Shown: positions 1-64,000 of the stretch, in pieces | Numbering within the stretch: position 1 is the first letter of the stretch | How the letters are laid out: each line of letters opens with the position of its first letter | NCBI RefSeq assembly: GCF_026210795.1 | Contig: NC_089429.1 | Span: 868,001 to 932,000 of the forward strand | Reading direction: 5' to 3' | DNA: 64,000 bases | From: Rhizophagus irregularis | Taxonomy: Eukaryota > Glomeromycota > Glomeromycetes > Glomerales > Glomeraceae | Translations under genes and position numbers: made by a program | The notes under the pieces: model-generated | The model's database searches: none | What the model saw: only the letters and a program-made list of their open reading frames with translations | What the model was told of the DNA's origin: nothing

Positions 1-1219
1 ATTCTTAGCGACTTGCGTGATAAAGGTTGAGCTAACATTCTTGAAATTGTGTTGGCACGTTTAATGCTATTTAAATTTAGCATAATTTGTAATTTTCTTA
101 ATACACTATCTTTATGTCATTAGGATGTTTACCGAGAGTCAGCAAAAAATGTACTTGACAGATAATCCAACGCCTCATCAAAGACGTGATTGAGCAATCG
201 TTATTTTACTATGCATCTACGACTGATAATTTATTCAAATATTTCAATAATATTTACAGGCCTTTGTAACAGTTTAATAATTAATAATATACGTACGCTA
301 ATTAGTAAGAAATTTGATTTATAAATCAACTTTATAGGAGTGTTTAGGACTTAGAACACTTATTATTCATAATACAAAACCATATTGTTCACTTTAGTGG
401 ATAATTATACAAGTTTATCAAAAAGTTATATTATGATTAAGTTTAATACTATGATTTAATAGTAAATGAACGAATAATAAAATGTAATATACTTTAAGGA
501 TAATGGTCTGCAAATCTTGGACTAAATAAATTTTTTTAAACCAAAAATTAATAAAAAAATGCAAGCAACGTATTAATTATCAAATATCATTATTCCGTTT
601 TAAAATCTGTGGCCACAAAAAATATTATCCATTTATATTATAGTTTATGGCAATTTTTTTAATTGAAACTTAACATAAATGGAAAAAAAATGAGGTAAAT
701 AAATAAATCTATTAATTGCTAAAACTGCATTTTATCTTTATCGTTTGTGAGTAATGAAGTAGGTGAATATTTATAATTAACTCTATATGAATCATTGGAT
801 TAATAATAATGATATAAATAAAACTCGATATATAATCAGTTTTAATATTTGATTATTTTTCGCTGCAATTTCTTTCTATGTTAAGTGAGCAAAGGTAGTT
901 ATAGTCTATATAATAAATAAAACACTGCAGAAAAGGACCTCAGTTTATGAGTTTGGGTATTTAAAGTTTTAATTATTTATACAATCCCAAGACGTAATGA
1001 TAATTTGGAAATAGCCAAGTATTATATTATTTGATTTTTTTTCGCGAGTTCGAAGTTTTCATCATTTGACTAGTGACGTAAAATTTTGATCATCTCACGT
1101 GATTAATGATTAATTACTCATGCGAAAAAAATCATAAATCATTCCATTCCATTACTTTTACGAAAAATTCTTGCTCTTTTTTTTTTTTTAAAAAAAAAAA
1201 AGCAAAAAATTCGTGAAAC
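1..1219. other. AT-rich intergenic sequence
   Basis: I see no gene on either strand, only AT-rich sequence with homopolymer runs. The last 200 bases contain a T-run followed by an A-run, ending just before the start codon of the bZIP gene. This part probably includes that gene's promoter, but I see no specific site I would name. Confidence 0.5.
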
Positions 1220-1662
1220 ATGGAAAAGAAAGAAAGTTATGAAATATTAGAAGATAATCCAATCTTGGTAAATTTTATTAAATAGTATTATTATCATCTT
1301 ATTTAAATGTTTTTATTATACAAGTGAATTATTACTTATAAATTTTGATTTTTTTACGTTAGCAAACATCAGTAATTTCTACCAAAAATTCTTCTTCTAA
1401 AGATATTCAACAAAATCAATCATTTTGCAAGATTTCTTCCTCTTCTTCATCACGTTCATCAATATTTTCTAATAATATCGATAAAAAAATATTACAAAAC
1501 GAAAGGAAAAAAATGCTTAACAGAAAGGCTGCTGCAAGATTAAGACAAAAAAAAAAGAAAGAGGTAAAAGAATTACAAGATTCAAATATAAGTTTAAGAG
1601 GTGAAATTGAACAAGTGGAAAGTATTATAATGAAATTAAGACAACAAATTATGGGATCTTGA
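1220..1662 (+). CDS. Small bZIP transcription factor-like protein (two exons)
   Basis: Exons 1220..1267 and 1363..1662 are joined by a 95-base GT..AG intron in phase 0, giving 115 residues. The C-terminal half carries a basic leucine zipper. The basic region contains N-R-K-A-A-A-R-L-R, which fits the bZIP signature N-x7-R, followed by a lysine run. Hydrophobic heptad positions then follow as L-x6-L-x6-V-x6-L up to the C-terminus. The N-terminal part is short, Ser- and Gln-rich, and has no recognised domain. Family knowledge predicts a nuclear DNA-binding dimer. The zipper has only about four heptads and no activation domain is evident, so it may work as a partner or repressor (inference). The start was chosen because the ATG opens an exon that splices in frame into the bZIP exon. 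No single open frame spans the gene. Confidence 0.82.
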
Positions 1663-2117
1663 AATAAAGGAGAAATAATTTTTTTATTTTTCAATATATT
1701 GTATGAATTTGCTAATATTATCATATTGAAACATTATAACTTGATATTAATTATTAACATGTATTCCGGGAATTGGGAAATTAATTTTATAGAGAACAAA
1801 TTATTATATTTTATAATTAGGCAAATTTAGCTTTATATATAGTTACGCGAGTATTTTTTGTATATTTAAATCTTATTATAAACAAAACTTTCGCCAATAT
1901 CGCTATGAAATTATTTTTAATAAGAAAATGTGTTGCGTAACGTTTTTAAATTTTGATATAATATAATTCATGCAGAGTAATTCAAAATCTACTGATCAAA
2001 AATAGATAATTCTATTTTAATAAAAAATGCATAACTTGATCTGGTACCTAAAGAGCTATCAGACCTTTGCTATTCAATATCTTTATCTTTATCTGATATA
2101 ATATTTAAAATTTTACC
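1663..2117. other. Intergenic, nothing recognised
   Basis: AT-rich spacer between the bZIP gene and the left target-site duplication of the 2.6-kb element. No coding potential or repeat was recognised on either strand. Confidence 0.5.
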
Positions 2118-2471
2118 TAACCAATTACAGTATTTTATTTATTTATTTTATGTGAAGCCGGACAGACTATTAAACAGGACATATACCACACGTGAGTTAT
2201 CCTACTTCTAGCTATCATCTATCACCAGGGCGGACCCAAACTTCTTTAAAAATGTTGGAACCAGCCTGATCCTCCTCCACTACCGAAAGAAGAACAGGAA
2301 CCACAATTAAAAAGTGAACTAATTAACCCGTATTTTTCTTTCAACCATCAAGGTCACCACCTGTAAATACTGTCATAGGTGGAATGATTCACACTGTTTG
2401 TAATTGTTAATATCTATTTTAATACGAACCAAAAAAATTCAAAAAATGAATTACAAAATATAGAAACTAAA

Positions 2472-4565
2472 CTATTTCAAAATACGAAATTTAAAAATTA
2501 GGTCTATATTAGCGGGTAAGAAGTCTTCTTCTTTAGTATCCCTACAATCGAAAGTACAAATTTTTTTTGTTAAAGGTGTAAGATCTCCATAATAATTATA
2601 GTGATTATGTCTGGCGCGATGCTTTTTTGGGCGACATTCTATTATTTTCGTGTCATCGGAGGTATCACTGAGATCATCTTTTACGTATTGAATATCATTT
2701 GGGCGAATAATAGCGCAGTACGGTTTTAAAGGGTAGTGTTCATCCCTGTATTGTTGTCCAAAATCTGTTATCAAATTGTTGAGATGTCTTGAAGCGACTG
2801 TTCGTTTGTCGTTGCTTTTCTTCGTAGATGCTCCATACGCAAAATTGCGAATACTGGCCATACGGTCATCAAAATTATCATTCATACGAGTAAAAAACTT
2901 TATAGCATTAATACGTCTAAGGTAATGTTTGGCGGAGGTATTATGATCCTTAATGTCTTTAATGACATTTAACCTTTCATTAAGACGATCACGAACTCTG
3001 ATCTCACTGATGCGATCTTCATCTAAACCTAGCATATATGCGTCTCTCAAGGATAGCTGAATTGTAGAGTCTTGTAATAAAAGTACGGCATCTATGTATT
3101 CTGATGCACCTTTACCATAATGTTCGTCAATAAGATTTGCGATATACCAATCCCTATAAGAGTTTTCTGATGTATCATCCCTGCCATTGTTGGCTGAAGA
3201 GTCATCCTCTTCATCTGAATTCTGAATCTTGATGACACTGCGTGATGCAGGAGTAATGTGAGGAGGAAGAATCCTATCTTCAGAAAGATGTAAAAGAGCG
3301 CAGTTCCGATCGTATGGAAAACGGAATAAGGGAACGGTTGGGAGATGAAGGATCCGTGTATAAATCTTTTGATACAGATGAAAAAGGAACTTCCTTTGAT
3401 TCGCAAGTTTAATCTTGTGGCAGAGTTTAAGGGCCATCCTAGATTTAGGTTTATTACCATTGAAAATACGTTGACAAGATCGGTCAAAATGAGCTTTTTG
3501 CCGTGCAGCAGTACGTAAATTAGAACTTAAAATGCAAGAAAAGTTCTCATAAATCTTGGTATACATAGGACCAGTAGCCTTGTTAGGGGGTAAAATTGAG
3601 TCAAGGTTGTGTGCTTCATAACGCGTTGTATAAGAGATGCCCAATCGATTCGAAAAAATCTTTTGCCTTGAGTTATTGTTATATTTCTCGTAAATAATGT
3701 TGGCGTGAAAACTTTTGTGATGAATAATATTGATCTCAGGTGCTGATGTTGCCTTATCCTCTGAGAGTGTGTTTTTTTCTTGAGTGATAGCCGAATGGTG
3801 TTGGATGCAAGCGTGTCGATTAAAATTTTTAACAAAAGGGCACGGTATATGGCATGGTGTTGTTTTTTGATGAGGAAACTTTTTTGTAGGTAGGTGATTA
3901 CAAGCTACATAGATACCAAAGTGAAATCTGTATCGTTTATAAGAGAAGTTGAAAAAAGTTTTGGTAATATTGTTGCTGCACGTGATTTTTCCTTCACGTA
4001 ATGCTATCAGATTGATTCTATCTAACAACTTGAGTCGTATCATGTTAAAAAATTTGTTCTGAATACGCCGAGGAATGACTCGTTGATGTAAAAAAAAGTG
4101 CGTGAGGCATTTCGATATTTGAAATCGATGATTAGGTAATTTGCTTGTGGAATAATACCGAATTGGGGTTGATAACATATGATGATCGTTTATGTATATT
4201 TTAAGGTGAATTTCATTGGTGTCTGGTATTTGATCGACAACCTCAAAAAAGAAACTTTTTGAACGCCTACATTCATAGATCTTATTATAACCTGCTTTGG
4301 ACGCAGCAGTCACATGAAATTTTTTGAAAGAGACCAAAAAAGAGAAGGTCGAAAGTATTGGTGAGGGTAAAGGAGCTTTGACTATGATAGTCGGAAGTGC
4401 GTTATCCTGTGGTTTAATATTCATCCTTAAAACTTTATCTTTAGAAAGTCCGCCTTCAGGAATGTTTCTTCTGTTATCGAAGTGTACATCCAACTGCGGA
4501 TAAGGTTCCAAAGGTTCATATGAGGCCAAGGAAAAGTTGGTATTTTTGTTGTTTGAAGATGACAT
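2472..4565 (-). CDS. Unrecognised element-encoded protein, 697 aa (copy 1)
   Basis: I do not recognise the family. Residues of roughly 80 to 330 align well with the 644-aa protein at 43344..45278. Shared blocks include GYNKIY, RRSKSFFFE, LTHFF, TKTFFNFSYK and RLGIS. A Cys/His-rich stretch (CNH, then HIPCPF, then RHACIQHH) could bind zinc. The protein is basic through the first two thirds. The C-terminal third is acidic, then charged and helical-looking, and differs from the paralog except for a short PYCAI-like remnant. I see no reverse transcriptase, endonuclease or DDE motif. It is the only ORF in a unit bounded by a target-site duplication. It may be a nucleic-acid-binding ORF1-like protein (inference). 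The ORF is uninterrupted, so the copy could be recent. Confidence 0.7.
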   Translation of the reverse strand: MSSSNNKNTNFSLASYEPLEPYPQLDVHFDNRRNIPEGGLSKDKVLRMNIKPQDNALPTIIVKAPLPSPILSTFSFLVSFKKFHVTAASKAGYNKIYECRRSKSFFFEVVDQIPDTNEIHLKIYINDHHMLSTPIRYYSTSKLPNHRFQISKCLTHFFLHQRVIPRRIQNKFFNMIRLKLLDRINLIALREGKITCSNNITKTFFNFSYKRYRFHFGIYVACNHLPTKKFPHQKTTPCHIPCPFVKNFNRHACIQHHSAITQEKNTLSEDKATSAPEINIIHHKSFHANIIYEKYNNNSRQKIFSNRLGISYTTRYEAHNLDSILPPNKATGPMYTKIYENFSCILSSNLRTAARQKAHFDRSCQRIFNGNKPKSRMALKLCHKIKLANQRKFLFHLYQKIYTRILHLPTVPLFRFPYDRNCALLHLSEDRILPPHITPASRSVIKIQNSDEEDDSSANNGRDDTSENSYRDWYIANLIDEHYGKGASEYIDAVLLLQDSTIQLSLRDAYMLGLDEDRISEIRVRDRLNERLNVIKDIKDHNTSAKHYLRRINAIKFFTRMNDNFDDRMASIRNFAYGASTKKSNDKRTVASRHLNNLITDFGQQYRDEHYPLKPYCAIIRPNDIQYVKDDLSDTSDDTKIIECRPKKHRARHNHYNYYGDLTPLTKKICTFDCRDTKEEDFLPANIDLIFKFRILK

Positions 4566-4600
4566 AGTCCCTTAATATTGGGATAAGATAAGAATAAAAC

Positions 4601-4631
4601 CTTGTATGAGAACCAAGACGCCCAACAGGGC
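4601..4631 (-). promoter_or_regulatory. Paired hairpins in the element's 5' leader (copy 1)
   Basis: Just upstream of the start codon the minus strand can form two small stem-loops. One has a 4-bp CTTG/CAAG stem with a 9-base loop (4601..4617). The other has a GCCC/GGGC stem with a 4-base loop (4620..4631). The same two hairpins occur at the same place in copy 2 (45311..45343). There the first stem is CTCG/CGAG, so one pair changed T-A to C-G while pairing was kept. A conserved leader RNA structure is plausible, but its role is unknown. Confidence 0.45.
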
Positions 4632-5025
4632 CTTTTTCCCCTTAAAGTTTTCGTGAAAAACTATAGAAAAATAACCAAGCGCAAAATACTGCGGAAAACT
4701 AACAAAATAAAAAAAAAGGGGAAAGAGTTTTTTTTTTTAACCAATTACAGTATATTTTATTGTCTGGAGGACGATATCAAAAAATTTGTGGTCACGGTTC
4801 ACCCACGTGATCCTCAGCCAATAAAATCGCCTCCCATTTCCTAGTTATACAATTTAGCCTTATTATTTATCTTCATTATATTTCACCAATTTTTAACAAG
4901 CTATTATTTAAGCTTAAGAAAAAAATATTAATAAGCTTATTTGAAAATGAGAACGAATAATTTTATGTAGAAATCGGAGTATTATACGTTATGAACTATA
5001 ATACTATAACCATTAGGGTATTAGG

Positions 5026-5150
5026 ACATTTCGCCGAAAGCCATTTCGCCGAAAAATAATCTCTGGCCTGAGTTATTTATAATTCTGCATAATGTTGGCC
5101 CTATTTTTCGGCGAAACGTCCTTTCGGCGAAATGGCTTTCGGCGAAATGT
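5026..5150. mobile_element. Palindromic MITE-like element
   Basis: A 125-base unit has long terminal inverted repeats built from tandem copies of catttcgccgaaag. The left arm is acatttcgccgaaagcc followed by another atttcgccgaaa, and the right arm is its near-perfect reverse complement with one extra repeat. The short centre is unrelated AT-rich sequence and there is no ORF. It could fold as a long hairpin. I cannot name a clear target duplication, so the superfamily is undetermined. Confidence 0.6.
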
Positions 5151-7627
5151 ACCGTAACCTACTATTAGAGATGTTAGCAATCTGAAATGCGAATACATCG
5201 CTAGTACTTAAAATATTGTAATTAGTTATATATTGACACTTTATAATGATTATTCTGGAAATAATCCATTGATTCCTCATAATGATTATCCTGGAAATAA
5301 TCAATCAATTTCTCATAACAGTTTTCTGGAAACAATCTATTGAGTGAAATATGTCTTCGTCAATTTAGGACCCCGAAATATACATAAAAGGGTCAGGTCA
5401 GAGTTTGCGTATAATGAGTCAAAAAATCATGTAGATCATTCCTTTTATGGATAATTCCAGCCAAAATAATATTTCCTAATTTAGATAATGGCTGAAATTA
5501 TCGTAATTCCGGCCCTGAAAGAATGCGTATTTTGGACCACTTCTGGACCTGACCTCTACATATATATTTCGGGGTCCTGTCAATTTCATTTAAATTATTC
5601 TAGGCTTACACCTTTTTGATTTATAATTTACTGCGCCTGCGATAAATCATAAGAATTCAGAGATTTTTTTTTTAGTTACTATTCCCTCCAAAGTATCAAC
5701 TATAGTCTTAACCTCAAAGTATCATAAATTTCAAATTATTTTCATTAAATAATAATAAAAATTTAATTCTTAAATTATTTTTATATTTTGTTGTTTTAAT
5801 CAATATTTATCTATCAAATAAGGATTTATTAAAAAGAAAAAAACTTTATTACATTCAGTTTGTTACGTCATTATCCAAACATTTATTTTGTGATTAATTA
5901 GCATTGTATAGCCAAATTATTGAACGTAATATCTACTAGATATTTATTAAAATAGCATTCGGAATTATTTTTCTTAAAAGATTTAACGCATGATTCCAGA
6001 AACAACATTCTTGTACAATCACAATAAAATCAAATAGACTACCAGTTGTTTCATTTTTAATTAGGATTTTTTTTCTTTATAAAACATAGAACGTGATATG
6101 AGGGAATCAAAAAAAAGTTTAGGAAATATAGTAAAGTATTACGGCATGATATAATATAAATGTATGGTACGATTAATAATTTACAAGTACGAGCGGGCAT
6201 GATGTTAATCGTGCTAGAAATTAGTAAATTATTAACTATTGATGCTATAATCTGATGATAGAATTGAATAAGACAATCAAAGTAAGGAAAAATGTTACAA
6301 AAAAAAATTAATATAAGCATTTAGAAAGTTAAAGTTTCAACTCCGAATAAAAAAATTAAGTTAGAGTTGAAACAAGTATTAATAAATAATTTAACTATAT
6401 CAAGCTTTAGAAACTTTTTTGATAAAAATAATGGCAATTTTGCATTAGACAATTAGATAACAAATTTTTGCATACTTACATGCTTAAAATTATAATATCA
6501 ATTATAATAATGTCAAATAAATAAAGTTTCAATTCATTATTTCATCATAGATGAAAATGATCAACATTTTTAACATTTGTAGAGAGAACTAACTTAATAC
6601 ATTTATAAATCATTCAAATATAAACTTGTATAAATATTATAAATATTTTATATATATAACATGTTTCGTATAAAACCAATACGATATGATCAGTCAATGG
6701 ATGATATCATAACTGTAACTGTGGAACGCAACTATTTTAATAATACTGAAAGTTTGATCATCCTTTTAAATGAAAAATTTTTTTGCAATTTTAAATGTTT
6801 CTTTTAAAAAAAATTTTTAAGTCCATAATTTGGTTTAATATAACAAAATTAATAAAATGCGGAATAAAGGAATGAAAATGTAAAAACATCTGCTAAGTGA
6901 AATATAAATTTTATAAAGTTCATCAAAGTTTAGAAAGTGATTTAAATACTACGTTAATTATAAATTTTACTCATAATCATATTTTTTTCAAAAGAACTTT
7001 CTGAATTCTTTGGGATGACTTAGATGACTTACCCTGAGATTTACATTTTAACCAGAAGATTCTAGTAAAAAAATTGAACTTGTGATAATAACATAACGAT
7101 AACGATAACGAAAATACTCCATAAAGCCCCATAATGTTCATTTTTACGTTACAGTATTTGTTAGTAATGCACGTATTATTATCTAAAAAATTTATCTTTT
7201 GTTACAGATTTTAAAGTTTTAATTCTTTCGGAAAAGTATATAGCACAAATCACGAATTTAGTCTAAAAGAGTAATTCTCAATGCCGAATTTTTTTACTTT
7301 TAGAAGTTGGAATTCCAAAAAATTTGGATCTTTTCGACAACATGATTATATTTTAAACACTGCACTTAACAATTAGTAAATAAACATAAAAAATGTGTAT
7401 ATTTACTAGCAGTTATCAACAAAAAATATTATTTGTTTATTTCTTATGAATCTATTTTAAATAAATCTTTTAAAGCTATTAATGACCAATATCGGCAAAC
7501 AATGCTATTACTTTGATATACAATACTTATAAAAAAAACAAATGAAATAAATGAAATAAATTTTATATCTATAACAGTATTTTGCTTATTTATTTTATTT
7601 AAACATTTAAGCAAAAATATTCTCAAT
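5151..7627. other. Gene-free AT-rich stretch containing one MITE
   Basis: Apart from the 212-base MITE at 5367..5578, this stretch holds AT-rich sequence without a supported gene. Short open frames on the minus strand near 6.1-6.3 kb and 7.4-7.6 kb are low-complexity and lack homologous features. The last part is downstream of the kinase-Sel1 stop codon. Confidence 0.45.
5367..5578. mobile_element. MITE related to the 4.65-kb transposon at 49988..54640
   Basis: The unit is 212 bases long. It starts with aggaccccgaaata and ends with tatttcggggtcct, an inverted repeat that continues for about 30 bases with few mismatches. It is flanked by perfect 8-base duplications gtcaattt (5359..5366 and 5579..5586). 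The same termini and an 8-base duplication bound the transposase-bearing element at 49988..54640, so this is best read as a non-autonomous relative. It has no coding capacity. Its centre contains an imperfect palindrome. Confidence 0.85.
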
Positions 7628-10600
7628 TTACTTTGCATGAATTTGTTCTAATCTATTTTGAGCATTTTGATTTCCTTGCAATGCAGATTGTTTATACCAG
7701 TAAATTGCTTGATTTATATCTTTAACAATCACTTCTCCATTCTCATACATAAAAGCAAGATTATATTGAGCTATACTAATATTTCCTAAATCTGCTGATT
7801 TTTGAAATAATTCAAATGCCTTTTTTTCATCAATTTCAGTTTCAATTCCTTTTTTATAACAATTACCTAAATTATTCATTCCATATGCATTTCCTAAATC
7901 TGCTGATTTTTGATATAATTCAAATGCCTTTTTTACATCAATATTAGTTCCAATTCCTTTTTTATAACAATTACCTAAATTATTTATTCCACCTGCATTT
8001 CCTAAATCTGCTGATTTTTGGTATAATTCAAATGCCTTTTTTTCATCAATATCAGTTCCAATTCCTTTTTTATAACAATTACCTAAATGATTTATTCCAC
8101 CTGCATTTCCTAAATCTGCTGATTTTTGAAATAATTCAAATGCCTTTTTTTCATCAATATCAGTTCCAATTCCTTTTTCATAACAATTACCTAAATTATT
8201 CATTCCATATGCATTTCCTAAATCTGCTGATTTTTGATATAATTCAAATGCCTTTTTTACATCAATATCAGTTCCAATTCCTTTTTTATAACAATTACCT
8301 AAATGATTTATTCCACCTGCATTTCCTAAATCTGCTGATTTTTGAAATAATTCAAATGCCTTTTTTTCATCAATATCAGTTCCAATTCCTTTTTCATAAC
8401 AATTACCTAAATTATTCATTCCATATGCATTTCCTAAATCTGCTGATTTTTGATATAATTCAAATGCCTTTTTTACATCAATATCAGTTCCAATTCCTTT
8501 TTTATAACAATTACCTAAATGATTTATTCCACCTGCATTTCCTAAATCTGCTGATTTTTGAAATAATTCAAATGCCTTTTTTTCATCAATATCAGTTCCA
8601 ATTCCTTTTTCATAACAATCACCTAAATTACTTATTCCAGTTGCATTTTCTAAATCTGCTGATTTTTGGTATAATTCAAATGCCTTTTTTACATCAATAT
8701 CAGTTCCAATTCCTTTTTTATAACAACCACCTAAATGATTTATTCCACCTGCATTTCTTAAATCTGCTGACTTTTGATATAATTCAAATGCCTTTTTTTC
8801 ATCAATATCAGTTCCAATTCCTTTTTTATAACAACCACCTAAATGATTTATTCCACCTGCATTTCCTAAATCTGCTGACTTTTGATATAATTCAAATGCC
8901 TTTTTTTCATCAATATAAGTTCCAATTCCTTTTTTATAACAATTACCTAAATTATTCATTCCACTTGTATTTCCTAAATCTGCTGATTTTTGATATAATT
9001 CAAATGCCTTTTTTTCATCAATATCAGTTCCAATTCCTTTTTTATAACAATCACCTAAATTACTTATTCCAGTTGCATTTCCTAAATCTGCTGATTTTTG
9101 ATATAATTCAAATGCCTTTTTTTTATCAATATCAGTTCCAATTCCTTTTTTATAACAATAACCTAAATTACTTATTCCATTTGAATATTCTCTTTCAGCT
9201 AATTTTTTAAATAATTCAAAAGCTTTATCATCATCTTTATAAACACCATTCCCATGTATATAACAGCAACCAAGGTTATATTGTGCTATAATATTTCCTG
9301 AATTTGCAGCTATCTGATATAATTCAAATGCCTTTTTTTTATCAATATTAATTTCAATTCCTAAATAATTAAAATCTCCAAGTAAAACAATAGAATTTGA
9401 ATGATTTTGATTATTTAATAACCAAATATAAATTTCCTGTGAAGTCATATTATGATTATTAAGATAATTATAAATACATAGTCTTTCTAATTCTTCATAT
9501 TCTACGCCTGCCTTATCAGAAAGTTCAACAATTTCATCAACCATCACCTTAAAATTATTATTTGATGATATTGAAGAATCTATTTCTTTAGTATTCATCT
9601 TGTTAAATTCTTGAATAAATTTGGATAATTCCCCATGTGATGAATTATTTATAGGATCTTCAAAAGCATTCAAATCGAGTTGTTGTTTACTGGATAATTG
9701 GTTTGTATAAGAATCATTTGCCCGAAAATCTTTTATAATCATGTTATTATTATTCTTCAGAATAATTGCATTTAATTTAAAAACCACCTGATTGATAGTT
9801 GGACGATTATCTGGTTCATTATTCCAACAATCTAAAAAAAATAGATAGAATTAATTTAACATTAATATAAACATAAAATTAATTATTAATTATATTTACC
9901 AGTATAAATATTCACATAATCTTCGGGTGTATCAGGAATGGGTGTCTCTCTAAGGCCTTGTGATATATTAATAGCTAAACAAACGTCATATGGTTTACCT
10001 TCAGTATAAAAAGGAGGATTGCTACTAGATATCTCCCATAAAAGTACTCCAATACTATAAATATCACTTTTTTTATTTAATTTATAATCTTGATTACTGA
10101 AACTTTTTGGGTCAATATAAGGAATTACTCCAAATAATTTCGTTGAAGAAAGGTTGGATGATTCTTCAATTCTTTTTGATAAACCAAAATCTGCTAATTT
10201 AACTATATTTTGATGAACTAATACATTTTTGGAATGCTATTAATATTATTAAATACAATAAATTTATTAATTACAATTCAACAACAAACATGAAATAACA
10301 AAATGTAAACAAATGAATTACCAAATCACGGTGAATAATTCCTTCATCGTGTAAGCATAATATAGCACAAGCCAACTGAAATGCCATATTAAACTTATTA
10401 TTCCAAGTAAGATTATCAAAATGTTCCTTCAAATATTCTCGAAGAGTACCTCCATTTGCATATTCCATTACTAACCAATATTTTTTTGAATTATCAACCT
10501 GATTTTCTTTGTAAAAAAAAAATAAATAAAACAATAAATTTATATTTTACAATCAAATTATGCATGAAAAGAAAGTATATTGTACCTGTTGCAATACCAC

Positions 10601-10972
10601 AGAAACGAATAATATTCTCATGGAAATCCACTTCCCGTTGGATTTTAAGCTAAACAGAATTTTAAATTAGAAGTTATATAAATTATAAGGTAATAATTAT
10701 TTTATTATTACCTCTTTAACTATTTCTTTAATTGTGACGTTGTTAAAATTGAAAAAAGATTTTAATGCCAAATAATTAGGAGAACTTTTCCAGTTCGCAC
10801 GGTAAACTTTCCCAAATCCTCCGAACCCAATTTCTTGAAAATTACTAAAATGATTGAGTTCATAATATTTAAAGTAATCTTTTGCAATGGCTTCTTCAAT
10901 CCAATTAATCCACTCATTATTTGAATTTTCAGTAAAATTTACGGGTATATTAGACTCAGTGTTATTAGACAT
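7628..10972 (-). CDS. TKL-type protein kinase fused to a Sel1-repeat array, 1016 aa
   Basis: Five exons (10712..10972, 10586..10649, 10322..10506, 9900..10236, 7628..9831) splice with consistent phase into 1016 codons. Residues of about 45 to 297 form a protein kinase domain: glycine loop GFGGFG (49-54), the A-L-K lysine at 71, the catalytic loop HRDLHSKN (Asp169, Asn174) and DFG (186-188). A substrate-region PYIDPK replaces the usual APE. After a linker, about 15 Sel1-like (TPR-related) repeats of 36 residues run from roughly residue 450 to the end, with consensus KKAFELYQKSADLGN. Kinase domains fused to Sel1 repeats are a known expansion in Rhizophagus. The role is probably cytoplasmic signalling with the repeats as a protein-binding scaffold, but substrates are unknown. 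A hAT transposon sits 88 bases upstream of the start codon. Confidence 0.9.
7780..9230 (-). repeat. 108-bp coding tandem repeat array (Sel1 units)
   Basis: The Sel1 units are nearly identical at DNA level with a 108-base period, one unit per 36 residues. Around 8030..8600 a two-unit, 216-base higher-order repeat recurs, with units alternating between NAGGINHLGN and NAYGMNNLGN. This indicates recent expansion by unequal exchange or slippage. Because every unit keeps the same phase, the opposite strand is also open over much of the array. Confidence 0.88.
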
Positions 10973-11067
10973 TATTGGGCTTCTTAATTTTATTGACGAA
11001 GATAATATTTTTTTTTTTCATGCAATTTATTATAAGGAGTGGTATTACCAAAACGTAATTGTGCATG

Positions 11068-11195
11068 TAGTGCCTCGACCCGGATGAAAACCGTCATCCG
11101 GATTACACAAAAAAAAAATCCGGATTACATCCGGATTGACCCGGATTTTGAATCCGGATCAGATAATCCGGATAGAAACCGGAATCCGGATTGGA
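11068..11195. repeat. Left terminal and subterminal repeats of the hAT element
   Basis: After the terminal inverted repeat come many copies of ccggat/atccgg in both orientations within about 120 bases. The mirror region at 14870..15002 has the same motif. Clustered subterminal motifs are commonly transposase binding sites in hAT elements. Binding here is inferred. Confidence 0.75.
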
Positions 11196-11399
11196 TTTAC
11201 ATATAATTTTTTTTTGACTGCGAACTAAAGTTAAACAATTTTCGCATAATACTTCAAAATATTTATTGTCAAAAATTACCAAATAATAATTACTGAAATC
11301 TGATGCAAAAATATACTAAAAATAATTTAAGAAATAGATATTAATTATAATTAAATTATGATAGCAGCAATTTAATTATTTCATTTTTATTTTAACATT

Positions 11400-12260
11400 T
11401 CTTTATGTTTATACAACAATTTCATAGCATTTATGTTTTTGTTAATAAGCTTTATAAAATTTATTAATAAAATTATTTTTAAGTTTATAGCATTATTTAA
11501 TAAATTTGTGGCTTTTAATAAATTTTATATAAGCTTTGTGTCATTTGTGGCTTTTATGAGTAGGACTTGTGGTTTTATAGATGAGATCACAACTTTTTTT
11601 AATAGGATTATATATGGCTTTTTTGATAAAAATATGGCTTTTTATTTTGATAAAAATTAAAATCATTTTGTGGCTTTTTTTGATAAAAATTAAGATTACA
11701 TTATGGCTTTTTTTTGATAAAATTAAGTTTGTTTTATGACTTCTTTTAATAAATATATGGTTTTTTTAATAAAATTGTGGCTTTTTTTGATAAAATCATG
11801 ATAGTTTTCTTGATAAAAATTAAGATCATATTATGGCTTTTTTTTTGATAAAAATTAAGATCACATTATGACTTTTGTTGATAAAATAATGCTTGTTTTA
11901 TGGATTCTTTTAATAAAATATATAACTTTATTAATAAAATCATGGCTTTTTGATAAAATTATAGTTCTTTTTGATAAACATTAAGATCATTTTATGGCTT
12001 TTTTTTTGATAAAATTTATACTTGTTTATGATGAGATATAGTTTTTTTAATAAAATTATGATACTAGTTTTTTTTGATAAATATCAAAGATCATTTTATG
12101 GCTTTTTTGATAAAATATATAGCTTTTTTAATAAAATTATGGCTTTTTTAATAGAATTATAGCTTTTTGATAAATATATAGGCTTTTTTTTTTGATAAAT
12201 ATTAAAATCATTTTATGGCTTTTTTTGATAAAATCTTAATTTTATAAATTTATAATAAAA
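11400..12260 (+). repeat. Degenerate repeats inside the hAT 5' region
   Basis: A run of imperfect units of roughly 35-45 bases, built on tatggctttttttgataaaa and attaagatcattt, fills the space between the left end and the transposase. Small open frames here are products of the repeat and are not called as genes. Confidence 0.6.
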
Positions 12261-12373
12261 AGCCATAACCTTACTTAAAAAAACACTATATAAATGCTGT
12301 AATTTCACCTTGATAATTTTTACATAATTTCACTTTGAAATTAAATTTAATATTTAAAAATAATTTATTAAAT

Positions 12374-14629
12374 ATGGCAGATGATAGTAGTTATATTCTA
12401 CCTTCAAGTGATGATGACTTTAGTGAAGAAATTACTAATGAAATGGTCCAAATACCAGAATTACCAGTAGCTACAAGTGAAATAGAACAAATAAATGTAA
12501 TTAGTATACCTGACTCAACAGTTCAAATATCAGCTAAATTACAAACAAAAGTAAGTAGTTGGGTATGGAAATATTTTATTAAAGATTATAATAATAAAGG
12601 TGAAATACGTGCATATTGTCAATTTGTAATGGAAAATGGAGATAAATGTACAAAGAATTATAAATATGATGGATCTACAGGAAACCTTAGTAGTCATATT
12701 ATTAAACATGGAATTATACCACCTACAGCAGCAGAAAATTTACCTGCTGCTGAAATTAAATCAAAGCCTATACAATCTATTGATAATATTGGACAAAAAG
12801 AAAAGGAAGAATCTACATTACGATGGATTCTATTGACAACACAACCCCTTTCAACTGTAATTCACAAAGCCTATATTGAACATATGCATATCATAGATCC
12901 AGAATTTATAGTTCCTGGAGAGAGGAAAATTAGAATGATGATTGCTCAAAGTTATGGATATAATAGAAACAAATTAAAGCAATTTTTAAAATCTGCCCAA
13001 TCCATTTCTTTGACCACTGATTTGTGGTCTTCTAGGTCAAAACATGGTTATTTAGGTTTAACAGCAACTTGGATTAATCAAAATTTTGAAATAACAGATA
13101 TTTTACTTGAAATATCCTATTTTCCAGCACCACATACTGCAGATAAAATTGCACAAACTATTAAAATGATTATCCAAAAATGGGAAATTGAAAACCTTAT
13201 AGTATCAATTACAACTGACAATGGTGCTAATGTAGTAGCTGCTATTCGTGAATTAGCACCAATTGAAAGGTTTTCCTGTGCAGCACATACTTTACAATTA
13301 GCTATTGGAAAGGGTTTAAAACTTGTGGAAGATTTAGCAATACGTGCAAGACAGTTAATTAATTTTTTTTCAACTCAAAAACAGATTGAACGATTAGTTA
13401 AAATACAAAAAGATAATGGTTATGAGGAGCAATTACATTTAATACAAGATATTCCCACTAGGTAAATAAAAATTTTAAATCTTTAATTTTGTTTACAAAT
13501 TACAATATAATGCTAATATATTTAATTTTATTTCAATTATTTAAGATGGAATTCAACTTATTTAGCATGGGATCGTCTTATTTTCCTTCAATGTGCTATT
13601 CTTCAGCTTAATGTAAATTTATCTTGTTCTTTAATACGTGAAGAAAAAGCTGATAGTATCAAATTGAAAAAAATTATGTTGAGTGATAATGAATGGGAAT
13701 TACTAGATGAATTATGTAATATTTTGTCACCATTTGAAAAAGCTACACGAGATTTGTCTGGAAATACTTATGTTACATTAAGTCAAGTGGTTCCTATTAT
13801 TACAAGACTTACAAATTCTTTAAATCCATCTGGTAATTTATATGAAGAAGAACCTGATGATAGTTTTAATGATTTAGAAGAAGAAAATTCAACTAACCAG
13901 CAAACTAATTATGATAATATTAGAGAAACTTTAGAAAATGTAAAGAAAAATATTTACAGAAGTTTGAGATACTATTGGAAAATACCAAACGAGTTTGGTA
14001 TTATGGCAGCACTTTTAGACCCAAGATATAAGAATCTTGATTTTATTTCTGATGATAGTATAAAGAGAAAATTTCATTCTACTTTAAGAACACGATATGA
14101 CCAATTAAAATGGGATATAAGTCAGCAAAGTATTCCATCATCACCTACAACTGTTACTTCTGCTGAAAGTTTAATTGCTGGAAGTTCAACTCCAAGTAGA
14201 TCTTTACGTGACCATAAAGCAAGACGTGAACAAAAAGCAAAAGAAGTATTTCAAAGAACAGAAATCCCTACATCATCAATGGAGGATGAAATTACAAGCT
14301 ATCTTCTTATGCCAATTGCAAGGGAAAATAAAAATCCATTAGATTGGTGGAGAGTAAAACGTGAAATTTTTCCAATTCTCTCTTTAATTGCACAAAAGTA
14401 CTTAGGTATTCCTGCTACCTCTGTAGCTTCTGAGCGACTTTTCTCTGATGCAGGAAATCATATTACATCAAAAAGAAATTCATTGGACCCTGGCCTATTG
14501 GGAAAAATGATATTTTTAAAGCGTAATATGCAAACAATGGATCATATTAATGTGTTTCCTCCAGATTTAGATGTGGAAAAGAGTAATTCAGAAGAATATT
14601 TATCTGAATGTGAATTTGAGGAATGGTAA
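12374..14629 (+). CDS. hAT family transposase, 723 aa (two exons)
   Basis: Exons 12374..13461 and 13546..14629 join through a GT..AG intron. The junction rebuilds the hAT motif IPTRWNSTYLAW exactly, which supports the splice. A BED-type zinc finger is visible near residues 60-110 (VWKYF, then paired Cys and spaced His up to SSHIIKHG). Candidate catalytic acids are in LTTDLWSS, ITTDNGAN and, near the C-terminus, ASERLFSDAG. The C-terminal hAT dimerisation region runs DWWRVKREIFP to SKRNSLDPGLLGKMIFLK. The ATG at 12374 opens the acidic N-terminus after the upstream repeats. The frame contains no stop or frameshift. It would cut and paste the surrounding element. Confidence 0.93.
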
Positions 14630-14869
14630 ATAAATAATAATTTTTATCTACAATTATTTGTTATTTGTTAATGTATAAATTTAAATAAATAAATCTGATA
14701 CAAACTTCAATAAATAAATTATAATTGAAAAATCTTCTTAAACTTACTGTATTAAAAAGTTTAATATAACTAATAAATTTTAATAAAAAAAATTATCCAT
14801 AATATCATTTAGATATAGAACGTTATGGATCAGCAAAATTATTATTATTAAAAAAAAAAAAAAAAATTT

Positions 14870-15002
14870 CATCCGGATTCCGGGTCAAACCGGATATTTT
14901 TCATCCGGTTTATAATCCGGATGAAAACCGTAGAAATCCGGATATCCGAAAAAAAAAAATCCGGATCAATCCGGATTGATCCGGATACGGGTCGAGGCAC
15001 TA
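14870..15002. repeat. Right terminal and subterminal repeats of the hAT element
   Basis: Many ccggat motifs in both orientations lead into the terminal repeat cgggtcgaggcacta, followed directly by the 8-base duplication tgtgcatg. This mirrors the left end. Confidence 0.75.
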
Positions 15003-15508
15003 TGTGCATGGAGGTACAGTAACTGTCGATCACTTCAGGTGATACTTTAAAAAACATTTCAGTTTATATTATGTAGATCAGATTTTAGTTAATTTGAGCC
15101 AGAATTATCTCTAAATATGGACTGCAATTTTCAACGTTGTTTAATATTTTTTAGAATCATAAATAATATCGCATAAAATTGCAACTTTAATTAAAAATTT
15201 GGTCTGGGACGGTTCAGACCACATCTTCATATTTTAATTAATAACTATAATTTTTTTTAATTAAGGGACATATCTGTCACTCAATCGGAGAAATTTAATT
15301 AATACAATACAAGTATACAACACAGTTAAAGTTACACTGAAATATTCATGAAAATATCATACGATTTTGTGAAATCACAAAGATAGAATATATCAGTAAG
15401 TATTGAAAACATATTTAACATAATAATCAATTTATCTTAATAATAAGTAATTATTTTAAGATAAAATTGATTTAATTAGGCGAAATTTAAAAATATTCTT
15501 TAGTCTTA

Positions 15509-16340
15509 GAATACGCTGATAGTAGTGGTACGTTAAATGCTTACTTATTTAAGCAACCATTTTAATGTTTCGAACTGGAATGATAGATCCCACTTAGCAT
15601 TGCAATTGGCCAGCTCTGTAGAATTTTTGCAGATAATGATATTATTCATTGTGACCTGGTAATACTATATATTTTTTATATATTTTATTCATTCTAATAT
15701 CATTTATTTTAAAAAAAAATACAGCATAATAATTGAAGCATGGAAATAATATACATATACTTATATATACATCAGAAAAATATTAAATTAGCAGATTTTT
15801 GTTTATCAAAATAAAATTGTCGAAGCATCAAGTGACATATCAAAAGCACTTGGTGTATTACCCTATATCGATATGGACCCAAAAGTTTCGATGACAAAGA
15901 AAATTATAAATTAAATAAAAAATCTGATGTATACAGCATTGAAGTTTTATTTTGGCAAATTTCAAGTGGATGCAGACCTTTTTGTTGAAATTAATTATGG
16001 TCCAAGTTTAATGTTATTTATATTAAATGGTAAAAGAGAAAAAATTGTTGATGGAACTCCTGTTAAATATGGTAAAATATATACAGGTAACATTAATAAC
16101 CTTATTAATATTTTTTTATGAGCATTATTATTGATATTAATTTTATTTACTAATTGATTAGCATGTTGGAATTATGAACCGAATGAACGTCTAAATATGC
16201 AAGAAGTTGTTGTGACACTTAAAGCAATCATTTCTTCTGAAATTACCATTTATAATAACTTAATGAAGACAAAAAAAAATTCTTTTTCATCAGAAAATTA
16301 TGAAACAAATTTAGAATCAAGAAAGGATCTTTGGATATAA
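15509..16340 (+). pseudogene. Decayed TKL kinase
   Basis: Kinase signatures appear in order but in different frames: EYADSSGTLNAYL, WNDRSHLALQLASSVEFL, DNDIIHCDL, an intron-like gap, then [60 protein letters not shown], another GT..AG intron, and CWNYEPNERLNMQEVVVTLK with a short tail. The frame changes at least three times and stops interrupt the path. DFG is DFC, and HCDL replaces HRDL. The N-terminal lobe (glycine loop and lysine) was not found upstream, where the hAT element now sits. The copy is best read as a dead paralog of the neighbouring kinase family. Confidence 0.85.
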
Positions 16341-16641
16341 ATAATGGTTTAAATATTAACAGATAGTTTAATATTTGATACCATCAAATATTACACCATT
16401 AAATATTAATGTATGTGATAGTAGGATAAGGCGGTAATTGTAGTAGTCGTATGAATTTTATTGTCAATGACGTCTTTTCAATTATAAAGTTGATATCCTT
16501 TATTGAGAATCTAGAATAAAATTATTAAAAAATACAAGCTTATTGTATCCACTGATGTTTTTTATTATGAATTTCAAGCCTTATTATAATATTTTTTTTT
16601 TTACATTTCATTATTATTTCACAAAAAATCTTTTGTTAATT
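16341..16641. other. Short spacer, nothing recognised
   Basis: AT-rich sequence between the kinase pseudogene and the minus-strand pseudogene. No feature was recognised. Confidence 0.4.
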
Positions 16642-17040
16642 GCAAACCTTTTTGATGAGTTTTACCTTTTATATATATTAAAACATTTCTTTTTACAATT
16701 ATCACAAAAGCATTGTGTGTGACCTAACTCGTTTCTTTTATGTATTATCAATATTATTCATCATTTTTCTTACATGTTTTGAAGATGAACATGATAAAGT
16801 AATTTTTGATTAATATGTATAATTAATTGGCTCTTTACAATCAAATTGTTTCATTCGTTTTTTATTTGAATTAAGATTGGCTATACAAAAAACCAATTTT
16901 TCAGCAGGATCTTTCATAAAATCCTATTATGCCATTATACCAAAATTTCTTTTATAGTATAAATTGACAATTGCACCAGTTTCCGAAATAAGAATAAAGG
17001 TGATACCAGTTTCTAAATTTGGAACAATAATTTGGGTATG
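16642..17040 (-). pseudogene. Unidentified decayed gene fragment
   Basis: On the minus strand a coherent reading begins HTQIIVPNLETGITFILISE and continues to FGIMA. Two adjacent stops (TAA TAG) follow, and then the same frame resumes as DFMKDPAEKLVFCIANLNSN up to a stop. Further on, in another frame, ELGHTQCFCDNCKKKC suggests a small Cys cluster. The alternation of good coding text with stops and shifts indicates decay. I cannot name the family. Confidence 0.5.
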
Positions 17041-17570
17041 AAAAATTAAAAAATGGGAAATATTGAAAGAATATAATGAAATCTACAAATATCGATGTGA
17101 TGTTCATTTTTTTTTAAATAAAAAGGATTGTTAAAAACATATTTATTTAAAAGCTTTTTTTACATAATATTTTCATATATAATAACTGAAAATAACAAAT
17201 GAAATCCGCAACTTACTTTTTAATTTAAAAGATTATGCAATGTAATTAATATATTTATTGCATGCAACGGGTAAAAAAAATATTTTGTTGTTCAATTAAT
17301 AATTAAAAATATCTCTGTCTAATAATTTTTTCTAATAAACTATAATATTTAATATATATTTTAACATTTCAAAGAGAATTACAATGAAAATGATAAAATA
17401 AACTGTCTATAAAATAAAGTAATCGTAGTTTCTTATTATGAACTGCAGATGATAGATAGTACATATGTTTGTTAACCGGTAATGCACTGCTACTTTTGTA
17501 AGGGATTCTTGGGTTCATTTAAATCTGGAAATTTGACCTAAATTGTTATTATAAAATTACTCTATATTTT

Positions 17571-17705
17571 TTAATATTGTAATAGGTCAAATTCTTCTTT
17601 CTGATACCCGGGAAAAGTTGCTTCTGATATTGCATAATTATTTACATAAGTAGTATTTGACATTGATGGATTTGGATGTACAGTATATCTTCTTGAGGTT
17701 TATTT
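17571..17705 (-). pseudogene. Possible gene-tail fragment
   Basis: About 36 codons on the minus strand read coherently (HPNPSMSNTTYVNNY, then ATFPGYQKEEFDLLQY) and end in TAA. Upstream sequence is open in another frame, so a frameshift or lost intron is likely. It resembles the low-complexity tails seen after Rhizophagus kinase domains, but this is only an impression. Confidence 0.3.
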
Positions 17706-18532
17706 TGTGAATTATTTTCATTTGAATGATTTTCATTTTTAATGATTTATTTCCGTTTTTAAATATTCGATGTAACTTGTCTTTATTTTTTTCAATGAAT
17801 TCAAAATTGGAATAGTAAATTTAACTTCAGATTTACTTTAGAATCGAAGCATGATTGGCCTATTATTGATCAGCTGATTCGTTCATGTGATCATTCAACG
17901 CACGATATTAAAAAAAAAGAATAAAAAAAACATTTCCTATATTATAGTAACAAAACACTCGTTTTATTTTAATAAAAGAAGAATAAATTACGTTTTCTCT
18001 TTAATAAAAACAACTGATTTTAGTTTTTTTTATCAAATCATAAAAAATAATAAAAACTGATTTTGGGTTTTTATTTAAAAAAAAAATATCAAATGCAATT
18101 TTATATTAAAAAAAATGTGTTTTGTTTATTACATAAAAAAGTTTCATTTATTAAATAATTTTTTTTTATTAAGGAACAGAAGTAACTAATTGGCACAGTC
18201 AGTTGTTTTGTCATATTCGCGAAATTTGATGCAGTATCATATTTAGATTAATGTGAAAAACTGAAAAACAAATATACGATAAGAATGAATGGCTATGGAT
18301 TTACTAATATAAAATTTTAATATAAAATTGGTAAACCTATGATAACTAATCTAATTTTCTAACCTAATTTTTTTAATCTATTATGGTTTAATTGTACTTT
18401 TTATGTCGAGGAGTGATGACATCACCCATCTTTTTTTTCACTTATCAAATATATTGTTTTTTTACAAATATTTTACACTAGTATTATATTAGTATAAAAT
18501 ATCAAAAGAATAAAAATAATTAAGAAATATTG
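17706..18532. other. Intergenic, nothing recognised
   Basis: AT-rich spacer with several A/T runs, downstream of the F-box gene stop codon. No supported feature on either strand. Confidence 0.4.
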
Positions 18533-20011
18533 CTAAAAAGAACGAAAATCATGATAATTATATTCTTTAATTACACCCTCATCAAAATATTTTTTTATAA
18601 TCTTATCATGTTCTGTAAAACTTCCATTATAGCGGAGTTTGATAATATTTAAAATGAGTGGTGATTTTCTTTTTTTCCAATTTTCAAAAAAAATTTCTAA
18701 GCCTTCAATTGTAAATATTAAATTAAATGAATATTCACACAAAGTTTCTGGTGAATAATCTGATATAATTTCTAATAATTTGTCACCATTATGTTCTTTA
18801 CTATCCAATAAAGCCAACATTTCTAATTGTGTACAATTTAAAAAGATTTCTTTTAAATCTTCAAAATTTTCAGGTTCAATATTAATAATTGTAAACCTTT
18901 TAATCTTTGGACAACATTTAGAAATTGTTATAATTAATTTTTTAGTATAAATAGGATCATGAACTTTCATTTTAAGTATATTAATCTCTAAAATATTTCC
19001 ATTAGATTTTTCAATCAACATATAATCTTTAATAAAGGATGGTAAATAATAATCATGTATTTTTAGATATTCAAGATTTGGAAATGAAGTAATTGATAAA
19101 TATTCATCCCAAGCTTCCACCGTGTAACCTTCAAATAACATATTAAAATCCATATCATTAATAAGTTCTAAATGTTGTAAATTTATCAATGATGTAAGAA
19201 TTTTGGGTGATAATAATCCAATAAATGGTCTTATAATGAATTTTTTTAATGTAGAAGCTTTCTTCATAATTATACTACTCAATGGAATAAATTCAAAGAT
19301 ATCCGATCTTTCTTCATGAAAAAAATCTATGGATAATGATTGTAAATTTCTTTGAATTTCAATGAAATTAACTAATCCTACTATGATATTTCCTTTACAT
19401 TCAATTACTTCCAAGTGTTTAATATTTTGACAAATTTGTGTCATATCAAATAAATTTGCTATTGTCAGAAACATAAGATTAATTATTAATGTACATAATT
19501 GAGAAAAGCAAGTAGTTGCCCCTTGATATTTAAATAAAGGATGTGATGTATTCCAATAAAAAAGTTTTAAACCTTTACAATTATTTATAAATAACTCATA
19601 AAATTCTTGTTCCAATACATACTTCTCATATTTTTCTGCAATCCATTTTTCATCATTATATCCTTTACTATTAACTAATGACTGTGATATACTACTAATT
19701 AAATCTGGTGAAATTTGAGTGAAAAAGCTAATATAGTTAAACAATGGTTTATCATAAGGAATTTCAGTTAAAGAAAATTCAGGGATATTATCAGATAGAA
19801 ATTTCTTTGAAGATTTTGGTAGTAAGAAAATTATCATATTATAAAGTTTAGAAGGTGAAAATCCTTTTAGAGAAGATGGATTTTTCCATAATATTGGTAT
19901 AGCTATACGACACCAGTATCTATTCACCAAAATGCATGAATATAAAGATGATAAATCATATTGTAATTCATTAATAATAATTTGAAGACAATCTTCAGCA
20001 ATATGCAACAT
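18533..20011 (-). CDS. F-box-like protein with degenerate leucine-rich C-terminus, 492 aa
   Basis: The N-terminus fits the divergent F-box of Rhizophagus: DCLQIIINELQYDLSSLYSC, then LVNRYWCRIAIPILWKNP (residues about 7-45). The same pattern opens the two F-box genes at 34964 and 59257. The remainder is rich in Leu, Ile, Phe and Asn with repeated LxxLxIxxC-like strings, consistent with degenerate leucine-rich repeats used for substrate recognition. It is predicted to be an adaptor of an SCF-type E3 ubiquitin ligase, with unknown substrate. The gene is a single intact exon. The first ATG is immediately followed by the F-box, which supports the start. Pseudogene fragments lie on both sides. Confidence 0.85.
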   Translation of the reverse strand: MLHIAEDCLQIIINELQYDLSSLYSCILVNRYWCRIAIPILWKNPSSLKGFSPSKLYNMIIFLLPKSSKKFLSDNIPEFSLTEIPYDKPLFNYISFFTQISPDLISSISQSLVNSKGYNDEKWIAEKYEKYVLEQEFYELFINNCKGLKLFYWNTSHPLFKYQGATTCFSQLCTLIINLMFLTIANLFDMTQICQNIKHLEVIECKGNIIVGLVNFIEIQRNLQSLSIDFFHEERSDIFEFIPLSSIIMKKASTLKKFIIRPFIGLLSPKILTSLINLQHLELINDMDFNMLFEGYTVEAWDEYLSITSFPNLEYLKIHDYYLPSFIKDYMLIEKSNGNILEINILKMKVHDPIYTKKLIITISKCCPKIKRFTIINIEPENFEDLKEIFLNCTQLEMLALLDSKEHNGDKLLEIISDYSPETLCEYSFNLIFTIEGLEIFFENWKKRKSPLILNIIKLRYNGSFTEHDKIIKKYFDEGVIKEYNYHDFRSF

Positions 20012-20741
20012 TATTTTGAATTTAATAAAGAGTCAAAGATAAAGAATTTAAGATAAAAAATTTAGGAGAATATATATGTATTTGTATAAAATGATAGTGT
20101 AAATAATTGTAATTATCAGTCAGTTAGTGCCAAATTTGACCACAGTGATTCTTTCATATGAAATGATCTTATGTTTCAATTATAGTGTAGAACACTAGTT
20201 TTATAATTATTGTTATTCAGTATAGTTAAAATGACTTCATTAATAATCATTATATAACCATGATTAGTAATCTTAATTACAAATACACTAACCTGTTTTT
20301 TTCATGTATATCATGTATAACAAAAAAAATACATTCATTTCCCTGTAAAGAAACTAAATTTACCATTCTTTCAAAATAAAATAAAGTTTAATCACTTTTT
20401 CCATTATTTTATTGTTTGGTTAATTATGATTCTTAAAATCTCTCATATAATTATAAGAGAATACTTTTTTTTATTCCGCTTTTTGTACCATAAAAATAAA
20501 AATTTGTTTTAAATAATATTCATTTTTAAATTCGATGTGTTTTTTATTTGATCAATTTGATTATTAAAAATATTTATAAGTAATCAAATAACTTTTTAAA
20601 TAATTTTGAAAGTTAAGCTTTAAATAGTAATTCATCAAATACAGTTAGTGGGAATTTATAACGCAATTAAAAAAAAAGTAATTTTTGTTAAATATTATGT
20701 TCGTGGATTATGTTCTATTGTAATCAACCAAAAACTTCATT
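20012..20741. other. Intergenic, nothing recognised
   Basis: AT-rich sequence upstream of the F-box gene, probably including its promoter. Nothing specific was identified. Confidence 0.4.
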
Positions 20742-21011
20742 TCTAAACATTTTAAACAAGATTTCAATTATATCATAGATAAATTTATACAAGATGCTTA
20801 ATTAAAAGCAAGAAATTACAGAAAAGGTATATATATAGAATGGATTTTTTATAATAATTTGAGAAATATACAAGGAGAGTTCAGTGTTGTTTATAAGGCC
20901 AATTTGTTAGGTAGGTATCTAAATGAGTGGAATAATACACAATTGTGGAAGAGACCGTTTTATAAGCTTGAGGTTGAAATACAAAATGGGAAAATATTAT
21001 ATCGCAGGTAA
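20742..21011 (+). pseudogene. Fragment of a TKL kinase N-terminus
   Basis: One frame reads SKHFKQDFN, then DKFIQDA, a stop, LKARNY, IEWIFYNNLRNIQ, GEFSVVYKANL and WKRPFYKLEVEIQNGK to a stop. This matches the order seen in intact Rhizophagus kinases such as the one at 38746 (NWTSGNNDIDNLIKNCQ, IEWIPYNNLQNIEYLTRGGF). The glycine loop is damaged, an in-frame TAA is present, and the catalytic part is missing. Confidence 0.7.
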
Positions 21012-23228
21012 TGACAGCTCATTGATTATTTTTGAATTCTATGATGTCTTGAGATATATATATATGTGCACCGCCCTAAAAACAAAATTCAACAATGGAC
21101 AATATTTATGGTAAATAGTCTTACAACGGTTACCATCAAGAGAAAGAAGGTCATCTGGAAAAGCTGGCGGTACACTACAAAGAAAATGAATCATGAGACT
21201 AGGTGCCGCTGTAACTGCAGTGAAGCTTCTACATTATGCTCACTTAGTGACACTAACTCTTATTACTTTTTTTTTCAAAAAAAATGTAAATTATTTCCAA
21301 AAATTGATGATCTGGACGAATTTGATAAAATCTGATTCAAAACTTGCAGATTTTCATGGGATACTACCTCACGTCTATTTTAATGATGTCTAGGAAAGAA
21401 CTGAAGTTGGTGGTGTGAAGCAATAACCTATTGCTGTGTTTTTGTCAGATCAATGTACTATTTCTTAAAGATCTCATTTTAATATATGTTTCCAAACTTT
21501 ATTTCTTTCATTTATAAATCATCAATTAGTGAAATCAAAGATTTTTCTGTTAGGAAGCGAGAAGTTTTAAATACTTTTAAGCGATTTGATGATTTGATCA
21601 GATTTACTAAGAAATCCTGACGGTAATATTTGATAATACACAATACACTTTAGCAACAAGTTATCACGTGAAAAGTAAAATAACCAAATGGCAAGATGGC
21701 GTAGTAATTTATTAATCATCAAAGTTATCAAACAATTTAACTACAAATAATATTTGAAATGAAGAAATGCTATGTCATCCTTAGTATGTAAAGGTTCTTT
21801 AAAGATAATCGTTATATCTTTAAATGTAAAATATTAATTTACGTTAAATTATTTCACACAATACTTTTCTAAACAAAGTCATGACAAACCATTTTTCATA
21901 GAAAACTATTTGTAATGTATGTATGTAAATAGAAAATACTGATATTAAAATATGACTTCATGTGTATAATGACGTAAGAATATCTTATTATAATCAATCA
22001 ATCATTACTAATCCCGATTTAAGTAAAATACAGTACATAAAATAGCCACTGTTTCTCTTTATTCTCTTTAACCCCTCTTTCCTTTCTTACTACTTCTCGC
22101 TCTTCTTTTTCTTTATTTTTTTTTGCTAAGTATGGTAAAGGTAAGGTACAACCAACTCCACATCACATTTTAGAACCGGCCAACTCCACGTTGAAAAATT
22201 ATAAAAACCGTTAAAGTTAAAAACCGTACTTAAACAAATTTTTAATGAAAATTGAGTAGAGAAACCTGTGTTTATTGCTCGGTCGTCTTTCCCACATTAC
22301 GTATATATACGTACGTATTATATGTATGTATGTACATAGTACGTATTGTGTATATATGTAAACCAAATAATTAGATGGGGGGATGAGAAAGCTTATTTTG
22401 ATTTTACAAAAATAATTTCTTTCTTGTTCTGATGCGCTTGTGCATAATTTTTTTTTTGATTTTACGTTAATTACTTTCTTATCTTTCTTGTTATTTTGAT
22501 GCACTTGCGCATAAGTAGTAGTACCTGGGGCCAGAACATAACTAAAAAACACAGTTTATGTATAGAAATCGATCAAGTTGTGTTGTTATATATCTTTAAT
22601 TCTATATGTCCGAACTTCTCTGCTCAATTTTTGTTCTTTTAACAACCCAAATACTATTTTTTTTTTTAACCCTATTAATTATAAACTGGTTGTAAAGTTT
22701 TAAAGTAAGTGGTTTTTTTTTTACCTGAACGAAGCTTGTCACCTCTACGTGGTGTTCAGGAGAAACAGCTGTAGGTTAATTTACCATACATCTGGCCAAG
22801 AGCAAGCATCATTTTATTTTACATGTTTTTAGATTTTTTTGCGCCATTTTGTATTGAATATCACGTAAAACGTTTATTGATTGTAAAAATCAAAAAAGAA
22901 ATATTCAAAGTTTGAGGAAACTCAATGATACTAAAAGAAGGAAATTATTAATTGTTTAATAAAGATTTAACGAAAAGCTTTAAATTCTCTTAAAAATTGT
23001 AATTTAGAAGTGAAATACGCAAAATAATTGAATTATACTTTGGAAATGGAAGAACCTTTAATTAATTATGTTCAGGTTTACGCTCAGTATTTTATATACA
23101 TTTATTGTTAAAAAAAAATAATGAAAAAAAGTATTAATTAAATTAAATAAAAAAAAATTCGTAACGTGAAAATCGAATAAATGGAAAAAAATATATTTTG
23201 AAACGAAAAAAGAAAATTAATGCTTGCT
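21012..23228. other. Long AT-rich stretch without a supported gene
   Basis: Short open frames near 21.0-21.4 kb (+) and 22.2-22.5 kb (-) have no convincing coding character. An imperfect direct repeat of about 70 bases lies near 22.42-22.52 kb, each unit carrying gatgc-cttg-gcataa and a tttctt run. It is otherwise simple sequence. Confidence 0.4.
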
Positions 23229-23990
23229 GTAGTACTGAAACGCATTTCCTGATCCTTGAGTTCCCGATTGAAAGGATAAAAAATTTTTTTTTTTTTAAAA
23301 ATAAAATTCAAACGGGTGAATTGGCGCTCACCGCAATACCGCAGCAGTAAGAGTAAAATTTTTTTAAAAAAAAATTAGTAAGAATTAAATAGAAAAAAAT
23401 TATTAAAAAAATTGAAAATTGGTGCTTACCGTAATATCGTAGTGGTAAGAGCATCTCCCGACCGTGAGTTCTCAATCTTAAAAGGCGAAAGAAAAAAATT
23501 AGTAAAAAAAATCAAATAGAAAAAAAAATATTATTTCAAAACGAAAAAAAATTGAAATTGGTGCTTACCATAGTACCGCAGCGGTAAGCGTGCCATGAGT
23601 TCCCAATCTGAAAGGACGAAAAAATAAATTCTGTCGTATAATCATGAAGGCGCAACAATGATATGGCTAGTACAACATAAATAAAGTTTCAAAAAATAAT
23701 AAAAAAATATCAATATTAGCAAAAAAAAATAAAAATAACAGAAATAAAAAATTCAAAATGGGAGAATCAGCGCTTGCAGCAATCTGAAGTCTGAACTGCA
23801 AGTTCTCGATCCTAAAGGATGAAAAAATTTAGAAAAAATATTATTTCAAAATGAAAAAAAAAATTGAAATTGGTGCTTACCATAGTACCGCGTCTCACAG
23901 CTGATCCTAAAAGTCGAGAAAAAAAAATAGAAAAATTAAAAAAAAAATCCTGAAAGCAAATTAGTGCTTACCGTTTTACCAAAGTATTTC
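23229..23990 (+). repeat. Array of degenerate units with a tRNA-like core
   Basis: About six or seven units of roughly 100-130 bases are separated by A-rich spacers. The clearest reads ggtgcttaccgtaatatc, then gtagtggtaagagc, then a cgaccgtgagttctcaatc segment. The gtagtggtaagagc block resembles a polymerase III A box and gagttctcaatc a weak B box at tRNA-like spacing. Within each unit gcttacc and ggtaagc can also pair. A SINE-like tRNA-derived repeat is one reading; a plain hairpin satellite is the other. No unit looks like a functional tRNA gene. Confidence 0.5.
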
Positions 23991-25160
23991 ATTGAAAAAT
24001 TCTTTTAATACCAAATCTGACATAAAGAAGAGAAGAATGATAATAATTTTTTGGTCTTGAAAAACCACACTGTCCACACACTTTAACTAGTTTTTCTTAT
24101 ATTAACTTAGTTATTATTCATAATTTTTATTCGATTAAAAATGATTCATAATTGTAATAATTTTAATTTCTTTATACACGTTACATATAAAACAATTATT
24201 AAAAGAATAACTATTTAAAATAATTTTTATCAGCTTGTTTTATTATTTCTATTGTAAAGAATCAAATGCTGTAATGCTTTTTATAAAAAAGTCTATTTGA
24301 CAAATCTATTTTTAAAAAAATGGTATGGTACAAATAAAATACATCTAATTATCTATCTAATTATTTCTCATAATCTTTTGATTGAACTATATTATGATCG
24401 AGTTTCCACAAAATATAATAAACTAATAAAGTGCTATCTACTGGAGTATGAATTTCGGAAACATTTTAAACTCTAACTCGCTCATAAATTAGTAAACTCC
24501 ATCCCTATCTTTTATTTACCTAATATTTTTTTCTGATTATTTAAATTATTCTCTAATAGTGATTAATACAAATTATTTCTCAAATACTTTTTTGTTATTA
24601 TTAAAAACAATCTTCAAGATAATTTTATTCAGAATTTGATTTGTCAAAAATAAAGGACCATTTTATTTTCAAAAGGATAAGAGCCAAGAATTTGGTTTTA
24701 AAGAATAGGAATGATTTCACTGGTAATTATTATAAAGATCAAGTGAAGAATTTTGATTATTCGTGACGTTAACCAATATAAATACCACCGTACTATTCTA
24801 ATAATATTAGTCGATGCAAGAATTATACATATTAAATCAACCATGTTGTAACACCCAAATTTTTATGATCGATATATTATAAATTGAGGTGCAGCTTAAT
24901 CTTTGAATTATAATTCCGGCCAAAATTTCCTTAATTCTGGCCAAATTCGTAATGCCGGCTTAAAATCGGTTAAAATTGAAAATGCGCAGTGATTGATATT
25001 GTAAATAAACTTACAACTTTATACTCGAAAAGAAATATTAAAATTTGACCTTCATGGTTATTTATTTGTAAATTTATAATAAATAAATATATATATACGT
25101 ATTTATGAATCATACTATTTAAATAAAAAATGTCTATTTCAATTATTACTATAAATTGTT
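23991..25160. other. AT-rich spacer
   Basis: No gene was recognised. Near 24.9 kb a short run of aattccggcc-like motifs weakly resembles the centre of the MITE at 5367..5578, but no ends or duplications were found. Confidence 0.35.
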
Positions 25161-27882
25161 CTAAAGTTCTGTCTGTATAGCTGATAATAATGTTCTTACA
25201 AATTCACAAAGAGTACTATAAGTTGGTTCTTTTCCAAGTATAGTATCAACCGTCCAATTAACGACATCGCCACTTTCGAGAGTTATATTTTGTTCAAAGG
25301 CTTCATTGTGTTTTTCACTAAATACCTATATTTTCGATTTTTTTAATTATAATTATTATTTTATAAATAATTAATAATCATAAATAAATATCTCACCTCG
25401 ATGGTATAATAAACATCTCTATCATCTCCGGTGGCCTCGCCTAATCCTTTATTAGTTTTAGGTTTTTCGCTAACCTTTAGTCTCTCAACGCGAGTTAATT
25501 GATAAGTAAAAGTTTCGCTAACTTTCTTTGTCGTAGATTTTTTGAAATCAATAGACTTGACTTCAAGATATCTAACGAGTGTGTCAAATGCTGTTCCTCT
25601 TTTACTTTTGATCTTCTTATCAACATTTTCATATGCGATCGTTGAAACTTCATTTGGGTTAACTGATATCCTTTTGCTAAATGTAGTAAATGGTTCTACA
25701 TCATGACGAATAGCACGTCTTGTGGCTAAATTTATCGCAATATCAGATTTTCTGAATAAAAAAATTCAAAAATTTTAAAAGATAATCATTATTTAAAAAC
25801 GATAAAAAAAATTAAATCTTACAAATTTAACATTGTCCAATCTATGTTTACAAGAGGTTCCCATTCTGATCCAACTTTAACTAAAGAAGCGTTGGCTCTA
25901 TTAACACGCATGTAAACTTCACTAAATTCATCATTTGGCGAATTTCTTGCATCCGCTTTTATTTCAAAATACTCTGTATAATCCTTTTTTTTATCCGGAC
26001 TAAAAAAACTATCGAATCTCTTATAGGTCGAGTTATCGTGTGTCACACTACGAAATATTTTATAAACGTTTTATTTAATAAATTTCGAATTTTTTTTTTT
26101 TTAAAAAAAAATATATAAAAAAATAAATTGAAGAACTCACTCTTCATCAAATCTTGATTTGATATCATATTTTGAAATTATACTTTCCAAATCATTAAAA
26201 TTCCAAAGTTTTCCTTTAACTTCATCAGTTTTACTGAACATCGATTTCCCCAAGCTAATTAAATAATTAATTGAGGTTAACCATATTTTTTGAAATAATA
26301 TCCTTTAAAATTTATTTACCTTCCATAAAAACGTACTTCTCCTTGATGTACGCGCACATACTCTAGTCTTAATATGTAAAATATGATGGATTAATATCAA
26401 ATGGTATTAGAATATAATGTATTATTAAATTGATATTAAATACCCTTTTGTCAGCACATCGCTCATCCTAGCGAGATTATAACCCTTAATCCTTTAATAA
26501 TAATATAAAGTAAGTAATAATGAATAATTTAACAACAATTAATAAAATAAAATGTAACATACTTTTTATCGAGAGCCAACCTTTCAGAATTTTCCAAACT
26601 TTTCGAATTAGGTTCATTTATATGGTGCGAAAGTATACAAACATCATTAAAATAATCCATTGCTGCATCTTTAAAATATGGATGATTGTTAGGGAGACGG
26701 AAACCGACTTTGAAATGTGCATGTACGTTTGAAAAATGTACTAGTGGAACGCGTTTATGGTTAAAAGTTTCTCGAAGCTGATTTTAAAGGTAAATAAAAA
26801 GTTAAATAATGGATCAACATTTTTAAGTCAATTATTACAATGTTAACTTAAAAATTTTCATACATAATTATTTTCTATTTGTCTTAATTTACGTTTCGCC
26901 TTTTCAACATCTTTACGTTTACCTTGGATGAATTCTATCCTCTATAAAGAAATTTCAAATAAAATTAATGTTATGGAAACGTAAAAATTAATATACACAC
27001 TTAATAAATACAGTATATAATTACTCTGTCATCATATGAGATTTCACCATTAACATTACAACTTTTACAAATATCTCTCCAATAATCGACATGGGTAAAT
27101 GGTCTCCATTGATTCGTTCCAAATAAACCATCTAACTCGGCAGGTATTCTTATTTGAGGATTAAATCTGTATAATCCTACTAAACCTACAGGAATTTCTT
27201 CTTCCTTTTTTTCAATCATAAGAGGAACAGTTTCCTTCATAGGTGGAGGTTTACCAGGAGCTGATTTTTCAAATTTGGGTTCTTTTTTCTTATAACGAGG
27301 CACGGCATAGCTTTGCTTTTCAGACTATGAATATAAAATACATACCAAGGATGTATTGTTAAGACTAAATTTAAAAGTATAAAACGTAATTATAATTTTT
27401 TTTACATACCTTTGACTTGAGAAGTTCGAATATATGATCACGCCTATTACAGTAAATAATTATTAATTAATATTAACTATTTATTTAAAATTAAAAATAT
27501 ATTACAACTTACGTTTTATTTAATTCATCATAGTCGGTGCCTTTTATATCGAATAACTGTCAGTTTAAAAAAAATATATATATATTATTATATATACAGT
27601 ATATAAGCCATGTATATGTAATATTGTATATTCCGAAAGTAATAAATATGCTAATACATAAATTACATAAATGCAAACCTTCTTTTCCCTTATGTATTCG
27701 ACTTTCACACCATGAGCATCCTCAAGTTTTCTATCAAAAAAATTTATAAATAAATAAAAGGGTATAGTTACAAAAAAAGTAAATATAACTTACCGACATT
27801 CCCCCTCTATTGAATTAATTTCTTCCTCACTATACGCCCAAAATGTTATAATACTGTATGAAATTTCTTCCGTATTTTCCAT
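25161..27882 (-). CDS. Thirteen-exon gene, 588 aa, possible KH-like RNA-binding segment
   Basis: Exons, in order of translation: 27794..27882, 27679..27730, 27513..27556, 27410..27443, 27025..27324, 26864..26941, 26563..26777, 26444..26491, 26320..26367, 26141..26254, 25823..26047, 25397..25751, 25161..25325. All introns are GT..AG, phases agree throughout, and the total is 589 codons including TAG. The middle reads WRDICKSCNV, then RIEFIQGKRKDVEKAKRKL, which resembles the end of a KH fold. It is followed by LEYVRVHQGEVRFYGRLGKS, a pattern reminiscent of a fungal domain of unknown function. I cannot assign a function. The intron density and lack of repeats suggest a conserved single-copy host gene, unlike its surroundings. 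Confidence 0.85.
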
Positions 27883-29047
27883 TTTTTTTTTATAAAATAT
27901 TTTTATTAGTTGATATTTTAAGGTTAGAAGGCGGAATTTTATGTATTTATATATTTTTTTTTGTACCAATTATAAATCACGTGAAACAGGGATTGATACA
28001 TATTTTCGGTTAGATTAGATTATATAAACAACAATAACCAACAATACTAACAATAACATAATAATATATGCACCTTGTCAATCTCCCCAATTTCGAGAAC
28101 AAATACAACAAAAACAAAAAGTAGACCATTTATCCCAAAAGTTTATAACAATAAATTACTAGTAGATATGAAAACAAAAGTATAAATAATAATCTAGAAT
28201 AAAAACCAATGACAAAATATTGCCATTTAATACAAGAAAAGAAATCCAAAAAACAAATCTGTTTAGTAACTTAGTATAACATTTTTAAAGTTTAATCCTT
28301 TATGACCGTTTTAAAAATTGTTTCGTATTTTATTAATTGTTAATTCGCCGTTCATACAAAGTTCATTAGTCAGAAGTATAACGAAGGACTACGTTTGATG
28401 ACGTCATGTCCGGACGTCTGATAATTCCCAATTAATTCTGCTCATCTCAGAAACTGAACCTATTTTCCTTAGATAACAGATTTTGTAATTTAACTACTAC
28501 TTCGTGCGGACTTAATAACGGTTTACATTTTCCTACAAATCTTACAAAGTATAAAGCATGAAGGTGTAAAAAAGAGTATAGACTAAGGACTATGACGATC
28601 TGGGTCAGATGATATTCATATCACCTAAATTGGTAAGCTTGCATGAAATATTTTCATATGAAACATTCAGCCACATAACTTGATTTTTATGATTAACTTA
28701 CCGGATTTTTTAATTACTTGTACTGTACATTTTCAATATTAAAATGGTTGACTAAATTGCCACATTTTTTTTATTGTTCCTTAATTATAGAAAAATTATT
28801 TAAACTAATTCCTTAATTGTAATAATATTGTTGAATTAAATTTTCGCAATTAAAAAGAGCCCATTTTATAATTGATCATAAAGGCCATGGAAGAAATAAC
28901 ATTATGTACCGTATAATCAAAATATATAATATGATAATTACTGATTGCCACTGCATACAGTACCCGGGTCTATACTTGCCGCCCAAATAAATGGGATGGG
29001 ACTTGGGAGTCCCAACCCATCCCATCCCAAATCCCATTTAATATATA
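27883..29047. other. Upstream and intergenic region of the 13-exon gene
   Basis: The first few hundred bases probably hold the gene's promoter. A CACGTG-containing word near 27.98 kb and a TGACGTCA palindrome near 28.40 kb are visible, but their use is not shown. Around 28.97-29.04 kb there is a palindromic cluster of gggatggg/cccatccc words. No coding sequence was recognised. Confidence 0.4.
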
Positions 29048-29091
29048 ATAATATTTATTTATTTTATGTGAAGCTGGAGGATAATATTTAT
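29048..29091 (-). mobile_element. Possible severely truncated copy of the 2.6-kb element
   Basis: The words ttattttatgtgaagctgga match the extreme 3' end of the 2.6-kb elements (ttattttatgtgaag-cgga at 2140-2162 and 42788-42808). The stretch lies between two 11-base direct repeats ataatatttat (29048..29058 and 29081..29091). This is what an almost fully 5'-truncated insertion would leave. The match is short and AT-rich, so chance cannot be excluded. Confidence 0.4.
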
Positions 29092-29339
29092 CCTATAATT
29101 GCCAAAAATTAAAAATCACGTGACTCCGGCGAATAAATAGCAAAAACCTTTTTTTTAACATAAAATTTTTTCAATATAATACTCTTAAAAGATTTATTTT
29201 TTAATTCTTTATAATTTTTTTGTTTTGTAAAGTATTATCCTATTAAGCATTCATATTATTAATATTATTATCGTATAATCTGTAATTAATCAAAAGATAT
29301 CATATCTTATAGTGTATATGCTAATAATTTAAATTTAAA

Positions 29340-29640
29340 TTAGAAAACTAAGTCCTTTTTTATTGAATGCCAAGCCATTTTAATTAAATACTAAGCATTT
29401 TTTTGTTAAATACAAAGCCATTTTGTTAAATCCTAAGCTTTCATTTTTGTTAAACACTAAGCCACTTTTGTTAAATGCTAACATTTTTTGTTAAATACGA
29501 AGCCTTTTTTGTTAAACACTAAGCCTCTTTTGTTAAATGCTAACATTTTATGTTAAATATTAAGTCATTTTTATTAAATTTTAAGCCTTTTTTTATTAAG
29601 TACCAAGCCACTTTCTGTTAAATATTTAATTCTTAATTAA
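29340..29640. repeat. Degenerate short tandem repeats
   Basis: Imperfect units of about 28-35 bases carry aagcc, a T-run, gttaaata and cta (for example aagccacttttgttaaatgc). Similar in style, but not clearly in sequence, to the repeats inside the hAT element. Confidence 0.55.
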
Positions 29641-29889
29641 TCAAAGTAGAATAAATCAGCTAAAAATAAAAATTCTGATTAATATAATATCAGTTACTAA
29701 TCATTACAAATCAGTATTTTTCTGATTTATAGTTATTGCAATTTATAATTGATAGCAGATATTGATGTTAATTAAAGTTCTAATTTATAGCTAATTCTAA
29801 ATTAATCCTAATATGATTTTTTACTTCAATTAAAAGCTTTTTTGTTTAATAAAATTTGGCTTAATACTGATAATTTGGCTTAGTTTCAA

Positions 29890-30165
29890 ATACTTGCATC
29901 ATCATTAAATAATGGAATTGACTTATTTGATGATAATGACCTTGAAGTTAATTTTGAAATATTAATGTGATCGAAGAAATTGTAGATTTAGAAGGAATAA
30001 ATAATCAAGAACTAGAAATTACAAATTTTATTGATTTATCAATAAGTTTATTAAATAATAATAATAAGGATGAAAAAGAAGATGAAGTAAGTATAATGAA
30101 CCATGGTCCATGAAGACTTAAATTTTGATGTTGATGAATTAATAAATAAGTTTGATGAATCAGTT
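29890..30165 (+). pseudogene. Decayed acidic coding remnant
   Basis: Three coherent but frame-shifted pieces are visible: SSLNNGIDLFDDNDLEVNFE, then VIEEIVDLEGINNQELEITN, then HEDLNFDVDELINKFDESV and a stop. Together with the repeats just upstream, the layout is like an internally deleted transposon. No inverted repeats were found to prove it. Confidence 0.35.
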
Positions 30166-30324
30166 TAATTAGTTTTCTATATTTATTATTTATTATATAG
30201 ATAAATTTTTTATCATTTTAATAGATAGGTTAAAATAAAGTTTAAAATATTACATTTTGTTATAAAAGTTTATAATTTTGTAATGCGTTTTATAATAACA
30301 ATGCAACATTAAAAAATTAATTCC

Positions 30325-31090
30325 AAAACACCGGCGAGTAAGACTGAATATCGAATTTCACTAACTGAAGACGCTCTCAATAATCCAACCGAATTGCGTG
30401 AGAATGCATGTGAAGAGGATTTTAATGTTATAGTAGATTTGTTAAAAGATAGTTATCCATTAGATAACTTGCATCTAAGAAAGCGTCGCGCGGAAGAAAA
30501 AATCAAAAAAATAATCGTGTATATTAGAAAATTATGTATCACGGGCTGTGACAAGTCATTTGTATTTATTTTTGCGTGGTGCGTCGTTCTATTACTGTAT
30601 TGATAAAAATTTTTCTTGCATACCATCGGTCCCACAAATTTATTGACAATTTGAATAATATTCAAAAAAATATTATCAATAATTTCATCAGAACTTGAAT
30701 TATTGAAGCAACTCATTACCGAGCTTGAGACTGAACGCGAAGTTGAAACAAATTATAGAAGAAATCTCCGGGCGCGAAGCTAAGATTACTGAACTCTCGT
30801 CTAGAGTCAGCATATGATTACTGAGCTTAAGACCAAAGTTTCGAAATCAGAACAGGATTACTCTGCGGTGATTGAGACTTGGGCAAATATAAAGTATAAC
30901 AATCACGGTTCAGTTTCAGCAAGTACGATCACATACTAGACAGATATAGCAATTGGTATAACTATAGGAAAGGTACTTCTCGCAGGTATTGAACATCCAC
31001 CGTACAGTCTTTATTATGAGTTGTCCAGAGAAATACAACCTAAATGGTTATGTATGGTCATACTAATAGCATCCATATTGTATTACTAAA
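30325..31090 (+). pseudogene. Decayed coiled-coil-like gene
   Basis: Coding-like pieces appear in order: KTPASKTEYRISLTEDALNN, ENACEEDFNVIVDLLKDSY, then ELETEREVETNYRRNLR, ITELKTKVSKSEQDYSAVIE and IGKVLLAGIEHPPYSLYYEL. They are separated by stops and frame changes. The middle is charged and heptad-like. I do not recognise the family. Base composition is richer in GC than the flanks. Confidence 0.45.
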
Positions 31091-31793
31091 AAACTATCAC
31101 CAATCGTATAATTATTTCTCACTCTATATATCTCTCGTTAACTTAGGAGATGTCTTTAATTACTAGATAAATACTTAAAAATAAAAAGGGAATAAATTTA
31201 TCGCAAAATTATAAAAGAATTTTTTTTCATATATATTGTTACTTTTATAAAGTTGATAAAATGTGCACGACAGATTACAAAGCGTATAATAGATAATTAT
31301 ATCAAAGCAAGAAATTCGGGGTTAAAACTGTCATATTGGCAAAAAATAAATGTTTATAAATGATACTCCATAGAAATGTAACGCATTCATGGAAATTAAA
31401 CGGTCAAAATTAATATAAAGTATAAAATTTTTGTTCTCAATAATCCGACACGTTGCAATTCGAAATTTAAAAATCTAAAAGTAATCAATACAACATCACA
31501 CTATATTGCTATATAACATTCGGAATTTCGGATACCGAATTATCTATCACGATAACTTAAAGCTGAAATCCTGCACCAAATAAGAAAGTGATTATAATGC
31601 GTGATTGTGATTGAACATTTCTTTCACCTCATGGAAAAAAAAAATAAATTATATTAAAAATAAACCCTTAATAATCTTTAATAATCATAAAAAATCGAGA
31701 AAATTAATAAGTGATAAAAAAATTAGGCGTTAAATTTCTTAAAAATGAGGCGGATCAGAATGTTCTCCTACTTTCCATTAAACGTAAAAATAT
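31091..31793. other. Intergenic, nothing recognised
   Basis: AT-rich sequence without supported features between the coiled-coil pseudogene and the first pogo-like MITE. Confidence 0.4.
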
Positions 31794-31988
31794 TATTCAA
31801 ACCCATATTCTAACCTCGATATACCGATATTCGATATACCGATATATTATTAAAAACTTGATATACCGATAAAATTTTATTTTCCCACTATATGTGAGGA
31901 CATATAATATCGGTATAACTTTGATATAACGATATTTCCTAAAAATTCCATATATGTCCCGACATATCGTTATACAAAGGTTTGACTG
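31794..31988. mobile_element. pogo-like MITE
   Basis: The right end reads aaaggtttgactg followed by TA. The left end starts near attcaaaccc and continues into repeated gatataccgatat words. The terminal cagtcaaacct motif with ATATAACGATAT inside is the classic pattern of pogo/Tigger-type Tc1-mariner MITEs. The left end is degraded. There is no coding capacity. Confidence 0.6.
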
Positions 31989-32033
31989 TAACCTCATTTA
32001 ATGAACTGAATGTTATTTGCTGTTCTAATTCTT

Positions 32034-32463
32034 CTAAATCATCATGTTTGTTTCATCGGCAATGGAAATTTGTTCGTCAGCCTCCTCAATAGGCGATTTG
32101 TCCAAGCATTGTGATTTACTATCAGAGAATACAGTTGCGGAGGAACCTTTTGTGGTTTTAATCTGAGTTCCTCTGTTTGACCTTGCAATCTCCGAATATT
32201 GCGAATTTGATGATGGTGATGTGTTTTCGAACGTGACCTTGAAAAATTAGAACCAACAGCCAACGTTCTGTCAATTCTCATTAAAAAATTACCTCGTCCC
32301 GATCTCTTCTTGTCATAAGTTTCACTCCACTGCTTATATTTTTAACGGTTCCTCCATTTACCACAGTCCCGTATTTAGATTCGGTTAGTGGATGTGAATT
32401 TGTTTTTGCGTGCGCTTCTTTTCGCTTTTGTACGATCTGGTTTAAGACCTTAGCGTGGAAATT
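32034..32463 (-). CDS. Last two exons of an unidentified gene, 5' part missing
   Basis: Exons 32293..32463 and 32034..32237 flank a 55-base GT..AG intron in phase 0 and read 124 residues to a TAG. The text is coherent: FHAKVLNQIVQKRKEAH, then TVVNGGTVKNISSGVK, then ENTSPSSNSQYSEIARSNRG and IEEADEQISIADETNMMI. A plausible acceptor site (ttccag) precedes the first exon. No upstream exon was found; the sequence beyond it looks like a possible LTR. Function unknown. It may be a truncated host gene or an old transposon remnant. GC content exceeds the surroundings. Confidence 0.5.
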
Positions 32464-32499
32464 CTGGAAATTAATAATAATTCTTAACTAATATTTCCT

Positions 32500-32860
32500 A
32501 TCCCACTAGGACATCAGCCAACCTAGCAGGCCAACTGTGCCTTAGTGAATCCAATGCTGGATCAGCTAGCAGCCTTTGGCATCAGATAACCTAACAAGTT
32601 ACCTATGCGCCAGCATCAGTTTCGTGGCTCAGCTAACAGCCTTGAATGACCGACAACCTAGCAGGCCCCCGCTCACATCACGACTTAAAGAACTTTTACT
32701 TACTAGTATAAATCCGTCGAGAAGCGATTGCGCTTTTATACTCCTCTCTCCTTGCGATGGGTTTTGAGACTTTTTGTGTATCTATCTATCTTTGTGTCCA
32801 CACTCGTTTAAGAAATCAATAATACCCAAGTCTCAGGATTTCGTTTAAAATATTCATGAT
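32500..32860 (+). mobile_element. Possible solo LTR
   Basis: A relatively GC-rich block has internal repeats of caacctagcaggcc and gctagcagcctt-type words. They are followed by a TATA-like tataaat, a pyrimidine-rich segment (ctcctctctccttgcgatgg) and an aataatacccaagtctcagg end. This layout suits the U3-R-U5 order of a retrotransposon LTR. No second LTR, primer-binding site or target duplication was confirmed. Confidence 0.35.
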
Positions 32861-34300
32861 CTCTTGACATGACTAATACACGTTTTTTTGTAGAGTATAA
32901 CTTTTACGCTTTAAACAAAATGAAATAACGGTATATATGAAGCCGATTGGGATCATCCACCGCTATATGCTTATGGTAACACAGGTGACATATTATGCAG
33001 GTGACATATAGAGATCAGACCACTCAAAAAAAAGTCGTTGAGATAAATATAAACAACGCGAACGAGGCAGTCAACGTGAACGGTGACGGTTAGACATCAG
33101 AGGGTGGTGTGGTAAGATTATTCAGCCGATTATTGCACAAATCCAGTAACATGCCAATCGGGGAATAATTTTTTCTGATGTCACAAAGTCCAAAATGTGA
33201 AACGTATGTATTATCTAATAACACATTCTAACCTGATACCAATGGTAAAAGTTTTCGATGAAAATTTCTGAAGTGTGCGAAATTTTATTGACTTTTCAGA
33301 TATATAACTAATCAGAGTAGCGAGAGAAATATATAATGCTATCAAAGAGGGAGGGAGTACGCGGATCCCAGGTAATTTAATGCGAGTCCCAGCATCAAAT
33401 TATTCTCACATTTACGGAAAATATCTATAGCTAATTTGTTTCTATTACTAATATTTCTAACTACAAGATTTTCCTTTTTCTACATTAGATTTTCGAAATA
33501 AATTTCCCACATACAGTATCTACAGAATTTGCGATAACAAAAAAAAACCTTCTTCTCGGTAAAACGATCTTAACAAAAAAAAGAAAAGAAAAATTATTTG
33601 TTTATTTATTTTTTTATTTATTCAAAATTTTTGGAAATCCGGAATGTAAAGAAGGACTATATTATTTTCTAACCAGGAAGAAATATATTATTATATGCAA
33701 AATATTAAACCATAATTAGTTTATACCATTTGCGTCACCTTTTAATTTTAAGAGCGCGTGGGGCATGTTGAACTTTATTAAATAGGCCAGCCATGCAAAC
33801 CGGTAAAGACGGTATCGGTGGTTGCTTATTGAAATTTGATTACTTTAGGAAAGAAAAAAAGTGATAAAAACCTTTTCCTTCATTAATAATCCGATAAAAA
33901 AAAAATACGTAAAATAAACTTAAAGTGAGGCACTCTTCTAAAAAAAGTATGATTTATGAAATTATGCATGAAATAAAAACGTGACAAACTATGAAACAGT
34001 CACACAGCGTTTGATTATATTTAATATTTAGACCAAAAAGAGAAACTATAGTAACGCCATATTAGATTTTCACGCGGCTTATGCTCCATATATACGATAA
34101 AAAATGGTTGTACAACAGCTTTTCTTGGAATTTAAACAAAAATTGTAAAGTGAAAGTTAATCCGGTTAATGATATCCGGAGGATCATCCGGATGAAATAA
34201 AGTTTCTTTTCCGAAGCTTCGATTTATCAAATTTTAATTTCATGAAGTTGACTAACGAGTAACGACTACACGATTGACGGTCGTACATAGTTTATAGTTA
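32861..34300. other. Intergenic, nothing firm
   Basis: Mixed AT-rich sequence. Some ccggat words occur near 34.15-34.20 kb (and again at 34.66-34.73 kb) resembling hAT subterminal motifs, but no terminal repeats are present. No gene was recognised. Confidence 0.35.
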
Positions 34301-34446
34301 CATTCAAACTCCGATATAACGATATGTATCCATATAAAATATCGTCACATCAATATTTATACGCTCTCTCATATAGTGAGAAAGTAAAATTTTATCGTTA
34401 TATCGAGGTTTTAATAGTCGAATATCGTTATATTTAAGTCTGACTG
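34301..34446. mobile_element. pogo-like MITE, 146 bp
   Basis: It begins cattcaaactccgatataac and ends atttaagtctgactg, flanked by TA on both sides. Inverted ends share cagtc-aact and atataacgatat words. It resembles the copy at 31794..31988, including a central tcactatat-gag segment. Confidence 0.65.
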
Positions 34447-34963
34447 TATACTTTTTATTTTCTTCTTTATTGAGACAAATGATATCATTTATAATTTATC
34501 GATTATCATTGAAGTTTTCTTTTGAGAATTGTAAGAATAAATAGAAACATGAAATAAAAATTATGCATGGTGCTAAATCAAATATAATTATTATGGTATG
34601 TATCGAAAAATAAACTTTTAACCAATAAATTTTAAAGATTCATATGATCGTTTAAAAATTCGGATAGGATTAACCCGGATAAAACCTAATTTAATGAATG
34701 TATCCGGATTAACGATCCGGATTTGCATCCGAATTGCCTAAATAGATTTTTGTCACAGTGACGTGATTTTAGGACACGATTACTAAGGGGGGGGGCATCC
34801 GGAATTTACTTAAATTAACTAAAAAAAGGAACGATTTACAAATTTTTTTATTGCAGGTCATATTGTTGCCTTTTTATGGAATATTTAATAAATTGTACTC
34901 GAAAATTGATAAATTTGCATCCATTGTGAAATGAAAGCAAACTCTTTTTTTTCTTCAACCAAC
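34447..34963. other. Upstream region of the first F-box paralog
   Basis: The last 160 bases are clearly related to the region upstream of the paralog at 59257. Shared words include ccggaatt-actt, aaaaaaaggaacgatt and ttgtgaaatgaaagc. The shared segment may contain the promoter, or may simply mark the duplication. A G-run (ggggggggg) lies near 34.79 kb. Confidence 0.5.
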
Positions 34964-36583
34964 ATGACATGTTCAAAAATATTTTCAGGAGATTTACCAG
35001 AATTAACAAATGAAATTATACAACATTTTAGAAAAGATTTTTCAACATTACATTCGTGTATTTTAGTTAATAGATTTTGGTGTCGTTTAGCGATTCCATT
35101 ATTATGGGAAAGTCCTTTTTCAATTCCTACTCGAAATTGTCATTATATTGAAGTTTACTTACGCCATTTAAATGATGAAGGTAAAGCAAAATTTAATGAA
35201 TATGGAATCAATAATGATTTATTAAGTTCAAATACATTATTCAACTATCCCAGTTTTATCAAACATTTAAATATAAGTAGCATTTATTTTTCTATTAAAG
35301 AGTGGGTTGGTACTTTGGTGATTAAGAATAATGAAAAACTAGAAAAATTAGTTTATAGATCATTATTTGAAGTGTTCCTTGAAAATGAAGGAATTTTAAA
35401 TTCTTTTGAAATTGTGATGTTTATGAATATTGTAAATTTTAATGATACTATGGAATTAATTTTACAAAATCCAAATTTTATATATAATATTAGAAATTTA
35501 AAATTTCATACCTATAATATTTCATTTCAAAACATCGTTCCTTTTTTAAAATTTTTATGTTCTAATTGCAATTTAATCACATCACTTCATTTTTATTTTT
35601 ATTTTGCTTTATCTAATATTAATGATTTTTCATTAATTGAAAAATATTTATCACAGATAATTATGTCACAACATAATCTCAAAATAATTTCATTTGGATC
35701 TAGTAATGCTATTTTATATCACCCATTTTTATCATTAAAAAATTCTAATTGTTCAAATACTTTAAATACGATTATATTTGATAATATTGATTTTAAAAAT
35801 ATAATTACTATTTTAAAAAAAGTATTCGATCATCTGAATGTTTTAGATTCTATTCATATCCTTTATTGTGATTCTTTGAATTCCGATTTTGTTCAACAAA
35901 TCATTAAGGTTATTAAACCTTTTAAATTGAGATCTTTATTTATGAAGGAAATATTATACATTGAATCATTACATTTGTTATTACAAAAATGTGGAGATTA
36001 TTTAGAAAATTTTGAATTTGGATCTATGCGTGAAGAATATGAAGAATCAAGACAACAATTTCTTAAATTAATTATGAAATATTGTACAAAAATTAGACGC
36101 TTTACTTCAACTATGCCTGATGATAATAATATTTATCAATTAATTGAAAATACTAAACAAACCATTAATTATCTTACTATTGATAATTATTATGACGAAT
36201 TAGGTTCAATTGTATTACAAAACTTGGGTCAAGTTCTTCCTTTTAAATTAGAATATTTACGATTATCACTTTCATTTAATTCAAATGATTTTGAAATATT
36301 TTTAAAAAATTCTCAAAATACTTTTATTAAGAAATTATTAATTAGTAATATGATGCAAAATGAAAGTGTAAGTATTTTATTTTATATAAAAAAATATATT
36401 ATGAGAAGGGAAAGGGTTAAATATTTGGCTTTTTCGGAATTTTTTCCTGATATTGATACGGATGAAGAATTGTTTTTTTTAGAACATGAAGTAAATGAAT
36501 TTAAATTACATAATATTATAGTTCAAAAATATTCTGATTTATATATTTCTGTATATAATATTATTTACAATTTTAATAAGTAA
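34964..36583 (+). CDS. F-box-like protein, 539 aa (paralog A)
   Basis: The N-terminus is LPELTNEIIQHFRKDFSTLH, then LVNRFWCRLAIPLLWESPF, a divergent F-box as in many Rhizophagus proteins. The rest is Leu/Ile/Phe/Asn-rich with degenerate leucine-rich repeats, including LLLQKCGDYLENFEFG and RVKYLAFSEF. It is about two thirds or more identical to the 547-aa protein at 59257 over its whole length. An in-frame ATG also exists at 34931. I prefer 34964 because the equivalent upstream ATG in the paralog is out of frame while MxCSKIF is conserved. A role as substrate receptor of an SCF ubiquitin ligase follows from the family; the target is unknown. Single intact exon. Confidence 0.87.
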   Translation: MTCSKIFSGDLPELTNEIIQHFRKDFSTLHSCILVNRFWCRLAIPLLWESPFSIPTRNCHYIEVYLRHLNDEGKAKFNEYGINNDLLSSNTLFNYPSFIKHLNISSIYFSIKEWVGTLVIKNNEKLEKLVYRSLFEVFLENEGILNSFEIVMFMNIVNFNDTMELILQNPNFIYNIRNLKFHTYNISFQNIVPFLKFLCSNCNLITSLHFYFYFALSNINDFSLIEKYLSQIIMSQHNLKIISFGSSNAILYHPFLSLKNSNCSNTLNTIIFDNIDFKNIITILKKVFDHLNVLDSIHILYCDSLNSDFVQQIIKVIKPFKLRSLFMKEILYIESLHLLLQKCGDYLENFEFGSMREEYEESRQQFLKLIMKYCTKIRRFTSTMPDDNNIYQLIENTKQTINYLTIDNYYDELGSIVLQNLGQVLPFKLEYLRLSLSFNSNDFEIFLKNSQNTFIKKLLISNMMQNESVSILFYIKKYIMRRERVKYLAFSEFFPDIDTDEELFFLEHEVNEFKLHNIIVQKYSDLYISVYNIIYNFNK

Positions 36584-38745
36584 CTTGTTACACAATTTAA
36601 TAAACTTGTACTGAATGTTGTATCTTAAAAATATAAGACGTATTACAATACAATTGAATGTAAATATAATGAAAATCTCTAGAGTACTAACAAGAGTTGA
36701 AGAACAGACTAGTTCCTGTAACATATATGATAATATGTGGTTATTTATGAAACATAAATATCAACTAACAATCGCCTTGAAATGTCTGCTAACTCCTGTA
36801 CTAGATTTAATAGTAATTGAAGCCATTTTAGATAAATAAACAAAAAGTAAGATTTCTTCTTTTTTATTGCGCATTCCACTATAAAATTTGAGAATATAAT
36901 AGTGTTATAGTTATAACTAAAAGCGGTAAAATAAGCTACTACTGTATTATATTATATTAAATATTTATCTTAAATTGGCCAGTACGTATAATTTAATATA
37001 ATTCCCATTATATAAAAAATAAAGGTCAAAAAAAGAATTTCAAATAAAGCATTTCATCAAATATTTCCGATATTAACTTTAACGCTTTATAACGTAATAT
37101 TCCTTCTGTCTTTACATAAATACATAATCCTAAAAGATTTTTAAGTGACGAAAAAAGACATCCGTTTCTATTTTAATAAACCTCAATGAATGATGTAAAT
37201 AAAACATTTAAGTTAATTTTTTAAGTTAATTTTTTTTAAAGTAATTTACCCATGTTTTCATTTTATGATATTTGATACGAAAACAAAATATTTTTTGTCG
37301 AAATTACAATTTTGGTTGTTAATTCTTGAGTATTACAAATTATTTATATAAAAAATGTAATGTGATTTGTCATCACAAAGTTTAATTTATTAAAATTTAG
37401 TACTTGTAAAATTAAGCTTATTAAATGTAAGAAATTTTACTTTTAACATGTGAATCACTTGATTTTTACCCGGGAATTGTAATGTGATATTTATTTGAAT
37501 AAATATTTTTTCATCAAAATTTAAACCTAATGACTTAACATGTAATTAGTCTGACTGATAGTTGTATTTACAGCTTATTCAAATTATTATAATTTGTTTT
37601 TTTACTTCCCATAGCTTATGACTTTATTGACGCAAATGTGCTTATCATTTAATGATTTAATTTCAAACTTAAATTGAATAAGAGATGATGCTCAGAAGGT
37701 GTGAGAGTACCCAAATAATATTTTTTTATCAATGTCGACGCTTTATAATATATAATTATATTTACTGTGCATGATAATTTCAGCACTTTAAATAACCAAG
37801 GGAGTTTTCACTAATTAAGTGGTTTTAAATTTTTAATGTATTTAGAAACATTCAGAATTTGAATTGTACTAATAAATTAGTTCCGTCAACGAAAATTTCC
37901 TTATTTTTTTTGTGATGATATTTAATATTCATTGTAAAATGCTTTATTTTATAAAAAATTATTACATATAAATCTGTAAAATTATTTTCAACGTAATAAT
38001 GTCATCATCAATAAATTTCAATGGTTGGTAAAATCAAATGTACTATATTAATTCATTATAAATCTATATAAGAAATTCCTGTATTTTATAAGTAAAATCG
38101 TTATAACAGCTATTTTTTCATTGAAAATTATTTATCTGTTATTGATAAAAAACGAATAAAAAAATCGTAATGTTAACTTTTAAATAAAATTTGATTATTA
38201 CAATAATATTTCATGAGACTTTTATTCAATAACAACTTCAATAAATAATTTCAAAATATTGTAGTTTATTATGTTATATATTGTATGAAGGTTTGATAAA
38301 AAAAAAAAGAAAGAATTTTTAATTCTTTTATTTTAAAACATGTTTCACAGTTAAGTAAAATTTTACATTAATTTCTCAAATATTAAATACTCAAATTTTT
38401 TTTATTTTTTTTTTGCATTATCCATATTAGGCTATAACAGCTATTAATTCCTTCATAATTTCTATAAATTGTACGAAAATAAAAATCCGGTCTGTCAGAT
38501 GATGATCTTAGTTCCGAAACAATATTTTATTTTGTACGAGGCTTATATTATACAATTACTAAATTAATAATGGAGTTTGCCTGTTTACCTAAAAAGGATA
38601 TTTTTTATTTGTAGCATTTCATTATATGTGTAATAGTTAATGTGGTATCACAACTGTCACATAATAAAAGGTCAATCAGCGGGTTTAACGGTTACACCAT
38701 TTTTTTCGATTTCTAACAAATTGTTAAACACACTTTATAATAATT
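36584..38745. other. Intergenic, nothing recognised
   Basis: Two kilobases of AT-rich sequence. A 74-codon open frame at 36.6-36.8 kb lacks any domain or paralog and is not called. The final few hundred bases precede the kinase gene and presumably carry its promoter. Confidence 0.4.
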
Positions 38746-41132
38746 ATGTCCACTATTCGAATAGAAATAGTTCAAGCTGCACTTATGAGAGCATTTACAT
38801 TAATTGATTATAATATTCACAAAGGTTTTCATAAACATTATGAATTTATGCAACAAACAATTCTTGCTGATAATTCTCTTACAGAAGAAGAAAAAACTGA
38901 AGCAATAAGATTAAATAATAAAAATTATGATCGAGATAAAATTCGTTTGAATTCAGGAACAAGAAGAATTTGTGAAAATTGTAATCAAAAATGTTTAGCT
39001 ACACTATATTGTGAATATTGTGTTCAAAGTTATTTAAAAGTTAATTTTTCAAATTGGACTTCTGGAAATAATGATATTGATAATTTAATAAAAAATTGTC
39101 AAATGGAAACACTTATACCAAATAAAATAATTGAATGGATCCCATATAATAATTTACAAAATATTGAATATCTAACAAGAGGTGGTTTCTCTAAAATTTA
39201 TACAGCAGATTGGATTGATGGAAGATATAAAGAATGGGATTCTAATGAACGAAAATTAATAAGATATGGATCTCATGAAGTAATACTTAAACAATTAGAA
39301 AATGTTGAAAGTGCAAGTCAAAGTTGGTTTGAAGAGGTTTGTAATCTAAAAAAATTTAAGATATTTTCTTTATTTATAAGAAACTAAAATTCAAAATCAT
39401 CTTTTATATATAGGCTAAATCACATTTAACAATAAGTAACAAATATGCTGAGATTGTTCAATGTTTTGGTTTAACACAAGATCCATCAAATGGAAATTAT
39501 ATGCTTGTTATGAGGAAATGTGATGTAAATTTAAGAGAATATTTACAACAAAATCATGATCAATTTATATGGAAAGAAAAAATTAGAATTACTTTTTTAA
39601 TAATTAATGCATTTTATTGGATTCATGAAGAGAATTCAATTCATAGAGATTTGCATTCTGGAAATGTATTATATTCACAGTTAAATAATTCTTGGCATAT
39701 TAGTGATCTTGGATTTTGTGGTCCTGCAAATAAATCATCAACATGCATATATGGAAATCTTCCTTATATTGCTCCTGAAGTTATTAATGGAAAAGAATAT
39801 ACTTTTAAATCTGATGTTTATAGTATTGCAATGCTTATGTGGGAAATTTCATCTGGACAGCTACCATTTATAAATTATGAACATGATTGTAATCTTGCAA
39901 TTAATATTATTAATGGTATGAGACCAAAAATTATATCAGAAATTCCTTCAGAATATAAAAGTTTAATGGAACAATGTTGGGATGCTGATCCATTAAAAAG
40001 ACCTGATATTAATACACTTAGATTTAAGATGAATGAAATTATGTCATATTATCAAAATAAACCAAATGAATTACCTCAACTAAAAGTAAAAATGGATAAT
40101 GTAACAAATAATAATATTAGTAGTAAACTATTTACAAGTAAAATTCATAAATTTGAAAATTTGCCAGAACCAAAAAATGCAACGAAAGGTATGGCTATTT
40201 AATTATTATTGACTATTTATTCTTTTATTTAATATAATATTTATTTTAATTAATTTATAATAGAAGAACAAGAAGGTAACGTAAAGTATAATTCTTTAGT
40301 ATAAAGTTTTAATTAATAATAAATTGAAATAATCTTTTTTTTAAATAGCATTTTATACTAGTAGTAAAAAATATGATTTTAGTAGTATTTCTGATAATTG
40401 TAAGTATATATTTTTAAAATAACATTGGATTTTAACTCTTAATGATGAAGATATCGCCAAAGATTTTCCAACTTTAAACAACAAATCACTCAAAAAAATG
40501 GTAAATAAACAAATAAATATAATGAACATAATAAAATAACAAATGATTTATTTTTATTATAGCTAGTATTTTTAGTACAATAAGTAATCAGTATACGTCA
40601 ATTAATTTTAAGAATCGTAACGAAGGTAATTTATTTTTATATTAAACTTTTATAATAAATAAATACTAATTTGTATTTTAATTTTATATAATGATAAAGG
40701 ATCCAGATTATTTAAAAAATTGAAAATGGAGAATGGTAAGTAAAAATATTTATTAATTTTTCCATTCTAATTTTTTTTGTACAATAACACTATTAAGTTG
40801 AAGAAAAGATAAATAATTGTTAAATTTGATTTATTTAATAATAGTAGATGTTCAAAATGACTATGATGAGAGAGAAATAATGCAACAACAATCAAATATT
40901 GATATTAATGGTAGGAATATAATTATTTATGTATATAATAGTTAATTAATTCTATTACTCTAATTTATCTTATTTTTATAGATGAAGTACAAAATAATCC
41001 AAAACTTCATTCAGAGGAACAATATGAATTTGAAATTCCTGATGGTTCGTCTATTCTTTCTATTCTTTAATATAAAATAATAAAATTTTTTTATTTATTA
41101 ATTAATTTTTTTTTTTTATAGATGGATTTTAA
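38746..41132 (+). CDS. TKL-type protein kinase with spliced tail, 554 aa
   Basis: Nine exons: 38746..39336, 39414..40188, 40264..40275, 40349..40399, 40563..40625, 40700..40735, 40848..40910, 40982..41044, 41122..41132. All have GT..AG borders and agreeing phases. A Cys cluster (CENCNQKC, then YCEYC, residues about 78-95) precedes the kinase domain. Kinase motifs are LTRGGFSKIY, the VILKQL lysine, HRDLHSGNVL, ISDLGFCGP (DLG for DFG) and PYIAPEV. The tail is made of small exons encoding acidic, Asn/Ser-rich text ending in IPDDGF. This architecture is common in the expanded Rhizophagus TKL family. Catalysis is likely, since Lys, HRD Asp and the metal-binding Asp are present. The 12-base exon 3 is the least certain piece; exon 7 could start three bases earlier. 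Confidence 0.88.
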
Positions 41133-41844
41133 ACTATTTCTTATAAATTTTATTGATAGGAATATCAGTCAATTATTGAATTATTTAAACACTAAAGATT
41201 ATAGTTTTAGGTAATTTCTTAGTTTGTAATTTAAATAATTCTTTTTTTTTTTGTATATGTATTAACTTATTCATTTATTAAATAAAAATACTTACAAATT
41301 TATTATATATTATATACTACAAATATTATGTGAACGTCGTATGATTTGTAAAATATATTAATTTAAGTATTAATATGCTATTTATTTAATAAGTATTTTA
41401 ATTACAAATAATATACAGTAAATTACTCATTCATTTCTAAAACATTTTCGCATCTTTTATATAATTCACTTTCTGTTTGTGCATTATAATTCAAACATCT
41501 AAAACATGTAAATAAAGAAGCCCTTTTAATTATAATCTTATAAATCCATCAACTTCATTAGTATATATCGAAGTATTATTTGAACAATTCTCAATCATTT
41601 CCGAAGACGAAGATATTGTTGCGTCTGAAGTTATAAAAATAGATTGCTAGTCCACATCAGAGAACATATTCTTAGTTTATTATTCCTCCATTTCAAGATT
41701 ATTTAGTCAAAACAAAAGGAGACCTAAAGAAAAGAGATATCGGGTGAAAGAAATATTCTTCAACCTTACAAAGTTTCAGACTGCCAGCAAAGGGAATTTA
41801 TGATGAATATATTTTTCCATAAAGTAGTAATAAATTTTGAACCC
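41133..41844. other. Downstream spacer, nothing recognised
   Basis: AT-rich sequence after the kinase stop. No supported feature. Confidence 0.4.
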
Positions 41845-42420
41845 TAAAAGAAAACCCAATAAAGAGAAGACCTAGACAGAGAAGATAAACCTAAAAAAAA
41901 GATGAAAAAAATATAAGATGAAACATTACCCACACTCCCAACCAACATACCTAAAGGAGGACGTAAAGAAAAAGGCCTAAAAGAAGACCTAATGAAGAGA
42001 AGACCTAAATATAGAGAAGATAGACCTAAAAAAAAAGATGACGAAAAAAAATAAAATGAAACACCACACTCCCAAACCCACACTCCCACACTCCCAACAC
42101 TCCCACACTCCCAACACTCCCAACACTCCCAACACTCCCAACCCGCACTCCCACACTCCACTACCAACACTCCCAACCCGCACTCCCAGACAGAGAGAGG
42201 ATAGACCTAAAAAAAAAAGATGACGAAAAAAAAATAAAACACCACACTCCCAAACCCACACTCCCACACTCCCACACTCCCAACCCGCCCACACTCCCAC
42301 ACCCCACCCACACTCCCAACCTACATACCCAAAGGAGGACGTAAAGAAAAAGGCCTGAAAGAAAACCTAATGAAGAGAAGTCCTAGACAGAGAGAAGATA
42401 GACCCGACGAATAAAAAAGA
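41845..42420 (+). repeat. Minisatellite region (actccc-type) with a duplicated purine-rich block
   Basis: Runs of cacactccc and caacactccc units lie at about 42059..42190 and 42239..42320. They are bracketed by copies of a purine-rich block containing aaaggaggacgtaaagaaaaa and gaagatagacctaaa (near 41.95 kb and 42.32 kb). The two blocks are about 370 bases apart, so the region is a nested tandem duplication. Open frames here (Gly/Val/Trp or His/Thr/Pro strings) are repeat artefacts. Confidence 0.8.
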
Positions 42421-42767
42421 GGTGGTATTGAGGGTATATAAATACTTTTTTCAAATACATAGTGACTAATAATGAGATAATATCTTTCCGTTTCTTCCGA
42501 CTGTTTTTTACAATCACAAAACTTGCTTTTCTATAAAATATTGGAAGAATGAAAAAAAAAAGTGTCAAAATGACGTTAGAGTTGTCAAAATGACTAATAA
42601 TTGAATCATAGAAAAAATCATATGTTCATGATCAATAAAAATAGACTTTTCGTACTACTCATATTGGTGGCACATCAAGTATTTTCCTATAGTATCTTTG
42701 TAATCTTGCGCAATACAATTGTTTAACAATAAGGGGCTGACTGAACTAGGAAAGAATAGCAGATAAT
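42421..42767. other. Spacer, nothing recognised
   Basis: AT-rich sequence between the minisatellite and the left duplication of the second 2.6-kb element. Confidence 0.4.
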
Positions 42768-43343
42768 CGCATTATTAATTATTATTTATTTATTTTATGT
42801 GAAGACGGACAGACTATTAACAGGACATAAACGTAACTGTGCTATCCTACTTCTAGCTATCATCCCCCCGAAGATGGACCCGAACTTCTTTAAATCCAAT
42901 GAGCCAGAATGATCCCCTCCCCTACCAGAAAGAAACCAATGAACCGAAAGAAAGAAAATGATAAAGGACACTGACTAAATATTAAGAAGTTGTGGCAATC
43001 TACACATTATAAATAGCAAAATTCAATTAATTGACGAGCATTAATCCGTATTTTTCTTTCAACCACAAGGGTTGCCACCTGTAAATACTGTAAGAGGTGG
43101 AATGGTTTACACTATTTTAAGTTGTGAAAAATCTAACGTAAAAAAAAGGACTAAAATGCTAAAAAGCATGTACAAAAAGAAACTAATATATGTATAAGTG
43201 GTTATGTTAAAATGACTAACGAGTACTTAAGTAGTACGAGTAGAGGAACTGTTTTCTAAATCCTTTGAAGCGGATAATATACAAACTTTTTTATCTATAT
43301 GATAGCCATAGTGAGTATCTAAATTGCCATTATCTCTGGCCTT

Positions 43344-45278
43344 TCATTTAAGCGGTCGATCGTCCATGATAGCACAAGGCTGATATGCCAGACTATAATC
43401 TTTCTTATAGTATTCCATGTAAAAGATATCTTCCTCATTGCTAACCCGAGAACGTAAGTCTGCTAAGATTTCAGTATCTTCCTGTTTTTTCCGATCAAAT
43501 TCTTTTAGTTTTTGTAAGTGACATTTTTCGCGTTTTTTGCGTTCGCTGTTATTAATCGGTCCAGTTACAATTGGTAATTCAGGAGGTACTGACGATGAAA
43601 TCTCTAATAATTTCATTTCATATTCATGTTTGTGGTTTGTGACTTGCATTACAAGACTGCAAAGATTACTCCGATATTCGCCTTGATCAGGGGTGGTTTC
43701 CCATTGTATTCCAGCGTCGATTTTTCCTTGTAGATATTTGGTCCTTGATACGTGTTCATCATAAATTACTTTCATGAAGGCTAACCAGCCATCACTGCCG
43801 ACTGCAAGCGGTTGTAAATTCTTTTTCCAGATTTTACCACGAGAAGGTTGATTAAATCGGCCTCCTTCGTAAATATCATATGGAGGAATTAAAGGAATGT
43901 AATGTTCAGGTACATTCTCCCAAATGTTTGTATTGACTGGGGATATAGAATTAGCCGTCGGTGTAGGTGCGACAGAGCTATCGTTGCAAATCGGTTCCAC
44001 TATAGCAGGTACAGATACTGTCCTTGGTTTATGAAAAGGGATTGGAAAGGTATAATAACCTTTTGTCGGTATGACAAATCTTTTCTTGTATCGAAGATGT
44101 TTAATGGGAGTGATAAAACTTTGATTTTCTTGGAATAATAATTTGTGATGTCGTGCAACGTGGAGTTTATCATCCGGTAGCGCATTGTCATCCAACTTGG
44201 CGTTATGAAAAGTGTGTCTAATCAGACCATTAAAACGTGCTTCTTGTCTTTTCTTTACCTTTGGACAAGAACTGGGAGTGAATTGAAAATTCCCATAAGT
44301 TTTGCCATAAATAAAATCAAGTCCTTTTGTAGCAACGACGTTAGTATTATATGCGTGGTATGATGTGGTGAAAGAGATTCCCAATCGGGTCGAAAAATTC
44401 TGATGAAATTTCTTTTTAGTCCATCTGTTGTAGAGGCGAGATGCGTGGAAATCTTTGAATGTTTTGCAACGACTAAAGTCAGGAATTTTGTTATCCTTCG
44501 AAATATAGTATAGAACTAGATTCTTATGGTGGATGATACAGGCATGACGATCATGTGACATTGTAAAAGGGACCGGGATAGAGCAAGTCGCAGTAGTATT
44601 GGGAAGTAAACCTACTGTGTGAGTGTGATTGCATGGGAGGTAAATTCCAAAATAAAATCTATATTTTTTATACGAAAAATTAAAAAAAGTTTTAGTCATA
44701 TGATTATTTTTGTCTTTTTTTTGGGCACATGATCTTATAAAATCCAAACGCTCCAATAGTTTTTTACGAATAAGTGTAAAAAATTTGTCTTGCAATTTTC
44801 GAGGAATAACTTTTTGTGTTGAAAAAAAGTGCGTGAGCTGTTTCGATATTTGAAATTTGAAATTAGGGAGTCGGCTCGTGGATTCATGATTAATCGGGTT
44901 AGAGGACATATGATAATCATTTGTGTAAATCTTCAATTGAAGTTGATTGGTGTCTGGTAAATGATCAACCAGCTCAAAAAAGAAACTTTTTGAGCGCCTA
45001 AAATTGTAAATCTTGTTATAACCGGCTCTATGGTGTGGAGTCACGTGGAACTTTTCGTATTTTGTAGAAAAAATATAAGTTTTGTTAGGCGAAGAGAAAG
45101 GCCTAATATCATCAAAGTCGTTATGAAATGAAGGTGTATCCGATAAAATGTTATCAATAGGAGGTACTGTTTGTAAAGTATCATGGTTGAAAATGAAATC
45201 ATTAGGACCAGCAGGTGTATAGTCGTATCCGGGTGCAAGAGCAAAATCGTCGGCTCTTGGAAAATAAGACATAACCAA
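43344..45278 (-). CDS. Unrecognised element-encoded protein, 644 aa (copy 2)
   Basis: Residues of about 75-330 match the protein at 2472..4565, with GYNKIY, RRSKSFFFE, PDTNQ, FQISKQLTHFF, TKTFFNFSYKKYRF and RLGIS in the same order. A similar Cys/His segment is present (CNH, CSIPVPF, RHACIIHH). The C-terminal half differs: it is Pro-rich, then has a charged predicted coiled coil (NSERKKREKCHLQKLKEFDR) and ends QPCAIMDDRPLK. So the family has a conserved head and a variable tail. No polymerase or nuclease motif was recognised. The uninterrupted ORF and long intact duplications suggest the insertion is young. Function unknown. Confidence 0.7.
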   Translation of the reverse strand: MVMSYFPRADDFALAPGYDYTPAGPNDFIFNHDTLQTVPPIDNILSDTPSFHNDFDDIRPFSSPNKTYIFSTKYEKFHVTPHHRAGYNKIYNFRRSKSFFFELVDHLPDTNQLQLKIYTNDYHMSSNPINHESTSRLPNFKFQISKQLTHFFSTQKVIPRKLQDKFFTLIRKKLLERLDFIRSCAQKKDKNNHMTKTFFNFSYKKYRFYFGIYLPCNHTHTVGLLPNTTATCSIPVPFTMSHDRHACIIHHKNLVLYYISKDNKIPDFSRCKTFKDFHASRLYNRWTKKKFHQNFSTRLGISFTTSYHAYNTNVVATKGLDFIYGKTYGNFQFTPSSCPKVKKRQEARFNGLIRHTFHNAKLDDNALPDDKLHVARHHKLLFQENQSFITPIKHLRYKKRFVIPTKGYYTFPIPFHKPRTVSVPAIVEPICNDSSVAPTPTANSISPVNTNIWENVPEHYIPLIPPYDIYEGGRFNQPSRGKIWKKNLQPLAVGSDGWLAFMKVIYDEHVSRTKYLQGKIDAGIQWETTPDQGEYRSNLCSLVMQVTNHKHEYEMKLLEISSSVPPELPIVTGPINNSERKKREKCHLQKLKEFDRKKQEDTEILADLRSRVSNEEDIFYMEYYKKDYSLAYQPCAIMDDRPLK

Positions 45279-45310
45279 CCCTTAAATATGGGTATAATGA
45301 GAACAGTAAA

Positions 45311-45343
45311 ACCTCGTCTTATGCCCGAGGTGCCCTGTAGGGC
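45311..45343 (-). promoter_or_regulatory. Paired hairpins in the element's 5' leader (copy 2)
   Basis: Two stem-loops precede the start codon on the minus strand: an acctcg/cgaggt stem with a 9-base loop, and gccc/gggc around a 4-base loop. They occupy the same place and order as in copy 1, with a compensated base change in the first stem. Confidence 0.45.
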
Positions 45344-45464
45344 CTCTTCCCTTTAGTTGTTTCAAATAGAAACTAAAAAAAAGAAACTTGCACAAAATTA
45401 CTGCGGAAAATTACCGAAATGAAGGAAAAGGGGAAAGAGTTTTTCGCATTATTAATTATTATTT

Positions 45465-46169
45465 TTATTTATCTGTAAGGCGTCAACCACTTTATACAAA
45501 TCACGTGATATAATCTTATATTTACTAAGGAGTGGATAAATTATAATCCCGTCTCGCGACTCTCGCGTCCCATTCAAAATTACGAATCATAATCCCAAAA
45601 AATTCAAAATCTCACACTCATTATCCCAAAACTTATTATCTTTTTTTTTTAAAAAAAAAATTTTACATTATTATTTTTCTTTTAGATGTAACTAGGCGCG
45701 TTGCGCCGGGGATGATACTATTGATACTTGCCCATCAAGTAAGAGAGTAATAATAACACACATATTGTAGTATGGATAGGTCTAGTTTTTAACTATTATT
45801 ATGATGGTATTAGTAGGAAATAAATGTAAATAATTACACAATTTATATGATTATGCAAATAATAATGAATTATGTGCAAGTGTTATACAGTATATGAAAT
45901 ATTATTATTAAATGTTGCAGTACTGTGAAATTTATGAATTCATAACAAAAACAATTTTGTATAAGTAGTTTATTGTTACATTGTTACAAAAAAATTTTTT
46001 TTTTAAAAATATATCTCACTAATTAATATGAAAAAAAAAATTCCCAGAAAATTAATTATAACGATCTATTGTTACAAAAAAGTAATAAATAAGTAATTAT
46101 ATAATTTATGTTAGTCTATTATTGAGCTTAATACAAAAAAATATTATTATTATTAATAATAAGAATCGG
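45465..46169. other. AT-rich spacer
   Basis: No gene. A block near 45.54-45.64 kb repeats aatccc and attcaaaa words and shows weak inverted similarity to 47.17-47.29 kb, too degenerate to call an element. Confidence 0.35.
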
Positions 46170-46760
46170 GAAAAAGGCAATTGCCGTGGCGCCACAACAT
46201 CGATCTGATCATTGATCCAAACCTAAATGGTGAACGAATGTATTTGGGAAAAAAAATTTGGTTCGAAAGAAGAAAAGCCAAACCAAAAAAGGAAAAGGGA
46301 AAAAATTATCAGATTGGAAAAAAAGTCAACCGGAGAAATCAAAAAAATTTGAAAAAATGAAATGAAAAAAAAAATTTGTGGGGAAGAACAAAGAGAAAAA
46401 TCGGGATGAAAAAAAAACCGAAAAGGATAAAGAAAAAAAAATTTTGGGGAAAAGAAAAAGGATAAAGAAAGAAATTGGTTTAAAAAAAAAATTTACTGAA
46501 AAAAATTCTTGAAAAAAAAGGACAATAATTTTGTCCAAAAAGACCGAAAAAAAATAAAAAAATCGGTTAAAAGAAAACAATAGAAGAATAATTTTTCAGT
46601 TTGGGAAAAAAAAATCAAACCTAAATGGGAAAAGAATGAGAAAAAACAAATTTTTCGGAAAACTAAATCGAAAGAAGAAAAGGAAAAAAAATGGACAAAC
46701 TGAAATTGGATTAGATGATTGGAAATGCCATAAGGATCGAATAGTTTTTAACCATAAATA
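46170..46760 (-). repeat. Purine-rich dispersed repeat (inverse of 61310..61760)
   Basis: A/G-rich low-complexity sequence begins with aaaaaggcaattgccgtgg and gatcattgatccaaacctaa. The complement of the latter occurs twice at 61.6-61.75 kb (aggtttggatc-tgatc), in pyrimidine-rich sequence. The two stretches appear to be inverted copies of one repeat family. Open frames made of Phe/Ser/Leu are low-complexity artefacts. Confidence 0.5.
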
Positions 46761-49169
46761 GATTAGGCGGAAGCATGTCACGATTGTCACAGGTATTTAA
46801 TTATATGGCCAAGTTACAATTCAAATTATTTATGCGGAGACTAATCCAAACGTCAGACAATTTTTTTTAGTTATATAGATGTTATAACAATTAATATTTT
46901 TATTGGTATCAGGTATGTAATAAATTTGTATGTTTCGCAAGAATTAACGTTTTTTTATTTGTAAAAATTTAAATTTTTATATTAATAATACTTTTACAAA
47001 TTTTAATAAATTATTATTAAGTGTCATTAGTTAATTAATTAAAAAAAAATAATAATAAATTTCGGTTTTTTTTGCTTTATAATAAATAAAAAATGTAATT
47101 TTTTATATAATGATATAATTTTTTTATTATTAATATGCTGATTAAAATTTAATAATTAATTTTTTTAAAATTTTTGTATTCATGAGGTCGGGAAATGTCG
47201 TGACTCGTGACTTTGAATTTTTGTGAAACGTCAGGTTTTGGGATTCTGATCGTCGGGATTTCGTAGTAAATCATGGTACGATGTGATTTTGATCTTTCAC
47301 AAACTTTTCCAGCGTAATCATGAAAATTGGCCAGAATTATAACATTTTACTGGCATTAAGAAATTAATTATATGACAAATTATCGGCATTATAGAAAGTT
47401 GGTCATACTGTATGTCGGAATAAAAACTAGAAAAATGATCATTTATCGGAGTTTTATCCAAAAAATTTTTTATGGGTGTGTGATTCACACACCGTCCCCA
47501 GAATATACAGTATAATAAAAATAACAAAAAGTGTAGAATGTGGTGCAGCGTGATGAATAATATGAATAGCGTGATTTTATTAACGTGATTTTACTACTCA
47601 GTAATATTAAATTTATTTTAGTTTAAATTCTGGCGGGTATGATCTTATGTAGATAGTTTCGTAACATACCTGCTGTAAATCTAAAATTGTTTTGGCCAGA
47701 TGATTTGACAAAATAAAATAAATTAAATCCTGTCAACATAATTGACTGAAATAATCAATTTTTTTTAAAGAATAAGGCATTATGGCCTGCAAATAATTGC
47801 ACCGTAAAATTTTTAAGTGTACCTGATAAAAAAATACATAACAGCGCACTAAAATAACAAAACTATACCGTAACTAAATACAGAATAACCCGAAATGAAG
47901 TTTCTGTTTGAAATTCTATTATAGTATTTTTTTCCAATGATAACCTAATAATAACCGTATTTTAAATTACATACAACTTCAACCGTAGTGTATCGTAGAA
48001 TCACTATTACGACATTAACTTTTTACCATTTTGCATAGTATTTATAGTATTTCCAAAAGGTGGCAGTAGTACAACCCAAGCATCACTTCGAATAATTATT
48101 AAACGATTCCTTTAGAATATATTTATTATTATTATATTATATTCGTTGAATATAACAAGCTTTGTCTACAAATACTAATATATCTAAATCGGAAATCGGA
48201 ACCTTAAATTGTGATTTTGATCAGCTAACAATTTCCTATTATAATTATACGCGACGCGTAACAGTTGTAGACTCATGATCATACGATCAATATAATTATG
48301 AGTCATTTTTTATGGAAAAATTTTTATACTCCATAAATTTATAAAGTATAAAAACTATAAAAACCTTCTGCTTTTTGCTCTTTTCTCTCTCACCTTTTTC
48401 CACTCTTGTTGTCTAGGACCACGGCTCTCCGGACGCCTCTTGGACAGAATTTTGATATAGTATATATATATATAAGGTAAACTTACGAAATTCTGATTTT
48501 TTTTCTTGTTTTTTTTTTATTTAGCGAAACGTTTACTAACGTTTCGTCTTTCTCTTTTGTAAGTTCTGGGCGTTTCATTTTGTCATCTCTTCCCCTTCCT
48601 CTAGTCCATAGTCGATTTTCATAACTTTCCTTTTCATCGTCTGTCTAAGGAAATATTTAAGTAGACTTCTAGGTATTTTGTTGGGACCATATTAACTTTT
48701 TTTTTTTTGCAACGCATTTCTTTTAACATATATAATATTTAGAACTACTTAGAGATGCCAACCAAATAAATAAACCTCGTTCTCTCACAATAACTATAAC
48801 AAAAATTGAACCTAACGCGAAGAAATCCAAAAAAAAAATTAAAATTAGCTCACAACCAACTCTAGCCTATGAAAAAACCGTATCCGGAGAAAGTGTGTGA
48901 TCAAACCAGACAAATTACCAAATGGTCTACTCGCCCAGTTTTATTTCTCCTCTTTCCCCACGGCCTTCCCTACAAAAAGTAAATTAATAAGTTTGTGAAT
49001 TCTAAACTAATCAAGAACCCCCTATGTTAAACACTAAGCTAAAAGCAGTTCGACGCAATGGCACGGTTGGCTTGGAAGGGGTCGTTAGTCCAAAATCCAG
49101 TCACTCATTTGACCTAGTCATCGCCGTACCCGCATAAAATTTGTTATCAGAAACTTTTTTACGTGAAAT
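46761..49169. other. Gene-free stretch
   Basis: Mostly AT-rich simple sequence. Near 47.47 kb there is a perfect short palindrome, ggtgtgtgattcacacacc. From about 48.36 to 49.1 kb the sequence is more balanced in GC and may be the degraded 3' part of the pseudogene that follows on the minus strand. No supported gene. Confidence 0.35.
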
Positions 49170-49935
49170 CACGTGACTTTGATTGTGAGATGCGACCCAT
49201 TTATTGCGTCTCTCATCACATTAATTCTAGCCACTGCCACTAGCGCCTCCGGACTGTATGGGCTCTCTGTCTTAGGTTTCTTTTCTCCTACCTCTCTCTC
49301 ATCGGTCATACGATTCTTGTCTTTGAGTCATTTTATGAAATCGCAACGTGGTGTATTCTTGCGAAATTTCTCCGCTTTTATGACCCATCCTCAAGAAGTT
49401 GTTATGTTTCATAGCCCAGTCTTTCATCTGATCCAGGCTTCCTAGACCTTGTTCTTTGCTCAACATGTACGAAGACTCTGTCCTAATTTGTTGCCATTCC
49501 ATATCATTGGAAGTTATTGTAAAGATCTCTTCCAGTTCCGTCAGCTTTGCTTTACCTCTGCTATACCTTTGGATTTCTCACTGGGCGTTTGGTATCGATC
49601 TTTTTGGCTGCACGATAATCCATTATGACCTCTACAACTTCTTCTGGCACAATATTATCTTGTTTTAGAGGCTTTAACTACTCCCAGTTCTGCATCAACT
49701 GAATCTGAATCCAAGTCCGAATCCTCTTCTAATCTCCAATTGATAATCATATCTACTATCACAAAGGTGTAGTTTTTTTGTATTTCTTGACCGGCATATT
49801 TGCTAACTCCATGTACATTCTATCGGAAGGTGTCAGTGGCATAGAAATGTTTGCCGATTGGTCAGCTGGTGTTTGCGTATAAGCCATTTTCGTCTTCTCC
49901 CTCTCTACTTTCTTCGAAGCCCTACCGTTTTTGTA
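49170..49935 (-). pseudogene. Decayed gene of unknown family, disrupted upstream by the 4.65-kb transposon
   Basis: On the minus strand coherent text runs through several frames: KNGRASKKVEREKTKMAYTQ, SANISMPLTPSDRMYMELAN, EEDSDLDSDSVDAELG, PEEVVEVIMDYRAAKKIDTK, KLTELEEIFTITSNDMEWQQ, LGSLDQMKDWAMKHNNFLRM and SPYSPEALVAVARINVMRDA. Stops and frameshifts separate them. GC content is higher than in the flanks. The transposon inserted about 50 bases beyond the last readable N-terminal part. Across the insertion the text continues for a short way (QQMMETAVSRR, then a stop). A gag-like or domesticated transposon origin is possible but not shown. Confidence 0.5.
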
Positions 49936-49987
49936 TATCAGAACTTCCGCACCTTCTATATTAAATCCGCACTACCTTCTACTCACT

Positions 49988-52900
49988 AGGACCCCGAAAT
50001 ATATATATAGAGGTCAGAGGACACAAAAATTTTTTACTAATAGCTGTACGCAAGGGTTTTTAATAAGGTCAGTACGCAAATTTGACACTTAACCTCAAAT
50101 AGTTAGAAAAAATAAGCAAACCAAGCTTATGACTTAATCATCATGTGATTTGCCGTTGTTTATTATAAATTTTAAATGTAAAACACTATCGTATTGTTTC
50201 AATTACATCTTTTCGACCAAAATAACTATAATAATACTGTTTTTCGTTTCCCAGTAGCTTCAATACATTTTCTTCAACTAACACACTAGTTGGTCCAATA
50301 TGATAAATGATATTAGAAGCAAGATGATGAGCTAAAATATTGCACCCTTCGCTAGTTAAATCACTAAATACATGATGGATTGGAATATAAACATGTAAAG
50401 AAATATAAGATATATCATCTAAATTTGTTATTGCTTCTTCAGAATAGCAATGATTGCCATAAGCTTCGAAATAAACTGCAATAACTCTCCCTACACACAT
50501 TTGATTACCATATATAACGAAAACATAATCTCCTTTAATTAACGGAAAATCCTTTGAGATATTCGCAGTTTCAATATTTGGAACTTTTGGAAATAATAAA
50601 TTTATATTAGTACTTGACTGCAATTAAAAGATACATAACAAGAAATTATACTCACTTTGAATAAGAGATTGCTGTATCTTCTTTTTAGGTAAAGTTTGCT
50701 TTTTTTTTAATTTTGCCAATTCTTCAGCATGAAATTGAGCTAAGGTAATAGACATTTTTTTACGGGTTTCCTTCCATCGTTTTTCACGTTGAGTAACAAA
50801 TCGTTGCTCTGGATTTTCATTTTTAGTAAAGTAAGCAACAAAATGACTAGCTTTATTCGGCTGTATAGTGGCAATGGCACTGGTTTTTGTAGAAACTGTT
50901 TTAAATTTTCGTTCAAGTGGCTTTGAAGTATATGCTTCATGTCTTTGCCGTTGTTGTAATAGAATTTCAAAATTTAAGTTATCTTCTATTTCATATTGAA
51001 ATCCGGAGTTAACTATATTTGAGAAATTGTTTGATTAATAAAGAATAAATAATAAATTTTAAAGTATAATAAAATTATCACTTACTGCTGTCTCCATTAT
51101 ATAAAACAGAGAGATCTTTTTGAATTTGATCAATTATATTTAGTTGTGAAGACTCTTTTTGGAATAAATTTGATAAATCATCATCATTATTATCACATTC
51201 TTCTGTTGAAATACGCTTCATTTCATGAGATGCTTCTGTTAATGCTGTGGTTAGGTCAATTTCAGCGTTTTCAACTTGTTCTTTATCGTTTTCATCATGA
51301 AGTTTTCTGCATGACATGGAAACTTCTTTTTCATGAATATTGATTAAAACTTGTAAATTTGGTTCAAGAGCGATATCTGCAGGTTGAATCATTCCAAGAA
51401 ATTCGGCAAGTTCACAAGCTAAGTAGCGTGAATGCTTTATTGTTTGTGAAATTTGTTCATCTGTTGGCCAAAGTCTCAATATTTCTAATGTTGATTCTTC
51501 TAAATTACCAGTATTATAGTCAAAATGATAACCTGTAATAAAATTAATAAAAATTTATTGTTAAAAAAAAAAATAAATAAATAAAAAAAAATTTGTAATT
51601 AAATAATATTACCTTGACGAACAGTTTTTTCTTGATTAAAAGATAATTTTTTTGATCTTAAAGCTCTGGAATACTGTGATATTTTAGGAAGTATTTGGAT
51701 TAAATCTGCAAAATCAAAATCTGGATTTAATTGGCGCGCAATACCAAAAAAGTGTTCCACAGGCTCAGATCCATGAAACCAAGGTAAAAATGGTACTTGT
51801 TGATAATATTCACGATGAGCCTTAATTAACAAAATAAGTGATTCACAAAGAGAAATGAAAATAGCAAATGTTTGGTTTGCTAAAAAGTTTTGTCATATTG
51901 AAATAAATTCAGGATATTTTTGAGAAAGAGTTTCTATATGGATACGCCATAATTGAATGAAAAAATAACCAGTCATAACCATTCTAATTCGTTCAAGTGG
52001 TGCAATATTACGGTTTAGATAACTATCAATGATTTCTCCTTTTATAAATAAAAAATAAATGTTAAAATTAAAATTAATTTTTAAAATATTTATATAGTAT
52101 ACAATTAATATTACCAATTACAAAAATATAAATAGCAAATCCTTCCATTCCAATTTTAACTTTATAATCAGCTGTTAAACATTGTCGAAAATTTGAAGAA
52201 CAAAAGGTTCGATAAGCAGCTGCATCATCTTGACGGTCCAGATTAATAACATCATTCTTATACATAATAGAATCATATTGATTAATAAGTTGTAAAAAAT
52301 GATCAAATCGGGCTGAAGAGTTGCCAAATGTTAATAATCGTGCTCCTGACATTATGGCATTTCTTGCTGTCTTTTTTGCGTGTTTTGGATCCTGAATCCT
52401 TACTACAGGACCAACATTATTAAAAATTGGACAAGAAAAGTTAATATTAAATTGAGGTTCTTTAATTATTAACTTTTCATTTGTTTGAATGTTTAAAATT
52501 AACTGTTGTGCTTGAAATTCTGTTATTGCACCATCAGATCCTAAAGAGAGTATACAAAGACCAAGTTGTGGTGCAATTCCTAAAACTAATTGTTTATGTA
52601 ATTGCGATATTGCATTTGCAGTCTCAGTTCCTTTATTCGGAATTAAAGCAATAACTACAGGAGGAAATGCCGGTAATGGTATCTGTTTTACAATAAAATA
52701 TATAAATTAGAAAATTAATAATTAATAAATAATTTAAATTAAATTCTTACTTGTAAAATATATGCGCGAACATTCTTAGCCATTCCATTTTCTAGTTTAA
52801 TTTTATTAATAATTCTTGGAATATCATTATATGTATTAATTTCTGCTTCTTTTTTTGAAAATACTGATCCAATAATACAACCAAGATTAGGAGAATACCG

Positions 52901-54640
52901 TAATCGTGACTTGAGTTTTGTATTATCGGTCATTGCTGAAACTGGACCATTATAATTTATTGAATCAACTAATCTTTTAAATCTTGCTACATTTTCATAA
53001 CATAGTTCCGGATTCGTTAAATAATCTTCATTATTTCTTCTTAATTGTCTAATAAATTTAGTTAAAACAATTAGAAATCAAAATTTAAACAATTTATATT
53101 TAAAAATATTAAATTAACTAACCGAATTGATTGAAGTGAACGACCTTCTAAATTTTGTCTGAACAATTCTAAGGCCCTTGAACTTATTCCTCCCAAAATA
53201 GTTAAAAAATTGGTAAATTCTTCGCTATATTTTAAATTTCTTTTAGATTTGTTATTGATTTTTCGTTCAATTGCATTACCCATAACCTCACAAAGACCAG
53301 TAAATACTGGCATATCCTTAAAAGCACCTTTTATAGCTTTATTGGCAAGGATAATCCACGGATTCTCTTGTTGATTTTCCGATTCATTATTAAGTGTATT
53401 CCAAATGTCACGAAGGTCACAATTCTGAAGATATCGTTTTAAAGGATTGTCTTCCCAATAATATTTGGGCGTAAATTTGATATTATCAGGTAATGGTAAA
53501 GGTTGCACTATTCTATTGCGTAAAATTTTATTATACCGAATAAAAGAACACTCATGGCATATATTTCCCTCTTCAGCAACTCCAGTACAACTTTTTGCAC
53601 GTATTGCATTACCTTATTTAAAGAAATAAATAGTTATTAATAAAGCAGAAATTAATATTGGAGATCACATATTTAGTGAACTACTTACATGATCGGTCGA
53701 TTTTCCATATAGATTCTGCAAAAAGTGCACGGTTTAATAACCTTTTTTGTTTAGAATTCAATTTTTTTCTATTGAACTTATATGGAAACAGGTTAGGAAA
53801 AAGCTCACGTGCAACAATCTCAATACGACGACTACCACCAAACTGTGCAGGAGTCCGTTTAATGTAACTTGATATTTCTGTAGACCGAAGGCCAATACAA
53901 ATTAATTTTCTTTTTTTAGCATTTTTGCTACTATTTTTATTATCTAATGTTTCATTAATATTAATAGCTAAATATTCATTTTGATCATCTTGATCATCTT
54001 GATTTTGATCATCTTCATTTTCTTCATCAATTCGCACTATATCATCGTCATCCATATTGTCATATATATCAGAATCATATTCCTCTTCCTCCTCAATTTG
54101 TTCATTTTGTTTTAACTTCGCTGGTTGAAACCAATTATATAATGTTCTTTGACCTTCATCCGCTTTGCAACCAGAACGACGAACATGACGGTCAAGATAG
54201 TCCTCTTCCCACTTTCGATTAAGTTTGATTTCTTTGCCACAAATACACACTACTTTTTTAGGATGTATAATACAAGCAACATATTTATGCTTTAAAAGCC
54301 TTTCGTAACTGTATTTCCAACTTGACATCTTTCGAAATAAGTAAAAAAAAAGAGATGTATCTATGATATATCTTGCATAACTATGCAGATCAATTAGTAT
54401 ATTTAAATCTACTTATCACGTGCGTATATATATAAATACGTGTATATCAAATTAGTATCAAAAATACGCAAATCAAACCCCTTACTTATAAAAAATTTAT
54501 CAAAAATACGCAAACTGATAACATGACTTTGGCTAAAAAATCCATTGATTGTACGCAAATCAAAATCTAACCTCAAAAAAAGTTTATATGGTGACGACGC
54601 AACTTTGCACCCCACCTCTATATATATATTTCGGGGTCCT
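49988..54640 (-). mobile_element. DNA transposon, 4.65 kb, 8-bp target duplication
   Basis: The ends are inverted repeats of about 28 bases, starting aggaccccgaaata and ending tatttcggggtcct. The flanks are perfect 8-base duplications tactcact (49980..49987 and 54641..54648). Subterminal regions at both ends contain several tacgcaaat-type words. A multi-exon transposase-like gene fills the interior on the minus strand. An 8-base duplication fits hAT, P, Merlin or KDZ/Zisupton-type elements, but the hAT terminal and protein motifs are absent. The 212-base MITE at 5367..5578 shares its termini. Confidence 0.92.
50186..54328 (-). pseudogene. Large multi-exon transposase with one in-frame stop
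   Basis: Exons run from ATG 54328 to a stop at 50186, totalling roughly 1150 residues. An N-terminal Cys/His cluster (VVCICGKEIK, DRHVRRSGC) and an acidic linker are followed by a second Cys group (KSCTG, then CHEC). The core includes AMTDNTKLKS, LSLGSDGAITEFQ, RIQDPKHAKKTARNA and HGSEPVEHFFGIARQLNPDF, which look like conserved blocks of an RNase H-like transposase. Which acids are catalytic is not certain. The C-terminus (YVFVIYGNQMCVGRVIAVYF) resembles a BAH-like fold. The frame is open except for a TGA at 51893..51895, between YPEFISI and QNFLANQTF, so this copy probably makes no full-length protein. The superfamily is uncertain; KDZ/Zisupton-like is a guess from the duplication length. 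Confidence 0.75.
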
Positions 54641-54648
54641 TACTCACT

Positions 54649-54789
54649 GCCGTCTCCATCATTTGTTGCTCAGTAAAATAACATATCACTTTTCAGTTTT
54701 CCGTTATTTTAATGATTTTGATGAAAGCAACATGGCCCATATTAACTTTATTTTCGTTGTTATACTTTAAATGTCTGGAAAGTAGTCTT
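54649..54789. other. Flank of the transposon
   Basis: Short stretch carrying the N-terminal remnant of the disrupted pseudogene (minus strand) and then leading into the hairpin array. Confidence 0.4.
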
Positions 54790-55975
54790 TTGGGTATTTC
54801 AATGGAGCAGCATGATGCTATACGTGGGTGGGAGTATAGCGTGCTTACTTTGTAAGCCTGTGAGTACCAGCTTTTGCTGCAGTCTCATGGTAGGGCTGGT
54901 TGGGAATTTGGAGCGGTATAGTACTATGCGAGGGTTGGAGCATAGACGCTTACTTTTAGTAAGCTCGTGGGTACCAGCTTTTGCTGCAGTCCTGCGATAG
55001 GACCGAAGGTAAGTGCACTTTTTTGTTATTTTCAGCTTTTTATTTTTTTTTATGATTTTTTTTATTTCTTCATTATTTTTAGCTTTGGGCAAAATTTTTA
55101 TTGGAGCAGCATGATGCTATACGTGGGTGGGAGTATAGCGTGCTTACTTTGTAAGCCTGTGAGTACCAGCTTTTGCTGCAGTCTCACAGTAGGGCTGGTT
55201 GGGAATTTGGAGCGGTATAGTACTATGCGAGGGTTGGAGCATAGACGCTTACTTTTAGTAAGCTCGTGGGTACCAGCTTTTGCTGCAGTCCTGCGATAGG
55301 ACCGAAGGTAAGTGCACTTTTTTGTTATTTTTCAGTTTTTTTATTTTTTTTTATGATTTTTTTTATTTCTTCATTATTTTTAGCTTTGGGTAAAATTTTT
55401 ATTGGAGCAGCATGATGCTATGCGTTGGGTGGGAGCATAGTGTGCTTACTTTGTAAGCCTGTGAGTACCAGCTTTTGCTGCAGTCTCACAGTAGGGCTGA
55501 ATCAAAGGTTAGTGCACTTTTTATTATTTTTCAGTTTTTATTTTTATTTTTTGTTATTTTTTTATTTCTTCATTATTTTTAGCATTGGGTATTTTTATTG
55601 GAACAGCATAATGCTATGCGTTGGGTGGGAGCATAGTGTGCTTACTTTGTAAGCCTGTGAGTACCAGCTTTTGCTGCAGTCTCACAGTAGGGCTGCTGGA
55701 CCAAAGGTAAGTGCACTTTTTGTTATTTTTTAGTTTTTTTTTTATTTTTTTTATGATTTTTTTATTTCTTCATTAATTTTAGCTTTGGGTATTTTTATTG
55801 GGGCAGCATGATGCTATGCGTTGGGTGGGAGCATAGTGTGCTTACTTTGTAAGCCTGTGAGTACCAGCTTTTGCTGTAGTCTCATAGTAGGGCTGGTTGG
55901 TTGTGGTACAGCATGGTGCTATGCGTAATTTTCATGGGAGGAGCATAGTGCGCTTCTTAGGAAGTCCCTTGTGGC
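54790..55975 (+). repeat. Tandem array of hairpin-forming modules with splice-like borders
   Basis: Five large units start at about 54802, 55102, 55403, 55600 and 55801. Each has a core of about 85 bases: gcagcatgatgctat, a cttactttgtaag hairpin and accagcttttgctgcag. The first two units carry a second diverged core (gtactatgcgagggttgg, with gcttacttttagtaagc). Each core can form three consecutive stem-loops. Between cores lie gtaagtgcac followed by long pyrimidine tracts ending in ttttcag or ttttag, exactly like intron borders. No conserved reading frame is convincing. A sixth partial unit ends near 55.97 kb. Confidence 0.75.
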
Positions 55976-56749
55976 AGGGCCGTAATACTAAAAAGCGCAA
56001 GATTTTTAAAGTGTTGGTCGCACCAATTTTTTGCTATGAGATAAAAAGTTATGAATATAAGTGTTAAAGAATTAAAATATATCCGAAAATAAAGATGTTA
56101 TTAAGAAATTTATTATAAATCTTGATCTTGAAAGCAATAACATCTCAAAAAAAACATAAAAACAAATACTATTTAATTATTATGATAGAAATTACAGAAA
56201 TTATTTTGATATACTGTACCATTTAAAATAATTTTCTTTATTAAATTATTATTTGCTATTTGTTATATAATATTGAAATATATGTAATATTGGAAATTTG
56301 CTTGTGTATATTATATTATTTTTATTTCATCCTACCATTCTTTTACATATTTACATGTTTTTTATCATTATTTTATTGTCAAATTTATGTATCAAAATTT
56401 TGATATGCCCACTATTGCTTTAATTTCTTTTTTTCTCTTTCTTTTTTTTTCTTGCAAATATGATTCTAAAAAGTAATTTACTGTAGACATTTGTGAATAA
56501 GTATTTTAAATAGTATTAAAATATCTTAGAAATCTTTTGCTTTAATTTCAAAAATTTCAAATAAAAGTATAAAAAAATATTTTTTTTTTCAAAATATCCA
56601 GCAAATTTGTATAAAGTTGTATATGGTTCACTAGTAATGGGAACCTGAAGGTTGAAACATTATAAACATATAAACACCTATGTTAACGTGATTCCTTCTT
56701 TGTATGTTTTATATTAATTGAAATTCACTTATAAGTTTAATGGCTACTT
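55976..56749. other. Spacer, nothing recognised
   Basis: AT-rich sequence between the hairpin array and the stop codon of the small minus-strand ORF. No feature. Confidence 0.4.
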
Positions 56750-57157
56750 TTAAACCATCTCGCTGTATAACCTGTAAATTTCATTCATTGATGTGATGCC
56801 AGATATCCTCTTTGGGAATTCATGTTTAAAGAATTCATTCGATGAATATGTTTCCAAAAGATGATTTTTAATCTCTTGTGGATTGATAATTTTCACTTTT
56901 AAAACAAAGCGAACGAAAGTTGACAAGAAATTTAAGGCATCATCTTTATCGCCTTGGAAACTCATTTGATCTAACCTATACATGCGACAATTTTTATATA
57001 TTTCAAAAGTGGAATGGGTTTTAAGAGCCTTTGAAAGTTCATTAAGTATATTTATTTCATTGGGGATATATATCGGAGAATCAATATTTAATTTACGTAA
57101 TTTTAAAATATCTCTTTCTTGTCTAATATTATTAATTAAAGAACTTACTTTACCCAT
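56750..57157 (-). CDS. Hypothetical protein, 135 aa
   Basis: An intact frame starts MGKVSSLINNIRQERDILKL and ends YRLYSEMV. The composition is ordinary and helix-rich (NELSKALKTHSTFEIYKN, LNFLSTFVRFVLKVKI). No domain is recognised. An in-frame stop lies just before the ATG, so the start is reasonable unless an upstream exon splices in. The decayed-looking frames at 57346..57668 on the same strand could be earlier exons of the same gene. Function unknown. Confidence 0.45.
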   Translation of the reverse strand: MGKVSSLINNIRQERDILKLRKLNIDSPIYIPNEINILNELSKALKTHSTFEIYKNCRMYRLDQMSFQGDKDDALNFLSTFVRFVLKVKIINPQEIKNHLLETYSSNEFFKHEFPKRISGITSMNEIYRLYSEMV

Positions 57158-57345
57158 TCTTCAGACATGATGAACGATCCCATTATACCGTATCTTGTTA
57201 ATCAACTACTTTAATTCGTGATCCTGAGTCAACTGCAAAAAAAATTCATATATGATTTATATCGATCGTTAGTAATTTTTCTGATACCCAATTTTCATTC
57301 CTTAAATAATGAACTCATTTAAGCACTAATATATTTTAATACATA

Positions 57346-57668
57346 TTATTTATCCCGAGTTTCAAATAGTTTATTTTTTAAAACAGTTTTTCGCATAACT
57401 TTTAATTTTATTTTGACGCCACGCCAGATTCCTAAAGCTGACTCATGGGATCGCGAATTAACGCAAAATTCGCAGAAATTGTTAAAAGCAAATTTATACG
57501 TATTAATATGGATAACGATTCTATGGACTTCTTGCAAATTAGATTTAAAATTCTAAGATAAACGTCTTTATGATTGTAAACCAAAGAAGCCAATAATATT
57601 AAGAGATTCGCCTCAATGGTTTGCCAATTAAACAAAGAGCAATGAAAGGTACTTAGATCTATTATCAT
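57346..57668 (-). pseudogene. Coding-like fragment in two frames
   Basis: One frame reads FNWQTIEANLLILLASLVYN then HKDVYLRILNLICKKSIESL. A second, overlapping frame continues as AFNNFCEFCVNSRSHESALG and KLKVMRKTVLKNKLFETRDK. A single frameshift or an unrecognised intron would join them. It may belong with the 135-aa ORF just downstream. Family unknown. Confidence 0.35.
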
Positions 57669-57874
57669 AGATGATATTTTTAATTTTTATTCATTAAAAG
57701 TTACTATATATAGTATTTATTTTTAACATTTTATTCATCAATACTTAATTCCAAAAGAAATTTATGATAAATAGTTAAATTAAGATGGTAGTATAATTCG
57801 GTACATAGTATGCTCTTATGCAATATTTTAATTTGTAGGATGAAAAAATGAAATTCATTAAACAAAAATATTAA

Positions 57875-58075
57875 TTATCCTCTAAATTAAAGTATTTAAA
57901 ACTTAGGATTAATTCAAGTGATTTAAATGTATTTAAAAATTCTATTAAAATGTTATTAATTAGTGATATATTAAATGCAAGAAGAATATAAAAAATATTT
58001 TATTTGTATAAAGAAATATATTATGAAAAGGGTTTATGTACTTAGCGAATTTAGATCTTTCTCTTGAAAGACGAA
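57875..58075 (+). pseudogene. C-terminal F-box protein fragment
   Basis: The plus strand reads LSSKLKYLKLRINSSDLNVF, then KNSIKMLLISDILNARR, a stop, and after a shift YIMKRVYVLSEF. These align with the intact paralogs (SKLEYLYLSLSF, FLKNSQNTFIKKLLI, EYIMRKKRVKYLAFSEF). Only the C-terminal part remains. It lies 1.2 kb upstream of the intact gene at 59257 on the same strand, as expected for a decayed tandem copy. Confidence 0.75.
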
Positions 58076-58565
58076 GAAGATTAATTTATGATAATAGTCA
58101 TGATTTTGCAAATAATTTTAGATTTATTTATTAATAAAAATTCACTTTATAATTCTCATATTATATACGACAAACAGGGCGGGCATCTCTATATCATCAT
58201 GAATTTTGATGATGTCACATTAGAAAAGGTGTCTATTTATTATATTAATGAAAACTTTTATATAAAAATTCTACAGATAACATTATTCCAAAAATCAAAT
58301 ATTATTGAGTTTACTGATATATATGGTGATTTAGAACTATTTATTAAATTTCGTATGCGGCAAAATTTTATTATTATTTTTAATTTTGTAGAAATTTAAC
58401 GGCATTAAATTTAATAAATTTTGTAGCATAATTTATATATTAATTTGTGGCATTAATTTATTAAATTTTATGGTACAACCTTTTCATTATCAGAGATTTA
58501 ATAAATTAAATATGAAATTAATAACCTGTATTATTGAACGGATTACTGTATTATTTTTACTACCC
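58076..58565. other. Spacer with an unsupported 103-codon frame
   Basis: An open frame at 58088..58399 (+) is AT-rich and has no domain. It might be a further remnant of the F-box tail, but I cannot support it. Confidence 0.3.
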
Positions 58566-58812
58566 CTATAACAAAAGAATGTCCGCTGAAAATGTCCGGA
58601 AAATGAAAATGTCCAGAAAATTGCAATATTCCGGACATTTTAAGGACACCAGACCTGAGCCCTCCTAGACATTTCTGGACATTTTCCGGAATTCACAATG
58701 TCTCGGCGTCCGGAATATTGCAATTTTCCAGGCATTTTCCGGATACCTGAATATTTTCTGAACATTTTCTGAACATTTTCAACGACAATTTCTAGACATT
58801 CTTTTTTTATAG
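58566..58812. mobile_element. MITE-like inverted-repeat element, 247 bp
   Basis: The left end ctataacaaaagaatgtcc matches the complement of the right end, gacattctttttttatag, with few differences. Inside, aatgtccggaaaat-type words and their complements recur, and a ttgcaatattccgga / tccggaatattgcaa pair forms the core. No clear target duplication and no ORF. Confidence 0.6.
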
Positions 58813-59256
58813 GAATAGATTGTATATAGTATAGGGAATATTTATACAAAGTTTCAAGTTTCGCCTACGCAGCCACGCGTATTCACCTTCGCCCATCAAT
58901 TTTTTTCCGATGACTTCATATCATCACACAATGATGCAATTTAATTTATTTTGTTATAATAATAATATGTTTAAATATGATTTTATAATGATTTTCATAA
59001 TATTTTTACTAATATTTTACCAAGTTATTTAAGAAATTCGTCATATGTTATATGTGATCGACAAATGATCTGCAAAGTATGTCTGAGAATAGATAACAAG
59101 AGATCGGCGTGCCGGAATTACTTGTGTTTATTATCAAAAAAAGGAACGATTCACATATTATTTTTATTTCTATTTGTAGTACAACATACGTTACGAAAAA
59201 TTAATAAATTTTGTTCCCAATTGTGAAATGAAAGCCGCTTCTCTTTCTTCGCCAAC
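58813..59256. other. Upstream region of the second F-box paralog
   Basis: The last 150 bases correspond to the region before the paralog at 34964 (ccggaattactt, aaaaaaaggaacgattcaca, ttgtgaaatgaaagc). An upstream ATG at 59228 is out of frame with the gene and would give a 23-codon frame overlapping the main start. Confidence 0.5.
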
Positions 59257-60900
59257 ATGGCATGCTCAAAAATATTTACAGGATATTTGCCCGAATTAAC
59301 AAATGAAATTATACAAAATTTTAGAAAAGATTTTTCAACATTACATTCGTGTATTTTAGTTAATAGATTTTGGTGTCGTTTAGCGATTCCATTATTATGG
59401 GAAGATCCATTTTCAATTCCTTCCCAAAATTATCGTTGTATTGAAATTTATTTACATTTTTTAAATGAAGATAGCAAAGCAAAATTTAATGAATATGAAA
59501 ATATTAAAATTTTAATACCTACAAATACATTATTTAATTATCCTAGTTTTACTAAATATTTAAGTTTAAATAGTATTTGTTCTTCTGTTGAAAAATGGGT
59601 TGCTACTTTAGTGAATGATAATCGTGAGAACCTAGAGAGATTAGTTTATAGGTCATTATTTGAAGTATTACTTGAAAATGAAGGAAACTTACACTCTTTT
59701 GAATTTGTAATGTCTAGGAATGGTAGTAGTATTTGTACACATTTTAATAATACTATGGAATTGATTTTACAACATCCAAATTTTATTTGCAATATTAAAA
59801 ATTTGGCATTACATATTTTTCATGATATTTTCCTTCAAAATACCATAAATATCATTCCCTTTTTAAAATTTTTATATTCTAATTGTAATTCAATCTCATC
59901 AATTATTTTTCATTTTCGTATATATAATGTTGATAATTTTTCATTAATTGAAAAATGTTTATCACAATTAATTATTTCTCAACATAATCTCAAAATAATT
60001 TCATTTATTGCTTGTAGTACTATTTTATATAAACCATTTTTATCATTAAAAAATTCTAATTGTTCAGATACTTTAAATACAATTATATTTGATAGTATTG
60101 ACTTTAGAAATGTAATTACAGTTTTACAAGAAGTATTTGATCAATTGAATGTTTTAGAATCAATTCATATTCTTTATTGTTATTCTTTAAATTCTGATTT
60201 TGTTCAACAAATTATTAAGGTTAATAAACCTTTTAAATTGAAATCTTTATTTATAGATGAAATATTACACATTGAATCATTACAACTTTTATTACAAAAA
60301 TGTGGTGATTATTTAGAAAATTTTGAATATGGATATATGATCAAAAAGTATGAAGAATCAAGACGACAATTACTTAAATTAGTTATGAAATATTGTACAA
60401 AAATTATATATTTTACTTCAGATAAACCTGATGATATTAATATTTATTTATTAATTGAAAATATTGGACAAACTATCAATTATCTTACTATTCTAATGGA
60501 TGCTAGCAATAAATATAATTCAATTGTATTACAAAATTTAGGACAAGTTCTTCCTTCTAAATTAGAATATTTATATTTGTCACTTTCATTTAGTAATGAT
60601 TTTGAAACATTTTTAAAAAATTCTCAAAATACTTTTATTAAGAAATTATTAATTAGAAATATGTTAAAAGATGATAATAAAATTGTTTTATTTTATATTA
60701 AGGAATATATTATGAGGAAGAAAAGGGTTAAATATTTGGCTTTTTCAGAATTTGTTCCTGGTTACTCTTACACGGAAAAAGAATTGTTTTTCTTAAAAGA
60801 TGAGGTAAATGAATTTAAATTATATAATATTATAGTACAAAAGCATCGAGATTTATATATTTCTCAACATGATATTGTTAATATTAATATAGAATATTAA
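59257..60900 (+). CDS. F-box-like protein, 547 aa (paralog B)
   Basis: The N-terminus LPELTNEIIQNFRKDFSTLH and LVNRFWCRLAIPLLWEDPF is the same divergent F-box as paralog A at 34964. Alignment continues end to end, including LLLQKCGDYLENFEYG, the RRQLLKLVMKYCTKI segment and EYIMRKKRVKYLAFSEF. It is a single uninterrupted exon. The predicted role is as a substrate adaptor of an SCF ubiquitin ligase, with the leucine-rich C-terminal part contacting an unknown target. The start is set at MACSKIF because this is the first ATG in frame and is conserved in paralog A. Confidence 0.87.
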   Translation: MACSKIFTGYLPELTNEIIQNFRKDFSTLHSCILVNRFWCRLAIPLLWEDPFSIPSQNYRCIEIYLHFLNEDSKAKFNEYENIKILIPTNTLFNYPSFTKYLSLNSICSSVEKWVATLVNDNRENLERLVYRSLFEVLLENEGNLHSFEFVMSRNGSSICTHFNNTMELILQHPNFICNIKNLALHIFHDIFLQNTINIIPFLKFLYSNCNSISSIIFHFRIYNVDNFSLIEKCLSQLIISQHNLKIISFIACSTILYKPFLSLKNSNCSDTLNTIIFDSIDFRNVITVLQEVFDQLNVLESIHILYCYSLNSDFVQQIIKVNKPFKLKSLFIDEILHIESLQLLLQKCGDYLENFEYGYMIKKYEESRRQLLKLVMKYCTKIIYFTSDKPDDINIYLLIENIGQTINYLTILMDASNKYNSIVLQNLGQVLPSKLEYLYLSLSFSNDFETFLKNSQNTFIKKLLIRNMLKDDNKIVLFYIKEYIMRKKRVKYLAFSEFVPGYSYTEKELFFLKDEVNEFKLYNIIVQKHRDLYISQHDIVNINIEY

Positions 60901-61309
60901 TAGAGGATAGCGTGTTATCAAACCTTTGCATGTATATTTTAAAAATTGAGGATATATTATAATTTATTAACGTTACAATGGTAATTTTTTCGATCTATTA
61001 AATTTTAATTGGACTATTATTTTTTTTTATTTATATTATAAATAATAAATACTTTAAATGAAAATATTTAATATTTAAAAAATTATAGAAGATATAATTT
61101 ATTTTTAACTTGATGATAATTTAAATGTTATTCCGGGAAATTTGATAGACGTAAGGCTCATATTTGTCAATTATCAATTATCTATATAACTAAGCGATAT
61201 TTAGTTTACATCCATATTAAATAATTGAATTGTGTAACATGAAACCCGTGATGTATCTGCGCCGTGTTAGGATATTTTGATTATCAAGGTCATGTGCACG
61301 TTCCGATAG
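60901..61309. other. Downstream spacer
   Basis: AT-rich sequence after the F-box gene. No feature recognised. Confidence 0.4.
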
Positions 61310-61760
61310 CCGTTTTCTTTTTTTTTCCATTGATGGTTAACAGCCTTTTTTTATTTTTTATTTTCTCTTTTTCTAGTTTTTGAGAACTGGATTTACATTC
61401 TAGCTTTTAAAAACCGGGATTTTTCTTCTTTTAAAAAAAATTTTTTTTTAATTCTCTTAAGTTCTGTTTTAAAACCTGAATTTCTAAAAATTTTTTCTCT
61501 TACTGCCTGTTCTTTTGAGACTGGCTCTTTTTAATAATATTATTTTCTTTCACGGTTTTATAATTTTTTATTTTTTCTTTATTCCTTTTTGTTTTTTTTT
61601 GTTCTTTTCCCCTTCAGGTTTGGATCAGTGATCGTATTGACACTGCTAAGCCCTTTTTTCCCATTTTTATTTATAATGATTTTTTTTTCATTATTTTTTT
61701 TTTTACCGAAAATTATATTGCCTTTTCACCTTTTAGGTTTGGATCGGTGATCATATTAAA
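61310..61760 (+). repeat. Pyrimidine-rich dispersed repeat
   Basis: T/C-rich sequence with two copies of aggtttggatc-gtgatc (near 61.62 and 61.74 kb), matching the complement of the block at 46170..46760. No coding content. Confidence 0.5.
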
Positions 61761-62407
61761 ATAATTTGTTTGATTTTATTCAATTGGAATAAGTAAAATA
61801 TCAGATATCTAGACAAATAAAAAAATCAAATAATTAATATAATTAATACTTATCTTAATATTGATCTTTTTGACACCATTAAGATATTTTACGTCTAGAA
61901 AAATCATAAATTTTATTTTCTATATTTATCAAATTTTGCCCGAATTTTTGAGCCGTTTTCTTAATTTTTCATATAAAAAGATCGGCAGAGGCTTGTCCAA
62001 TTTTGGACGAAAATTTTTTCCGTTAATTTTTATACAGTATACGCGCGGAAAAAAATTTAAGTATGTAATATATATTTTGCGTTAAAAAAAAAATAATATA
62101 TTAATTATATATATATTGAGTTTATTTGATTTAACATTGCATTACCAGTAATGTGACTAATATTTATTTTTAACCACAGAGAAACCAATAAGTATGTAGT
62201 TTTATAAAGTTAACCCAAAGATAAGATTTTCTGGTAATTTTTATCTTTAAGGGGAAAAAATTTTAGTCGATCATCCCATTTTGACCAGATTTTCGCCAAA
62301 ATTTTCCCATTCCATTTTTAAAAATCACCACATGCACAGTTGCCGTGGATACAAAAAAAATTGCCTTTTTGGTAAAAAAGTCTCCAGTTAATCTTTATAT
62401 TATTATG
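61761..62407. other. AT-rich spacer
   Basis: A 74-codon frame at 61861..62085 is low-complexity and unsupported. Words such as ttgccgtgga near 62.34 kb echo the dispersed repeat at 46.18 kb. Confidence 0.35.
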
Positions 62408-62472
62408 TACTTGTACATGTACATGAACATGAACATGAACATGAACATGTACAGTACATGTACATGTACAGA
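62408..62472. repeat. Microsatellite of tacatg/aacatg units
   Basis: Short hexamer runs: tacatg, then several gaacat, then tacatg again. About 65 bases. Confidence 0.8.
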
Positions 62473-62589
62473 GAAAGTGAACATTCACTATGGAAACTTT
62501 TTGCGCTGAGTTTAACTGTGCTGCTCAAAAAGAATGTTAACTTGACAGATCATGAAATAGTATGTTGATCATTTTTTATTAAAATGTGA

Positions 62590-64000
62590 AAAAAAAAAAA
62601 AAATTTGACGTTTTTGTGATTGAAAAATCAAAAAAAAATTAATTTTTTTTAATCAAAACGTCAGACTTGACGTTTTTGTGATTGAAAAATCAAAAATAAT
62701 TGATTTTTTTAATCAACTTGACGTTTCTGTGATTAAAAAATCAAAAAAAATGATTTTTTTAATCAAAAACGTCAGACTTGACGTTTTTGTGATTAAAAAA
62801 TAAAAAAAATGATTTTTTTAATCAAAAATGTCAGACTTGACGTTTTTGTGATTAAAAAATAAAAAAAAATGATTTTTTTAATCAAAAACGTCAGACTTGA
62901 CGTTTTTGTGATTAAAAAATCAAAAAAAAAATGATTTTTTTAATCAAAAACGTCAGACTTGACGTTTTTGTGATTAAAAAATCAAAAAAAATGATTTTTT
63001 TAATCAAAAACGTCAGACTTGACGCTTTTGTGATTAAAAAATCAAAAAAAATGATTTTTTTAATCAAAAACGTCAGACTTGACGTTTTTGTGATTAAAAA
63101 ATCAAAAAAAATGATTTTTTTAATCAAAAACGTCAGACTTGACGTTTTTGTGATTAAAAAATCATTTTTTTTGATTTTTATTAGCTAAGAACGTCAGACT
63201 TGACGTTTTTGTTATTAAAAATCAAGAAAATTTGATTTTTATTAGCTAAGAACGTCAGACTTGACGTTTTTGTTATTAAAAATCAAGGAAATTTGATTTT
63301 TATTAGCTAAGAATGTCAGACTTGACGTTTTTGTGATTAAAAAATCATTTTTTTTGATTTTTATTAGCTAAGAACGTCAGACTTGACGTTTTTGTTATTA
63401 AAAATCAAGAAAATTTGATTTTTATTAGCTAAGAACGTCAGACTTGACGTTTTTGTTATTAAAAAATCATTTTTTTTGATTTTTATTAGCTAAGAACGTC
63501 AGACTTGACGTTTTTGTTATTAAAAATCAAGAAAATTTGATTTTTATTAGCTAAGAACGTCAGACTTGACGTTTTTGTTATTAAAAATCAAGGAAAAATG
63601 ATTTTTATTAGCTAAAAACGTCAGACTTGACGTTTTTGTTATTAAAAATCAAGGAAAAATGATTTTTATTAGCTAAAAACGTCAGACTTGACGTTTTTGT
63701 TATTAAAAATCAAGGAAATTTGATTTTTATTAGCTAAGAATGTCAGACTTGACGTTTTTGTGATTAAAAAATCATTTTTTTTGATTTTTATTAGCTAAGA
63801 ACGTCAGACTTGACGTTTTTGTTATTAAAAATCAAGAAAATTTGATTTTTATTAGCTAAGAACGTCAGACTTGACGTTTTTGTTATTAAAAAATCATTTT
63901 TTTTGATTTTTATTAGCTAAGAACGTCAGACTTGACGTTTTTGTTATTAAAAATCAAGAAAATTTGATTTTTATTAGCTAAGAACGTCAGACTTGACGTT
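62590..64000. repeat. Palindromic satellite array, runs off the window end
   Basis: More than 20 units of about 60 bases are built on acgtcagacttgacgt, itself a stem-loop with ACGTCA/TGACGT arms. These alternate with a second dyad of attaaaaaatc and gattttttaat around an A- or T-run. Units up to about 63160 carry gtgattaaaaaatc. Later units carry gttattaaaaatcaag and gatttttattagctaag, with two sub-variants mixed in a higher-order pattern. Open frames on both strands here (IKKIIFFDFLITK-type repeats) are artefacts. Confidence 0.92.

Follow-up and report, generated by a model that had tools for sequence, protein, structure and literature searches.

Within the window, the whole 64,000-nucleotide stretch of Rhizophagus irregularis DNA that was analysed (G000:C1:868001-932000), we identify two related units, both read on the minus strand, whose features are collected in Table 1. 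The perfect direct repeats of 16 and 20 bases, the AAAT-rich 3′ tail, the conserved untranslated ends, and the single intact ORF that the first-pass annotation had described are present in both, at the positions listed. The 5′ and 3′ untranslated ends are conserved between the units, each of which closes on AAAT repeats, and the two ORF proteins share 35% identity. The tail of unit 2 opens in the last ORF2 codons of a LINE copy, L089, and includes the LINE stop codon at 43003-43005.

Table 1. Features of the two units, in window coordinates.
Feature	Position	Strand	Basis or remark
Unit 1 target-site duplication, 5′ side, 16 bp, TAACCAATTACAGTAT	4738..4753	.	Direct repeat
Unit 1 target-site duplication, 3′ side, 16 bp, TAACCAATTACAGTAT	2118..2133	.	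Direct repeat
Unit 1 5′ leader: variable-length A-run, then CTCTTTCCCC...CCGCAGT	4566..4737	-	Conserved start among copies
Unit 1 ORF, 697 aa, family unknown, C-C-C-H set, purifying selection	2472..4565	-	
Unit 1 two-hairpin RNA block 3′ of the ORF, CATTCC...AAATACGG	2328..2386	-	Conserved
Unit 1 LINE-type 3′ end, tail A subtype A1, AAAT repeats	2134..2313	-	Sequence comparison
Unit 2 target-site duplication, 5′ side, 20 bp, CGCATTATTAATTATTATTT	45445..45464	.	Direct repeat
Unit 2 target-site duplication, 3′ side, 20 bp, CGCATTATTAATTATTATTT	42768..42787	.	Direct repeat
Unit 2 5′ leader: AAAAA then CTCTTTCCCC...	45279..45444	-	Conserved start
Unit 2 ORF: 644 aa from TTG, 642 aa from in-frame ATG	43344..45278	-	
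Unit 2 two-hairpin RNA block	43046..43104	-	Conserved
Unit 2 LINE 3′ end, tail A subtype A2	42788..43026	-	94% to the L089 3′ end over 253 columns

Both units belong to an interspersed family. Searches of the genome (146.7 Mb, 32 contigs) with the unit 1 protein returned at least 65 protein stretches, a lower bound with 64 of 408 candidates scored and the weakest listed stretch at E = 1.6e-20, and the 3′ 351 bases gave at least 50 matches (again a lower bound, 40 of 213 candidates scored). One copy, at C1:2164654, lies with its duplications in the interior of a 7,995,222-base contig. We oriented 24 copies, comprising 20 chosen ones (L007-L026), the two window units, and L003/L006. Read 5′ to 3′, a copy consists of an A-run, CTCTTTC..., a leader, the ORF, a two-hairpin block of ~59 nt, and a subfamily-specific 3′ end; full elements span 2.6–3 kb and their intact ORFs encode about 600–830 aa. 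All 19 copies measured open with 4–14 A's followed by CTCTTTC. Scanning the 24 copies placed this start in 22, with a variant form in L025/L026; it was not found in L011, and the L016 piece stops short of that point. A hairpin in the family 5′ leader was also noticed by eye.

Insertion footprints are consistent across these copies. Exact flank repeats of 11–21 bp occur in 18 of the 19 copies with both ends readable, compared with 21 of 342 mismatched flank pairings that reach ≥10 bp, and thus the duplications are not due to chance; the mean repeat length is 15.6 for all 19 copies versus 7.3 for mismatched pairings. One of the 18 repeats, in L020, is a low-complexity T-run that is weak alone. 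The sole exception is L006, with an 8 bp repeat, which judged by its flanks appears to be a duplicate of the L003 insertion. Five copies (L011, L013, L016, L018, L026) were left out, their ends being either not located or outside the fetched piece. Among 14 tail-only or 5′-truncated copies (L001, L002, L004, L005, L027-L036), a repeat of 13–18 bp adjoins the start of the match in nine, whereas a single one of 182 mismatched pairs reaches ≥10 bp; L004, L027, L030, L032, and L035 are without such a repeat. Wherever the 3′ end was read, an (AAAT)n or (AAAAAT)n-like tail stands directly before the duplication. Sequence footprints of this kind follow the pattern expected of target-primed reverse transcription (TPRT), which the first-pass annotation had inferred from variable duplications and a simple 3′ tail, and the further copies with duplications of their own that it advised seeking are among those counted above. 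It had also named two findings that would speak against its reading; neither of these, a larger enclosing element with terminal inverted repeats or a majority of copies lacking duplications and tails, was found in the material examined. An autonomous terminal-inverted-repeat element, Helitron, or Crypton was rejected in view of the 11–21 bp duplications, the simple tail, and the lack of any such enzyme in Pfam matches.

The ORF is under constraint. We aligned 19 family ORFs, 15 of 603–828 aa and four shorter, and because dN/dS is 0.22–0.35 in every one of 17 non-independent pairs, we conclude that the ORF is maintained by selection. The protein is basic, with a net charge of +31 to +67 in all six proteins tested. 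Three residues of the alignment, C238, C253, and H256, are invariant and C222 is kept at ≥90%. No polymerase or endonuclease match was found by Pfam in any of the 19 proteins, which bears out what the first-pass annotation had read from the two units. Nothing trustworthy emerged from Pfam, PHROGs, or NCBIfam (best E = 0.0085 and 0.013, and none, respectively), PDB sequences gave no match, and no relative was found in viral contigs or prokaryote genomes. Profile and structure searches had been advised for the conserved N-terminal domain; with the family proteins, the profile searches gave no credible family match, and structure prediction for the two window proteins gave a mean pLDDT of 30 and no fold.

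These properties bear on whether the element could be autonomous, its protein being an unrecognised polymerase, nuclease, or transposase. An unknown protein family, a low-scoring fold prediction, and four invariant or near-invariant Cys/His residues that could form a metal site are compatible with such an enzyme. However, no credible catalytic family match was obtained, TPRT footprints together with the LINE 3′ ends described below account for movement without an enzyme of its own, and it is not evident why an autonomous element should require the tails of other LINEs. We regard autonomy as very improbable.

Several of the 3′ ends in the family are those of LINEs. We reached LINEs through endonuclease-family searches and then by reading LINE 3′ ends; a PF00078 reverse transcriptase (RT) search was rejected as a route, since the 20 of its best 150 listed places that were translated all looked LTR-type. 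Partner LINEs carrying an endonuclease/RT ORF2 were found for tail A (L089), tail B (L079), tail B′ (L078), and tail D (L084/L085), with best pairs at 95–99%, and none for tail C; the partner with the same 3′ tail that the first-pass annotation proposed looking for therefore exists for four tails. The 3′ end of L078 (ORF2 frame of 1975 aa) is the tail of L025 (92% over 333 columns) and L026 (99% over 151), and that of L079 (1967 aa) is the tail of L016 (95% over 298), with the tails of L013/L014/L017 more distant at 83–93%. The L019 tail matches L084 at 98.5% over 203 and L085 at 96% over 202. Besides the unit 2 tail (Table 1), the L089 3′ end matches the tails of L007-L011 at 93–97% over 179–194 (L010: 97% over 180). 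The A1 tail of unit 1 is only 80% identical to L089 over 186 columns and is 98% identical to a short tail-only copy, L001, over 170 bp. Long open ORF2 frames of 1967, 1975, and 2119 aa are present in partner LINEs; the ORF2 of L089 is split over two frames, so this copy is not evidence of an active enzyme.

In adjacency counts that used 58 of 145 listed rows, the C-terminus of a related LINE ORF2 immediately precedes the tail in 4 of 49 occurrences of tail A and in 5 of 40 of tail B; none of the 40 tail-C occurrences adjoins a listed ORF2 C-terminus. Among 33 LINE 3′-end pieces compared (L057-L070, L071-L085, and L090-L093, with L089 fetched separately), a long family-type 3′ end occurs in L078, L079, L084, and L085; L066 and L070 showed no clear element end. 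For tail C, the candidates L090-L093 did not match, and comparison by eye of tail-C places with relatives found using the L084 ORF2 gave none matching.

The position at which LINE similarity begins, counted from the last base of the LINE ORF2 stop, indicates the direction and number of these joins. This junction lies at -23 in unit 2, L020, and L019, at +5 in L025/L026, at +14 in L016, at +47/48 in unit 1 and L007-L011, at +52 to +63 in L036/L006/L003, and at +94 in L013/L014/L017; L012 had no LINE match in this comparison. Because three copies from two lineages (unit 2, L020, and L019) retain the last codons and the stop of a LINE ORF2, LINE sequence joined the element and not the reverse. 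The junction is not the same from one ORF lineage to another, so joining must have happened more than once. The tails of unit 2 and L010 are 94.5% identical over 164 bp, whereas their bodies align only in patches of 72–80%. A protein tree needs six tail changes (the least possible is five), with two each for A1, A2, and B; support is good for only 5 of its 16 inner branches, and some of its long branches join one another. Together, the differing junctions, the contrast between unit 2 and L010, and the protein tree suggest that tails were acquired repeatedly. Short elements bear tails as well, A1 alone in L001, L002, and L005 and with another head in L030 and L032, and for this reason a tail could have arrived via a short element rather than straight from a LINE. 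Words resembling the boxes of a Pol III promoter were noticed, by eye only, in tail-only A1 copies.

We also considered that LINEs might have dispersed a host gene family as retrogenes, with a protein that serves the host. Purifying selection on the ORF would fit this account, as would the many high-copy gene families described for R. irregularis in the portion of PMC8647823 drawn on here. It is hard to credit nonetheless, as the copies share a 5′ start, an RNA block, and a LINE 3′ end in place of a plain poly-A tail, and tails change between lineages.

The two-hairpin block is the second signal common to the family. Allowing up to 4 mismatches, we found it in 22 of the 25 copies scanned, namely the two window units and L007-L026; in L003, L006, and L036 the block is diverged, and the first stem is altered on both sides yet still pairs (TTGTAT/ATACAA). 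A first-hairpin pattern that leaves three stem positions per side free has 132 genome matches, counted regardless of an adjoining family ORF, and 0 when reversed. All three free pairs are kept in 97 of the 100 pattern matches listed. They are also kept in 23 of 26 distinct sequences, a count that averaged 12 and never exceeded 18 over 2000 shuffles. The covariation alignment comprised 12 chosen sequences, 11 post-ORF blocks and one 5′-leader copy, and shows changes on both sides in 7 of 11 pairs of a structure drawn from these same sequences. For four of five covariation measures, the observed value was unmatched by any of 500 shuffles; the fifth, further pair types, did not stand out from the shuffles (122/500). 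In the subfamily of L025 and L026, the first hairpin occurs again within the 5′ leader, where its stem has another sequence that still pairs. Given the covarying stem pairs, the RNA of the block appears to be selected for structure. The block was not found in the LINEs L078, L079, L084, L085, or L089. Rfam gave nothing at gathering score within the window; in L019, a bacterial sRNA model was matched weakly, at 34.6 bits versus a cut-off of 60.

The first-pass annotation had offered, as one of two explanations, an ORF1-only element moved in trans, with the layout of HAL1. The lack of a recognisable enzyme of its own and the partner LINEs agree with that proposal, as does the movement in trans that we infer; the ORF1 identity and HAL1 layout are not supported. 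LINE ORF1 genes of ~615–785 aa lie upstream of partner-type ORF2s (L086-L088, L089), and all three of the LINE ORF1s aligned, as well as the L089 ORF1, have a CX2CX4HX4C knuckle, compared with 0 of 19 family proteins. In tblastn of the 19 family proteins against L086-L089, the best sense match inside an ORF1 has E = 0.26, and matches were at chance level throughout, the best of them (E = 0.021) spanning 25 residues within the ORF2 region of L089. An hhalign comparison of the family profile (19 rows) with the three LINE ORF1s (3 rows) gave a probability of 0.03%. Among the matches listed, none of the 65 family places lies within 9 kb of any of the 150 endonuclease places, and one family place is near an ORF2 C-terminal fragment, on opposite strands. 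L086-L088, whose exact 5′ ends were not located, did not show the 5′ start motif.

A half-LINE origin would accommodate these results if ORF2 had been lost by internal deletion from a parent that is extinct or unsampled and present LINEs had supplied tails later. One conserved ORF, a LINE 3′ end, and TPRT footprints together make the HAL1 layout, the ORF1 of HAL1 is likewise described as kept intact in the part of PMC3627910 consulted, and profiles as thin as 19 and 3 rows leave room for remote homology. We nevertheless consider this origin unlikely and do not class the family as half-LINEs, because its similarity to partner LINE ORF1 proteins is not credible and no listed copy stands beside a listed LINE endonuclease; the missing CCHC knuckle and the 5′ start likewise disfavour it. 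The other possibility raised in the first-pass annotation, a coding retroposon, fits a chimeric element in which captured LINE 3′ ends follow a coding body that is apparently unrelated.

We propose, with a probability of roughly 0.78, that the family consists of chimeric, non-autonomous, protein-coding retroposons that are SINE-like and are moved in trans by LINEs. As read from its sequence, each unit is composed of a 5′ leader, an ORF for a basic protein, the two-hairpin block, and the 3′ end of a LINE, with several LINE families as sources. Transcription would begin at the CTCTTTCC leader, and the encoded protein would bind its own RNA, perhaps at the hairpin block, forming a ribonucleoprotein in cis. 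The LINE-derived tail would then be recognised by the ORF2 protein of the matching LINE, which would nick the target and reverse-transcribe the element RNA in trans. New tails may be gained through template switching onto another LINE 3′ end or when the element inserts next to one. By analogy with what ORF1p does for LINEs, the protein may be an RNA-binding partner acting on its own transcript, a role to which we give slightly less than even odds. More tentatively still, the family might represent a separate class of LINE satellites, in which a structural gene and an RNA signal of LINE-independent origin attach anew to the 3′ ends of LINEs from the family that happens to be active, for which a satellite virus offers a comparison.

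Known LINE parasites are either non-coding SINEs or half-LINEs that retain the LINE's own ORF1. If our proposal is true, RNA can be brought to LINE ORF2p by a retroposon protein of a second, independent type, and LINE 3′ ends act as interchangeable adaptors. The problem of cis-preference, that is, which part of the RNA and which protein decide what a LINE copies, becomes testable by tail swaps because, within a single genome, related bodies bear tails from four or more LINE families. The family may also explain some of the unclassified repeats of R. irregularis, a mycorrhizal fungus.

Several known systems resemble these elements in part. As presented in the sections of PMC3627910 and PMC5753468 drawn on here, mammalian HAL1 is an L1 derivative with one intact ORF and no RT, presumed to use ORF2p in trans. 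The family is like HAL1 in its single ORF, its lack of ORF2, and a 3′ end held in common with a LINE (tails A, B, B′, D); however, HAL1 encodes the L1 ORF1, whereas here neither the ORF nor the 5′ end shows a relationship with those partner LINEs that were examined, and the tails derive from several LINE families. HeT-A of Drosophila, which occurs with TAHRE and TART, encodes a structural protein only and obtains RT from elsewhere, according to the part of PMC5537684 consulted. The likeness lies in one apparently non-enzymatic protein, for which a structural role, with RT supplied in trans, may apply here as well. HeT-A adds to chromosome ends, in contrast to the interspersed copies with target-site duplications described here, and its Gag resembles that of TAHRE, whereas the family protein resembles no LINE protein tested. 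HeT-A Gag also bears CCHC knuckles, unlike the family proteins, in which CX2CX4HX4C is absent (0/19).

SINEs with LINE-derived tails join a foreign 5′ body to a LINE 3′ end and insert by TPRT, but they are short, non-coding, and transcribed by Pol III. The family shares with them the 3′ tail taken from a LINE and the TPRT-type insertion, and differs in its length of 2.6–3 kb and in its selected ORF (dN/dS 0.22–0.35). It differs from an autonomous LINE in that family units have no recognisable ORF2 with endonuclease and RT. With the partner LINEs themselves (L078, L079, L084/L085, L089), it has 3′ ends that are identical or nearly so; these LINEs have an ORF2 found by its endonuclease domain, and in L086-L089 a CCHC-bearing ORF1, in contrast to family proteins without CX2CX4HX4C. 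Collectively, these comparisons describe a LINE-dependent retroposon that works like a SINE at its 3′ end and lacks a defining feature of each of SINEs, HAL1, and HeT-A.

In readable copies of the family, the start motif CTCTTTC of the 5' leader is preceded by an A-run, 4-14 bases long, with which the element opens, and in several of them up to ~15 additional bases separate the target-site duplication from the A-run. Slippage or filler synthesis at the 5' junction could account for this pattern. The A1 tail, the 3' end type found on unit 1 of the window, also occurs without the rest of the element, in three pieces of ~170 bp each that have duplications of their own (L001, L002 and L005; Table). 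Their start points, at GTTCCTGTTCTTC, agree to 1-2 bases in three of the four copies read. Such copies may constitute a short SINE-like element, or may be the sign of a strong reverse-transcription stop.

Two further tail types follow the same RNA block of the family in L094 and L095, so that more than five are probably in use. At two places, a different head sequence (GATGTAGGTGGTCCGGGGTGGG...) is fused to tail B, the 3' end of LINE L079, and is perhaps a second element type sharing one LINE tail. Separately, a diverged two-hairpin block lies past the 3' end of a LINE from another family; no family ORF was noticed within this piece (L059). The window also contains one long ORF with repeated units, which is putatively Sel1-like, and two ORFs side by side that resemble a putative BED-finger/hAT-type transposase split in two.

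Coordinates of tails, blocks, ORFs and paired LINE copies
Feature	Location	Position	Orientation
A1 tail alone	L001	7575-7744	oriented
A1 tail alone	L002	7564-7734	oriented
A1 tail alone	L005	7587-7761	oriented
Further tail type	L094	2690-2800
Further tail type	L095	2650-2760
Different head, tail B	L030, L032	~5780-5860	oriented
Diverged two-hairpin block	L059	~2561-2619
Repeat-unit ORF	window	7628-9787
Adjacent ORFs	window	12335-14629
LINE pair	C12	2288934/2296952	same strand
LINE pair	C17	3915534/3923549	same strand
LINE pair	C32	2088813/2096815	same strand

Among the endonuclease matches listed, endonuclease-bearing LINE copies lie on the same strand at ~8.0 kb spacing in several places in the genome (the three pairs in the Table are examples), as if in the head-to-tail arrays of a site-specific or self-targeting LINE.
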